In this document: positions 1-64,000 of the stretch, piece by piece
Layout: every line of letters starts with the position of its first letter
Position numbering within the stretch: position 1 is the stretch's first letter
From: Polytrichum commune
Taxonomy: Eukaryota > Streptophyta > Polytrichopsida > Polytrichales > Polytrichaceae
DNA: 64,000 nt
NCBI GenBank assembly: GCA_950295325.1
Contig: OX485809.1
Coordinates: forward strand, 8,804,001 to 8,868,000
Direction of reading: 5' to 3'
The notes under the pieces: generated by a model
Databases searched by the model: none
What the model was told of the DNA's origin: nothing
Seen by the model: the letters and a program-made list of their open reading frames with translations, nothing else
Program-made: the position numbers and the translations under genes

Positions 1-3000
1 TCTCAGCAGTGAGCCTATTTCGATGCCCAACATCCCTTGGGTTACTAGGAAACAGCCGCTGCTGGTAACTTGGTCGGGAAAATTTGTTGAAGCCTCTGGG
101 TGGCCGCAAAGGACCATGACCATCTGAACCTACACTACTACCAGCACTGCCTGCAAATACACGGCCTGTTGGCTCTCCTGTGTTGCTCCCAGTCTCCACA
201 GATGACACTTTGACTGGCTGCACAGCACTAATTTTTTTGGATTTCCCTTGCCACAACTCCTGCCCATCGTCATGACGACCCAAGTCAGTTAATCATTCTG
301 GGTGCAAATCTTGATACTAACTTTCTCTAAACAAAACTATTGAACTTTACTATTTAGGCTTAGGTTTCTCTACATCCCTTTGCAGATTAATATACTCTCA
401 ATCACGATTTATAGCATACATACAAATGACATATCTTCTCACTAGCAACTCTTTCGAAACCTTCAAAGAGGGAAAGAAAGAGACTGAAGATGTTCTGCAG
501 ATGCCTGGATCTTGGAGGTTCAGAATTTCTGAGTTAGTCACCTGTTCATAGAAATATAGACCGTCATTGATCACAGAGACTAGATCATCTGTAATAGCCT
601 TACGACCATGGTCTCGTCCATCAGGACCTTTCCGATCAGCTCGCAGCGGCTTCTTGGTCTACAGTCATTTATTGCATGAAGGTCACTTATTAACAATAAT
701 ACATATACCAATTATCACTACATCTGTAGTAAAATCAACAAAAACCATTTTGAAAACACAGGAGGAATCAAAATGCAGACACTCCTGATTAACATCTGAG
801 TTCTGAACCTTACTCATGCTGCTAAGTCTCAGATGATAATGAGAAGGAAGATTTTGATACATACCTGGGTAACAATGATTAGTCGCTGCAGATCACGATC
901 ATTAACATCAGAATCTTCATCCTCTTCGTCACCAAGGCTGCACAAAGTGTGCACACATGTTAATAATTTTCAGAATAGAACACATCCAATCTAAGTCTAA
1001 AGACATCCACTAAGTACTTCTACACAACGCCAGACATCATATCAGGTGATCTCCCTTTCCACAGGCATTTGCCAGAGCAAGATGGCCCTTCTCAAGATGG
1101 AGGTCTCTTGATCTCAAACAACCATCTGATAATAGTCAAACCCCAAAGTGCTTGTGCTGCTCCACAACAACAACTGTAACTCATATAGTCCCCTATAACA
1201 TCGGAGCGCTCAACTTAGTTCATTAATCAACAATAAGCTCTATTAATTCAACAGATTTTAGTAAGTCACAGAGCTCTTTATGTTGTTCCTGCCCCGTCAG
1301 TTGCTAGAACCTGCGAACCTTTTCACGGTACTTTGGTGATCTTTCAGATTTGACCGTTCTGAAGTCTCAAGCTCTTCATCGAGCAGGAACGTGTCCTCAT
1401 CATGACTGTCCTTAGCTTTGAAGGCGGCAGAAAGGCCCCCTGTTTTAATTTCAGCAAGCCGTGAGGTGGGTGGCCGCTTATTGCTGGAACCCCTTCGTTT
1501 GACAGTATGTGTTAGCCAATCCCCTTCATCGTCTGCAGTATCGGCATCAGCCTTTGATCCTAAATTGGAAAATTGACTACCAGTATCAGCCCCGCCCTCC
1601 ACACATGGACTCTCCAAATCTAGCCTCTCACATTTTAGTTGCTGTCCATCCTCACTTCCTCCTTGACCCTGTTCTGGAACTGATGCTGACACCTCCATAT
1701 TAATCCTGGAGGCTGTGTGGAGAACTGTGGTTTCCAAAGGTTGTGCTGTTTCCAATACGCCAGCCAGACCAACAGCTGCAGTGCAATATGAGAGAGTAGC
1801 GCCATCTCCTTCAGAAGCCTTCTTGTTGCTTTCACTGCCATCAGGTACGTCACCAGAATCTGCAAAACATCCATCTCACTTCAGTTAAACAACACAACAA
1901 TCATGGTCATACAAAAATACTTTCAACAAAACAATAAAATTGGACCAACCTGTTTTCAGTGGAGAAAGAAAAGCTCAGAAGGAAAGGTAAGCTCCCAGAG
2001 AAATGCACTTCCAGCAAAGGTAGCCTGGCTACCGATCGCAGCACTGCCTTTCTGAATCATTGACAGGAAGTCTATGCGTCTGACCCTAAATGCTTCACAA
2101 GGATATCCATCCCACCTTTGGTCGCCATTTGAATATCTGCTGCTCCAACGTCATCACCTTCAGCTGATGGCTCTGTGTCAGTGACTGCGACCTCCTTGCT
2201 TTCAGGGGTTGTAGCCTCCTTAGTTTCAGAGGCACCACCCTTGCCTTCAGTAGCATCAGCCTTACATTCAGTTACACTATCCTTGTTTTCAGTAGCACCA
2301 TCCTTGCTTTCAGTGGCAACATCCTCACTTTTAGTGGCATCACCTACGCTTCCACCAGCACGCCTGTCTGCAGAACCTGCTACAGTTTGCTCTGCCTTTT
2401 CAGCATGATCCCCATCCTCTTTGCCTGGGTTTACAGAGGTCGAGGCAGCTGCAGGAAAGGGAACAGGAGTAGAAGGTAGGAGCCAATTGGCCCAGTCATC
2501 ACGCCTTCGCAACTTATCACCCTGCAGAATAGTATGTTTCAGAAAGCTGCAACAAGATGACCAAACACCAGTCCAAACTCATGTTTACAAGGTTAAGAGA
2601 CACTCTTCCACAACCTTGAAAAGCATTACTTGAAACAACATGTGACCAACCCCTTCCAGTGCAAGATTGGCTAACCTGTACACCAGAACCTCAGCAGACA
2701 CCCAAATGACGCAACGGCAGCAATCCGTTGAGGCGTCTAAAATGATACTTGCACAGACTAAATGATCCTATGGGACACCAACTTTCACAGCTCCATATGT
2801 ACCCTGAAAAGCTTACAGGTATACCTTCACTTCCACCAAAGAAGAATCCTGGAGAGCATCCAAGATGAGAGAGACGTCCTCTGTCAGCAGACGAACCTGT
2901 AAAAAAATTCACATCAGCCAAATTCTTCCCAGTCAAAACAGCCAGTAATTAGTCAATATAGATTAATAGGGAACGTGATTGCAAACTCTGTTGTCTATGC

Positions 3001-6000
3001 AGAAACAATGTCCACACAACCTTCAGTGGTAGCCAGTGTAACAACCCAAGTTGGACCAACACTATCAGAATAGGTTAAAAGTACATCCTACTAACCTTGT
3101 AGCTGGCAATCACAAAGTACCAGACTATGACCTCCATCATGCATGGTTACAACAAGTCGCCACCACTTCCCACTGACTTTGTGATTGCCAACAGCACATA
3201 AAGATTCTGATATAAGAGTCTGCTCACCTTTGAGAGAATATAATTTTAACATTAACAGACTACTAGAATTTTATACTCTAAGAATGCAAAATAAAATCCA
3301 ATCACAATGTTGGCCCACACTACAAAAATCCTCATTATCAACGATCTCATAGGCAAAACCCCTTCAAAAGCCAGACTACATGTCTCACAGGCACAACAAA
3401 TATAATGAACAAAACACTTCGAATGCTGCATATGAGGACCACACTTCAAACATACAGGACATGATTCCATGGAGCCAGGCAGGATAGAAATAGATGGAAA
3501 AAAAAATCTAAAAAATTAGGATGGCACCGGCCAACTACAGATAAACAAAGTAGGTAGAGCAATGACCCTAAGATGAGGTATGTTATTCTGGTTCTTAACA
3601 AATCTCCCTACTTGCAATGCAAGGTAACCAGAAAACCAAATTGCCAAACAACTTCTGAACCAGACTTGGTTGGATTTTGCACTGATGATTGAATGCAATA
3701 ATATCAGTTTAAAAGACTGGGTACCATTCAATTCCGTAATAAACAGAGTGTGCAAGCTGCAGCTACACAAAACAAGAGTCTGCAGGACACCATGCTGTGA
3801 AGGAAGAGGACTGACCAGCAATGCATTCAAAATCTGAGCAACTTAATACCATGAAAAGACAAAAGACACTCCAGGATCTTTGTTCCCCATATTTCCCATG
3901 CCATCCCCGTCTCAATTTGTGAGACTGCACTGCAAGACCATGCATTTTTCTCGCTGTAAAAGTGAAGCACTCACCCTATTGAAATTTGCAATGACAGAAA
4001 CAGGAATGAATCCACTTGTATCCATCTTTGATCGCAAAAAGATGTCCTTGCAAAGGTTATCCATGCTGCAAAAGAAAGCAATACACAATAAGTCACTTCT
4101 ATTCCTGCACCAAATACATCAGAAGTTTAATCAAGATAATCCTGTAAGCACAAATAACTGCGAGAAGGATGTCATCTTATGCCATTAGAGCTTAATGACA
4201 AGAAGGACTTGGTACTGACATATTGTCAATGCAACATCCTGTGTGCAAGTCAAAATAAACACTTATGAACATCAATTTATCTTGATGATGTATGTGCGTT
4301 TAACAATTATAATACAACAGAGGCCTGACACATAGCATCACAAGTCACAAGATAGTACCAAAAGCTAAGACAATATAGAGAATGCACATCAGCAACTTAG
4401 CAAATGGTAGATAATTGCAGTCATAATGCTGCAAGTATGCAATTAACCCCCAGAAAAGCTTGAAGGACTCAGGGTTTTGCCTGAAGTAGTATTCAATCTG
4501 CTTGACCAGCAAGGTTCGCAAAGGTGGGCTTGGACCTGGAACTACACCACCAACTGCTCCAGTCGGGAAAAATCCATGACCTGTGCTTGTACTGCCTGCT
4601 GGCGCATAGTACATGTTTGCTGAAGCACCTATAAAATTGTCCATCCCAAGTGCAATCAGCCCTTAATAGCAAATGAAAGATTGCCTAAGGCATCAAGCAA
4701 AGATACCCCAAATTTGCAGGATAAAAAGAATAAGCACAAGTCGGGCTCACAATTACCAAAAAAAATAGTAGCATTTTGATATCTTCCGTGTCTTTGAAAA
4801 TGAACAAGTATGAAAAGTGCACACCTGCTGGATTTCCAAACTCTGGAACGTTGTTGTTATTGTACATGTTTCTGTTGTTGTTAAAGTTCCGTGGTCCAAC
4901 TCGCACCTGTGTACCAGGGCCATTGTTGTTGGGACGGAATGGACGTTGGTGCCATCCATGGTTACTTGATCGCACTTGGTCCCTCACATTTCGACGGGGA
5001 CCTGTGTTGGGACCATAGTTTTCAGGACCTCTCCAGTGGTGACCCCTATTCCTGTCCATTCCACCTCCACTACCATGCATTTGCTTTGAGCCCCCGTCTG
5101 GAGCGTTGGCCAGAGCTGGGTCCGACCCTGCTGCATTATGCAGGCGAGGTTCCTCACCTGAGCCGATGGCTTCTGTAGAGCCAGCTGCTGCAACCAAACC
5201 GGTTCCATTTGACGAAGACTCAGTGGTCGGGTGTTTCTTGCCAGCCTTTTGCTTGCCACCTGAGGTCACCGACTGATTGGCATTGATACTAACTGTTCCC
5301 CTCCGCCCTCCTGGTACCGCCTACATTGCAAAACACATTGCACCATTCTGTCACTGCAATGAAGGAGTATATAGTGTTGTGGTCGTCAACAGCAATCTCC
5401 ACAAAAGATGTTCGTCTAGTGAATGACAAGCAGCTGTGACCAATGCTGGACCTTATCATGATGAAAAATTAGGAGGAAGATAAAGCCCAGCAACATCACC
5501 CAACTCGTCAGGCACTCGGTAACAACTAGAAAAAGTGGTAACTCATTTCATGTCACCAAATCCAAAACCCTACGATAATCTCGTGAGCACCATAAAAGAA
5601 GTGATTCCAAAGCAGAAAGCACAAACCACATCAACAGGGAAGTGAACTCTCAAGCATAAGAAGGAACTTATGTCCATGATGTGAGATATGCATGCCCATA
5701 TACACAGAAAACAGCACAAAAATCTGTCGAATTGGCAGGTTGAAGGGTCCGAGATGGCAAATGTACTGTGCGAACCTGTTGAGGGAGAGTATTTTCGGAG
5801 GGAGACGCTGGGGCAGCAGATTTAGGGGAAGGCTCCGAAGAAGCCTTACTACGTCGGGCATCGCCTAACGCTGGCCACGACACTGCTCCCATTACGGGAC
5901 CTGTAGTAGGGGCTTTACCAACATTTATGCTAGGTTTCTTCCAGGCAGGTTTAGCAGGCTTCACATCCTCTGCAGCTCCTACTGCAGCACTACCAGCACT

Positions 6001-6657
6001 GCTACTGTCGTCCTGTGTTGTAGATGGTGCCACGACTGAATTTTGCCCTAACTCGCCTTTCGGCATCGAGGCCACAGCCTCGGAAGGCTTATCGGCCGCG
6101 GCCAATTTCTCTACTTTCACTGCTGATTTATGTTCCTCTTTCTCTTTTTTTTTACTAATACCTACTACTGCTGCTGATGCTGCTGACGACGGTCCTCCCT
6201 TCTTCGGGGACGTCAAGAATTGGTCTACATGTGTAGACAACGCAGGCTGCTGCTGCCCCTGTCTGGAGCCCGAGCCCTTTGTGCCCGGCAATTCAGAATT
6301 CACCGCCACATGTCCCGGTGGATTCACCTCTCCACCTCCTACTACTGCATTCCCACCCTGTTGCTGTGCCTCCAACGAAATTTCTCCCCGCACTACCTGT
6401 GACCACGCTCCCTTGGGCTTCTGCTGCCCCACCGCCGCTGCCGCCCCCCCGCTGGGCGGGCTCCCCTGCCTGCTCTTGCCCCCCCCGCCTTTCGCCGCAG
6501 CCCCAGCCCCAGCACCAACCCCCCCTTGTTGTTGCTGCTGCTGTTGTTGGACAGGTGCCGCAACAGCAACCCCAGCTGCTGCTACTGTTGTTGCTGTTGG
6601 TCCTGCGGCGGGCGCCGAGGGAAGTGGCACAGGGGAGGCCGTGTCCACAACCGCCAT
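1..6657 (-). CDS. LARP1: La-related protein 1 (LARP1), ten exons, 3' end outside window
   Basis: LARP1 is a cytoplasmic RNA-binding protein that controls stability and translation of mRNAs, notably TOP mRNAs. Exons on the minus strand, in order: 5776-6657, 4825-5320, 4481-4628, 3975-4065, 2825-2896, 2116-2521, 1319-1859, 865-937, 542-658, 1-259 (runs off the edge). Every junction keeps codon phase, giving about 1,028 residues. Residues 1-459 are low complexity (poly-Gln, Gly/Ala-rich, then an Asn/Arg/Gly-rich RNA-binding-like tract). The La motif spans about residues 490-578: KQIEYYFS, then MDNLCKDIFLRSKMD, GFIPVSVIANFNR, VRLLTEDVSLILDAL and GDKLRRRDDW. An acidic repeat tract follows in exon 6. 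Exon 7 carries DEDTFLLDEELE and exons 8-9 carry LQRLIIVTQ and VSVINDGLYFYEQ, all typical of plant LARP1. The DM15 repeats should lie to the left of base 1. The start is the ATG at 6657, preceded by a GC-rich leader. Confidence 0.95.
4066..4480 (-). other. LARP1: GC-AG intron of LARP1 splitting the La motif
   Basis: On the minus strand the upstream exon ends TACTTCAG and the intron opens with gcaaaa instead of GT; the acceptor is tgctgcag before CATGGATAAC. The junction is phase 2 and AG|C restores the conserved Ser of the IEYYFS motif, so the GC donor is required by the protein. No GT nearby gives an open, conserved reading. Confidence 0.85.
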
Positions 6658-7110
6658 CCCTCCCTCTCCCTGCTGCCTAACTAAAGGCCTGCCGTTCCCT
6701 GTTGCTTGCCCTCCCTGCTCCGCTTCCCTCCGTCCCCCCGCCCTACCTTCCGCGTCCAGCGATCATTATGCTCTGCGCTCAGAGCCCGCTCACGCCTTCC
6801 ATCGTTACTTCAATCCTCTCTTTCCTCTTTCCAAATTGATTCCCCCTGTCTGTCCAAGTATCTGCCTGCAGTGCAGCAACCCCTGCGGCACCCTCCAACA
6901 CCACCGCGGTCACTCGAATCCTCGCGTTCACTCCGGGGAGGAAAGGCAACGGGACGACGCTCTCGCGTGAGGCGGGGAGTTGGGAAAAGAGGGCCTTCGT
7001 CGTCCCTCCTTCCCTCATGCCTCCACCCCCCGATTAGGGTTTCCCCCAGCAACCCAGCCCTAGCCCCGTTATACACGCCGGGTATCCCTCGGATACCCGC
7101 CCGGTCATCA
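6658..7110 (-). promoter_or_regulatory. LARP1 5' leader and promoter with telo-box
   Basis: This GC- and pyrimidine-rich stretch lies directly upstream of the LARP1 ATG. A telo-box, AAACCCTAA on the minus strand, occupies 7034-7042, 377 bases before the ATG. Telo-boxes are known promoter elements of plant ribosomal-protein and translation genes. The transcription start cannot be placed from sequence. Confidence 0.55.
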
Positions 7111-7399
7111 CGTGGGGATAAGCTCCCCCACCCCTCCTCTCTTCCCGGGCACCGAACCACAACACAGCACGCAACTTCTCCCTACATGATGATGCACAAA
7201 GTGAGCTTTTTGCATTAACGTTGTTGAGCACAACCACACTAAGCAATGTAATTAGTGTCATATGGTATATTATGTCATTGTCGTAACTTCTCTAATGTCA
7301 TTTCTTGTTATTGAAAATCGGATGAACTCCGTGCCAACTTTTTACACAAATTTTGACATATCATGCACCCTAACAATTTTGTCATGAAAATGTATTGTC

Positions 7400-7600
7400 A
7401 TGGATGATTGAGATATGAATGAAAAAAACACTTAGTAGGTGACGATGATTGCAACGTTGTAAATCTATAATGTCCAAATTTTTTTACAAGGAAGGACATG
7501 TAATGGTAGGTTTACATTCGATGTTGGTGACACGGGCGGTTTGCAATTAGTATTGAGCAAGACAAATAAATCGTTGGCACTAAACACAATAGTTAGTGTA
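7400..7600 (+). repeat. Dispersed repeat R1, copy 1
   Basis: The sequence around gtattgtcatggatgattga, followed by a GTTGGTGACAC core and TTGAGCAAGA, recurs at 9538-9765 in the same orientation and at 38540-38762 inverted. The copies are clearly diverged. The class is unknown. Confidence 0.6.
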
Positions 7601-9537
7601 GTGTTGGTTTGGTGTCATCTTATTTTATGTAACCATTCAAATTTCTATAATGAGCTCTTCATTATCTTTGACACCAATAATGTATGGGTATTTCTGATAG
7701 TATTTTTTTATACTTTTGAATTTATATATCATGCAAGAACTTTCATTCTTATGCAAAATATTTCTAGTACCAATATGGTTCAGAATGCTACTAGCCCAAA
7801 CAATTACTTGGATATACAAAGGCTTTCTTACCTTGATATACCCACCAAACACCATCCAAATATGCCTCTATTATGGCTCATGAACATAACATAACATTAA
7901 TAAGTAGCTACGTGATGGGTTTCTTCCAAACATATATCATGAAATTAAAATATTGTGTAGACTACAATCGCTTGTCAAAAAGTTCATAGTACACAACCTA
8001 AGTGCTCCCCCATAGACATGGAATTCCATAATTAAAGGAGATATTGTCATACATGATTCCATGGAACACAACCAAGGAGTTGTGTAAAGTTATGAAGTGT
8101 GTGTAACTTTACTTAGAGATTCACAAATCGGTTTAGGATCCAACCATACAACTTTGAAGAAATTAACGCTCGTACAAGGATGAATATGATCCCATCAACA
8201 TTTACCACAACTTAACAACTTACATAAATGATGCATAAAGTGAGTTTTTGCATAGAATTGTTAGAGCATGTTCATTAATTCTTTACACAACGCCCCACAA
8301 CGAAACAATGCCAAGTTCAGTCCGCGAGTTGGACCCACACATCATGCCCAATCACTATTGTATTGTTGGCAAGCCCTAAAAAACTCTCTTGGGCTAGAAT
8401 AGTTGGGTAAATTGCATCCCAACCAATAGTTCAGATAGAGTGAATGTGTGGGATAGACTATGAGAATGCTCTCCTCTAAAATAATGTTACCCGATTTAGC
8501 ACCCCTTTGTGTTAGCGTTCAGTGTACTGTACAACGTGTGATCAAGCTCTCAAAACCCTAAGTATTGGAGGGAGGGGGGTCCCAAAAATGCCCATATTGT
8601 GGTTGTTGAAGCTTGTGTAATTTTCCTTGCACATTCAAAATACATATTTTGGGATCCATGTGAACTTTCATGTGGAGACAAGTAGGACCCCCTTCAATTA
8701 ATATTTACGAGTGAAGGCCTTGTGGGAGGGTGCTCCTCCCGAGGACTAATACCATAGAGGCCACTCTATTTCATCTAGTGCCATAATGTGATTTCCATGC
8801 GAGATTCAAAGAGAGTCTCAACCAATATAAGATCAACACGTGACAAAAACTCGAGGAAACAATTAATAAATATAATAAAAAAATGTCAAAATAGATAGCC
8901 CTCTATGGTACATCTTTGTTTCAAGAAGAACGAGCTATATCATGAATATTACAAGATAGTTTCTATGCTAATATATGCAAACTAGGTTGCCCCATGCCAT
9001 TGTATCGGCATTCCACACTATTATGTATATTTATTACCATAGCAACAATGATCATTATGAAAATACAATGATCATGTGTGTGTGTGTTTTAAAGTGATTT
9101 CTATAAGGACATGTAAACAAAGATATAAGTTTTGCGATCTAATATTTATCCAAGTTACTTTGCATGGGTAAAGAGGCAACCTAATTGCACATATTAGCAT
9201 ACCTACTTCAGGCCAAATCTTGGGAATGCAACCCATTCATCACCATTTTCTCTAGTCATGAAAAGAATTACCAACTCTCTTGACATTGTTGGGTGTAAAG
9301 GGGTTGACCTTACTCATTAGGTTGTCAAGAGTTGGGTATGCTAAACCCTTTCCTCAAACTCGAAGCCCGATATACAAGCTACACTAAACATGACATTAAG
9401 TGTCATATGGTATTTCATGTCACTATGGTAACTTTTTGGATGACACTTCGTATGAATAAGTGAACAAATATTGTCATGGATGATGGACAAATTCATCCAT
9501 TGGCCAAAACCCTACCTTCTCTTGTTAGCAACTTGTG

Positions 9538-9765
9538 ATGAAATATTGTCATGAATGATTGAAATTTGGATGAAAAAAATGCTTGGTAAGTGATGGCAAT
9601 TGCAATACTGTAAATCGATAATCCCTCAACAATTTACAATGAATGACAAATAATGTGGGGTTAACATTTAGTGTTGGTGACACTATACCGTGGTTTACAA
9701 ATTTAGTATCGAGCAAGATAATTAGAATCGGTGACACTAAATATCATATTTCGTGTAGCATGGAG
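9538..9765 (+). repeat. Dispersed repeat R1, copy 2
   Basis: Second copy of R1: it shares the TGTTGGTGACAC core, the ATTAGTATYGAGCAAGA-like block and the TATTGTCATG start with the copies at 7400 and 38540 (inverted). Confidence 0.6.
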
Positions 9766-10677
9766 TGGGTAAAGATAAACATGGGTGAAGTCATGAGTCA
9801 ATCTTGTGAAATCACTCCATTTTTCGATGCAAATGGCTTAGATTCCTCATATAGGGGTGAGGAATGGTATAGGAATTTAACAATATCATGTCCTAAGAAG
9901 ATGGTCGTTGGTGCACAAACTCTTGTGCCCGAGACTATGAATAAGGCTTTTCTTCCACGTGCTCCTAAATTCTTCTAATAGCAAGTAAAGTGATACACCT
10001 TACTAGTTCTCCAATACTACCATTGAACTCATCACATGAGAGTAACTTAAGCAAGGGACAATAACAATGAACTCGCTTTCCAACATGCCCATCTACCCAC
10101 CACGGGTGCACACGTGTAATGTGCAAGGATCAAGCTAAAAGACCCAAAGCATTAGTAAGAATTCATGTGGGGGTATAACAAGAACCACACTAGAAACTTG
10201 CAAACTTGACTACTGTAGCTCTCTAGCAACTTGGGCACCATTATGTTTAATAATTAATTAAAGTGTGAAAGTAAGTTAGGCAATCCAAAAAACAATATTC
10301 TAAAATTGGGCAAATTAAAAAAGTGTTTCAAAATAAGTAACATGTTCATCCAAGTCATTCCTATAATTCATGAACGATTTCATGATTTCATTAGTGGCAA
10401 CTACGATTAACCTAAACACTTCCCTTAACAAATTCACGCAACTTCATGTTTGTATTTGTTTTTAAACCACGAGTGAGATTGATGCCGCGTGAAGACACTA
10501 TTGAGGTTATTCAATGCTACTTTGTTGGATTCTAGTAAATGTCACTTGCATTATTGTGATTTTAGACACTCTTTGAATGTTCTTTTTTTCTGACACTCAA
10601 CGAAATGAATTTCCCATAAATTTAAGCACCTTTAAAATTAGCTATTTTTTTTCCCAAGTTGCTAGAGAACTACGGTA

Positions 10678-11278
10678 CAGTCCACCCTCTATAAATGTTA
10701 CACCTATAAGTGTTAACCCTCTCTAAATGTTAACTTTCTTCTACTCCCCACAAATTGCACACTATAAATGTTAAACGTGTTAACTGTCAACAAAATGGTA
10801 TTCCCTTCTTTGTAAATTTGACTCTATAAATGTTAACTCTAATGTCTCAGATGATGATTGTGAGGGAGAGGAGTGTGAGGTGGAACCCATTCCATCTTAT
10901 AGTGGCTTGCAATCTAGTGTTGGTATCATTAGAAGGTACATGGAATCACGTTCATGTGATGTGTCCAAGTATGTGGGTTTGTTGGTGCAGATTGAGAAAT
11001 ATTTGCAAGTTGTGCATGCAGATGAATCTCACCAAAGAACCATTGATTCATACTTCACCCGTGATTTGTAAACTTCATATTGAATAAAGTTTCGATTGGG
11101 TTTGCAATTTCATGAATGGTATTCTCTCACAAGGACTCTTCACAATTGCTTATATTTATAAATGTTAAGATTTGTATATTGCTCAAAAAAGTAATTATAT
11201 AATCGTTAACTGTTAACACCTCTATAAATGTTAACTTTGATCCACTCCCGAGGGTTAACATTTATAGAGGGTAGACCG
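10678..11278 (+). mobile_element. pogo/Tigger-like element relic with C-terminal transposase remnant
   Basis: Terminal inverted repeats CAGTCCACCCTCTATAAATG (left) and CGGTCTACCCTCTATAAATG (right, read inward) are flanked by TA, the target duplication of the Tc1/mariner superfamily. Copies of the TATAAATGTTAAC block recur just inside both ends. Inside, a plus-strand frame at about 10880-11071 ends in HQRTIDSYFTRDL, like the C-terminus of pogo/Tigger transposases, including a PCNA-interacting (PIP) box QRTIDSYF at 11033-11056. The catalytic domain is missing, so the copy is non-autonomous. Confidence 0.75.
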
Positions 11279-12059
11279 TACACTCAAGAGACCCAACGAA
11301 GAAGGCTTGTGTTCCAATCACCTTCGTCCTCAAATCTACTAACTCGTGCTTTCGTGTGCACGGGTGCCTCATGCCGGAGGCACGGACGCAAGCTAGTTAC
11401 CTTACGTGATGCACACCGTTAGTGTTTGTATTGAGACCCATTGCTCATTGGTTGGGCCACAAGATGGCGGTTGGTGCACAAACTCCTTCATCAAAGACTA
11501 CGGGTAAGGGCCTTTTCACAATGATTGGAAGTCTTCCTATGTGGCAAATAGAGAGAGAAGCCTCATTGGTTTTCCAATATCATGCATCCGGGCACCTATC
11601 TAACTTATCCCGTGAAAGGATAGACAAGGGGACCGACATCAACGAATTTTTACTTGTACACGCTTTTTAAGCTCGGGGTTCAAGTTTGGAATCCTACGCC
11701 ACACATGATGTGTTGTTGACATGGCAAGAAAGGAGACAAATGCTACCACCTCGGGGGACCGTTGGCTTCGGTGTCTTTAATTTTGAGGACCGGGAGAAAG
11801 GTCCCACGAGATGTCACGTTGTGGACTCATTGGCTTGAAAGTCGTTGTGGTCATCTTCCCAAGTATTGAACCAAAATGAGTGTCACTACCTTATTCACAA
11901 TTTGGATGAAGGTGTGTGAGGATGGCCAAACATTTTCATGGAGTCCTCACACTAGCCCTCGCCCTAGCCCTAACCCAACATATGTAAACGACACCCTATG
12001 TTGGGTGATGAAATCAATAAAATAGGTGAATTGGTTATACGACTATGTAGTGAGGTGCA
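11279..12059. other. Intergenic, no gene recognised
   Basis: A short frame at 11422-11670 shares a KMxVGAQT stretch with sequence near 9900, suggesting duplicated non-host sequence. No family is recognised. A short CCCTAGCCCTAACCC telomere-like run lies near 11960-11975. Confidence 0.5.
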
Positions 12060-12062
12060 TAA

Positions 12063-12549
12063 GGGTCACTTCACACATGAGCCAAGAGCCGTAACCATGA
12101 AATTGTGAGAGCCCAAAAGAAAGTGTCCAAGGCTGTCTTAACACACCTCCAAAATCATGTTGTGTGGTCACGGACCCTCGAGTGTAGTGTGAAGTCGTAT
12201 GTGACCCTCAACCAAATGCTATTGCAATGAATTTCTATTCATGCGGGTCCTCACACATGATAAAATAGAATAAATCAATGGTTGTGAGCATTTGGAGTGT
12301 CATGGTCTTGCGGTCTTGTGTTAGGCCTACATCGAAGAGGTGGTATTTGAAAATAATTCAAGTGAAACATGATCCATTCGATGCCATGTAGGAATCCATG
12401 TAGACTTTACATCCATCTTGCATTCACTTGCTCCGTTGGTCCCTCAAGCGTAGTGTGAAGCGAACTTGGACCGGCTCCACCTTTTCCACCAATGAGAGTG
12501 CTCGAAGTGTAATAATCACGGGCTCTCAGCCTCGTGTGTGAAGTAACCC
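12063..12549. mobile_element. 487-bp MITE (PIF/Harbinger-like), TAA target duplication
   Basis: The ends are GGGTCACTTCACACATGAG and, read inward from the right, GGGTTACTTCACACACGAG. TAA flanks both sides (12060-12062 and 12550-12552), typical of PIF/Harbinger Tourist-like MITEs. A full-length inverted copy is at 52202-52685 and a truncated one starts at 41729. No coding capacity. Confidence 0.85.
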
Positions 12550-12552
12550 TAA

Positions 12553-13844
12553 GGTGAGCATTCCTATTTCAGTAACTTATCTTAGTCATACACCTATATT
12601 TGATTGGCGAGTGGTTGGTATGGCTATGAAAACTTACACCAAAAACATGTGTTTGAATGAGAGTGGAACTACATGATTGTTTTACTCTTATAGGTTCAAT
12701 AGTCAACACGATTGGGGGAACCTATACATATTTTTTAGAAAAAATTAAATCTTCACCCTTCATAATAAAAACCATATTCATACAACCTCCATAATTCATT
12801 AGAATGATGGCCACACTCTCAATCTCAATTTGCTAACACCTTGAACTTAGTGCATCTTTCTTTGGCCATGAGAAATGAAACAATAAAAATTTAATCTTAA
12901 AATCATCAACCAAGATCCCTCTACCTTTCACCACTAATCTTAGTTGATGACATCATCCATTTGTTTCATCTGACCGGTGGATGGGTACATGAGATCTGAC
13001 CCTTTATTTTGTCCAAGGATTTGTGGTATCAATGTAAACTTGTCCATTCAAAAATAAGAACACAACACAACACAATGTTATGTAGTGTTTGTTCATTCGT
13101 TTAGGATGATCTAGCTCCACACTCGGCATTAAAAACTCCACGTTTAATCTAATAAAGTGTGGTTGAAATAAAATGACAATCAACATGTAGGAGACTTGTT
13201 TTTAATAAATAGAAACATGTGTGTTCATTAAAATGGACGTGGAGAATTGGTTGTTGGTTGAAGTTCAAGACTTCAAGAAAAACATCAATCATTTTAAAGG
13301 AGTTTATAGGGTACCAAATATACCCAAGTTAATTAGAAAAACCGAAAGATGTCAACATCACCAGTCGGACTTGGAAACACTAGTGTAATCGATTGCTTAT
13401 GTCTAAAATCTCTTCAGACACCGGTCCATGTTGGAATAGGTTACATATACCATGTCCATACCAGGACCAACGACCGACCCCACCCCAATGCGAGAGTTTC
13501 CTCCTTGATAGGAGGTATTGTCTTGTAATGCATTGGCGAAACTGTACTACATTACACCCAATAAGGTTGATGTGAGTAGGGCAATAAATCCTTATTGGTA
13601 CAAATAAATCTTGGAAAACAAATACATTTTTTTCTTATCAAGAGGGACTCCTCCTCATACTGCCCATAACCAACGCCTAGCCCTAGTGTGGGCATGGTAA
13701 TAAACGCCGCGAACCCTAAGCCCCTTACCTTTACCACACTAGGGGCATCGTTCTTGACATCGTCGCTTGGTCCACAACCAAAGGTGGTCGGGCCTTGGGC
13801 TGTGTTGCGGGGGTTGAATAACTTGTAACTGGTAGGTAAGTCAG
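12553..13844. other. Intergenic, no gene recognised
   Basis: AT-rich with short frames only. It contains one copy of dispersed repeat R2 at about 13235-13460. No conserved domain is visible. Confidence 0.5.
13235..13460 (+). repeat. Dispersed repeat R2, copy 1
   Basis: Blocks such as TTGAAGTTCAAGACTT, AATCATTTTA, CCGAAAGATGT and GACTTRGAAACACTAG recur at 36815-37065 (same strand) and inverted at about 38105-38295 and 39540-39735. The unit is about 200-250 bp, of unknown class. Confidence 0.6.
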
Positions 13845-14201
13845 AGACTGGTTCACATGGAGTCCCAAGTCCCACTCATAGTAGCAAATCCCAACATGGA
13901 GGCAAGATCCCAATTGTTTGAGCCTCGAGAAACTACGAGAGTATGGTCAATTATCATTACAACTAGATCTTGAACATTATATGAACGAAGATTCATGAGA
14001 CTCGTGTTGAGAGGTGGGTCTAACTTTTTGCTCGACCCAACTCTCAACACAAGTCCCAAGCCTCACCTCCAAAAAATATTGTCATGTAGACATCTGTGTC
14101 ATACTTGGGACCCCATGTCCCAACTTCCATGCTCTCAACGGCTGAGATTGCACGGATTAACCTCAAGTGACTTGGGACTTGGGACATGTGTGAAGCGGCC
14201 C
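13845..14201. mobile_element. MITE-like element with GGGCCGCTTCACAC terminus
   Basis: The right end, read inward, is GGGCCGCTTCACACATGTCC, followed by CAAGTCCC; the left end (GACTGGTTCACATGG then AGTCCCAAGTCCC) matches it imperfectly. TAA follows the right end. Internally an inverted pair at about 14002-14050 (GTGTTGAGAG...CTCTCAACAC) forms a hairpin. It is related in terminus to the elements at 12063, 32989 and 60753. Confidence 0.5.
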
Positions 14202-14514
14202 TAAGGTCAAGCAAGGTGGGTGGGCATGGGTCGACCACACTCCACGCAACAACAACATTGGAACTTGGAAGTAAGTTAAAGCCACCTTGCAAGCTTCATT
14301 GCCAAGTGCTTTCCTCAAGAGAATATGCAAAGAGCATCAGTAATGTCTCCGAAACTGCCCCGGCTTGCATGCTTATGTACCTTACGTTTTCCTTGTCTTC
14401 GGCTGCCACTCTTTCCTTAAAGGCCCATTGTCCGCTCCTTTCATGTTTCTTTCATCAAGAAACTTTCCTTATATTGTAGACGGGTCTTGAATATGCTTGC
14501 CTCTTTTCTGACTA

Positions 14515-15295
14515 CAGTCTAATCTCGTTAATATGACACTTGTTTATACGACACCCTCGATATTACGACCCCCTTTTTCTTTTCTTTTTGCGAGACCAAA
14601 CTTTTTAGTCCAAAACTCTCCCTCGTTGACACGACTATGACACTCGATAATGAGACATTTAGAATCTCCGTTTTGTCATATTAAAGAGGTAGTTAATACT
14701 GAAATTCTTTTCATCTATGTTGTGTACATCTAAAACACATTCATTTTCACTTGGGAACTACTTGGGAACTCCACTTATCAATGGGAACTTAATGATAATT
14801 AGGGTTACGAGTGTAGAATGGACGTGGTTAGGGTCATAATGGCCTCTTGCCTAGAATGTTGCCTTGTACACGGGTAATATAGTATCACTAGTGTCTTGAT
14901 GTTGAATGTCATGCATCATTGTTGTGTAGTTTCTTATTAGAGAACTCTTTATATTTTGGTGTTGACGAAAATATTAGTTTTCAAAAGTTAGTAGGGAATT
15001 TAGATAAGATGACAGTTGCTAACTTGGGTAGGCAACACCAGAGATCTTTGGACTCCTATTTCAAGAGTTCTTGAGAATGTTTGTGTTTGTTTGGAGTTAT
15101 AAGTTGGTATTTCATACCGTCTATATAGCTTAAACTTGTCGTATATAAATTTTCAGCTCATATTACTTATGTTTTCATATTCCTTCAATAATACAACAAC
15201 TTTACGCCATTTGTCATATTAATGCGAAGATGACACCTTGATAATACGACTTTTTGTGTGTTTCCCAAACATGTCATACCAAAGAGGGAGAATAG
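14515..15295 (+). mobile_element. Second pogo-like relic with PIP-box C-terminus
   Basis: TA-flanked ends begin CAGTCTAATCTCGTTAATAT (left) and CTATTCTCCCTCTTTGGTAT (right, read inward), each followed by GACA. Near the 3' side a plus-strand frame, VANLGRQHQRSLDSYFKSS then stop (15015-15074), is a pogo-type transposase C-terminus with PIP box QRSLDSYF. The rest of the transposase is gone. Confidence 0.7.
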
Positions 15296-16255
15296 TAGCC
15301 TACTTCTCCAAGGACATGACACATGCAATTAGTATGAGACAGTTAGCAAATCCAAATCGAGGCCGTCGCCACTTCCCTTGTGATTTTTGGAGGTTGTACG
15401 AACACCTTATACATTACCACAGTGAATGTTCTCCTGCTCATCAAACGGGTGATATGAGTCCCCTCTCAAATATGTTGTCATTGAGCTTAGAGTGATTACT
15501 ATATCATGTTTTGAGTGTGTAGTCCAGTCGTTCTTAAACACCTCTTTTTGGTATCCATTCTTGGAGCTACACTTAACCAAATTCCACTCAAATATAGGGG
15601 TCTAATTAAGACCAATAGTTGTATTAGGCACACCTACTTTATGGCTGTCATGGTTGGTCAGTCACCCTTCAATATATAACCACAACAAGGTCACATTACC
15701 TTGAGGTACATGGATTCTAAATAGATTTACTATTTATTTTTTAACATTTTTACCTTTTTAAACTTTAAACTTTAAAAAAAAACTTGTTTACCTTTTCTTT
15801 TACTATTTGGCTCTTAACAACCAATTCACTTCTCCTACAATTTGAAACACACAATTAGTACAAGATGGGTAGGAAATCCAAATGGAGGTTGTAGCCACTC
15901 TTCTCATAATTTTCAGAGTTTGTAAAAACATCTTATTTGTTATCAAAGTGTGAAACCTACAAATGAGCTAGATTTTAAAGCACATCCAATGACAAAAATC
16001 CAACTCGGTTGCTCTCACATAGTTGTAAAGTATGTTAGAACTACACTAAGCTACATATTTGTATCAAGGGTATCATTTTTTACTAACCTACTACAAATAG
16101 GTAATGTATGTGTTAAAAAACAAACCAAAACCAAATCGGTAGGAATTAGTGTTCCAAGTAAAGATCTTTAACATACGTAACTCCAAAAAACAACCCACAT
16201 CATTATTTACTAAATAAGTTTCAAGATCTTTCTACATGCAGGGTTCATTCATCTA
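15296..16255. other. Intergenic, no gene recognised
   Basis: AT-rich DNA. Only short frames are present and nothing matches a family I know. Confidence 0.5.
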
Positions 16256-16389
16256 TAGTCCACCCTTGATATGTGACACCCCGGTAACTGTCAAAATTGC
16301 ATATGTGTTAAGGAAAATTGCACTCCTCAAAAAAATTCAACAAATACACTAGTAAGTGTTAATTGTTGATTGTTGAGAAATTTTATAAA
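16256..16389 (+). mobile_element. Left end of a pogo-like relic interrupted by the CACTA element
   Basis: TAGTCCACCCTTGATATGTG, preceded by TA, resembles the pogo terminus at 10678. The CACTA element starts at 16390. On its far side, 29475-29985 carries a pogo-type transposase C-terminus in the same orientation, so the two pieces are probably one relic split by the insertion. Confidence 0.5.
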
Positions 16390-17423
16390 CACTATAAGAA
16401 ACCTGCGTTTTTGGGGTCGTTTTAGGTAAACGGGTTTTGTTTTCACAGATGTCACTGTGTCCGGCAAAAAACGCGCTCAGTATTGTAAATTTAAATGGAT
16501 GTTGCGGGAAACATGTAACAGAATTATGCACGACATGTAGATGTTGTGAAGGACGGGCATGTTTTGTTGGATGTCATTTCAATCATGTAGACGTTCTCCG
16601 GCAACGTGTGCGAGAAACATAAGCACGCCACGTCATCCCCATAGGTCAACCTCTGTGCATGTATAGTCACACTGGTCGCGATGGGCAGACTTACAGAGCT
16701 GCCCGGGAAAAAAAATGTAGGGGAATGGGCAGCTACGTGCGGTTAGCTATGGGAATGGAGCTTCTTTCTAAACAATTTAGGGAATGCCACATAAAGTCCG
16801 CATAATCGCTGAATATGGTGATTTGCTAGCTTCATATTGTCCCCGTACCCATTGAAATATTTTCTGATTGTGAACAAGAGAACAAAGACTTTTGAGGTTT
16901 ATAGTGTCTTTATGTCTTTGCCATAATGTCCACATCTTCGGTAAACAATGTAAGACATGAAGGGCACGACTCCCTTTTGTGTTTGTGGCAGTACCGACAT
17001 TGTAGGCGTACATTGTTTTTAATTTTATAAGCTTTTCATGTGTTCATTTGAGCTTGCGGCCTATAATTTAAATTCAAATACACAAAGAATCTTCCAATCA
17101 TTGAAAAATGTGGCACTTTATTCATCATAAAAACCCGAAAATACATGCGTGGAACTTTTCTTGCTCTTATCCAGAGGCTCATGGCCACATTACATAGTGA
17201 AATGAACACCCGCTCATGCTGAAAATAATGCGCGAAACATATTGTCATCCGTTGGTACATCGTTGATCAGTCAACTGTAGTGGACATTTTTGTGGACGCA
17301 TGAGTAGACGTCAGCTTTGACATTGGGTTCCTGTTCTGCATGACATGCGTTGTGACACTCTTCGGTACATTGGATGCCACGTGCGCTGTGACGTTGTTTC
17401 AGGTGCTTTGGGTCGTCGCCATT

Positions 17424-20400
17424 TCACTGTGTTTCTTCATGGTCTTCTGGTCCACGATCGTCTGCTGCTGCTGGGATGTACACCCTGCCGTCTGTTGCAA
17501 GCTCCCTAGTGGGCTCCACGTCTTCCAGCCGTGGCTGTAAACCCAAGAAATCAGCGTCGTTTCCCACATCTATTATGTTTGGCATAGGGTGGTTGATTTG
17601 TAGTTTTCCGCGTCTACCCCTCACGTCCATTCGACATACAACCTTCCATCCTGGCCTCGTCGGGTCGTTGGAAAAGAAGACTTGTTGACAATGCAATGGA
17701 AATGCAAAAGAATTTGAGTGCACTTTGCCATCCATGCGGTTGAAGTTGGCAACAGTGAAGCCATACCGATCCCGTTCGATGTTTGGATGTCGAGAATCCT
17801 GGCTTGTGCGGACCCAATCGCATACTAGCACAGTCGTGCAATGGTTTCTATAGTCCAACTCTAAAATCTCCTCAATGTAATCCACATACTCCTCGGTTGT
17901 CTCTATGGGTTCCCCATTTCGCAAGCCCCACGGTACTTGCCGTGTGAAAGAGGCCACAACACATGAATCACGCGTGACGAGGCCGCCCTCAGTGCTACGG
18001 ACCCGGAAGTGCATGCCAAATGCATACATTTTCCGGTGTGAGATAGCATATCGTTCGGGAGGTTGCGCGTACTGGAGGACATCATCGTCGACATGTTCGC
18101 CTGCCTGGCGTTGAAAAGTCAGTTGCGACGTCAACCATGATGCAAAACGTGGTAGATCCTGCAGTTCCGAGGGGTAGCGCACTGCCACGGAAGGATGGCG
18201 GCGGCGAAATATGCGCCGAAATTCCTCCCTCTCTTTCCAGCGCTCTACTCTAGCCGCCATGTATTCCCTACAAATAACCAAGTGTCAAGTTATTGCGATT
18301 GTGTGTCCACCTCATAAGCAATAAAAATGAACGTGTAACAAGATTGCACATCAACACGTATATTAGATGCAACGGTCTCTGTCAATACCGGTGTCACAAG
18401 GGACACCGTCTCCAACACATCCTCAGGGTGACCAAAGCATGCCAGGGAATATAAAACATGGAGGCATGGACACATGTTCAAGGGTTCCACTCACTCTCGG
18501 TGAGTCTCCAAGGAAGAGGCGTTGTCCAAAACAAATGCATGTGCATACTCGCGGAACTCATCGGAAATCTTCCGCTTTTGTTGTGCGTTGCAACGGAGAA
18601 TCTCATCATTCATGATTGCGTCTTCTTCAACATCCCATACCCGATGTGTTGTTCCTCTGTACTGATGCATGTACTCGGTGCAAAAACCTAGCGTGTCATC
18701 CATTTGATAACCTTCCGCTATGCTGCCCTCCGGATGTGCAAGTGTTCTCACATAGTCCTTCAATGTTTTCATGTATCGTTCTATTGGATACATCCACCGA
18801 CAGTGCACTGGACCGCACGTAAACAATTGCTCCACCAAATGCACGGGAAGATGCGTCATAACGTTCATAAATGTTGGAGGAAACTCTTTCTCCAAGACAC
18901 ACGTTGCCATCACCACGTCCAACATCATAATCTGTGCGTCTCCTTCCCTCACCTCTTTGGCGCAAAGTCTTTGGAAAACTCTGCTCATTTTAATTATAGC
19001 AGCACGCACGCTTTCGTCTAGTACGTTCCGTATAGCCAAAGGTAAAATCTGCATCATGCGTCACATTGTAGTTCAGATTGACATTGTGTCTCCTCCTGAA
19101 AGACATCACCCAAAACACAGCGATAAGCATGCATCGTTGTTGGAGCACTGTCCGATGAACGTCTACATGGACGACCTCACCTCAACCACGTTTGTATGAC
19201 GTCATGGACGACGTCAAGTGTTGTCTGCCTTTACAACTAAGCCGCATTGATACAGGATGGCATACGGGGAACTTAGTAGTGTGAGCGTAGAGCGGAGAGC
19301 AGAAATTGGAGAGCATCTACCTTGCTTCCGGGACTATCATTCATGCCCAAGAGAGTCTTCAATATGTTCTCGCATAAATTCTTCTCACAATGCATGACAT
19401 CGAGGATGTGCCGTTCTAGCAGATGCTGCACAAGACACATGACATGTACCATCAATGTAAAGCCAACGCAGTGCACGCCAACTCCTCAAAGACCTCCGGG
19501 TACCATGTCCAACAAGAACATCATAAACCTCGTCAGACGTCGTTGTGGATGTCCTTCCGTCATACGCGTCTGGCTTTGCAGGCGATGTGTCTACTTAAAC
19601 ATTGTCATTGAACGCGAACGCTAAACATGGAGTGACATATAGGCCTCACCTTCCAGTAATCCAGCTCGTACAAAACGCTCAATCATTTCACACCTGTGGC
19701 GTGCACAGGATCGTTGGGTCCGTTCTCTCTCCCACCCATCTGTAGGTATGATTCGCGCCACGCTGCATACCGAATGACATCCCCTCCCGTCATCACCTTT
19801 GGCTTCGGACGGTGTTCTTGTATGCCATTAAATATTCTATTGCGGCGATACGGGTGGTGTCGTGGTAAGTATCGACGAATGCCTCCGTATACAATCTTGG
19901 AGCCCCTAATGCTCCTGTTCGGTAACATGTCCCCTATTTTTACCATCCTCGCATCCGTGTCTGGTCCACAACAAGGGCACCCCTTGTAGCCCTTACACGT
20001 AAGACCAGAAATGAGGCCATATGCGGGGAAATCGAAAATGGTCCACATAAGTAAGGCACGCAAGGTGAAAGTGTGATTCCCCCGCGGTTGTGAGAAGTCT
20101 AGTGCTTCCACCCCATGCCAAAGTTCTTGGAGCTCCTTCAATAGTGGACGTATGAACACATCAATATTTGCAGAGGACGGCGACTTCTTTCCTGAAATCA
20201 ATATGCACAATGATATGAAATTTTTTTTTGTCACCAACCATGGGTTGAAGTTGTAAATCAAAATCAACACCGGCCACGTTGACCAGTTGGTGTTGCTTAG
20301 CTTGAAAGGATTCACCCCATCCAGTGCTAGATCCAGTCGCATGTTCCGGTCGTCACGTCCAAAATTGCCGAACGCGATGTCCGAGTTGACGTGCTTCCAT

Positions 20401-21419
20401 GCCGGACTGTCGACCACTGAACGCATGATGCCGTCAGTACTGACGTGTTTGGTGTGGCCTGTCAATAGACGCGCTATCTCAGACGAGCGCCACATCCGTT
20501 TGAACCTTGGAATTAGGGGGAAGTGTCGGATTACTCTCGCGGCAATGTTGTTGCTGCCATCTATCCATCGTCTTTGCGTGCACTTCGGACATACATCCAG
20601 TGTTGCATATTCTTCGTCAAATAGAATACAGCCATTGGGACACGCATGGATGTTATTGTAGTTCAAACCCAGCCGGCGGATGCTCTTCCGAGCCGCATAA
20701 TGAGTTTTCGGCAATTTGTTGGGCACTGGCAACAAATCACCCGACAAAAAACGAAACAACTCGTCAGTGAATGTGTTGCTCATGCGGAACACCAAGCACA
20801 TGTTCATGATGATGATTGTAGCCGACACTACACTCGTTTTTGAGCCCGGGTACAATGCCGTGGTGGCTTCCGTGTACAAACCGTCCAATTCGTCTTCAAT
20901 GTCGATGTCTTCCTCGTCCTCCACATGTAAGGGTCCTTCGTCCTCGGCCTCTTCATGCAGTGCATCCCCTCTGCCTAAGGCCTCTAGCACTTGCCGCTCG
21001 ACCTCGTGGAATTCGTCCAGGAAGGGGGGTGGTTGTTCTTCGTCAACTCCTCCATTGTCAATGTCCAAATGAACACGTGTTGTGTCCGTTGGGATGTCTT
21101 CTATGACATCGTTGTCACAACAGATGTCCTCGACCCACATTCCACCCGGTGGATAGCCCTCTGGGGGGTCTCCGCCTAGTAAAGACTTACGCAGAAATGG
21201 ATCGCGACCAACCGCCGCGTGGTGTTGTCTTATGACTTGGATGCTTTTCCTGCAACCACCCTTGCATTCTCTGCAAGGACACCTAAATGATCGTACATTA
21301 TGCTCCGTCGCCACACGCAACTCCGTGTGAAGTATGATGTCCCCAATAGGCACATGGCGTAGCGTGCGACCATCTTCAGTGACACGAATGGTCGCACCTC
21401 GACGCTGGGCCGAGCCCAT
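17424..21419 (-). pseudogene. CACTA TNP2-type transposase, interrupted
   Basis: Exons on the minus strand: 19650-21419, 19321-19425, a damaged piece ending at 18495 (open from about 19057), and 17424-18267. The first starts at the ATG at 21419 and has an N-terminal Cys-rich FRCPCRECKGGC segment like transposase-associated domains, an acidic linker, then the Transposase_21 core with YGLISGLTCKGYKGCPCC, GGIRRYLPRHHPYRR and, in the next exon, LDVMHCEKNLCENIL. The 18495-19057 exon is DUF4218 (FPPTFMNVMTHLPVHL, GPVHCRWMYPIERYMKTL, PEGSIAEGY). The last exon is DUF4216 (YVDYIEEILELDY, VLVCDW). Damage: an in-frame TGA at 19683-19685 where Arg is expected after TGVK, and loss of the usual linker with stop codons between 19058 and 19320. 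As read, it cannot make a full transposase. Confidence 0.85.
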
Positions 21420-22188
21420 ATGGCTCCCCCGTTGCAATCCCTAGAACGCCCGCTGAAGATACTTTGAGGGTCGTGTAGCAACCGCGACTCACAACAACCT
21501 AGCTTTAGCCCACACACATCGCCACCCTTGCTGTCAATGTTCGCATAGTCCACCATTGAACATGCCTAAGTGTGTGCCTCCTTGAAGATGCATCCATACC
21601 GTGCAAACCAAATGTGTGCATGTCACCGCTAGTGTCCACAATGCCGTCGGGGTTGCTGAGAACACGTCGAACATGACATCTCCCAAGACACCTAAATGAA
21701 GGTTCCCACACGACCCGTTGGGTGTTCAACAAAAACACATGTGTGAACTCTGATTGGTGTAGAATTCCTTGGCCATTGAAGACCATCTGCGCAAAGCGCT
21801 AGGTCTCACATGCATCCCCTACTCTCCAGACCTCGCTTCTTTGGAATGACCACTGAAATCACTATGCACGGAGGTATTTCGTTGTGGAGGTCACTTTGCC
21901 ATTCATCTTATCGGTGGCATGACACTTTTAGTCCATCGCTCAATGAACACCACACTTTGTGATAATCACCCACACGCCAATTTGGGTGTCCAACATGACA
22001 TCTGTGGAAACAGTGGTTTCTACCACCCGAGTAAAAAACCCATGTAAATGTCAATTTCCCACGTGTCCATAGGGTATCCTTCAAACTTGATGCCCCAGAA
22101 GAGCTCGAGCAGGCTCACGGGCATCCTCTAAACCCTAAGCACGGCGGTGAACCTTCTTTGTTGCTGTGAAAGCGCAACACTCGGGAAC
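21420..22188. promoter_or_regulatory. Divergent promoter region of the CACTA element
   Basis: About 770 bp separate the start of the minus-strand transposase (21419) from the first ATG of the plus-strand gene (22189). Several short frames exist but no conserved exon is recognised. The position implies promoters for both genes; no TATA box is clear. Confidence 0.4.
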
Positions 22189-25100
22189 ATGGCGATGTCG
22201 CGTGCAGCACGTGCGACGGCTAGGGTTGTCAACTATGCCGACACATTCCAACAAGCGTGTAGGGTGGACGCAGATGACTCCGAGGCAACACATGTGCTAT
22301 CCAATTTGGTGTTACAATGTACACAGAACAATGCAACGACATCTACCACAAAACTCAACACCTTCGACACCACCCAACCCGCACATTGCCGCCGCAGCTC
22401 ACGCCTGCTCCAAATGTTTAGGAGTGAAAACCACATGGCATATGCTCCATCAAGAAACATACATGACAATCCACCTTCGCCACAGGTGAATCTAACTTAG
22501 CCTAGGTGTGCTTCATAATTTCTACAATTAACAAAGGGGGATTTTTGAGGGATGCTGAAATTTTTTGGTCGCCACTGCCGGAGCTCCTCGGCAATGGCGG
22601 TATTGGCATCCGGACGGACAAGGGTCTTCTATTGCGGCTATGGGTCCCCATATGGCCATAGGAACCTCCATGCCCTTAGGGCTTCTGCCGAGGGGGCTCC
22701 ATGTGGCATCCACGGTTATAGGTCTATAGGAGAGCTCGGCTATAGGACTCCGCGCGGGCATAGGTCACGCCGTCCTCCTCATTACGCCCAAGTGCTCACA
22801 CATGCGTCCTTTGTCTTTGTTTCAATGTTCTTTGTCTTTGTTTCGGTGTTCTCTTCGACGCTCCTGTGCCGCCCCCCATAGTTGAAAATGGTGCGTTCAC
22901 GCGATCGGAGCGGGAAGCGCAAGGCCACCTCTCCAGATTCCAAGGCTCCCCCCGATGTGGATGTTGCTGCATTGAGGCAGCACAGTCGAGCGGCGGGAGA
23001 GAGGAGGTCGAAGGCCAGGGAGGATGTGAGGAGCGTGCCGCCCTCTAGATGCAGAGCACAAGTGAAGCGTCACTCACCTCCTCCGAAGCGCAGCAGGGTA
23101 ATTGAGGTGAGCACTTCGGGTGAGGAGGCAGAAGAGGGCGAACATAGCGAAGGGATGAGTGATCGACAACAATCCTGGAGGTATGTGTTGTTGTCGCATT
23201 TGAATTTCGCTATTTCACATTGTCGCCTCACCTCGGCATAGGCTGTACTTGCCTTTCGGCACCTACATGTGACTCCTCGTATTGGGTAGGGTTTGTTTGT
23301 TGCTCTAAGTGTGCCACAAAGAATTTCTCACTTGGCTGAGTCAACGCCGTTGTCTGCGTCACCGGGTGCATCTCCTTAGACGTGCGAGTGTCTATGTTGA
23401 CATCCAACCTGAAAATTAATGATGGCAGGGTTAGGGCAATACAGTAGTGGCGCCTTGTCTTTGCTTGCAGACAGAGCGCATGATACAGGGTTCAGTGCGC
23501 AGGGTAAAATGGGTAGTGTTCGTTTGTTTGGCTAAGAGTCTCAGAAAGTAGGAATCCAATTGTCTATGTCGACGCCGCTGTCGGTGTCTACGAACGCAGC
23601 TAATTATTCGGGTTAATGTATATGTTGACGTCCAGCCTGAAAATTTAGGGAGCCAGGGTTAGGGTAGTTGGACTAAGCGACCTTGAGCGCAATGGATGAT
23701 TGAGCAGTGGATTTGTAGGACCCTTGGAGGTAGAGCGCAAGCTGCATGGATAATTGAATAGGGTATCACGCTAGGGTTCGTTTGTTGGTCTAAGCGTCTC
23801 ACAGGCCGGGGAAACACTTCACTACGTGGACGCCGTTGTCCGCGTCTTAGAATGTGTCTTCGTAGACGTGCGCGTGTCTGTGAGGATGTCCAATCATTCT
23901 CATATGAACCCCTGGATTGCACCACATTCTGCTCACATGTGGTAAGCATCAAATACACAGCCCACACGAAACGTATAACCCCTGTAAAACCCTCAGTTTT
24001 CGGGCTCAGATCCCCTGTACCCATAATCAAGTGCTGAAACTCTCTCCTGAACACTGCGTCAAGTGCAAGCAAGGACCCCGACTCCTTCAGTGCACCCGAC
24101 ATCAACGAATTCGTAAGCGAGAACATAACCGTGGATGTAATCTGCAACTCCACCGCATCTTGGGAGATATTCTCGTAAGAAGAGCAATCCTTAAGTAGAT
24201 TATACAACTCCTTCACCTCCAGTGCACTCATCCGAACAATCAGGCAAGAGAGCACGAGACAATGACATAAGCTTAGCCTTTCTTTCTGAATGACATCCAT
24301 GCGTTGCACTGCGTGGACACCGCTGTCTGCGTCCTAGAGGATGTCTTCGTAGACGTGGTAGTGTCTATGTTGATGTCCAATCATCACTGAAACATGCCAG
24401 GCCCTCGGTAATTGGACTAAGCGGCCATGAGCGAATTGGATGATGTCGTAACGGATTGATAGCACTAGAAGAAAAAATAACGCTGAATCAACTAGTACAT
24501 AAGAGTTTTCACTTAATAAAACCTCTTGGCTCGGACTAGCTGTTTCGGACAGTGGTGGAGAGGTTTCAGTTGATTTCCGTCCACGTCACCTAGGATTTCG
24601 GCGACATGGTCCACGTCGAATTTTTGGGGTAGTTGCCACATCAAAGAAGTTTCAATTTTGCAAGTTCTTATGGGCATTGGATTTTGTGACTTATTATTAT
24701 AAAATTTTTGGTTTATTTAACTTTTAAATCAACTTTAAATTGAGAAACATTTAGAATGGTCAAATATTTATGCTATTGTGTTGGTTTGTGTCATGTCTAT
24801 CATAGGAACGGTTTGCATGCAATTTAATATACAATAAAATAAGATTTTAGAAGATCATCGAATGATGTGCCTAATGTGACTAATACCCAACCGGGGTATT
24901 AGTCACATTAGTCACATCAATATAAAATCTTGCACAACTCTCACACCCCGAGGCCTAATTTTGTGATAAGTTTTGGGGTAGTTGCCACATCAAAGAAGTT
25001 TCAATTTTGCAAGTTCTTATGGGCATTGGATTTTGTGACTTATTATTATAATTTTTTTGGTTTATTTAACTTTTAAATCAACTTTAAATTGAGAAACAAT

Positions 25101-28100
25101 TAGAATGGTCAAATATTTATGCTATTGTGTTGGTTTGTGTCATGTCTATCATAGGAATGGTTTGCATGCAATTTAATATACAATAAAGTAAGATTTTAGA
25201 AGATCATAGAATGATGTGCCTAATGTGACTAATACCCAGCCGGGGTATTAGTCACATTAGTCACATTATTATAAAATCTTGCACAACTCTCACACCCCGA
25301 GGCCTAATTTTGTGATAATTTTTGGGGTAGTTGCCACATCAAAGAAGTTTCAATTTTGCAAGATCTTATGGGCATTGGATTTTGTGACTTATTATTATAA
25401 TTTTTTGGTTTATTTAACTTTTAATTCAATTTTAAATTGAGAAACGGTTAGAATGGCTAAATGTTTATGCTATTGTGTTGGTTTATGTCATGTCTATCAT
25501 AGGAATGGCTTGCATGCAATTTAATATACAATAAAATAAGATTTTAGAAGATCATGGAATAATGTGACTAATGTGACTAATACCCAACCGGGGTATTAGT
25601 CACATTAGTCACATTAGTTACAACATTATAAAATCTTGCATAAATTTCATTCAAAGTGGTTGGCTAAGCACCATGTGCCAAGACTTTATGGCACTTCACA
25701 TACCAACAATTTCCACTTGATATTAATTGTCCACACTTGATTACTGTTGATTCCATCGCAACCTCATCGCCATTTCCAATTTCCTCTTACTTCCAACAGA
25801 GTTTACTTGGTTTTCAATTGGTTACCTTCACGTTTTCGTGTAGTGTAGGTTCGTTGCAGGCAGAGCGAATGATCCAGGGATGAGTGATTTGGATAAACTG
25901 GGTAGGGTTCGCGTGCTGGTTTAAGTGAGTCACAAACAAGTCCAACACCTGACAGCATGGACGCGAGGATGTCTATGTTGATGTCCAACTGGGTAGGGGG
26001 CGTTTGGTAACGCCAGCGTCGGTGACTAAGGAAAACACATGAATGTATGTTGCTGCCCTGGCGCTATCTCAGACATCATCTACACACAGATGGGATGTAA
26101 TGATCCAGGGAATGTGGTGTGTGCAGCCGAGGCTACGCAACACATTCGGACACAGAAGACTCTGAGGGAGGCAACAGTGATGCGGTGGAAACCTCGCAGC
26201 GGAAACCACCACGAAAGGGAGCAGGGACCACGGGCATGAAGAAACGAGTGAAACTGGACGCACATGGACAACCTTTTGGCTCAATGAAGGCCGTACTGGC
26301 CAGCGATATCAAGAAGTATGCCAAAGATTTGGATCCCACGACAGGGTGGGAAGGCCAACCACGGCATGAGAGAAAACGGTTATTCCGCCGCTTGTACACA
26401 GGTAAGCGTAGCACATGATTTATGCCAAAGTACTTGGGCTCATGTCTCTTTAAACATTAACGCTGGTCCTTCAGATCTGTGTCCAGACCATCATCGCTAG
26501 GAACATGTGCAGGGACACGAAGACGTCGCTTGGAACATCCACCGTGACGGCAATACGTTTGTATTTTAATCCCTCTTTCTTCATGAGCAATCATTGTTTC
26601 TAAGAATGAGATGTTGTTGGTATCCTTTGCACACCAGAATGGCAGCTGTGCGGGCATAGCGACAAAGTCTGCGAGAAGTGGATGCAGCCAATCATCACAA
26701 AGGTCCTCATCAACACACGTTGGAGACTAAATCAACTTATTGACAACAATGCCGCCAAACCAGCTGACGTGGATGCAGAGCACTGGAAGACACTAGTATC
26801 TATGCGCGGTACTGAGGCCGCGCAAGTAAAGTCTGACCATAAGCGAACTATCTCAAAAGGGAAAGGGTCGACCACAGCTCAGATGAAAGCAATTGAAAGG
26901 GAAGTCGTGTCACGATTGGTAAGTAACCAGTGAGGTTTTGTTGAAGCAGATGTTGGTGTTGACATCAGTTGTGTTCGTATATGTAACCTCATCCATCAAG
27001 AACGACGTCATTTTTTATGAGCTGCGTCTGACTCAGCGTAGTATTTGCTTGAAATGGAAGATGTTCATTTTATTTTTGAATTCATTGGAGCATACATTCA
27101 TGTGAGGCTAGCCTTCTGGTGGCACTTGGTGCGTTCACATGTTCTAGTCAAACCTTTTTTGTCACGTGTAATCGAAAATAAGGGTTGCGGTTTTTGCAGA
27201 CGATGTTGAAAGGCCGGCCACCGTATGATGTTGAGGTCGACGCAGAAGTCGCCAAAGAATACCAACGCCTACATGAGGAAAAATGCAGGGTAAAACCAGA
27301 TCATGGCCGCGAGATAGATGAGGTGCGCACTCGTGTGTCAGAGCTGGAGGGCAGCGTCACACGCCTCGGGGAGAACGTGACGGCGTCCCATAAACGCCTG
27401 GAGGATATGATGCAGTTGATTCTTCAAAATCAAGGCAAGAAGCACGTGAATGTAGGTGAGGACATTACAGAACCTTCGTCATCTGCGAAGATCCTGGATA
27501 CATCTGCTCTGACGTCCACCACGGCAGAGCCCACAACGTTGCCACATCATCCCGTCCCCGCCGCACTAGTGACCGCCTTGGCCGCTGCGGACACGCGATT
27601 GGCGTTTGAGGTTCATGTTCCCTGTGACGTCGCCGAAGACGCTGCGACCGAGGCTGCCACAAACAACGAAGGAGTCCACAACAGCGCTGACACCGTTATA
27701 GCGTCCATCATTGAGGATATCCTAGATGAAGAGGGTAAAAAATCTATTGATCCACAAACAACTGAGGACGTAGCAGAGCCCGAATCAGAGGATGTGCATA
27801 TGTGTGCCGTGGAGGAGGTCAACGAAGGGCAGCCCGAGGTTGAGGGCATTGCGGATGTGCCCGAAGACATTGCCAACCTGGAGCAGGTAACATCGACCAA
27901 GACCCTATACTGAAATTCATACAGGGCATTCTGTTAATAACGTTGGGCTAAGTCGTTCTTCATGTTGACGTCCTCAATGATGTTCTACGTGACATACACC
28001 TTGTCGGCAGGATATGTCTTTGGACATCTACTCTGACATAAAGACTTCCCACCCTTGCGGTTGCACATGGCAGGAGGATGTACAGGCAACTGAAGAGTCA

Positions 28101-28322
28101 GCTGGCAAACCTCGCCGCGTTGGGAGGAGCGCGGTTAAATCAGCAATGGTGAAACTCAATGCTCCAAAAGCGGTTGGTTTGCCTAAACCTCCCCAAATTC
28201 CTCCGAAGGTGAGGGAAACAGTGCATGTATGTCAATTTGGGTCGACTCCCTTTACTTGCGGGAGCATCGACATGAACAAGTGCACATGCGCACAGTGTAT
28301 GTATGGCACGTATATGGAATGA
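22189..28322 (+). CDS. CACTA second protein, TNPA/Transposase_24 (Ptta/En-Spm) type, six exons
   Basis: Exons 22189-22485, 22882-23180, 26127-26401, 26638-26918, 27200-27886 and 28011-28322 join in phase at GT-AG sites to an open frame of 716 residues. Exon 2 follows a long pyrimidine tract and encodes a basic, NLS-like stretch (KRHSPPPKRSR). Exons 3-5 match the plant Transposase_24 pattern: a conserved WQLCGHSDKVCEKW block, LINTRWRLNQL, DAEHWKTLVSMRGTEAAQVK, a Lys/Ser-rich segment, then a region with VDAEVAKEYQRLHEEK and a heptad-like VRTRVSELEGSVTRLGENV coiled coil. The C-terminal third is acidic and the end has a CxC...CxxC cluster. By analogy with En/Spm TNPA or Tam1 TNP1 it should bind subterminal motifs of the element. 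Unlike those, it lies on the strand opposite the TNP2 gene. The 5' exon is the least certain. Confidence 0.75.
23937..24232 (-). pseudogene. NUP205: Captured fragment of nucleoporin gene NUP205
   Basis: The minus strand encodes 97 uninterrupted residues that resemble the N-terminal region of plant NUP205, a scaffold nucleoporin of the inner nuclear-pore ring. Recognisable blocks are SALEVKELYNLLKDC, LQITSTVMFSLTNSL, LDAVFRREFQHLIMGTG and EGFTGVIRFVWAVYLML. The segment looks like a single exon: it ends at a GTGAGC donor (ACCACAT|gtgagc) and begins after a pyrimidine-rich tract ending in CG where an acceptor AG would be expected, so flanking intron DNA came with it. It sits antisense in an intron of the CACTA second gene. 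The frame runs on into repeat sequence and is not a working gene. The identification is from remembered family sequence. Confidence 0.7.
24463..25845. mobile_element. Nested non-autonomous CACTA element, TAG target duplication
   Basis: The left end is CACTAGAAGAAAAAA and the right end, read inward, CACTACACGAAAACG. TAG flanks both sides (24460-24462 and 25846-25848). It has no coding capacity, and most of it consists of three 349-bp direct repeats. Its termini differ from those of the host CACTA element, so it belongs to another family. Confidence 0.85.
24622..25640 (+). repeat. Three 349-bp direct repeats, each with a palindrome
   Basis: The units start with TTTTGGGGTAGTTGCCACAT at 24622, 24971 and 25320, so the period is exactly 349 bp; the third copy is more diverged. 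Each unit includes a near-perfect inverted repeat AATGTGACTAATACCC / GGGTATTAGTCACATT (first copy 24873-24909) with a 5-base spacer. Confidence 0.92.
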
Positions 28323-29474
28323 AACCCACTAATACATGTCATGGTGTATTGTGAATGGCGGTGGGATGTGGCAGGTAGGGGGTGGTACGAAACCGCAACC
28401 GTAACGGAAGAAATGAGACATCGACAGTAATGCCTATCGTGAAGTTTGGAGTGGCTCAAGCATGTTCTAGCCAACCTTGCAGTACTACAATAGCCGTTGT
28501 AGACTTTGACATTGCAAACAAGCATTAAGTTTTGGTGGACTAGTTTCCGATATGTAATAGCGTCCATGTAGTCGCAAAGTGTTACTCAATCAATACAATG
28601 TTTTTTATGTTTTGCAACGCCTTGGTCTACAATATTTGTTCCTTGCGTCCTTTGTGTCTGTTAAATGGCCATGTGCAACACGTGGCGCTGAGGCTGATTC
28701 ATGTAGATGCCCTAAAAGATGACCCCCTCACAATTGGTAGATCTAATAGCCCTTAGACTCTGTGTCTGCATTGTCATTGAGTACTTCAGGCCAACATCCA
28801 CGCCAACTCAAGCCCATGTTGAAAACGATGTTCTCATGAATGGGATGGTGTCTCCAAGAATTCACCGTCACACATGCTATGTTTTTCCCACCACATCGTA
28901 AAAACATGTAATGTCCAACATGATGTCCCAGAAAACGTTCTTATGTCACATAGGCCGTCAAACATAACAATGCACAAAACCCAAAATCCTTTGAATTGAA
29001 TATCCGCGTCGACCAAGATGTCTCACATAACATTTCCTTGTCCCAGTGGACGTCTGCCAAACCGCGCACAAGACATATAACTTCACAGAACACAATGTCC
29101 ACGTCAGCAATAACGAATGCCACGTCAGAATTTGGCGGTCCACATCATTTCTAAAGGGGGTCCACATGACACCCCACGTCAGCAAGGGAACAAATGCAAA
29201 ACTTGTCGTTGTGGCACTGCCCGCTTAAAACTTGCCTGCGTGGAGGCCACGTGCCCTCCACGTGCCCCTATGTCGGGAGCATGGAAGATGTCGTTTTATA
29301 TGACGTCACATAAAAACATGTTGAAATTCGGCATGTTATCTATGTTTATTGGGCGTTTTTGCCATGTCCTTCATAACGGATTTTAGGTGACGTCTCAGAG
29401 GAGTACTTCCATGTCAAAGCGAACGCGATTTGCCATTTTTTTTACGTCCAAAAAAACAACGTTTTCTTATAGTG
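28323..29474. other. Right subterminal region of the CACTA element
   Basis: No gene is recognised. CCACGTCAGC and GACGTC-type motifs recur between about 29040 and 29400, in keeping with a subterminal region bound by the element's own protein. Which short motif is the actual repeat was not counted systematically. Confidence 0.45.
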
Positions 29475-29985
29475 AAAAATCATGCTACCCTCTTTCATGA
29501 ACTCACTTCAATAAATGTTTAATTTGAATGAAAGTGAGAATATAAAGTTTTAGAACTTGGATGAAATGATAGAAACCCTAACCTTAAACCCTATTGTCTT
29601 TTTATAACAATTGGCATTGGTATTTATAGAGAATGAAATTGGACCCACTACAAATGCACATGAGTTCATGAATTATGAACTAAAATTTGATCTAAATAAC
29701 CCTGCATACTTTATGAGGAGGAAATTATAAATATATTTGATGAAAGAAATGATGCAATTGTCCATGAACCCATTGAAGAAGTTGGCAATGTGCAAATTGA
29801 TCTTCTGGTAGATAAGTAGGATTCAAGGATGTTGAAAGCGCAATATTGACCTTGAAACAATGTTTGGAATAAAGACATATTGATGTTACAACTCTCATCC
29901 AAAGCATCCATACACTTTGCAAGGAAATCGGATCTTAGCATGTAGAAGAATTTCATCAAACTACTTTAGATTCATTCTTCATTAT
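29475..29985 (+). pseudogene. pogo-type transposase C-terminus, right of the CACTA insertion
   Basis: Plus-strand frames, broken by stops and shifts, read DAIVHEPIEEVGNVQIDLL and end HVEEFHQTTLDSFF. The last eight residues (29957-29980) are a PCNA-interacting PIP box identical in pattern to that of pogo transposases. It is probably the continuation of the relic whose left end is at 16256. Confidence 0.65.
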
Positions 29986-30099
29986 GCCTAGATGTATGAT
30001 AGCATTCATATCTTGTATATTTGCATCCTTTACTTAAATAAGTGTCAATATTATAAATTCCAAAGTCACACAAGTGTTTTTCATGCAAGTGGTACGAAC

Positions 30100-30347
30100 T
30101 GTCTATACTACCTGAATTGTAATATATGCTTGGGGTTGGGTACCCATCATGGCAATATAATATTTCTAGGAGCCAATAGTAATTGAATTGATTTCCATGA
30201 CCCTAGTTTTGTGTTAGCCCCACCTCTTTTTGATGGGCGTAACACAATGTCTAGTAGACCATGAAACATTATTCACTTGCTGCCATGCAACACGCAATAT
30301 AGATTCTTTGTCCATTCAAATTTATGGGGTCCCTCAGGCCTTTAAGG
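30100..30347. repeat. Fragment related to the MITE at 32989, inverted
   Basis: Sequence such as ACCCATCATGGCAATATAAT, the TTTTTGATGGGCGTAACACA block and GGGGTCCCTCAGGCC matches, in inverted orientation, the interior of the 32989-33486 element (for example GTTATGCCCATGAAAAGAAG). Ends are not visible. Confidence 0.45.
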
Positions 30348-32320
30348 TACATTTCATATCCCGACAATACAACACTCAATTATATGACACAATTTTTATC
30401 AACCAAACTTTATAGTGTTCGTTTATCCTGATAATATTATCACAACACTCATAATACGATTTTTTTTAGGCCCAATTTGTCATATAATAGAGATAATTAA
30501 TGTGTGCATGTGACATGACCCATAATAGGAATTGCCTTGAGATTGGGAGTACATGGTGAATTCTTTAATGGGTTAATCTAAGGTAACTGAAGTCGATTGT
30601 TTTAGACCTTGGTTTTCAAAACAAACATTACACTTTTGAGTATTTGGGATTGGATGGAGGTTGAAGGATTGTTGGATTGTTGGATTTGCAAACTAAAATT
30701 CTAAAGTTGTTGACTACTCTTCTTGACTCAAAATTTATCCTCACATTTAAATCTCACATTTATTTAAATTGGAAATTTCAATCCTCACCAACTTATACTC
30801 CTAGATTTGCCCATGTCATTCTTTAATTTCTTGGCTCCGGAGGCGACAATAGTCTTGAATGGTGAATGCTTTTTCATTTTGGTTATACTTTCCACAATTA
30901 TGGTGTTGATGACCATGTCTCCACACAAAACGACTTGCACACGATTTGGTAAGTAGTAACCTCCTCCGCATTGGTTATGACACTGGAAGATGCTTACAAT
31001 ATGGATGGGGTCAGTTTATCCATCGTGCTCAACCAAACAAAATACTAGCTCAAGGAACAGTTCGTGGCCGCAAAATCCAAAGAGACCGTCTTGCTCTTGG
31101 TATAAACACAACATGCATTGCACAAGTTGAAACCTCTAATTATTTATAAATCTCTACGCCCAAGATGCTTTGGAAGGTTGTTGCCAACACATTGTGTGTG
31201 GTGGTTTGCAAACAAATTGACATGGATGACATCAAATATATTTGAGAGTTGAATGATGAGCCTCAATGTACATTTGAAATCTCAAACACGGAAGGTGCTT
31301 TCAATTATGGGCAATTCTACTACTCGTTCCCTTGAGCATATTGGTAGGGGTGAATCATTTGGTTTTTCAACCTTGCAGTTGAGCAATATTATTATTGTTT
31401 TCTTACCATCGAATGTTAAAAATGTGGTACAACCATTAGACCAAGGAATAATTGCTTCATTCAAAGTACAATTTAAGAATAAGCTTTTGGAATGTGTCTC
31501 TCTCAGTTTGATTATTCTACTACTCATCAAGACTTGAGAATTATAGTGCCTAATGTAAGGCATGCTATTGTGCGATGCTCTCAAGTGTGGAGAGAGATGA
31601 ATCCCCAAATCATATAAAACAACTGAGGATGTCCAAGATTTTACTTGAAGACTGGAGTGTTGATTTTTCCGTGGATGATGAATGTGAGAAATTGAGAATG
31701 AAAAAACCAACAAATGAATTTGCAAGTCTTGTTGATGTACAATACATTGTGATGAGTTGGTGGATCTGGCATGGAGCACAAAAATCCATCTGGGTTTAAA
31801 TTCAAACAAAGATCTAATGAAGGGGAACGATGTGGGTGACCAACCCACACCAATAGTCAAGCTTCCTTGAGCCCACAAGTATGCCCAATTACTATCAAAT
31901 CTAAGCATCCTTCATAGTTTTAAGTCGTGGTTGTGATGAATATGAAATATTTTATGGATAAATTAAACAAGATGTCAATTTCCAACATCAACGAACATCA
32001 CCAAAAGACAAGAAAGTCGTACTTTCGTAGTGTGTGATATGGTGAAGACATCATCATGGGATTGACCATATATATGTATATATATATAACACTCCGTATT
32101 GTATGACGTTATGAGCATATTTCTTTAATACAAATCATTCATATTTAAGTATCTTCATCGTGTATGCAAAATGTCAGTTTAGATTGAAATAGGCCATTTT
32201 CTTGAAAATCCTCAATAATATGACATTTGAGGCCAAAATGTGATATTATCCATAATAAAACATTGATATTACGACACTTTCTTGCGTGACCAAATAGGTC
32301 ATATTAAAGGGGGAGAACAA
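30348..32320 (+). mobile_element. pogo/Tigger-like element with decayed DDE transposase
   Basis: The right end, read inward, is TTGTTCTCCCCCTTTAATAT followed by GACC, flanked by TA and similar to the 14515 element; the left end is approximate. Plus-strand remnants of the DDE_1 (CENP-B/Tigger) domain are clear: PNKILAQGTVRGRKIQRDRL near 31030-31100, then WMTSNIFEELNDE near 31225, then LSNIIIVFLPSN and VVQPLDQGIIASFK near 31380-31470. Frameshifts and stops separate them, so the transposase is dead. Confidence 0.8.
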
Positions 32321-32775
32321 TATAAAGTGAAGTGAACTTGGACTGACTTTGACTTCTTGACCAATCACATAATTTTTATATCACGAGTGAAGGGCCCTCA
32401 AGATCTAGTGTAATGTGGCTCATAGTAGAGACACTTTAGTTATAGAAGTCCAAAGTGAATATTTTCTTATATTGAAATTAAGTTGGCCCTCCCAATTATG
32501 TTTATTGTTGAAATTGGAATGTTGTCTTTGTTTTTGACACGTAGCCAATCTCATCCTAGCACATCGTGGGGAATTGCAATCCTCTTCATAATATAGTTAG
32601 GCACAAACGATCAATTTCATTAGGGACCCCAATTTTGACACCTATTTTCTCCTCAAAGTGGACAACTGTGTACTTGAACATTAAAAATGATTTTAATATT
32701 CTAAAAACTAAAAACACACCCCATTGGTTTTAAAAAACAAAATGTCAACGTTCAACTTTATCCACTTTGCACGCC

Positions 32776-34376
32776 GGGGGGGGGGGGTCCCTATGTAACC
32801 ACTTTGGGCTGCAAAGGATTCTTGACTTCTAGGAATCATATCTAAATTACATGATGTCAAAATTTATGAACACAAATCCATTAGCCTCCGTATGGATTTG
32901 CTAATGTCTTAGAATTTTTCATGAAATGTTTTTCTACTCTTGAAGGGTTTAGGGTGCTCAAAGTGTTCGTTATAGGTGTTCTAGCTTAGGGCCACTTTGC
33001 ACTAGAGCTTGGGGGCCCTTCACCCATGGTATACGATTTATATGATTCGTGGAGAAGTAGGAGACAGTCCAAGCTCACTTTACTCTAGACCTTGAAGGCT
33101 TGATGGACCCAAACAAATCGAAATAATGAATAACATGCGTGCCATCCTACGTGGCAACAATAGGATACATTTTTATGGTCTATTGGATATTGCGTTATGC
33201 CCATGAAAAGAAGGGTGGGTTTAACCCAAAACCAAGGGCCGTGACAATCAATCAAATTATTGTTGACTCCTAAAAATATTATAAGTTCATGGTGGGGACC
33301 CGGACCCAGACGCGGACTCAGACCCGGACCCAAACATATGTTGCAGTCCCTCAACCAACATGGTCCACTTTCATTCAGCACAAGGCTTGACAACCCCATC
33401 AACTAGAAAAATTGGATTTCTATTTCCCATGATACAACCTTTGGATTTTCACGGTGATGACTTTTGGTATGTGTGCATAGTGGCCCTAAGGTAGAAAAAA
33501 ACTGAAAAAAAACACAAATAGGAATGAATATTTTCGGTGCATCATATTAGGAGTAAAATGATTCTTGTGTGGACCCAAAATGACTAATTGTAAAAAGGTG
33601 GCATGAAATGCAATGATTGGACGGATGGAAGGTCTTGTTTCACATCAATTGGAATCATTTTTGGGTCCCATTGAGTTATAGTAGAGGTGCCTATTCTCAA
33701 TCAAGACCCCTTCGGCAATTTGTAGGGTACTTGAATTATGATAAGACCGAGACTTAATTTCGAGCTAGAACCAATAGAGTCATGATACATGTTCTAGTTT
33801 TGAGTGCTAAAACGAGGAGAAATGAGTGGTTAGAATGAGTGGCTATGGCAAACTCTAGACATTGGTAATATGTTCATGCCAACTTTTTGGCTTCAAAAAT
33901 TCACAACAATTTCAATTGAAGGAATCGAATTACCCCCCCCCCCGTCCCTCCCAAAATAAAAATAAAAATAACACAACCCTATTGATATCTATCTTCCTGC
34001 ACACATAAAATTTGCACCACCTTATACTTCTCCAGATCTGGCGGAAATTTTCTTAAGTGATAGGTTATGGGTGCCTCTACTCTCATTATTATGTGTGCAT
34101 TCGTATGCATAGTATAAGGACTTGATGATCGTGTTAGGAAAACTCTAGTGTACAAGCAAGGCATTCGAATCACCTGCCTCTTTGAGACAAGGAATGGAAT
34201 TATGAAATGACTTCCATTCCTCCTCATTTCCTCTACTCCATATCCGCAAAAACATTGCACAAATTCCAAGCCACTTGTTCGGGCCGAATCGGCATAATTT
34301 CACTGTATTTGTTTTCCATTTTGGCTACCTTAAGAGTGTGTGTTGGCTGTAGATGAGTCAGCAGGGGGGGGGGGGG
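32776..34376. repeat. Three long G/C homopolymer tracts
   Basis: G12 at 32776-32787, C11 at 33933-33943 and G13 at 34364-34376 occur within 1.6 kb of otherwise AT-rich DNA. They are prone to slippage and their lengths may be assembly-dependent. Confidence 0.7.
32989..33486. mobile_element. 498-bp MITE with GGGCCACT termini
   Basis: The left end GGGCCACTTTGCAC and right end, read inward, GGGCCACTATGCAC form short inverted repeats; TTA precedes and TAA follows. Length and terminus resemble the 12063 and 52202 elements, but the interior differs. No coding capacity. Confidence 0.65.
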
Positions 34377-36814
34377 TATTGTGTATGTATCCAGCTGTCC
34401 CTTGGTGCCTTTAATAGACATCTTGCTCCTCAACCACTCCAATCGCATTCAATAACCGACACATCACGTGCAATTCTTCAACTATTGAGATTGGGATGAC
34501 AAGGCAAGCTTAAAGGGGCTCGGCTTGTGACCATGGATTTCCAAGCTTCCATCGACATTATTTGGACCAAGAGTCTATAACACATTTTGGAGGGTCCCAA
34601 CTCTCTCTATGAACCCTTCAAGGACGAATGGGGTTAAATGTATTACAAGCCTCGTTAAGTTATGTTGTTTCTTTGGGGCTTTGTGTTGTATGTCGTTTGA
34701 TGTCAAAGGAAAACATGATACATTATCACATGTGACATAAATGATTGAAATACTAAGGACGTCCAAATTGTGTATCTCGACTTGAATCTACAATGACATA
34801 TGGATGTCAACCAAAAGGTGCACTAAGGTAGACAAGATTAATGTGGACACCTTCAACCATGTGGAATCATCTAGCTAGAGGATTTGATCATTAGAAGCTT
34901 AAGTAGGTTTGCGATTGTGAATCGTGACAAAGAATTTGAAATCGCTAAAATCGGATTTGAGGAAGGTGTTGATCTAGCTATGGACTCGAATATTCTATGC
35001 TTCCCAATCTGGTGTTATAGGTGGGAACTCTTCCATTGTTCAATGTTGTGTAAGTGGAGGACATCATTAGTAGATTCCACATGGGTCATTTGCCAATGAA
35101 AACTAATTTTAATGCCAATAGTGACTATGTCGTATCTCTAAAGTGGTTATGGGTGAGGTACTCCTTTTGTAAGATGGTTTCACAAAAATGCAAACTCAAA
35201 TTCATGAAGGTTTTGAGCTAGTCCACGAACCTTCCAACCAATGTTACCAAAGTGTTCTACCAATTTCACGAACCTTCTAAACCGACTTGACATGTGGCAC
35301 GTCTCAATTTCATGATAGTGGACCTTTACCTCCAACAATTTCATGAATCTTCCAAACCAATTTCATAAAAAGATTCGTACTATGTGGTTTTCATATTTTA
35401 AACTTCGCAACTTCTCACCTCCTCACGTTCTTTGCCTTCTCGTTGCCATCACATAGTCCATTTTTCAATATTGTAGGATGCATATTTGGATACATCGAAA
35501 GCCATGCCTGACGGGACGGTCTCCAAAATCATCGAATAATATTATGTCACAGTAATGACGATGTACAAGCAATCGTTGCAGACATGGTCCAAGGTTGGAT
35601 AAGAGAGGTCAATCAAAATTTTGGTGAAGCTAAGTTGTGAGGAGCAATTAGGAGAATCTTATACACGGTGCATTGTTCTTTGTGAAATAAAATTATAAAG
35701 TTCATGAAATTGATTTTGTGAAGTTGTAAATATAGTACCAAATCATGGAATTGTTGACAACATGTAGTGAAATTGGTTGAAAGTCCAAGTTGAATTGGTT
35801 GTCTATATAGTGAACTTGGTTCACGATTCCCATTGCTAAATTGGTTTGTAAAATCATGAAATTGAGTTTGCACTTTTGTGAAAGTATCTTACCAAAGAAG
35901 GAAGTGTTGTTGAACTTGATTCTCATTGTAGAACACATGCAACACAAGTTAGTCAACACCTCACATCCACATGTTGCCTACTAATTTGCCCATGTCGCCC
36001 ATAAAACTCAAGCATGTCGAAGTTCAGTTGGTAGCACTCCTAGTTATGAAGGATGCTAGTGTAGTTTGATTTATATGAAGGTGACCAACCCGAATATCAT
36101 CAAGGTGGCGGTTGAATCAACTTGTATTACTCATCCACTAAATCAGGGCAAATATATTGTCGATTAGCAGCCAAAAATAGGTGTCCAAATAAGAAAACTA
36201 ACCAAATTAGCCTTGTCTACGTTAGAAAGATGATATGAGTACTAAAAAAATACAAAATAAAAATGAGTTGAGTTCAAATGCACGTTTTTGTGCATGGAGA
36301 GGCCCTCTTAGACGCATAAGAGTTAAGAGGTTGCAAAATCACAACGCTTTCACAGCTTGTAACATCCGGAAGATAGGCTCCCAACGTAATCCTTGAATGT
36401 TTAAGAGATCTTTTATGCATAACAATACAAAGCACGAAGAAAATGTCCTCTTTCTGTACTCATAGATTTACTGGAATTGAGAATGAACAAAATGCGTTGC
36501 CCAAGGCCGATTCTTTCCGACTCCAGCATGAATTTGAAGTTGTCTAGGGAGATTCTGGCCTACGATTCCCTGAAAATTCTTGGGCTCAAGGAGCTTGCTA
36601 CATAGCAAGGCTGAATGCTTTTATGTGGATCTCAAGATGTCATCATGTGAAGGTGTTTGTCGCTATTTTTGTTGCTATTTTGAATAAATTATGTCATGAA
36701 ATGGCCCATCTAAAAGTAACTCATTTAATTGTATATGCATTCTATCTAGAAACAAAGGCAATTGGAGATGCCATCCATGTGTGTGTTGTAGCAATGAGAA
36801 AAAGGTAGAAGCAA

Positions 36815-37065
36815 CTGCTGGTTACAGATGAACTGGTTGAGTTTGAGAGGTAACCAGCTGAAGTTCAAGACTTTGGGAAAATTTCCAATCATTTTAGAAG
36901 GAATATATAGAATATACCCCGATTTCTTAAAGAAAGGCCGAAAGATGTTAACATGTGATTGGTTGGACTTAGAAACACTAGGGTCTCGACCAATTATGTC
37001 CAAAAATCTCTCCTGGACATTCTGTTGTAAATATGACACTTGGAAGACTTCCAGCTTGAGCAATG
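36815..37065 (+). repeat. Dispersed repeat R2, copy 2
   Basis: Shares GAAGTTCAAGACTT, AATCATTTTAGAAGGAAT, GATGTTAACATGTGATTGG and GACTTAGAAACACTAGGG with the copies at 13235 and, inverted, at 38105 and 39540. Confidence 0.6.
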
Positions 37066-38104
37066 CAAGATTTCAAGTCTATGAAGCTTAGTCCCTAGCT
37101 TCCCAAGCAACCCATTTTTGGTTGATGGATGATTTGTTCTCTACATTACCCTCACCTAACTCATTCGTTTGTAGTCAAAATAATTATAAACATCAGGCCA
37201 ACATGGATATATACGTACCCGTAGACACATGAGCCATGCAATTTGGGAATGATCGGAATGTGTAAAAAAATTGTCAAAGTGGGAAGTGGTCATTTTTTGT
37301 TGTGTATGGGAGCTTGTGTGAGGGTGTTGATTCCAATCAATGTTTGCCGCTTTAGTGCAAACTTTGCGTGAACATCAAAGATGTTTATTTTGGTAAAAGC
37401 GATTTTGTTAAAAAGAATGTTCATGTAATTATTGGCTTTGTGCTCACATCGACCGTTCAATTTAACATTTGATCACCCTCTAATTTGTAGGGAATTATGT
37501 GCATGTACGTGATCAAAAATATGGGATGGTTTACATACTCCAAATGCATGGTGGCTAGCCTATTGTGGCTTGCACATTTTGGCATGAGAATCTGTACAGG
37601 TACTCAACTATTAAGTTGTTCCCATCTAGTGGATCACACAAGCATTCCACTCATTTTCTAGGTGAATTTGATTGGTCAAAGGTTTGTTTCGGGGGATAAA
37701 GCATGGCATTTCCTCATGCAACACTTCCTTCGATTATTATACTCTAAACATCCAAAGGAGTTTTATATGCCCATCCCCCCCCCTCACTTCCCATGTTTCA
37801 AGATCCTACAGACAAATCCCATTTTAGCCTCAAAATTTGTAAACAAAATTTCCACAACAAACATCAAGTGAAATGCGCTCAAAACAACCATTTCATAAGC
37901 TTGGGGAGTTACCATAGGGATTAATGTTGTCACAACAAAATCTTTGTTTCAGCAATAGAATAGGGTTGGGGCAAAACAACCTGTACATTGGTTTCTTGGA
38001 GACAAGGCTGCAATCATCCAACAAGGAAGCAATGTATGGGTTGGTTTGCCCTCCCCAATAGAATGGTGGAAAGGCGTTCCTTTCAACTTAGTATATTGAC
38101 AAAC

Positions 38105-38295
38105 ATACCTGGGAAGTTTTTGGGCATACATAGTTGGTCAAGATCCTAGTGATTCTAGATTCAGCCGGTTACATGTTGACATCTTCTGGGCTTGCTTTAA
38201 TTATATATGAGGTATATTCCACCATAAATTCCTCTAAAATGATCGGTAATTCTCCAGAATTCTTCAACTTCAACCGGTGTATCTGTAACTAAGCG
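38105..38295 (-). repeat. Dispersed repeat R2, inverted copy
   Basis: Read on the minus strand it contains GTTACAGATACACCGGTTGA, GATCATTTTAGAGGAATTTA and AGATGTCAACATGTAACCGG, matching R2 at 36815. Confidence 0.55.
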
Positions 38296-38539
38296 CTGGT
38301 TCTTCCCGGACATAGTTGCAGAGACAAGCCTTGAGACCAGGAACGGTTATTAACTCATCAATCGATCTGTTGGCTGAGAACTTAAAAACTAGTCCTGCCC
38401 AATTGCGAACTTTGTTAACGTCGTTCAATGTTGAAAGTGTCCATAAAGAACTGGTCGTTACTTGCCATTGAAATAAATATAAAGGTTTTGAATAACATAC
38501 CACTGTACTTGTTATATGTGTACAGTATGGCTACTCCAA

Positions 38540-38762
38540 TGAATATACTAAATATTGTATTCAGTGTCACCAATATAAATATTTCTCTTGCTCAATACTA
38601 GATGTAAACTGTGGTGTAGTGTCACCAACACTGGATGCTAACCCCACATTATTTGTCATTCTTATGAATTTTTTGGGGATTATAGATTTACAGTGTTGCA
38701 ATTACTGTCACTCACCAAGTGATTTCCCATCCAAATTTCAATCACCCATGACAATATTATAG
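38540..38762 (-). repeat. Dispersed repeat R1, inverted copy
   Basis: On the minus strand it contains ATTGTCATGGGTGATTGAAA, AATAATGTGGGGTTAGCATC and GTGTTGGTGACACTA, matching the R1 copies at 7400 and 9538. Confidence 0.65.
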
Positions 38763-38974
38763 GGTCTAGGGTTTCGGGTTATTGCGAAATGAGAATCTTG
38801 TAGTCCTTCCAATCCCCATGCCCACATAACATGGAAAGCTTGTGGAAAAACGTTTTGAAATGCACATCTGGAGACAGACAAAAGACTCTGGGAAGTGGTG
38901 AGCCACAGAGATTGAGTTCAGCTCAGCACACTGCTCGACACATCACGAATCGATCAATCCATGAACTTGGGTGG

Positions 38975-39435
38975 AAATATTCACTTGGGAGCATGATCGA
39001 ATGAAAGGTTGGGCATTGAATTCACGAAACCTCAAATCTAGACATGTACACGTAACCCTACTTTTCATCACAACTCAAGAATGTGCACCTTTTGCAAAAC
39101 TTTGAAAGAGCCAAAGATTTCACCCAGGAGAATGATCGATTGAATGGTTGATTGTTGAATTCACGGAACCATAAATCACGGATCTGGACATGTGCACACG
39201 ACCCTAATATCATCACAGCACACAAGACTCCAAAAGCTCCAAAAATCCCACTCGGGAGAATGATTCGTTGAATGACTGAGTATTGGATTCGCAAAACCAC
39301 AACTCTGAACCTGATGCACATAACCTTAAAAAATTTCTTCGCAGCTCATGAAACTTTGGAAGGGCGCGGCTGAGAATGAATTTTCACTTGGGAGAATGAT
39401 TGATTGAATAAGTTGAGTATTGATTGAATTCAGAA
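38975..39435 (+). repeat. Four degenerate tandem repeats of about 128-139 bp
   Basis: The anchor GGGAGAATGATYGATTGAAT and the following TTGAATTCACG recur at about 38987, 39126, 39254 and 39391. Each unit also carries a CATGTRCACGNAACCCTA-like block and an ACTTTGAAAG- or CTCCAAAAG-like block. No coding function is visible. Confidence 0.7.
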
Positions 39436-39539
39436 ACTTGCCCAAACCTGGTGGACAAAATTCTTCTGTCTTCTGTTTGGTGCAGGGACAAACGTCCTTA
39501 CTTTCATAAGGTGCAAAGATGAACTCTTTCTGTTTGGGT

Positions 39540-39735
39540 AAAACTCGATGATATAGCAAGGTCCGGGGATATTTTAGGGCATAATTGGTCAAGATCCTAG
39601 GGTTTCCAAGTCCAACCAGGTTACATGTTGACATGTTAATGTGAGGTATATCCTCTGTATTTTTCTAGAATGATTGGTAAGTTTCCTGAAGTCTTGAACT
39701 TTAACTGGTTGGTTCATATGTACCTAGCGGTCAAT
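39540..39735 (-). repeat. Dispersed repeat R2, second inverted copy
   Basis: On the minus strand it shares AACCAGTTAAAGTTCAAGAC, ATCATTCTAGAAAAATAC and CATGTAACCTGGTTGGACTT with R2 at 36815. Confidence 0.55.
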
Positions 39736-39881
39736 GCTTCCCGTTCATTGTCGCATAGCCTCTACCTAAGATGATGCCAATGTTTTGAACACATGGATAG
39801 TCCAATCTAATCGTAACATGTGTCTTTTAGGTGTCCTTTCATAAATACAAGCCTTCTTATGTACCACTTTCTCAACTATAA

Positions 39882-40953
39882 GGGGTTGTTTACACCATGG
39901 ACCACGAAGTTGTCCCAAGGCCCTGTAAAATTTGTGATTGGTTGTTGAACTCATCCCAGGATCACTTCGGTTTACACCAAGGACAAAATGTTAGAGTGAC
40001 CATGGAGTTCGAGGTCCCCAACATGCATATTCTAAGGCCTACATTATCCACTGACATGGTCCAAGAGGTTTTGCGGTGGGAGAGGCAAAAAAGGTGCTCT
40101 GGTAGAAAAAGGTTGGGGCCCATGGCAAAGAAATATTGCTAAAATAAAATTTTAATGAAATTTCTGTTGGGGAAGAGAAAATAGACAAGAGAATGGTCAA
40201 ACTTGATTTTTTTCTTCTCAAAACTGCCTTTTTTGGGCATATATATATAAAAAATCAACACATTCACTTCTTGGTGCATGGTCATTCCTCTTGGCCAACA
40301 TTTGGTTTACACCTAGTGAGGGGCCCAAAAGGCTTTGTAAATTGATTCTTTAAGAAATCGGAACATGAAGTCGGACCATGGAAAAAGGCCATCTTCCATG
40401 GTCCAACTTCATGGTCCATCGTGTAGACGGTGTCCTCGGATTCTTGAGTTCTAGATGTCCCACATTGTTTGATGAAACATGTGGGAGCAAGTTTAAGTGG
40501 TAGGGCATGGAAGAAATGGTATGACTCATGGGTTATGATATGATCTAGGCACATAAAGGGCGGACTTGCTTCTCAAGACTCATCACATCATATAGATGTT
40601 GAAAAATGTGCCTTGTGAACCTTACCTAGTGGGAGGAAGAGTTGTACATATAAAGCCCCAAAACAAAAATTTCATCAAAATAAATGTCATAACAACATTT
40701 CTCTACCATGGGCCCTTGCCTTTTCCTACTAGACCACCCCTTTTGCCTCTCTCACAGCAAAACCCGTTGGACCATGTCAGTGTATTAACCACGCCTTAAA
40801 ATATGTCTTTTGGGGACCTCGACCTCCATGGACACTTTGCCATTGTTACCTTAGTGTAAACCGAAGTGGTCCCGAGACGAGTTTAGCAGCCAATCAACGC
40901 TCTTACAACACCCTAAGACGACTTCCTTCCTGGTCCATAGTGTAAACCGGCCC
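39882..40953. mobile_element. 1,072-bp foldback element, TAA target duplication
   Basis: TAA flanks both ends (39879-39881 and 40954-40956). The ends, GGGGTTGTTTACACCATGGA and, read inward, GGGCCGGTTTACACTATGGA, extend into imperfect inverted arms of about 260 bp (39882-40150 and 40690-40953) that include the blocks GGGGCCCATGGCAA / GCCATGGGCCC and GAGTTCGAGGTCCCC / GGGGACCTCGACCTC. Further related inverted segments occupy the middle (near 40300-40430). It is a long hairpin of PIF/Harbinger-type ends with no coding capacity. Confidence 0.75.
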
Positions 40954-41728
40954 TAAGTGTCCAATTACGAAGATAGACAACATGGGTAAAGGCCCACTCA
41001 TTGGCCACATACTTCACTTCACCCACTTACCATAATTTGCAGCAGACTCAAAGAACATTGTAATGCGGAAACAAATGGATTATTTGAGCCCCATTCATTG
41101 TGCTATGATGCTGCTGTTGGATCCATGTCAGTTAGAGTGCTAGATAGTACCCTGGACAACACAGGGGAATAAGTTATTGGAATATGCTGTGTTTGGAGGA
41201 TATTTATTATTGGCTTCTTTATAGGTGCCCATGATTGCCCTGCCTGCTTTGGAGCTACATGCAGCCTCTAACTTAAGCTTATTGGATGCGAACAGGGCAC
41301 ATGGTTCATGTGCATTGGACATTGAGAATTTGGGGGGACCGGTGTCCCGGGAGATTTTAGGGCATGAGGTATGTGTGTGTTAATTGGTTCGTTCTTCATG
41401 TTCTTCAAATTCTACTGATTAGATTTACACAACAAAGGTTTGTGGTGCGTTAGCAAATCTGCGATGGAACGTATGCAAAAATCGGATTGAAAATCGGACG
41501 TTTTCTGCTTACGTTGTGGTTATGTGAAGTGCACGTGTGTTGATTTCTTAACTGGATGTATAGGTCCTCCCAGTTGTGTTTGTTGTTGAGTGCAAAATAG
41601 TTATTGGAATTTGAGACCGTAGTCCAATCTCTTTTAAACATGTGTCTTTATGATGTTTGCTTCTTGATCCTCGTTGAACCGTGTACCAGTAAATGATAGG
41701 GGTCTGATTACGAAAACGAGCCACTTAA

Positions 41729-41980
41729 GGGTCACGTCACACACAAGACTAAAGGCTCGTGACCACTGCAATCTAAGAGCTCTCATTGGTGGAAAAGTTG
41801 GAGACCATCCAAGTTCACTTCACACTAGAAGGTGAAGGCCTAAAGGCCCAAAGAGAATTCCATGGATTAAAAAGTCTACATGGAGTCCTAGGTGGCATAC
41901 TGTGGATAAGGTTTTACGGTCTGCCGGAATTTGCGTCAAGCCCACCTCGAAGAGGTCAGCTTGACGCAAATTCCGGTAGA
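41729..41980. mobile_element. Truncated MITE copy ending in a palindrome
   Basis: It starts GGGTCACGTCACACACAAGA after TAA and follows the 52202 element for about 200 bp. It breaks off in an inverted repeat, arms 41921-41941 and 41959-41979 (20 of 21 bases pair; CTGCCGGAATTTGCGTCAAG in the left arm) around a 17-base loop. Confidence 0.7.
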
Positions 41981-42899
41981 TTATGATAGTCGAACAATTG
42001 TCATTGGTTGCCATAATTATTTTAATATTTTTGTCCAACAATAACTTTTCCAGGGTACATAGTTAAAGACGAGACAGAGGATCGTACCTCTCAATTGTCC
42101 ACGACTCTAAGTTTATGGAGCTTGCTAGTATGTGTAGTTGTAGTAAACATTTTTTTATTATTTAAAAAATAATAATTGCTTGTCCTTAGTGGCATGTTTC
42201 TTGCAAGATGGCAGTGGTTTTGAAATCCAACAAGGAAGCTAAAATTCTTCTTGGATGATATGGAATCAATCACAACTCAAATTGCATGGATTCTCATTGG
42301 CCAGTGGAAATTTGAGCAATTTTTAATTGTTTCATGATACATAATTAGAAGCGATTGGATTCCAAATGCCACCAAATGTCGAAGGTAGTGGGGTTGCAAC
42401 CATGGGAGAAAAGGTGGACAAGATTGCCTCAAAGAAAAAAAATTAGGTGAAAAAAAAGGTATGGCATCAATTTTGAAATCGAAAGGATCACCCAAGAAGA
42501 AGACAAAAAATGATACAATTGAATTCGACAATTTAGAAGATGAAGAAGAGGTCTTTATTGATTGGTGATATTATGAGATTGAAACCCTTATTATGATATA
42601 TGGTGAGATAGAAGAAAATTTTACAAAATTAGCATCAAAGCAAAGTGAGCTCAATGTTGATATGTGACTCCAATTATTTTTGAAGTGGTGCTCAAGTTTG
42701 AGCGGGGTTTTAACGGTAAAGGGTGTATAGAATCATCAAACATTACATCTTCTTTAATTCTTAACATTATTATCAAGTAAATGATTGTGTAAGGCATGGT
42801 GACATCAATGACATGGTATGCCACAACATAATGCCTAGTAGGTATTCTAACACCCTACCATTGTCCATTGGCAAGCAACTACTTACACTTTAAGTGTTC

Positions 42900-43510
42900 T
42901 TGGCAAATTGACGTTGTGATTTCACAACTATCATAATTTTGGTTACATGTGTGAAGAGCATGGGTAGGTTATGCAATTTTATTGGATTGTACCTCCAATG
43001 GACGAGTCATTTATTGTTGAAAATCATGTAACTCAGCTTCACTACAAGGTATTGTCAACAAAAAATATTTTTTGGGGGGATTACGAATTCAAATGGACAT
43101 GAATAATGTATGATTGGATATTATTTCAATTAACGGAAATTGGAAGAGGTTGCATAAAAAGTAGATTCTTACCTTATAAGTTGATTAGACATTGTGCTAT
43201 CCAATGCGACCATGAATTTACAACCCATTCAAAGGTTGTCCAAACGGTTTAGAAAGTTATAAAGTTAATTGAGATTTTATTCAAAGTTTTACTTGCATAA
43301 TATTTAAAATGTGCTTCCAAGATTTTCATAGGGAAATGGATAATTATTATGGGAAGGGTTGATATATATATTTACGATATGTAACTAATATAGTTGCTAC
43401 ATGTGTTGTGCTACATAATATGTGTACAATTAGCAAAGACACATTTGATAAGGAATAGATAGAAGAAGCAGAAAGAGAAATGTCAAAACACAAAGAATAG
43501 ATTATTGATA
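42900..43510 (+). pseudogene. PIF/Harbinger transposase relic (DDE_4)
   Basis: Pieces of the C-terminal half of a Harbinger transposase are readable across shifted frames: YPMRP (stop) IYNPFKGCPNGL near 43190-43260, FIQS, GKWIIIMGRVDIY near 43335-43375, and TNIVATCVVLHNMCTISKDT followed by FDKE (stop) IEEAEREM at 43384-43490. A stop replaces Trp at two places. Lys/Glu-rich frames upstream (42400-42660) and downstream (43600-43760) may be further remains of the element. Confidence 0.75.
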
Positions 43511-43810
43511 GAAGGTCAAGAAATAAAGGTTAAAATAATAACCATAGACGAAGTAAGAGGTATCATTAGTACATAAAATTGTTTAGAGATATGTGGGAAG
43601 GTTGACAAAAATATTTAAAAAAAACTGACTCAAAAAATGAGAAAGATGAAGATTTGTTGTTGGATGCTATGAAAATACATGAAACAATAGCCAAATCATT
43701 TTGACAAATAAAACTTAAGAAAGAATCAAATATAGAATTTCAAGATATGAATAATGGATTTCATATAAGTAAGTGACTAACTATAATTTATGTATTAATG
43801 TTGTCATATG

Positions 43811-46329
43811 AGCATCCATCTTCTTCAATAAATTTACTGTAGCCTAAAAAAATGTTATCAAATTAGAAGACTTATTGATAATTTGTTCCAAAAATCCTTC
43901 CATTTTTTATTTTTTATTTTTTTAAATGCAGTCTTCCTTCTTATGAATTATGTTGTGTGTCTTGATTGCCATGTTGGTGATCATTCGTTTGAGCACTTGA
44001 TAACATTTATTTGACCACAATTTCACGTTATTCATTCTACATATCCATGTGCTCGTAGTATTGACATTCATGTGTATCATGTCCTAAAATTTTATTTAAA
44101 TATTTACCATTTTGTATTCAAATAGAAGTATCTTGAATTTCTTCTTAAAAGTCAGCTATGTTTCTCTAAAATTGTGCAAACTTACAAAATATACAAGCAT
44201 GAAGCTTAATCTAAATATTCCTTTTTGTTCATGTACAACCACTAAAAATTAGATAGGGGAATACTAAAAACTAGAGTAAGCCAACATTCATTCATCCTTG
44301 CATATACTTCTGAAAATTAGAATATACTAGCATTAAATTAGATACAAAAATGTCCACAAATCTATCAACTTGAAAGAAAATACTTGGTGGTCTAAGCTAT
44401 CATAAATACATTGACTACAAGCTGCGAGGTCTACGTTTGATTTTCCACTCATACACCAAGTGTGAAATACGGAATGGAGAGAAAGAGAGAGCCTAGGCTA
44501 AGAAGCAAGGGCGAAGGTCTTTTAAAAGGTCTAGTTGGTCCAATCTGAATTTGATCTTTTGTATTTTTCATATTTTCATTTGAAACAAACTTTTCCATAC
44601 TTTGATTTCTTATATTGTCCCATCAATGTTACTTGCATGTATGTAATTGCAATTGCAATTTTTGTTTTTAATCATAAGAATGAAGTTTGAATCAAATTGT
44701 AGTGTTAATCAAGCATTGTTTGAATGATGACTTTTCACATATAAGATATTGGTCCTTGAAGGATTTGCAATAGTGTTGATTCAATATTTAGGTATTATGC
44801 ACTACCTAATAATTTGAGTCATTGTCAATGTGACGGAATTTAAAACGTTAAAGTTGATGTTAAATAGTAGCAATTGGTGGATTATGGACCTCTTGCTCTT
44901 TTTGGCATTTTTTTGGGGGTCAACTTAGCAATTTGAAGCATGCCTCATAGAGTTTATGGATGACCATACAATGATGTTTAAACCCCCATGATATGCGGAG
45001 CCTTCAAACCTTAAACAAACCCTCATTTTGACATAGTTATTATCATTTTTGTATGTGATTGATAACTTGTGACCATGTAGATGGGCATATGTGCCTTTCA
45101 AGCAAGGCTTCTTTTTGCACCTATTACAAGCAAAAAGGAAGGCATATAAAGTTATCCTAAACCCTCAACCCTAATCATCTCTCCCTCCGTCTCGAGTGCT
45201 CACTCTTACAATTGCCATCATTTGCACCTGCTAAGTATGTCATCTCTGTATGTATGAATACATTGTGAATGTTGTACATTTGACCACGGTCATACTTGCA
45301 TAGGATATAATATAATATAATGTGGCAGATTTAGCAAGGAAAGCATTGTACTTTATTAATATGTTGGTTTAGATTAGCCGGGAGCAAATGATTGTGTCAT
45401 TGTTGCACTTCACATGATTGCAACAAAGTTGTGCATTTTATTTGTGTGGGCCATTAGATTAGTTGGGATGTTGACACCGTTGGATTTCATAAATTTGCAC
45501 GAATCATGGTTTAGCAAAAGTTGCCACTGTTGGAGTTTGGCAGTTAAGAGTTTAATATTTTGGTAATTTGTGGCCACCTCAAAGTAGCAGCTAGCTGGGA
45601 GTTGCTAAGTTGAATAGTTGAATAGCCGATGGCATTTTTTATTTTATTAAATTGATTAGTTGGAGCTCTCGAGTGTGTTATTGAACTACATTTAATGATG
45701 TTTAGCTTCATATATGGATTTGAATTTGATAAATTTTAGACTTAATTTTAATCCAATATTTTATAATCTTCAACTTTGGATTTTAGCCCCTGATTTGTGC
45801 AACATTATCACAAGTTGGTGTTATGTTTTAGAAGTTGGAAAAACCATTTAAAGTCTAACTTCAAGTTGTTAGCTTCTTTGACATACAAAAATAGCAGCTC
45901 AAATTAGACTTGAAATGTTTTAAAACCTCCCCCCTCCCCCAAAAAAGGAGACCGATTTATGACAAGGTTGCATCAAATATGGTCCAAAATTTCTTTTACC
46001 TCAATCCACCACATTTAAAGCTTGAGAGGGTGGATAATGTGTCAAGTTGAGAGTAGAGTCAAGTTGCTATGGGTTGATTTTGTGAGTATAGCAACTCTAC
46101 TCACAAATTTAATTCATAACTTAATTCAATAACCCATTCTATACCTTCAATATCTGCAATGCTTGCTTTGATACCCTCCACTATTTGGTCACCTTGTGCC
46201 ATTGAATCTCAAGAACTTGTGATTTTAAGAAAATATTGTCCCAATGTGCATGTAAAGATAAAGTTCTCAGGAATATGCCAAAGGTCACTTGTCTAGAGTA
46301 GTAGGTAGATTGTTGCGGAGGTCAAATAA
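43811..46329. other. Intergenic, strongly AT-rich, no gene recognised
   Basis: Stop codons are dense in all frames and no protein family is visible. Nothing supports an RNA gene. Confidence 0.55.
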
Positions 46330-46615
46330 GGGTGAGTTCCCATGTATGCCACTCACCCACTAGATTCTAGGTGATAGTGGGTGGGATGTGTTCTCATGAC
46401 AATAACAAAAGCAAGCAACCGACCACAATTTGGTTGCCTACCAAACTGTGGAGGGCCATGACAATGGCCCACTAAACTTCCATACACCCCACTAAACACT
46501 TAAGATAATAATAGTTGGTTGGCACATACAATCACTACCCCATCAAATTTCATCTATATTTGTCTTTATTCCCACTAGAGTTTGGTGGAGGAGCATCATA
46601 CATGGAAACTCACCT
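46330..46615. mobile_element. 286-bp MITE with GGGTGAGTTCCCATGTATG termini
   Basis: The left end is GGGTGAGTTCCCATGTATG and the right end, read inward, AGGTGAGTTTCCATGTATG. TAA flanks both sides (46327-46329 and 46616-46618). No coding capacity. Confidence 0.75.
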
Positions 46616-46618
46616 TAA

Positions 46619-49600
46619 GTATGCAAGATGTGCCTTATCAATACATTGTTTACACTTATTATGCTTGCAATGAATAAATAGATACAAAGGATGTGGTTCT
46701 AAGTTACATTAGCATGAAATGTTCTTTTATCATAAGGCATGTTGCAAGCACTTCCAAGTCCACATACAATTTTGACAATTGGATCAAATCATGAGTTTTC
46801 ACATCATGCTAGCTACTATGAATCATAAGTAATGTCATTTCAAATTCCAAGATCAAATTCCAAAATTCCAAAATTTCGAAAGGTCACTCACATAAGTCCT
46901 CCAATAAGTGTTCATTTTTGAACCTAGACCAGTGTCTGTATTTTGAGCATATAGTCCAAAATCATTGCAATGTGTATCATTTTGGTGTTTGTTCTTACCT
47001 ACAAGCCTTGCCATCTACTACTTTAAGATAGAGAAGAGTGAGCAGACATACCTTAAATTTTGGGTACGTTTCACAAGAAAGACCTTATTCACGGAAGGTG
47101 CAGGTTTACATAGTTATAGGATGACATGTAGGATGGCATATAGGTTTCATAAGGCACATCCTCTTGAAGATCTCGATGGATTAAATATCATGTTATACTT
47201 CAAGTGCGGAGACTGAAACGACTTAGGAGTATCTCCTGTGCATTTGTATCCTTCCATCCTTGACAATTGATGATTAAAACTTTCAACCTGCTACCTATTG
47301 TGCTAGTTCAAGAGTATAAAATGTGTTGTTCGACAAAAAGTTGGAGGCCTAATAAATGTTGTTGGAAAGACGTGTTGATATAACGCAATCTTAGTCCCAA
47401 CATAGGATCAGCAGACGTTGCTCGTTAGCTGGCATCATATTAATCCTATGGGTGGAGAAAAATGTTGAAGAGGCTCGCACTGTATATCTACTTTCAAGCA
47501 CTTCTGTTTATCACCAATTATCTGAAAATCTACTTTCAATGCCCACAGGCATTCAAGCAATTTGTTGCATTATTTGAGTTTTTTCTTCTTCATAGCTGTG
47601 TATATTTGTTTGTACACCTCCTCAGGATCAGGTATAGTGGAGAGCTTTGTCACCACACAAAGATGCATCAGTGTCCAACGTATGCACATTTGATTCCCAT
47701 GCCTCTACACAATGCCCATTTGTAAATGCAAAACACATTTTCATGTATTTTGAACTACTCCATATGGAGTGAAACTGATACAGGAATCGTGCTGAACTAC
47801 ATTGATTACAAACTGTTAAATGTATGATCAAAAGAACATCCACAATACCAACAAGTGGATCAACTGCACAATTGGAAGCAAGGACAAGGACAATGAAACT
47901 AGCCTTTTAAAGACATACATGTGTTAAGAAAAGTAAGATGATCTAAGATGAAAGTGGAAATGACTCAAAAAACATTGTGCCCAGAAACAGAGTTGTTTGA
48001 AATAATTTTATGAGAACATAAGTACAGTCGAAAGTGATATTAACTCTCTTGATGTGGAGAATACCAATTTCCCTTGACTAGGATAAACTTTTAAATAATG
48101 CATAGCTTTTTCTACAAGCTTGAACATATATTTTGTATAACATACTGCAAAAGCAAGTGAATATACAACCATGCGGGACAATGATGAGGCCAAAGATTGT
48201 GGCAGTCTTGTAAGTTGAAGCTGAAGCCGCCATAAACCTCTTATCACTCAGATTTTATTTTTAAAGAACATTTGACCCCAAAATTAGCATCAACAAGCCC
48301 AAATTAGACTAGTGAAATGAAGTTGGGATGAATTAACCATAATTCTATGGGGTTTAGGGTTTTATTGAACCCCTTGACATGGCTGCCACAAATTCTAAAG
48401 CCTAACAATATACTTGATGAATAAGCTAACTTTAGAGAGGGTTACTTTTAAGTTAATTAGCTAAATGTGAAAGTATGTAGCTCAAATACATGTTTTTGCG
48501 CATGTCAGGTCCAGAGAGGACCTCTTGGACGCTTATGACAAATCTTATAATCCCCACTCCCATTCCCTGGGCCAATTGCTGAGAGCGGGCCTTGTGAAAT
48601 AGGCCTACAGCGACCTGCATGGTGGAGCTTCAGGAGCCTCTGACTAGGCGGTTGGGGATGACACCAACCATACTATTTGAAAATAATGTTGTAGAAATAG
48701 AGCTAACAGAGCTCAAACGGGATGAAGTATGACTTGGGAGAATCGTGTGCCACGGACGGGTAGTGTGGTGCCAACACCCTACATGGCAGTGGGCCAGAAA
48801 ATGTAAAGCTTGGTAATTTCTCGCCTCCACGCTCTCGAAGGTCACAGGAGCAGTCCAATGACTGTTCCAGCCGAGGGTCATAATAAGAAAAAAGCACTTG
48901 TGATGATGGAAGCACACTGTGTTCCATTATCAGTGTAGTTGAAGGAAGTGAATTTCTAAGGACTAAGCTCCTTCAGTTTCATCAATCTTGGCAAATCTAT
49001 CAATTCACCCCCATTGAATTATGTAGCGGTTCTATATTTATTGTGCCGTTTACTAGACATTAATGACATATTTAAGTGATTGATCAAGCTCACCTTCATT
49101 CACAATTAGTAGGCACACTCAGGAATTTTCTAGAATTTATTCTAATTTCAAAACTGGAAAAGTCTGCTGGTCATTTTTACTTGAGTAAGAAAGCGAAGAG
49201 AACTTGGAGTAAGAGACATTGCTCATACGTTGCTTCTGCTGCATTAATTTTCTTATAGTCAAGGAGAGACTTGGTGATGAAATAGAGTAGACTAGAAGAG
49301 GAGGCGGGAGGGGATTGTTGCATACGAGCGTACTTCTCCATCCATCCATGTCAAAAATCTGCACCTTATAGGTTTATGATTCATTCTTTTCAAATGTGTA
49401 ATGCTGGACTAATTTGGGGTCTTTAAAAGACAATTCCGGTGTCAATAATCTTAAAAATTCCTACCTAACTACTACTTCAGGACGTTTTGTTGGATGAATG
49501 AGAGGTAGGCTCTTATGAAATAATTCCCTCTCCCCAGAGGAGCGCACCAATTTGGCAGAATGCACAACATTCCAAGAAATGAGCAACCACAAAATACCAA

Positions 49601-49667
49601 AGAATCTCTTGATGTGGAAAGGAATGCCAGAATTTCGTTGAGGTGGGACGGAAGTAGCAATGCTCAC
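46619..49667. other. Intergenic, no gene firmly recognised
   Basis: Only short frames are present. A plus-strand frame ending at 47216 (HKAHPLEDLDGLNIMLYF then stop) looks somewhat protein-like but I cannot assign it. The region just left of 49667 may hold the last exon of the kinase gene; a minus-strand acceptor before IFDMDGW near 49355 is one candidate. Confidence 0.4.
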
Positions 49668-50982
49668 CCTTTTCACCATCTCGGGGTTGATCTTCTCGTA
49701 GAAGTTGATGATGGGGATGTTTTCGGCCTCGTCGGCTTCGAACGCCAGCGCCACCTTCTTGTTGACGTCCTCCGCCGGACCCCCTCCGCCCCCCTCCTCC
49801 GCACGCTTCACGGCACGCTTCTCCATCACATCCCGCGGGCAGTCCAGGAAGAACACCATCTTCGGCCTCCCGATCTGCACCACATACAAATGACTAACGT
49901 CGTTTTTAAAGCTTAAAGCGTCAGCCTGTGATCTTGAAATGCGAACATTTGTTTCGACCAAACTCTAGTGTATACAGAGAAAAATAACCACTAGACTTTT
50001 GACTTCAAAAGTTTGAGGCAAGCAAAACATCTAGTTCTAATCGAGGAAGAAGGCAACAAATGAGGACCCTTGCGTGAGTGAGCAAGCTTGCAGCTCCAAG
50101 AAAACGTTCTTGTATCCGTAAGAACTAACTCTGTGTCAAGTAGCCCTACCTATAGAACTCAGCTCTTTCCTCAAACAGGACTCCGATAATTGAAGACAGG
50201 GATTGGAGCCAGTGTATTTTTCAAAATTATTATAGGATCTTCACAGACAGATGGTAAGAGAATGTATGTTGTGCTACTCAGTAATGGTGAAGGATGGTGA
50301 CCACAATGTTTTGTCGCAACTTGCTCATTGTGGTCACAGAAACAATCACAGAGTCTGAAGACAACCTCAGATACTTGAATTGGCTTCAGCAGAGCTGGAG
50401 GTATATGTCAATGCACCAATATGGCTCATACTTTGAGGTTTGAGTTCTCACAAATTTGCTCGCAAGGCAGCTAGTAATAGATTAACTACTTGCATGATTA
50501 GCAACGTCTAATGTGCATAAGATCTGCGCTTAGAATGAGCTGTTTCCTCAAAAGAACTTCGGCAGTCAGTAATAAGGATTATCGTGAGTGTGTCTTTGAA
50601 AAATGGCACGTCTAATTGGTTCTTCACAGACAGAGGATGATGGAAAGCGGGTTATGCTGCTAAAAGTATTTGGTGAAGGATGACATGACGACCTTTTTTT
50701 CGAAAGCTGAAATCAATTCTTTAGCCTGCCCGTTGCCGCGTGGGAAGCCATCGATGAGGAATCCTTTGCTGTTGACGTCTTTATTAATTGCCTGCTTTAG
50801 AACGCCTAGGACCAATTGCAAAGGCATCGGTTCGCCATCCTGGATCAGGTGATCACATTTCTTGCCGATGACGGTGCCCTTGTTCATCTCATTCCTCACG
50901 AGCTCGGCAGCAGACAGGTGACTGTACCCAAAGTCTTTGGCTATTTTAGCACATTGAGTTGTCTTACCACAGCAGGGGCCGC
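49668..50982 (-). CDS. Divergent UMP-CMP kinase-like protein, two core exons (ends not placed)
   Basis: This is the adenylate-kinase family, whose UMP-CMP kinases phosphorylate pyrimidine monophosphates with ATP. Exons 50693-50982 and 49668-49874 join in phase. The first carries the P-loop GGPCCGKTTQCAKI (family norm GGPGSGKGTQ), the NMP-binding SHLSAAELVRNE and the DGFPR motif; the second has VFFLDCPRDVMEKR and IPIINFYEKI. The LID segment is unusual: Gly-rich EEGGGGGPAEDVN replaces the usual GR-DDN, so a catalytic Arg appears absent. The 50982 end is an acceptor (tatgcag) implying an upstream exon I could not place; reading through from an ATG at 51025 is an alternative. The C-terminal exon is also unplaced. 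It may be a diverged paralogue or a pseudogene. Confidence 0.7.
50160..50690. repeat. Degenerate duplication inside the kinase intron
   Basis: Two related blocks about 380 bp apart (about 50160-50300 and 50538-50685) share AGCTSTTTCCTCAAA, TTCACAGACAGA and GGTGAAGGATG. The second copy reaches the end of exon 50693-50982. Confidence 0.6.
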
Positions 50983-51059
50983 CTGCATACCGCCATAGAG
51001 AAATCATCACCAGATTCCTTTCCATCTGGTTCAGAAATATTCGCTCAAAATTCACTCAT

Positions 51060-51500
51060 TTCCTAACTTAGGTTCTATATAGCTGTGTCATCTCTCCGCA
51101 CGCACAAAATGTATTATTGTAATGCCGGCGAGCAACTCGAATCTCATATGCGTCGATAAGTAAAACTGGAACCAAGAAAGCCACATTTAAACAAGAGCCT
51201 GTCCAAGAGCACAAACAGTTTCCACGACAACCACTACACTTCCCCAACTTCTTAATTTACGTTCTATATTGCGGTGGACCTCTCCGTTGGACACAATGTA
51301 TTACTGCAATGCCGGTAGGCACTCGAATCGCATCGATAAGTATGAATCAATAAGTATGAATCAATAAGTATGCATCCATAAGTACCCATCGATAAGTATG
51401 TATCGATAAGTAAATCTGGAAGCGAGAAAGAAAGACACATGTAAGCAAGAGCCAGTCCGATAGCACAAACCACGCCTCCACGACACCACTACCATTTGAA
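51060..51500. repeat. 189-bp duplication with an expanded 14-bp minisatellite
   Basis: Two related units (from about 51060 and 51249, period 189 bp at GTTCTATAT) lie upstream of the kinase exons. The first has a single GCGTCGATAAGTAAA motif. The second has six 14-bp units of the type ATCGATAAGTATGA at 51332-51415. Confidence 0.8.
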
Positions 51501-52201
51501 TGCACAAAGAGCACGGGCATCGGATCGACAGGTAATTTGGCAGGAGAAAGTCTCCGAGGTCTATACCGAGGACCAGAACGCAAGGCTTCCCTGAGGATAA
51601 ACTGCACCCCATGGCCAAACCCTAGCACGCATGTTTCCTCCTCTTCATCCCACTCGCACCATGACCAGGACAATCGCTGGGACAAGTCCACCACACCTTC
51701 AGAGTCCCTGCAAATCGAGGAGCTCGTCGTCTCCAGAATCGATCTATCTGCGCACCAGAGCTCACATCAGATGCCTTCTGCGTCGCAACAGGCTTCGAGA
51801 CGACATGCTGCAAAGGCTTCAAACTCGATTGTTACCAAATCAAGACTCCCGGCAACACACATTGCCGTTGCATTAATGAATTGCAAAAGTCCGCGCTCTC
51901 ATCGATTACGTACAAATATCTCGATTGCAAATTTATCGATAACATGAGTGCATGATCGCCATGGTGGGCAGGATTGCGAAGCGATGCCAAAAACACGTCC
52001 CCCATTCTTTAGAACAGTGGGAGTCACTCCCTCACAGAGGTTTTAGTTTCTGGATGAAATCTGTTCATGACCACTCCTTATTACATCGACTCCTCTCTAC
52101 ATCGACTAGGTAGTAGGGTTATTGTAAAGGCCCAGTTTATACTCGGGTCAGGATTGCGGGCCGGCTCGAACTCTAAAAATCTGGCCCAATAGGATCGCTC
52201 A
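51501..52201. other. Region upstream of the kinase exons, unassigned
   Basis: The base composition is richer than in neighbouring intergenic DNA and could include the 5' exon or promoter of the minus-strand kinase gene. No frame could be joined convincingly to the P-loop exon. Confidence 0.35.
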
Positions 52202-52685
52202 GGGCCACTTCACACACGAGACTGAGAGCCCGTGACCATTACACTTCAAGCACTCTCATTGGTGGAAAAGCCGGAGCCGGTCCAAGTTCGCTTCACACTA
52301 CGCTTGATGGACCAACGGAGATGGATGTAAAGTCTATATGGGTTCCCACATGGCATAAAATGGATCATGTTTCATGGTCATTTCGACTCTATTCAAAAAT
52401 GACCTCTTGAAGGTAGGCTTAACACAAAACCGGGAGACCATGGCACTCTGAACGTTTACAACCGTTGATTTATTCTATTTTACCATGTATGAGGACCCAC
52501 CTAAATAGAAATTCATTGAAATGACATTTGGTTGAGGGTTGGTCACATATGACTTCACACTACACTTGAGGGTCCATGACCACACTACATGATTTTGGAG
52601 GTGTCTCGGGACGGCATTTGGACACTTTCTTTTGGGTTCTCCCAATTTCATGGTCACGGCTCTTGGCTCATGTGTGAAGTGGCTC
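52202..52685. mobile_element. 484-bp MITE, inverted copy of the 12063 element
   Basis: The ends are GGGCCACTTCACACACGAG and, read inward, GAGCCACTTCACACATGAG. The interior matches 12063-12549 in reverse orientation over its length, including CACCTCCAAAATCATG. Flanking trinucleotides do not match exactly. Confidence 0.85.
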
Positions 52686-54152
52686 TAGAGGGTATATACT
52701 AGCTAAGGTTGGGTCCGAATATTTACTCCTTCTATTGGTCGTCTTAGGTGGCAAGAATTTGGAGTCGAATTTTAGGACTTCAAGGGCTTGAAATTTCAAC
52801 ATGGACCAAATTGGGCTCATTTATTGGATGATGAACATCTCTACTATTGATTCATGAAAGGTAGATTTTGTTCACTAATCTTTCTCCTCAAGAACATTGG
52901 AACCTAAATGTGGGCCTCGTTACTTTACAACCCACAAGGTTGGCTCGAAAAAAGTTGATAAAGTTAGATTGAATTGACAACCCGATGCTTGAGAATCGAA
53001 TCGGTCCTCCATCCGGTCCCAAGTTGTGTATAAAGTCACTCTAAATCAAGTTGCATTGCAAGGATTTGAGTAAACGCATAAGAATGGGAGTTCACTCAAA
53101 TATGATTGGTGAGAAAATCATTGGTTGTTTTAAGTTCTTACTCATTTCAAAGTCGATTCTAGAAAAACAAGAAGAAGAACGCCAATCTTTGAGGATTGGC
53201 AACAATAAATCGATGTATGTTCATTATGTTAAATGACCAATGAAGTATCGTCTCCTTTTTGAAGCTTAATGTCATCACTTTTATGAGTAGTGTGTCTCAT
53301 ACTCCATCTAGAGTTGGTGCATTTGCCAATTGATTTCTTCCAATCGTAGCACATAGCTATGTGTGAGAGGACTTATTGTAAGATTCACACTCGTTTAAAT
53401 GATCTAGATTCAAATACATATCATATTTGTTTTTTTTTTCTTCGCAAATGACAGTGTTTTTACAACCTCTTTGTAGGAATATGTATTCAAATGGCTACAA
53501 TCTTGTAGACTAGGTACAAGTTTGATTGTTATAATTGTTTGAGGGTCGTACAAGCCATCACTATCATGTGGACCATAATAAAAGTGTGTTGGGGCATTTA
53601 AGGTCAAGGTGGATTGGATCTAATCTCTTATGTTCATTATTCATGATTGGTAAGTGGATGAGACGATTCCCAATCTCATCTAATTGGTCAAATTGCATCC
53701 ATAACACACCCATGTACCTTGTAAGGACAAAGGTTAAGATTTCGATTTAACCAAGTCAAGACACACACGTTAGTACAATTGAAAGAAGTCGGGCACGTAT
53801 GCCACATGGATTGGATAACCCCCAAGGCCGGGAGGGGTGAGGGGGCTATTGAACCTTATCATCTAAACTCTATCTCCTAGAGGCCCTCAAATCATGGAGA
53901 TTTAAGACTAAGAATCATAGAGGAGCAAGATCTAAAGTAGTAGTTGCTACAATGATGCAATATTCCAAAGGCCATGCTTTTGAAATGATCTTATCCAATT
54001 GTGTCATGGTTGAACATTTATGTCATATTGCTCTTTTTGGAGTAAATATCACATTCAACAATCTAACCAAGGAACTAGATCAAGGTTGAGGAAGGTCAAG
54101 GCATGGGCCCTAAACCACATGACGTTTCTACATCATCATGAAGGCTCTTGTA
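52686..54152. other. Intergenic, no gene recognised
   Basis: AT-rich with short frames only and no recognised domain or repeat. Confidence 0.5.
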
Positions 54153-55050
54153 CAGTCCACCCTCTATAAGTGTTACCTCTATAAGTGTTAAAATTCCATA
54201 AGTGTTAACATTTTTTCTACTCCCTACTTGGGGAGACTACAATAACGTTAAGTGTTAAGTGTTAACTGATTGGCTACTCCCCTCTTTGTAATTTTGCCCT
54301 CTATATCTGTCAACTTATTATTATACTATATAATACCATACAATACAATATACTGTAACATAGCACATGTAATATACTATAACATACTGTAACATACTCC
54401 CCATTTAGAAATTATTAGGGTTTAGGATATTGACTGCAAGTCCCTCCCTCGTCAACTTAGTTTACCCTAGCAGGTTGAGCCAGTCTACCAACGTTCGAAT
54501 TTATGAGAATGTTGTTTTCGAATTTCAGGCTTGTAGGGCGAGTCACATACCATTAGAAAGCTATTGAGGAGACGATTCCAATGGTAGTAGTTTTGTCGAA
54601 TTCCGACTTCTAACGAGTGAGTTATGGTTGGCCAAAATCTGCCTTCCAAGTCTCCTGCGGCATCGGCGGCGAGTTTTGTCTGATTAATTTTGAGGGTGTT
54701 GTATTATTTTTGTGGATAGGGTTTGTGTCCTTGTGGTTTAGAGTCAGTTTGCATCTATCTTTCAATTTAATCTAGGACAATAGAGATGGGGAAGGCTTCA
54801 TAGTTCAGGCTTCAGAGATCAGACCTCTATAGATGCCTTCTTCCATCCTAGAGGAGTGGAAATGGAGGAGTGAGACTCCTCAATTGTATTTTGGAACTTC
54901 ATTTGGTATTATAACAATATTTTACTTGTGTTACATTTATACGTGTTATGTTTTGATTTGTTAAACTCTATATTTCTATAAGTGTTAACACTCTATAAGT
55001 GTTAACAATATTACCACTCCCAATTGTTAACACTTATAGAGGGTGGACTG
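54153..55050. mobile_element. pogo-like element, 898 bp, TA target duplication
   Basis: The ends CAGTCCACCCTCTATAAGTG (left) and, read inward, CAGTCCACCCTCTATAAGTG (right) are identical over 20 bases and flanked by TA. Internal TATAAGTGTTAAC motifs repeat near both ends as in the 10678 element. No transposase remnant is seen, so it is non-autonomous. The identical termini suggest it is younger than the other pogo relics. Confidence 0.85.
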
Positions 55051-55176
55051 TATAGGGATTGCCTTGGATGAGGATCTCATCAAGTGTAAAGTTGTTGTGA
55101 TGGGTGTTATAATTGTAACCCCCATTCCTATGCGATATACCTTGAGTAGAAGATTCATTGATTGGTTATGCAATAA

Positions 55177-55560
55177 GAGCATCTCCACCCTTGGGCAGAA
55201 AGGCAGGCTCTCGAAATGCGCTTTGAAGGGCTCCAAGCATGCACTAAATTTTTTTAGGGTGACACTCCCCCACCGTTACTTGCATACTGGCTCTTCAAGC
55301 CGAAAAATTACCAGGAATATTCCATGTAATGTTGTTGATTCCCAAAAGTGGCACGATTCACTGAATTGCAAGTGGACGAGGCCCTGGAATGTGGGCGCAG
55401 CAAGAGCAACGCTCACCTGCGAGGATAGTGAGTGGAGCCGGAAGTTTGAAGAGCCTGGCAATCAAGGCCTCGGTGTTGGGGAGGGGTGGGGCAAGTTTTT
55501 CTCCAAGGCCGTGTTAAAGGGCTTGCCAAGTCCCTTTAACGTGGCAGGGTGGAGATGCTC
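55177..55560. mobile_element. 384-bp MITE with GAGCATCTCCACCC termini
   Basis: Both ends read GAGCATCTCCACCC inward, with TAA on both sides (55174-55176 and 55561-55563). A plus-strand open frame crosses it but has no homology I can see. Probably PIF/Harbinger-derived. Confidence 0.85.
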
Positions 55561-55614
55561 TAAGTAAAGTCTAACCATACTTTGTTGTACTTATAGCATG
55601 TGAGCAAGATGGTG

Positions 55615-55890
55615 TTTGGAGTTTGACAACTCCAAATAAATAAATGAATTAAACAACCCAAGAGAGAATGGTGCACAAGGGCTAGACAACCCCTAAAGGT
55701 GTTGTGCACGGGAGTTAGACAACTCATGATGGAAGATATTTGTGTTGGAGTTAGACAACTCCCATTGGATAGATGTTATTCATTGGAGCTAGACAATTCT
55801 CAATGAATAATTGGATTCAGTTGGAACTAGATGATTCCAACCAAAAGAATGGATGAATGCATCAAGTTGGAATTAGATAATTCCAACTAG
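55615..55890. repeat. Array of seven short palindromes around a TAGACAA-like core
   Basis: Units lie near 55616-55636, 55668-55709, 55710-55727, 55744-55763, 55781-55807, 55817-55842 and 55863-55889. Each has complementary arms around a core like TAGACA: GGAGTT/AACTCC, GTGCACAA/TTGTGCAC outside GGG/CCC, GAGTT/AACTC, and AGTTGGAATT/AATTCCAACT. The arm sequences differ between units, yet both arms change together. Confidence 0.7.
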
Positions 55891-56164
55891 ACGATTGTGA
55901 TTGGACCAAAGATAGAAGATTCACAATAGAATCAGAACTAGAAGTATGAATAGAGGTCATTTACCATATATGAGACATAGAAAGTAGAAATAGTGCCTTG
56001 GCATAAAAGGAAACTCTGGGGAGGAGAGAGCATCTCTGGTCTCTCTCCTATGGTTGGGTGGTTCGAGCTTGTAGGCAATCTCAATATTGTTGTTAAGTTG
56101 TAAAAAACTTTGGTAATGTATAAAGCTTGAAAGTTCACAACACTGGTAGTGACATAACATAATT

Positions 56165-56275
56165 CAGATCCATAACAATGTTATGTGGGATTCATAATAT
56201 TCCATGGAATATTCCACGTTATTTCCCACATCACGTGGAGTATTATTAGTCCCACATAACATTGTTATGGATCTG
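56165..56275. repeat. 111-bp hairpin with perfect 26-bp inverted ends
   Basis: The arms CAGATCCATAACAATGTTAT then GTGGGA (56165-56190) and their exact complement (56250-56275) enclose a loop that contains GGAATATTCC. Each arm itself includes the palindrome CATAACAATGTTATG. No clear target duplication is seen. It could be a very small MITE or the ends of one. Confidence 0.75.
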
Positions 56276-56760
56276 ATCAATGTGATTGCATTATTTCTAT
56301 GTGAAAGAGAGACGTTACACCCCCGGCCCCCACCTCCTCTAGGTGGATGTAAGCTTATACATGTTATAACGAGCCCGCAAATTTATATGGTGGAAAATGA
56401 CATGGGGCTTTACGGTGTAGGGTAGTCATCCTCTTCCCAAATGCCAAATGGTTATGACTTGGAAATTGGTATCCACATGGGCATAAAAACTTCGAATACC
56501 TAGGTGGAGAGACTTGGAAGACAAGTCTAGGGAAGGCTGCACTCTGATATTTATCCTAGGTTTGTAAGTAAGTGCATGCGTTTCGGGCTGAGCGATCATC
56601 AACATTTTAGGGCTCGGGTTCGTCTTCTTCATCTTCTTGGCTAGGGCAGAGGAGCACTAGGGTTTCACTCGTCTTCGTTTCCTCAGCGTACAAAAGATTG
56701 GGATTTGGTGGGAGCGTGAATTGGTGTTGTGAGCAGAGCAGCGCAGAGGAGGCAGGAGTG
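56276..56760 (+). promoter_or_regulatory. ABCF4 upstream region and leader with telo-box
   Basis: The stretch is directly upstream of the ABCF4 ATG. TAGGGTTT (telo-box core, complement AAACCCTA) occupies 56658-56665, about 100 bases before the ATG. The leader is purine-rich. The transcription start is not placed. Confidence 0.55.
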
Positions 56761-58935
56761 ATGGTGAGGAAGAAGGATGAAGCGACTTCCAATTCGGCCG
56801 CAGCGAAAGGGAAGGGAGGGGATGGATCGAAGGCCGGAGGGAAGGAGAAGAAGGAACGCATTTCGGTGTCATCGTTGCTGAGCAACATGGACAAGCCGAA
56901 GCCGGAGAAGGTTGCCCCCAAGCCTGCCAAGAAGGAGGCGAAGGCGAAGGAAGCCAGTGCGTACACGGCAGGAATCGACTTGCCGCCCTCGGATGAAGAA
57001 GATGAAGGCATGGATAGTGATGAGGAGGCCGCGTTGGCATTGAGGCGCGGGCCTGGACGGACGTTGGATTTATCCGTCACAGACCGCTTTGCGAAGAAGA
57101 AGGAGAAGAAGGAGATGGTGGCTGAGCGGGCCGCAGATTTTGCGAAGCAGGAGGCCATGAAGGACGACCGGAATGCGTTCTCGGTTGTGATTGGAGCGAA
57201 GACCTCGGTGCTTGAAGGCGAGGATGCTGTCGACGCGGGAATGAAGGACATAAAGGTGGAGAATTTCTCAGTGTCTGCCCGTGGTAAGGAGCTTCTCAAG
57301 AACACTTCCATAACTATTGTTCATGGCAGGCGTTATGGTCTGGTAGGGCCTAATGGGACTGGGAAGTCGACCTTGTTGAAGCTGCTTGCGTGGCGTCAAA
57401 TTCCTGTTCCGAAGAACATTGATGTTCTGTTGGTGGAACAAGAAGTCGTTGGAGATGACCGCACTGCTCTGGAAGCTGTAGTGTCTGCGGACGAAGAATT
57501 AGTTCGGTTGAGGACAGAGGCTGCCCGTTTGCAAAGTGTTGGTGAGGCAAGTACTGGTAGGGATGATGATGATGAAGCTGACGAAGCTGGGGAGATGTTG
57601 ACCCAAGTGTATGAGAAGATGCAGGCCTTAGGATCCGATGCTGCAGAGTCCCGAGCTTCGAAGATTTTGGCAGGGTTAGGGTTTACTGTGGCGATGCAGG
57701 GCAGATCTACGAAATCGTTCAGTGGAGGATGGCGGATGCGTATTTCCCTGGCGAGGGCTTTGTTCATGCAGCCCACGTTGTTGCTTCTGGATGAACCCAC
57801 CAATCATTTGGATTTGAGAGCAGTCATCTGGCTTGAGGAGTATCTCATGAGGTGGAAGAAAACGTTGATTGTTGTCTCTCACGATCGGGAGTTTCTGAAT
57901 TCGGTCTCTAGTGACATCATACATTTGCATGATTGTAAGCTACTTGTATACAAGGGCAACTTTGCGGCTTTCGAGGAGATGTATGAACAAAAGCGCAGAG
58001 AGAACAACAAGAAGTTTGATGTATTTGAGAAGCAGTTAAAGGCTGCAAAGCGGAGTGGGAGCAAGGCTCAGCAAGATAAGGTGAAGGACCGTGCTAAATT
58101 TGCTGCTGGAAAGGATGCCAAGTCCAAGGGAAAGTCTAAATCTGGAGTTGTTGATGATGAGGATAACGCACCTGAGGCACCCAAGAGGTGGCGGGACTAT
58201 GTGGTTGAGTTCCATTTTCCAGAACCCACAGAACTTACTCCTCCCTTGCTACAGCTCATTGATGTTGGCTTTGGTTACCCCGGTCGACCAGATTTTGCTT
58301 TACATGGAATTGACGTAGGAGTTGATATGGGTACGCGTGTTGCTATTGTGGGGCCAAACGGAGCTGGAAAGTCAACACTCTTGAATTTGCTGGCTGGAGA
58401 TCTTACTCCCAACGAAGGACAATCAAGGCAAAGCCAGAAACTCAGAGTGGGTCGGTATTCTCAACATTTTGTGGATTCGCTGACCATGGATGAGACTCCA
58501 GTCCAGTATCTGTTGCGATTGCATCCGGATCAAGAGGGTCCGAGTAAACAGGAAACAGTCAGAGCCAAGCTTGGGAAATTTGGGCTACCTAGCCATAATC
58601 ATCTCACCCCCATTGTGAAGCTTTCTGGTGGTCAAAAAGCTAGGGTCGTCTTTACATCCATCTCCATGGCTCGACCACATATTTTGCTACTGGATGAGCC
58701 CACCAATCATCTTGACATGCAAAGTATTGATGCATTGGCTGACGCATTGGATGAATTCACTGGAGGTGTAGTGCTCGTCAGTCACGACGCCAGATTGATT
58801 TCTCGGGTTTGTGAAGAAGAGGAGAGAAGTGAAATCTGGGTGGTGGAGGATGGAACTGTTAGGAAGTACCCTGGCAGTTTTGATGAATACAAATCTGAGC
58901 TGATCAAGGAGATTGTAGCGGAGGTGGAGGATTAG
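56761..58935 (+). CDS. ABCF4: ABC transporter F family member 4 (ABCF4/GCN20-type), intronless
   Basis: A soluble, ribosome-associated ATPase of the ABCF family with two ATP-binding domains and no membrane segment; relatives (yeast GCN20/New1, plant ABCF4/GCN4) act in translation control and stress responses. The 724 residues begin with a Lys/Glu-rich charged region (1-160). Domain 1 has Walker A GPNGTGKSTLL (about 195), signature FSGGWRMRISLARALF (about 320) and Walker B LLLLDEPTNHLD (about 340), followed by the ABCF linker. Domain 2 has Walker A GPNGAGKSTLL (about 531), signature LSGGQKARVVFTS (about 620) and Walker B ILLLDEPTNHLD (about 641). The ATG at 56761 is the first in frame after an upstream stop-free stretch lacking ATG. 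All motifs are intact. Confidence 0.96.
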   Translation: MVRKKDEATSNSAAAKGKGGDGSKAGGKEKKERISVSSLLSNMDKPKPEKVAPKPAKKEAKAKEASAYTAGIDLPPSDEEDEGMDSDEEAALALRRGPGRTLDLSVTDRFAKKKEKKEMVAERAADFAKQEAMKDDRNAFSVVIGAKTSVLEGEDAVDAGMKDIKVENFSVSARGKELLKNTSITIVHGRRYGLVGPNGTGKSTLLKLLAWRQIPVPKNIDVLLVEQEVVGDDRTALEAVVSADEELVRLRTEAARLQSVGEASTGRDDDDEADEAGEMLTQVYEKMQALGSDAAESRASKILAGLGFTVAMQGRSTKSFSGGWRMRISLARALFMQPTLLLLDEPTNHLDLRAVIWLEEYLMRWKKTLIVVSHDREFLNSVSSDIIHLHDCKLLVYKGNFAAFEEMYEQKRRENNKKFDVFEKQLKAAKRSGSKAQQDKVKDRAKFAAGKDAKSKGKSKSGVVDDEDNAPEAPKRWRDYVVEFHFPEPTELTPPLLQLIDVGFGYPGRPDFALHGIDVGVDMGTRVAIVGPNGAGKSTLLNLLAGDLTPNEGQSRQSQKLRVGRYSQHFVDSLTMDETPVQYLLRLHPDQEGPSKQETVRAKLGKFGLPSHNHLTPIVKLSGGQKARVVFTSISMARPHILLLDEPTNHLDMQSIDALADALDEFTGGVVLVSHDARLISRVCEEEERSEIWVVEDGTVRKYPGSFDEYKSELIKEIVAEVED

Positions 58936-60752
58936 AGTTAGTTGTCTCCTGCGTATATTATTAAATGGTTTGCATATTTTTACTGGCATCGCCCTCTGAT
59001 GCATAGGTGGGATACACCAGTAGTCTTGTTCTTGTTCATAGGGATTCTTGCATGATAGTGCAGGTGCCTGTGGGCTGGGAGAGTTTGAGATTGAGTACTG
59101 TGAGGATGCATACAGAACTGGGCTGATCAAGGTGATCCAGCTGCAGTTGAGGGTTAGCTTAATGGCATTGCCTCCATAGGTTAGGTGGTTTGATGAAGAC
59201 TTTAGCTAGAATTGCTGTACGAAGATCAGCTTAATGTGACCCTGTCCATTGGGGTTGTGGTTGGACACCGGCAAGTCAATTGCATGACTTAGCAGAGCTT
59301 TAGAGTGTGGATGCTCTTTTACAATCACTTAAGCAAATGTCGACTGACATTGTTTAAAATAGGCACTCGTATATAAGAAGTTATGAACACATGTTTGCAT
59401 CTTTTTGGAGTGAGCTCTTGTGTGACTTCATGCTCTACAAACAGGGAATTGGTAATGTGGTGAACTAAACCAATATTGGGAATTTCCTTGTGGCTGGAGG
59501 GATGTGCCACCTCAACTCTTTTGACAAAATTGTTTTTCTGCATATCAACAGACATCAAGTGGCATGCTCTTGATATTTTGTTGCAAGGAAGGCATTGTGT
59601 CGGTCAGTTGGTGATGAAGCAAATTACGTGCATCCTGTATTTGAAGGCTCTTGATAGGATGCTGGTAAATTTGTAGTGAATGCATTGGACTGGCCGGATG
59701 TCATTGAACATATGGAACAAGACTTGTAACGGATGTGGTTTATTTCCATAGTAATTGCAAGGCTTTATCTGGTACCCATGTACCCAGGGGCTTGTCTGAA
59801 TTCCTTAAAAGACATGACAAGATTGATTACTGTTTTCTTATGGGTTGATAGGCCTTGGTGAGCGTATGGAAGTTATATGTGGTTACTTCCATTGTGCAAA
59901 TCTCACTTGTAGCATGAAGACGTGGATATCTCTAGGTCCTCAGTATCCCAAAGCCATCTTCTGGACTTTATATTGTGCTTGATCTTACTCCAATGAAATG
60001 ATGAGATGTTTTGTATAGCTCCTTGAGCTTTATCTTATGAGCTTCTCTTCACCTAATTCTGCAGTTTGGAGTTCGTGTTCATATTAATCTCATATATTGC
60101 TCAAATGAAGCAACAAAGCTTGTTTGCCCTCTTGAGGACTTCCTAGTAAGCTACCTTCCATTAACCCTTAATGTTATTCGAGTACCACCTCCTTAGCACC
60201 GGTTGGAGGTCCTTGTTGAGAAGAGGATATTTTTTGGCTTACTTCATAAAATTTGGATTTGGGTTCACCATGCCAACCTCCCACCTGGTGAATGGTTTTC
60301 CCAATGGAATTACTATATCTATAGAAACTATCGACTTTGATCCTCAAATGGTGTTTATCTCCAAAGAAGAGTTGTTGCGAATATTTTTCTCTATTTAGAA
60401 AAAAGAATGAATTATAAATGGAATTGAAATTACCTCAAGATTAATCTTTAGTGCATTATATTGAAGCCAAGGTGCCAAGGTGAAAATGTATGCAAATAGT
60501 AAAATTTGGACCAACATTTCAGCTCTAATGAATTGAATGATAATTCTTTAATCATTGAAAAATGTTGTTCACATTCTATACATGTGATCTTATTCTTTTA
60601 TGCATTTTAATATAAGTTAACAATCTTCAAAATATGAATACATCTACAAAAATGGCCAAGCAAATTAATGTCATCTCCATTTAATGAAGTTTTGAATATT
60701 TTTGTTACTAGTATTTAGGAAATTTTGGACAATTTAACCAATTCTAGACTAA
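58936..60752. other. 3' flank of ABCF4 and intergenic DNA
   Basis: The first few hundred bases are presumably the ABCF4 3' UTR; no obvious AATAAA signal was fixed. Nothing else is recognised. Confidence 0.45.
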
Positions 60753-61100
60753 GGGCCGGTTCACACTATGGCCAAACTTCGAGAGGAGAAGCGTTTGGAC
60801 CAATGAAAATGCAGAAATGTCCAAAGTCCGTCCTCTCGGCCTTCACACTAGGGGCCGAAGTCCAAAGAACGTCGCCTCCAAAAGAGCCTAGGTGGCAACA
60901 CTTTTAGGAAGTTATGGCGCCAAGAGTTCGGCCTCTCGAGCAAAGTTCGAGAGGCCGAACTTTTTTTTCATTAAAATATTCAAAATCTGAAAGTGGATTA
61001 TTTTAATATACTTTTTCAGCCCAAAGGCTTTTCCTCGACATAGTTTGGTCCAGAAAAGTGACGCTTCTCTTCTCAACTTGGGCATAGTGTGAACCGGCCC
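60753..61100. mobile_element. 348-bp MITE with GGGCCGGTTCACACTATG termini
   Basis: Both ends read GGGCCGGTTCACACTATG inward. TAA precedes the left end and CAA follows the right, a probable mutated TAA duplication. The interior contains an inverted pair TCGGCCTCTCGAG / TTCGAGAGGCCGA. Same terminus class as the 13845 and 39882 elements. Confidence 0.8.
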
Positions 61101-63055
61101 CAAATCAGTGCTTGACATCACCCTTTGAATCCCCTCACATTTGTGACTTCTTCCCACAACTTTCTTGTTGTGCGTCATATGTGGCTTTTATTGGTTTTAT
61201 GTTATGCATCTATGACCACATAGTTGTGTGTTTGCATTATGTTTTTGTTTGTTATCACACAATGCGTGCATAATTATGGACTCTCTAAAAGGCCATAATT
61301 ACCTAAATACCAGTTTTGCTTTGAAAATACTTCTACAAAACTCATGACCTTATATAAAAGGTCCAATTGTATAGATGTGTTCTTTGACTTTGTATCAATG
61401 ATTTCTCTTTATGAATGATTCATAAATCAAGCTTGTAAATCTCACTCTATCACTGATCTTGGAAATACACAAAACCTGAGGGATAACAAGGGTTAGATTC
61501 CACCAAGCCATTTAAAAACAATGACACTTCCCTCCCAAGCCTCACACTTCGCTTATTATTACAGTATCCACTTAGAACATAAGTACCAATTTATACAGAG
61601 CAAGGGTTTGGTGCATTAGCCTAGAGTATGCATCAAATAATATATAGGCTACTTCAATGCTACAAATTTGTTGCCCCTGCCTTTGAAAGTACCTATACGA
61701 GGACTTCAAAATACATGTGTGACAATGAGATTGGATGATGTACAAAATATAAATATCGTTTTGGGTTCATTACTAAACAAAGAGTTAGAGAATCTTCACT
61801 TCCACCTCATAAAGCTTTATCCACATAATTATAAAAATGCCTTTCTGGAGCCAAATTGCAACGGAATACTTCATGATGGAAAGGTGTGGGGTTCATGGAA
61901 CAATTGGTGCAGAGAATTTTAACTGCATACTTTAATCTGAAATAGATTTCACCATTTTTGGTACTCAATCCTTTTTTCTTTCTTTCTTTCTCTGTCTGTA
62001 TGGATGTGTTGGATAAGGGTCGAGAATCACAAGGCTAGTTACTCAGTCCCCTCAAGTAATTTTCTGTGCATGCACTTTGTGTGCTTATATGGAGTAAGTT
62101 TGTAATAAGCGAATGCAACATCAAACTCCTCTTTCTGAAAATTTTCGGCAAGATGAGATATTTTCACCCATTCGTCCAAAGGTTCATGTCCTTCACCAAA
62201 CCAACGTGATACGTCATAGAATCAGTTGTCCAGTAAAATGAAGCTTACAAGTTCACATGTAGAATGCAAGTTACCTTAAGTCACTTCCATACCCTGGTTC
62301 CATGCCAATGCAATCAACCCAAGATGGAACTGCCGAGAAAATCTTCCCAGTTTTATTCATGAGCATTATTATTCCTACACCTTTGATCTGTGTCTCCCTG
62401 GCAACTTCATCTTATTAGAGACTACTGTACCATCTTCTGTCCAAGATACATGTCCAACGTATATTTGTGAACGAAGTTTTGATGAGTTATTCATGTATGT
62501 GTAACTCGCTATAGGAAAAAGAATGTGAAAATTTATGTAGAGAGTCGAATTTTAGGGTCGGCAGATTGATTCATTGAACATATGAGGTTGGATGTAGATA
62601 ATAGATAGACGCACCGATTGGTTGCTGCTATTGGAAATGCCCAGGCATTTATGCTCATAGCTGTACTTGGTAAATTTCATATCTCTACTTCATGAATTTG
62701 ATAATGTAGTTAGTTTCTCATGTTCTCGTAAATAGACATTTTAACATAGGAGTTGATGAATTCAAGACCTTGATTCTATTTGACTTATGAATCTCGTATG
62801 CTAACAAAGAAAGGGCAAGGGCATATTCTTAATGGTCTTGAAAGCACAATGTTATCAGAACAAAGAAACATGTGGCCATTTAAGTATACGGAGAACAACT
62901 TCTACAACCTCAGAAGTCAACCTCACCTGCATGGGATCAGATATAGATTCCTACGTTGTCAATATGTTTGAATAGTATGTCCATCCCCAAAAACAGTCCC
63001 AAGGCGTCGCAGGCCACTTGAAACTTATGTGAAGGCCGTACCGACTTTACAATTT
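61101..63055. other. Intergenic, no gene recognised
   Basis: AT-rich. A short TTTC microsatellite lies at about 61976-61991. No conserved protein is seen. Confidence 0.5.
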
Positions 63056-64000
63056 TGTGCAATTCTACTCCCTTGCTCAAGAATCGAGCACAGTTATCCT
63101 TTATTCATCTTCTGGCGATCTTCTGTCGTTCCCATACGCATCCTGCAAGAGTATTGATCGTCGCACAATGTTTTCGAAGATGTCAATGGTCTCTCACATT
63201 GTGCTTGTTGGCATATTTCGAAAGTACCGCAACTCGTCCTTTAAAGAACAAATTGCCAAAGTTGGTATGCTGTGGCGCTCTTGGTTTCGTGTGACTTGCC
63301 GGTTAGTACTTTATTCTTATGCCTGTTACTTCGAAGAGTATACTGGACAGTGGCAAAATTTGTGGCGAATTCTATGCTCGGCAGTCTGAAAGTCTCGTTT
63401 AAAAAGTAAACTTCGAGGCATTGTTTTTCATATTCTGACCTAAATTGACGCCGAAATGTACAAATCACCAAAACTAACGCATCTTCTGTCCTTCCAACAA
63501 CACATCTCGAGAGCTGCTGGCGAACATAACTGCTGTGCTCTTGGGTTTGCGTAACTCGCCGCTCAGTAGTAATTCTTGTGCCTGTTACTTCGAAGAGCAC
63601 ACAGGACAGTGGCAAAATTTGTGGCAACTTCTATGTTGGCAGTGGAGGAGCGATAGATAATTGCCATCGCCAGGCCTGATGGAAGAGACAGTGTAGTACC
63701 CTAGGGTTCTATCCGGGAATTAGGAACTTGGGACCTAGTGTCTTCCGAAACAAGAGCAGTTTGAAATTCTCATTGAAAACATGAAATGCAAGGACATTCT
63801 TGTCGTTCCTACATGAATCGAAGCCCAAATGCACACATCACAGATAGTAACGCAATTTTGGCTCTTCAATGAACAATTATCCAGAACTGCTGGCGAGCTT
63901 AAATGCTGTGCTCTTGGTTTTGTGTGACTTGCAGGTCAGTACTTATTCATGTACCTGTTACGTCGAAGAGAATATATACCAGCGTCAGAATTTGTTGCAA
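63056..64000 (+). repeat. Degenerate tandem repeats reaching the right edge
   Basis: Blocks such as GTGTGACTTGC-GGT-AGTA, GCCTGTTACTTCGAAGAG and GGACAGTGGCAAAATTTGTGGC recur at about 63285, 63545 and 63918 (spacing about 260 and 370 bp). Interspersed AGAGCTGCTGGCGA blocks also recur. The right boundary is not in the window. No function is recognised. Confidence 0.7.

Follow-up and report, generated by a model that had tools for sequence, protein, structure and literature searches.

An Antisense Piece of an Intronless NUP205 Gene in an Intron of a CACTA Transposon of Polytrichum commune

Introduction

How does an open stretch of coding sequence for the nuclear-pore protein NUP205 come to lie antisense within the intron of a transposon-borne gene, and is it of any consequence for the host gene that it resembles? 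The locus is found in a window of 64,000 nucleotides of Polytrichum commune, this being the whole stretch of DNA that was analysed (G000:C7:8804001-8868000, in a genome searched as 408 Mb in 64 contigs). The original prediction, made from the letters of the window, described a NUP205 exon captured at the DNA level by a CACTA element together with its intron borders, and proposed that transcription across it could affect the host NUP205. As set out below, the observation is partly confirmed and its interpretation partly supported. The capture is well documented, the donor, the piece and seven sister copies of the transposon all being readable.

The CACTA Element and Its Second Gene

The element that holds the piece is closed by terminal inverted repeats (TIRs) at 16390-16420 and 29444-29474, which start CACTATAAGAA and form an inverted repeat of 31 nt with 77% complementarity. 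Its flanks read AAA/CACTATAAGAA and TTCTTATAGTG/AAA, giving a 3-bp target duplication, and its inverted-repeat ends begin with CACTA and finish with TAGTG, as in the CACTA (En/Spm) superfamily (Table 1). The same superfamily is indicated by a transposase of the tnp2 type, in which the block 19683-21440 matches Transposase_21 (Pfam, E = 3.9e-62) and the block 18491-19060 matches DUF4218 (E = 1.4e-33); a further block at 17424-18284 corresponds to DUF4216 with E = 1.1e-6 and 29.5 bits, slightly under the cut-off of 30.6.

Table 1. Features of the CACTA element in window coordinates (a slash marks a splice border).
Feature	Position	Strand	Description
Main CACTA element	16390..29474	.	13,085 bp; TIRs and 3-bp target duplication AAA
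tnp2 transposase region	17424..21440	-	Three open blocks, from frames and Pfam
Second gene, exon 1 (begins MVRSRDRSGKRK)	22888..23180	+	Protein-level conservation; donor GAG/GTATGT
Second gene, intron 1	23181..26108	+	GT..AG borders between conserved exons; phase fits by coordinates
Repeat unit 3 (approximate limits)	23814..23892	+	Adjoins the NUP205 piece on the left
Captured NUP205 coding fragment	23893..24309	- (antisense to second gene)	417 bp, 139 codons, frame open
Repeat unit 4 (approximate limits)	24310..24450	+	Adjoins the NUP205 piece on the right
Nested non-autonomous CACTA	24463..25845	.	Termini CACTAGAAGAA...TTTTCGTGTAGTG; target duplication TAG; ~349-bp tandem repeats
Second gene, exon 2	26109..26401	+	Borders CCAG/GG and ACAG/GTAAGC
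Second gene, later coding blocks	~26634-26923 and 27195-27913 (26634..27913)	+	Conservation in L016; borders approximate

The second gene is recognizable by its conservation in two distant copies of the element, L015 and L016. Exon 1 is conserved as protein in both (45% and 47%, respectively), while exon 2 has 74% amino-acid identity to L016 along its length and a partial match in L015; the later blocks reach 84% (~26634-26923) and 59% (27195-27913) identity to L016 in their best-aligned parts. When the borders of intron 1 are sought by exact pattern, in which a single base change scores as a miss, the donor site is found in four of the five subfamily copies tested and in both distant copies, and the acceptor in four of the five and in neither distant copy. 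Between these borders lie, besides the NUP205 piece, a nested CACTA element and four repeat units related to one another; the units on either side of the piece are alike (23820-23895 versus 24307-24382, 82%). With exons 1 and 2 conserved either side of it and GT..AG borders around it, the piece does lie antisense within a second-gene intron, as predicted.

Three other observations concern this region and the window at large. Copies of the nested CACTA in L018, L019 and L021 precede an exon 2 of the second gene with 75-79% similarity to that of the window, with the target duplication TGT; since the window has TAG, the nested element entered this part of a CACTA at least twice. The second gene of L010 contains an insert of ~1 kb (L010 5719-6729); 11 bases of window sequence align at each of its ends, as if a transposon had made a long target duplication. 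Elsewhere in the window, a 774-codon open frame on the plus strand (56611-58935) resembles what we take to be an ABCF-type protein with two ATP-binding cassettes.

The Source of the Piece

The nucleotide similarity to the genome's own NUP205, on which the original prediction was made to depend, is present. A NUP205 gene on contig C4 (L008 4445-4861) is identical to the piece at 380 of 417 bases (91.1%) without a gap and with E = 3e-168, which excludes a chance match and supports the claimed capture by a CACTA element, with NUP205 as the source. At the protein level, a 104-residue translation of the piece matches the solved NUP205 9sob in the PDB (E = 6.6e-14) and, with 86% amino-acid identity, the genome's own NUP205 (E = 1.2e-50); over the whole piece, 19 of 139 residues differ. 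A Pfam scan of the 104-residue translation gives no family, so that the assignment to NUP205 rests on the PDB matches and the C4 DNA alignment. The genome-wide DNA search with the piece listed two places, the window and C4, these counts being lower bounds; the protein search also listed three short blocks of a second NUP205-like gene on contig C2, at 50-66% identity.

The span first proposed, 23937-24232, does hold NUP205 homology, with limits that proved too short. The frame is indeed uninterrupted, the 139 codons of the full piece containing no stop and belonging to a 224-codon stop-to-stop frame (23659-24333). This is unsurprising: among 20,000 simulated copies with 37 random substitutions, 27% stay open, and selection for an open frame is thus not needed.

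The C4 gene is a single stop-to-stop frame of 1952 codons, with 1912 residues from the first ATG (L008 3842-9580). Its protein, searched against the PDB as a query of 1913 residues that starts two codons upstream of the ATG and ends one codon short, is collinear with NUP205 of 9sob from query position 3-1904 to chain position 1-1831 (1692 bits, E = 0), and this full-length similarity identifies the donor as a NUP205 gene. The Pfam family Nup192 is above the cut-off in two stretches of the same protein; that search listed neither the C2 gene nor the piece. Alignment of the C2 gene (L009/L017) to the C4 protein yields 19 blocks, spanning residues 103-1037; one has an E of 0.37 and two contain stops that resemble intron read-through. 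Within the stretch that corresponds to the piece, the C2 gene is broken by gaps of 181, 87 and 203 bp, presumed introns with approximate splice sites. It was rejected as the donor on account of these intron-like gaps, the 50-66% identity of its blocks and the lack of any DNA match to the window at E 1e-3.

Among the NUP205 sequences found, only the intronless frame on C4 is full-length; its intron-rich relative on C2 matches residues 103-1037 only. When the C-terminal part (~residues 1011-1911) served as query, C4 was the sole place listed at E values up to 1. From its sequence, the C4 gene looks like a retrogene that replaced an intron-bearing parent. A few hundred bases upstream of its frame there is a tandem array of ~102-bp units (L008 2448-3433), one unit of which, 77-83% identical, also occurs in the window at 37964-38051.

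Probable Loss of the Piece From Sister Copies

Subfamily copies of the main element were found with two DNA probes, one made of exon 1 and the left part of the intron, the other of the right part of the intron and exon 2. Together these listed eight places at 96-100%, the window included, a count that copies without both probe regions would escape. None of the 18-mers of the piece occurs in any of the seven other copies (L010, L011, L012, L013, L014, L020, and L022). In all seven the site is deleted, at four different junctions. Junction a is common to L010, L011, and L014, and junction b to L012 and L020; c occurs in L013 and d in L022, where the alignment jumps from 19597 to 25780. Every deletion removes the left terminus of the nested CACTA, which is present in the window copy and in none of the others, while its right end is at the same site in all (by exact pattern in six of the seven, by alignment in L011). 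Breaks at this terminus, mended with loss of DNA, would explain why all the deletions span it.

An undisturbed site without the piece was seen neither in the five closest tnp2 relatives listed (from 75 scored of 784 candidates) nor in L020 and L022. In the distant copies L015 and L016 the exons are shared and this portion of the intron is not, and the ancestral state is therefore undecided by them.

How many times was the piece lost? In the simplest register of the 349-bp repeats (L010, L012, and L013), none of junctions a, b, and c contains another, which would imply at least three losses. The right-hand breakpoints of all three fall in these tandem repeats, whose number varies (L011 and L014 align one unit beyond L010), so that one deletion may have been enlarged into another; likewise, deletion d may have overwritten an earlier one. 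An unrooted tree pairs the window copy with L013 (support 0.80) and a tree rooted with L016 pairs it with L012 (0.85, with a root support of 0.60). The rooted tree does not place the window copy outside the others, which favours more than one loss. Support for these trees is weak.

Age and Decay of the Piece

When was the piece acquired? Six copies, that of the window and L010-L014, were compared over six blocks, L020 and L022 being outside the comparison. The window copy differs from the other five by 1.0-3.4% according to the block; its terminal branch is 0.0153 and its largest distance to another copy in the intergenic block is 0.0311. If changes are counted at a single rate over the 417 bp of the piece together with 95 synonymous donor sites, the branch predicts 7.8 differences between piece and donor and the distance predicts 15.9, against 37 observed (P = 4e-14 and P = 4e-6, respectively). 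This excess over what sister-copy divergence predicts suggests that the capture probably predates the spread of the sister copies, on the assumption of similar rates and of the C4 NUP205, rather than a lost diverged copy, as template.

The substitutions themselves (dN 0.066, dS 0.198) fit an unconstrained piece facing a constrained donor. The non-synonymous share of 20.5 in 37, tested as 20, agrees with such a pair (P = 0.31) and disagrees with two unconstrained sequences (P = 0.002). When the 19 amino-acid changes are polarised with the C2 gene, the C2 residue is donor-like in six, piece-like in two and neither in 11, a non-significant lean in the same direction (P = 0.29).

Capture and Its Alternatives

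The explanation that we consider probable is an early capture of a piece of the intronless NUP205, followed by its decay as a passenger and by its loss at the nested terminus. Before the present subfamily spread, the CACTA element would have taken the 417-bp internal coding piece into intron 1 of its second gene, where the repair of a break probably copied the NUP205 stretch in between two repeat units belonging to the intron itself. The junctions fit such repair copying NUP205 DNA: at the left one, ATCAT is common to the window, the donor and repeat unit 4, and at the right one, CAC is common to the window, the donor and repeat unit 3. These overlaps are short, and present-day units stand in for the lost pre-capture site. 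The piece would afterwards have decayed, and transposase cuts or other breaks at the left terminus of the nested element, 153 bp away, would have been mended with loss of the flanking DNA.

The piece could instead be a late acquisition of the window copy alone, taken from a diverged NUP205 copy now lost or absent from the assembly. Its presence in one of the eight copies found suits that course of events, and the 9% divergence might then be that of the lost donor. Against it, no such NUP205 copy is among the matches listed, and the other seven copies have deletions there in place of an undisturbed site without the piece. Late capture is the main competitor, with an appreciable minority chance of being right.

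An RNA template is a less probable route again. A break in the intron of the CACTA element might have been filled with a reverse-transcribed NUP205 fragment, and an intronless donor yields the identical sequence from DNA or from mRNA; the piece is, however, internal and without poly-A, and its short junction overlaps suit DNA template switching at least equally well. These two features lean, and only lean, towards a DNA template.

Possible Antisense Function

With early capture as the preferred history, could the piece have acted on NUP205, or act on it still? One conceivable link with its disappearance is that the antisense piece once contributed to homology-dependent silencing of NUP205, an essential gene, and put its carriers at a selective disadvantage, so that only copies that deleted the piece spread. 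We hold this to be very improbable; if it were true, the four deletion junctions would be the trace of a conflict and not the collateral of a nested terminus.

Rated marginally lower still is a present function, whereby the pre-mRNA of the second gene, or small RNAs made from it, would lower NUP205 in trans. Exact identity to NUP205 extends to 36 of the 397 possible 21-mers and 16 of the 394 possible 24-mers, with a longest run of 33 bases; judged by this overlap, an action of piece-derived small RNAs on NUP205 is possible in principle. On the other side, intron RNA is normally short-lived. Mild arguments against a retained function come from the absence of the piece in the seven other copies and from substitutions compatible with unconstrained decay. 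There is a precedent for a small RNA borne by a CACTA element that regulates a host gene, namely miR820 and OsDRM2 in rice (PMC3459959). A decaying passenger is the best reading of the piece, which appears to lack function. Should RNA data reveal an effect on NUP205, the locus would allow conflict between a transposon and an essential gene of its host to be tested.

Splice Borders

The idea that the element captured, at the DNA level, a NUP205 exon plus its intron borders is the least credible of all and is rejected on the C4 alignment. The homology runs 44 bp and 77 bp past the two claimed ends, still in frame and across both borders, in a donor that has no intron there; the claimed GTGAGC donor site reads GTGACT within continuous coding homology of the C4 gene, and what was taken for a pyrimidine tract upstream of 24232 corresponds to coding sequence there. 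The ends of the piece do not, therefore, match splice sites in the donor. In favour of an exon, the claimed start at 24232 is ~6 bases from the 181-bp gap, a presumed intron, of the C2 gene; at the other claimed border, however, the C2 block continues unbroken, and the piece is without any of the three C2 gaps. Since the C4 donor is one continuous frame collinear with NUP205, the piece is a continuous coding stretch and not an exon with splice borders. What is left of the original interpretation is the capture itself, with NUP205 as the source and an antisense position in the second-gene intron; whether it went by DNA is not readable from introns when the donor has none. An open frame in a transposon can look like an exon without being one, because the donor may be an intronless gene, as it is here.

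Relation to Known Systems

CACTA elements are already known to capture pieces of host genes, and the NUP205 case adds a member. A search of titles and the beginnings of abstracts, covering few subscription papers, found among the entries listed no report that NUP205 had been captured or that a plant NUP205 lacks introns. Particular to this member are a donor without introns, a location within an intron of an element that bears a transposase, and deletions adjacent to a nested element. The deletions illustrate that a captured piece can vanish again: with four different junctions around the end of the nested element, they took it out of the seven other copies found.

The closest likeness is to the Pack-CACTA or Pack-TYPE elements of Arabidopsis, rice and maize, in which CACTA-type termini surround a copied host coding fragment (PMC8903248). 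The same is true here, with a donor traceable to C4. Pack-TYPE elements are non-autonomous, whereas this one retains long open tnp2 frames, apparently of a transposase gene (blocks of 585, 189, and 286 codons), and a second gene. Multiplication of the captured piece, usual for Pack-CACTA without strictly defining it, is not seen: two genomic DNA matches were listed, the piece and its donor, and none of the seven other copies has it. The proposed Pack-CACTA mechanism, the aberrant excision of closely spaced tandem elements as outlined in PMC13317346, would leave host DNA enclosed by portions of two elements; in the present case, a piece of a distant gene is in the intron of a transposon gene.

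The soybean element Tgm-Express1, a CACTA with five host gene fragments, is similar in that host fragments are carried by a CACTA element in both cases (PMC1947982). Its fragments have kept their introns as well as their exons, and splicing makes chimeric RNAs of them, while in the present element there is one intronless fragment, antisense in a transposon intron and without donor-derived splice borders.

The miR820 element of rice resembles this one in holding complementarity to a host gene inside a CACTA (PMC3459959). In that system, the microRNA, its effect on OsDRM2 and a co-evolving target site are demonstrated, and the carriers proliferated. The complementarity of the NUP205 piece, by comparison, is known as an overlap of sequence, and among the two DNA matches listed, the copies bearing it have not multiplied.
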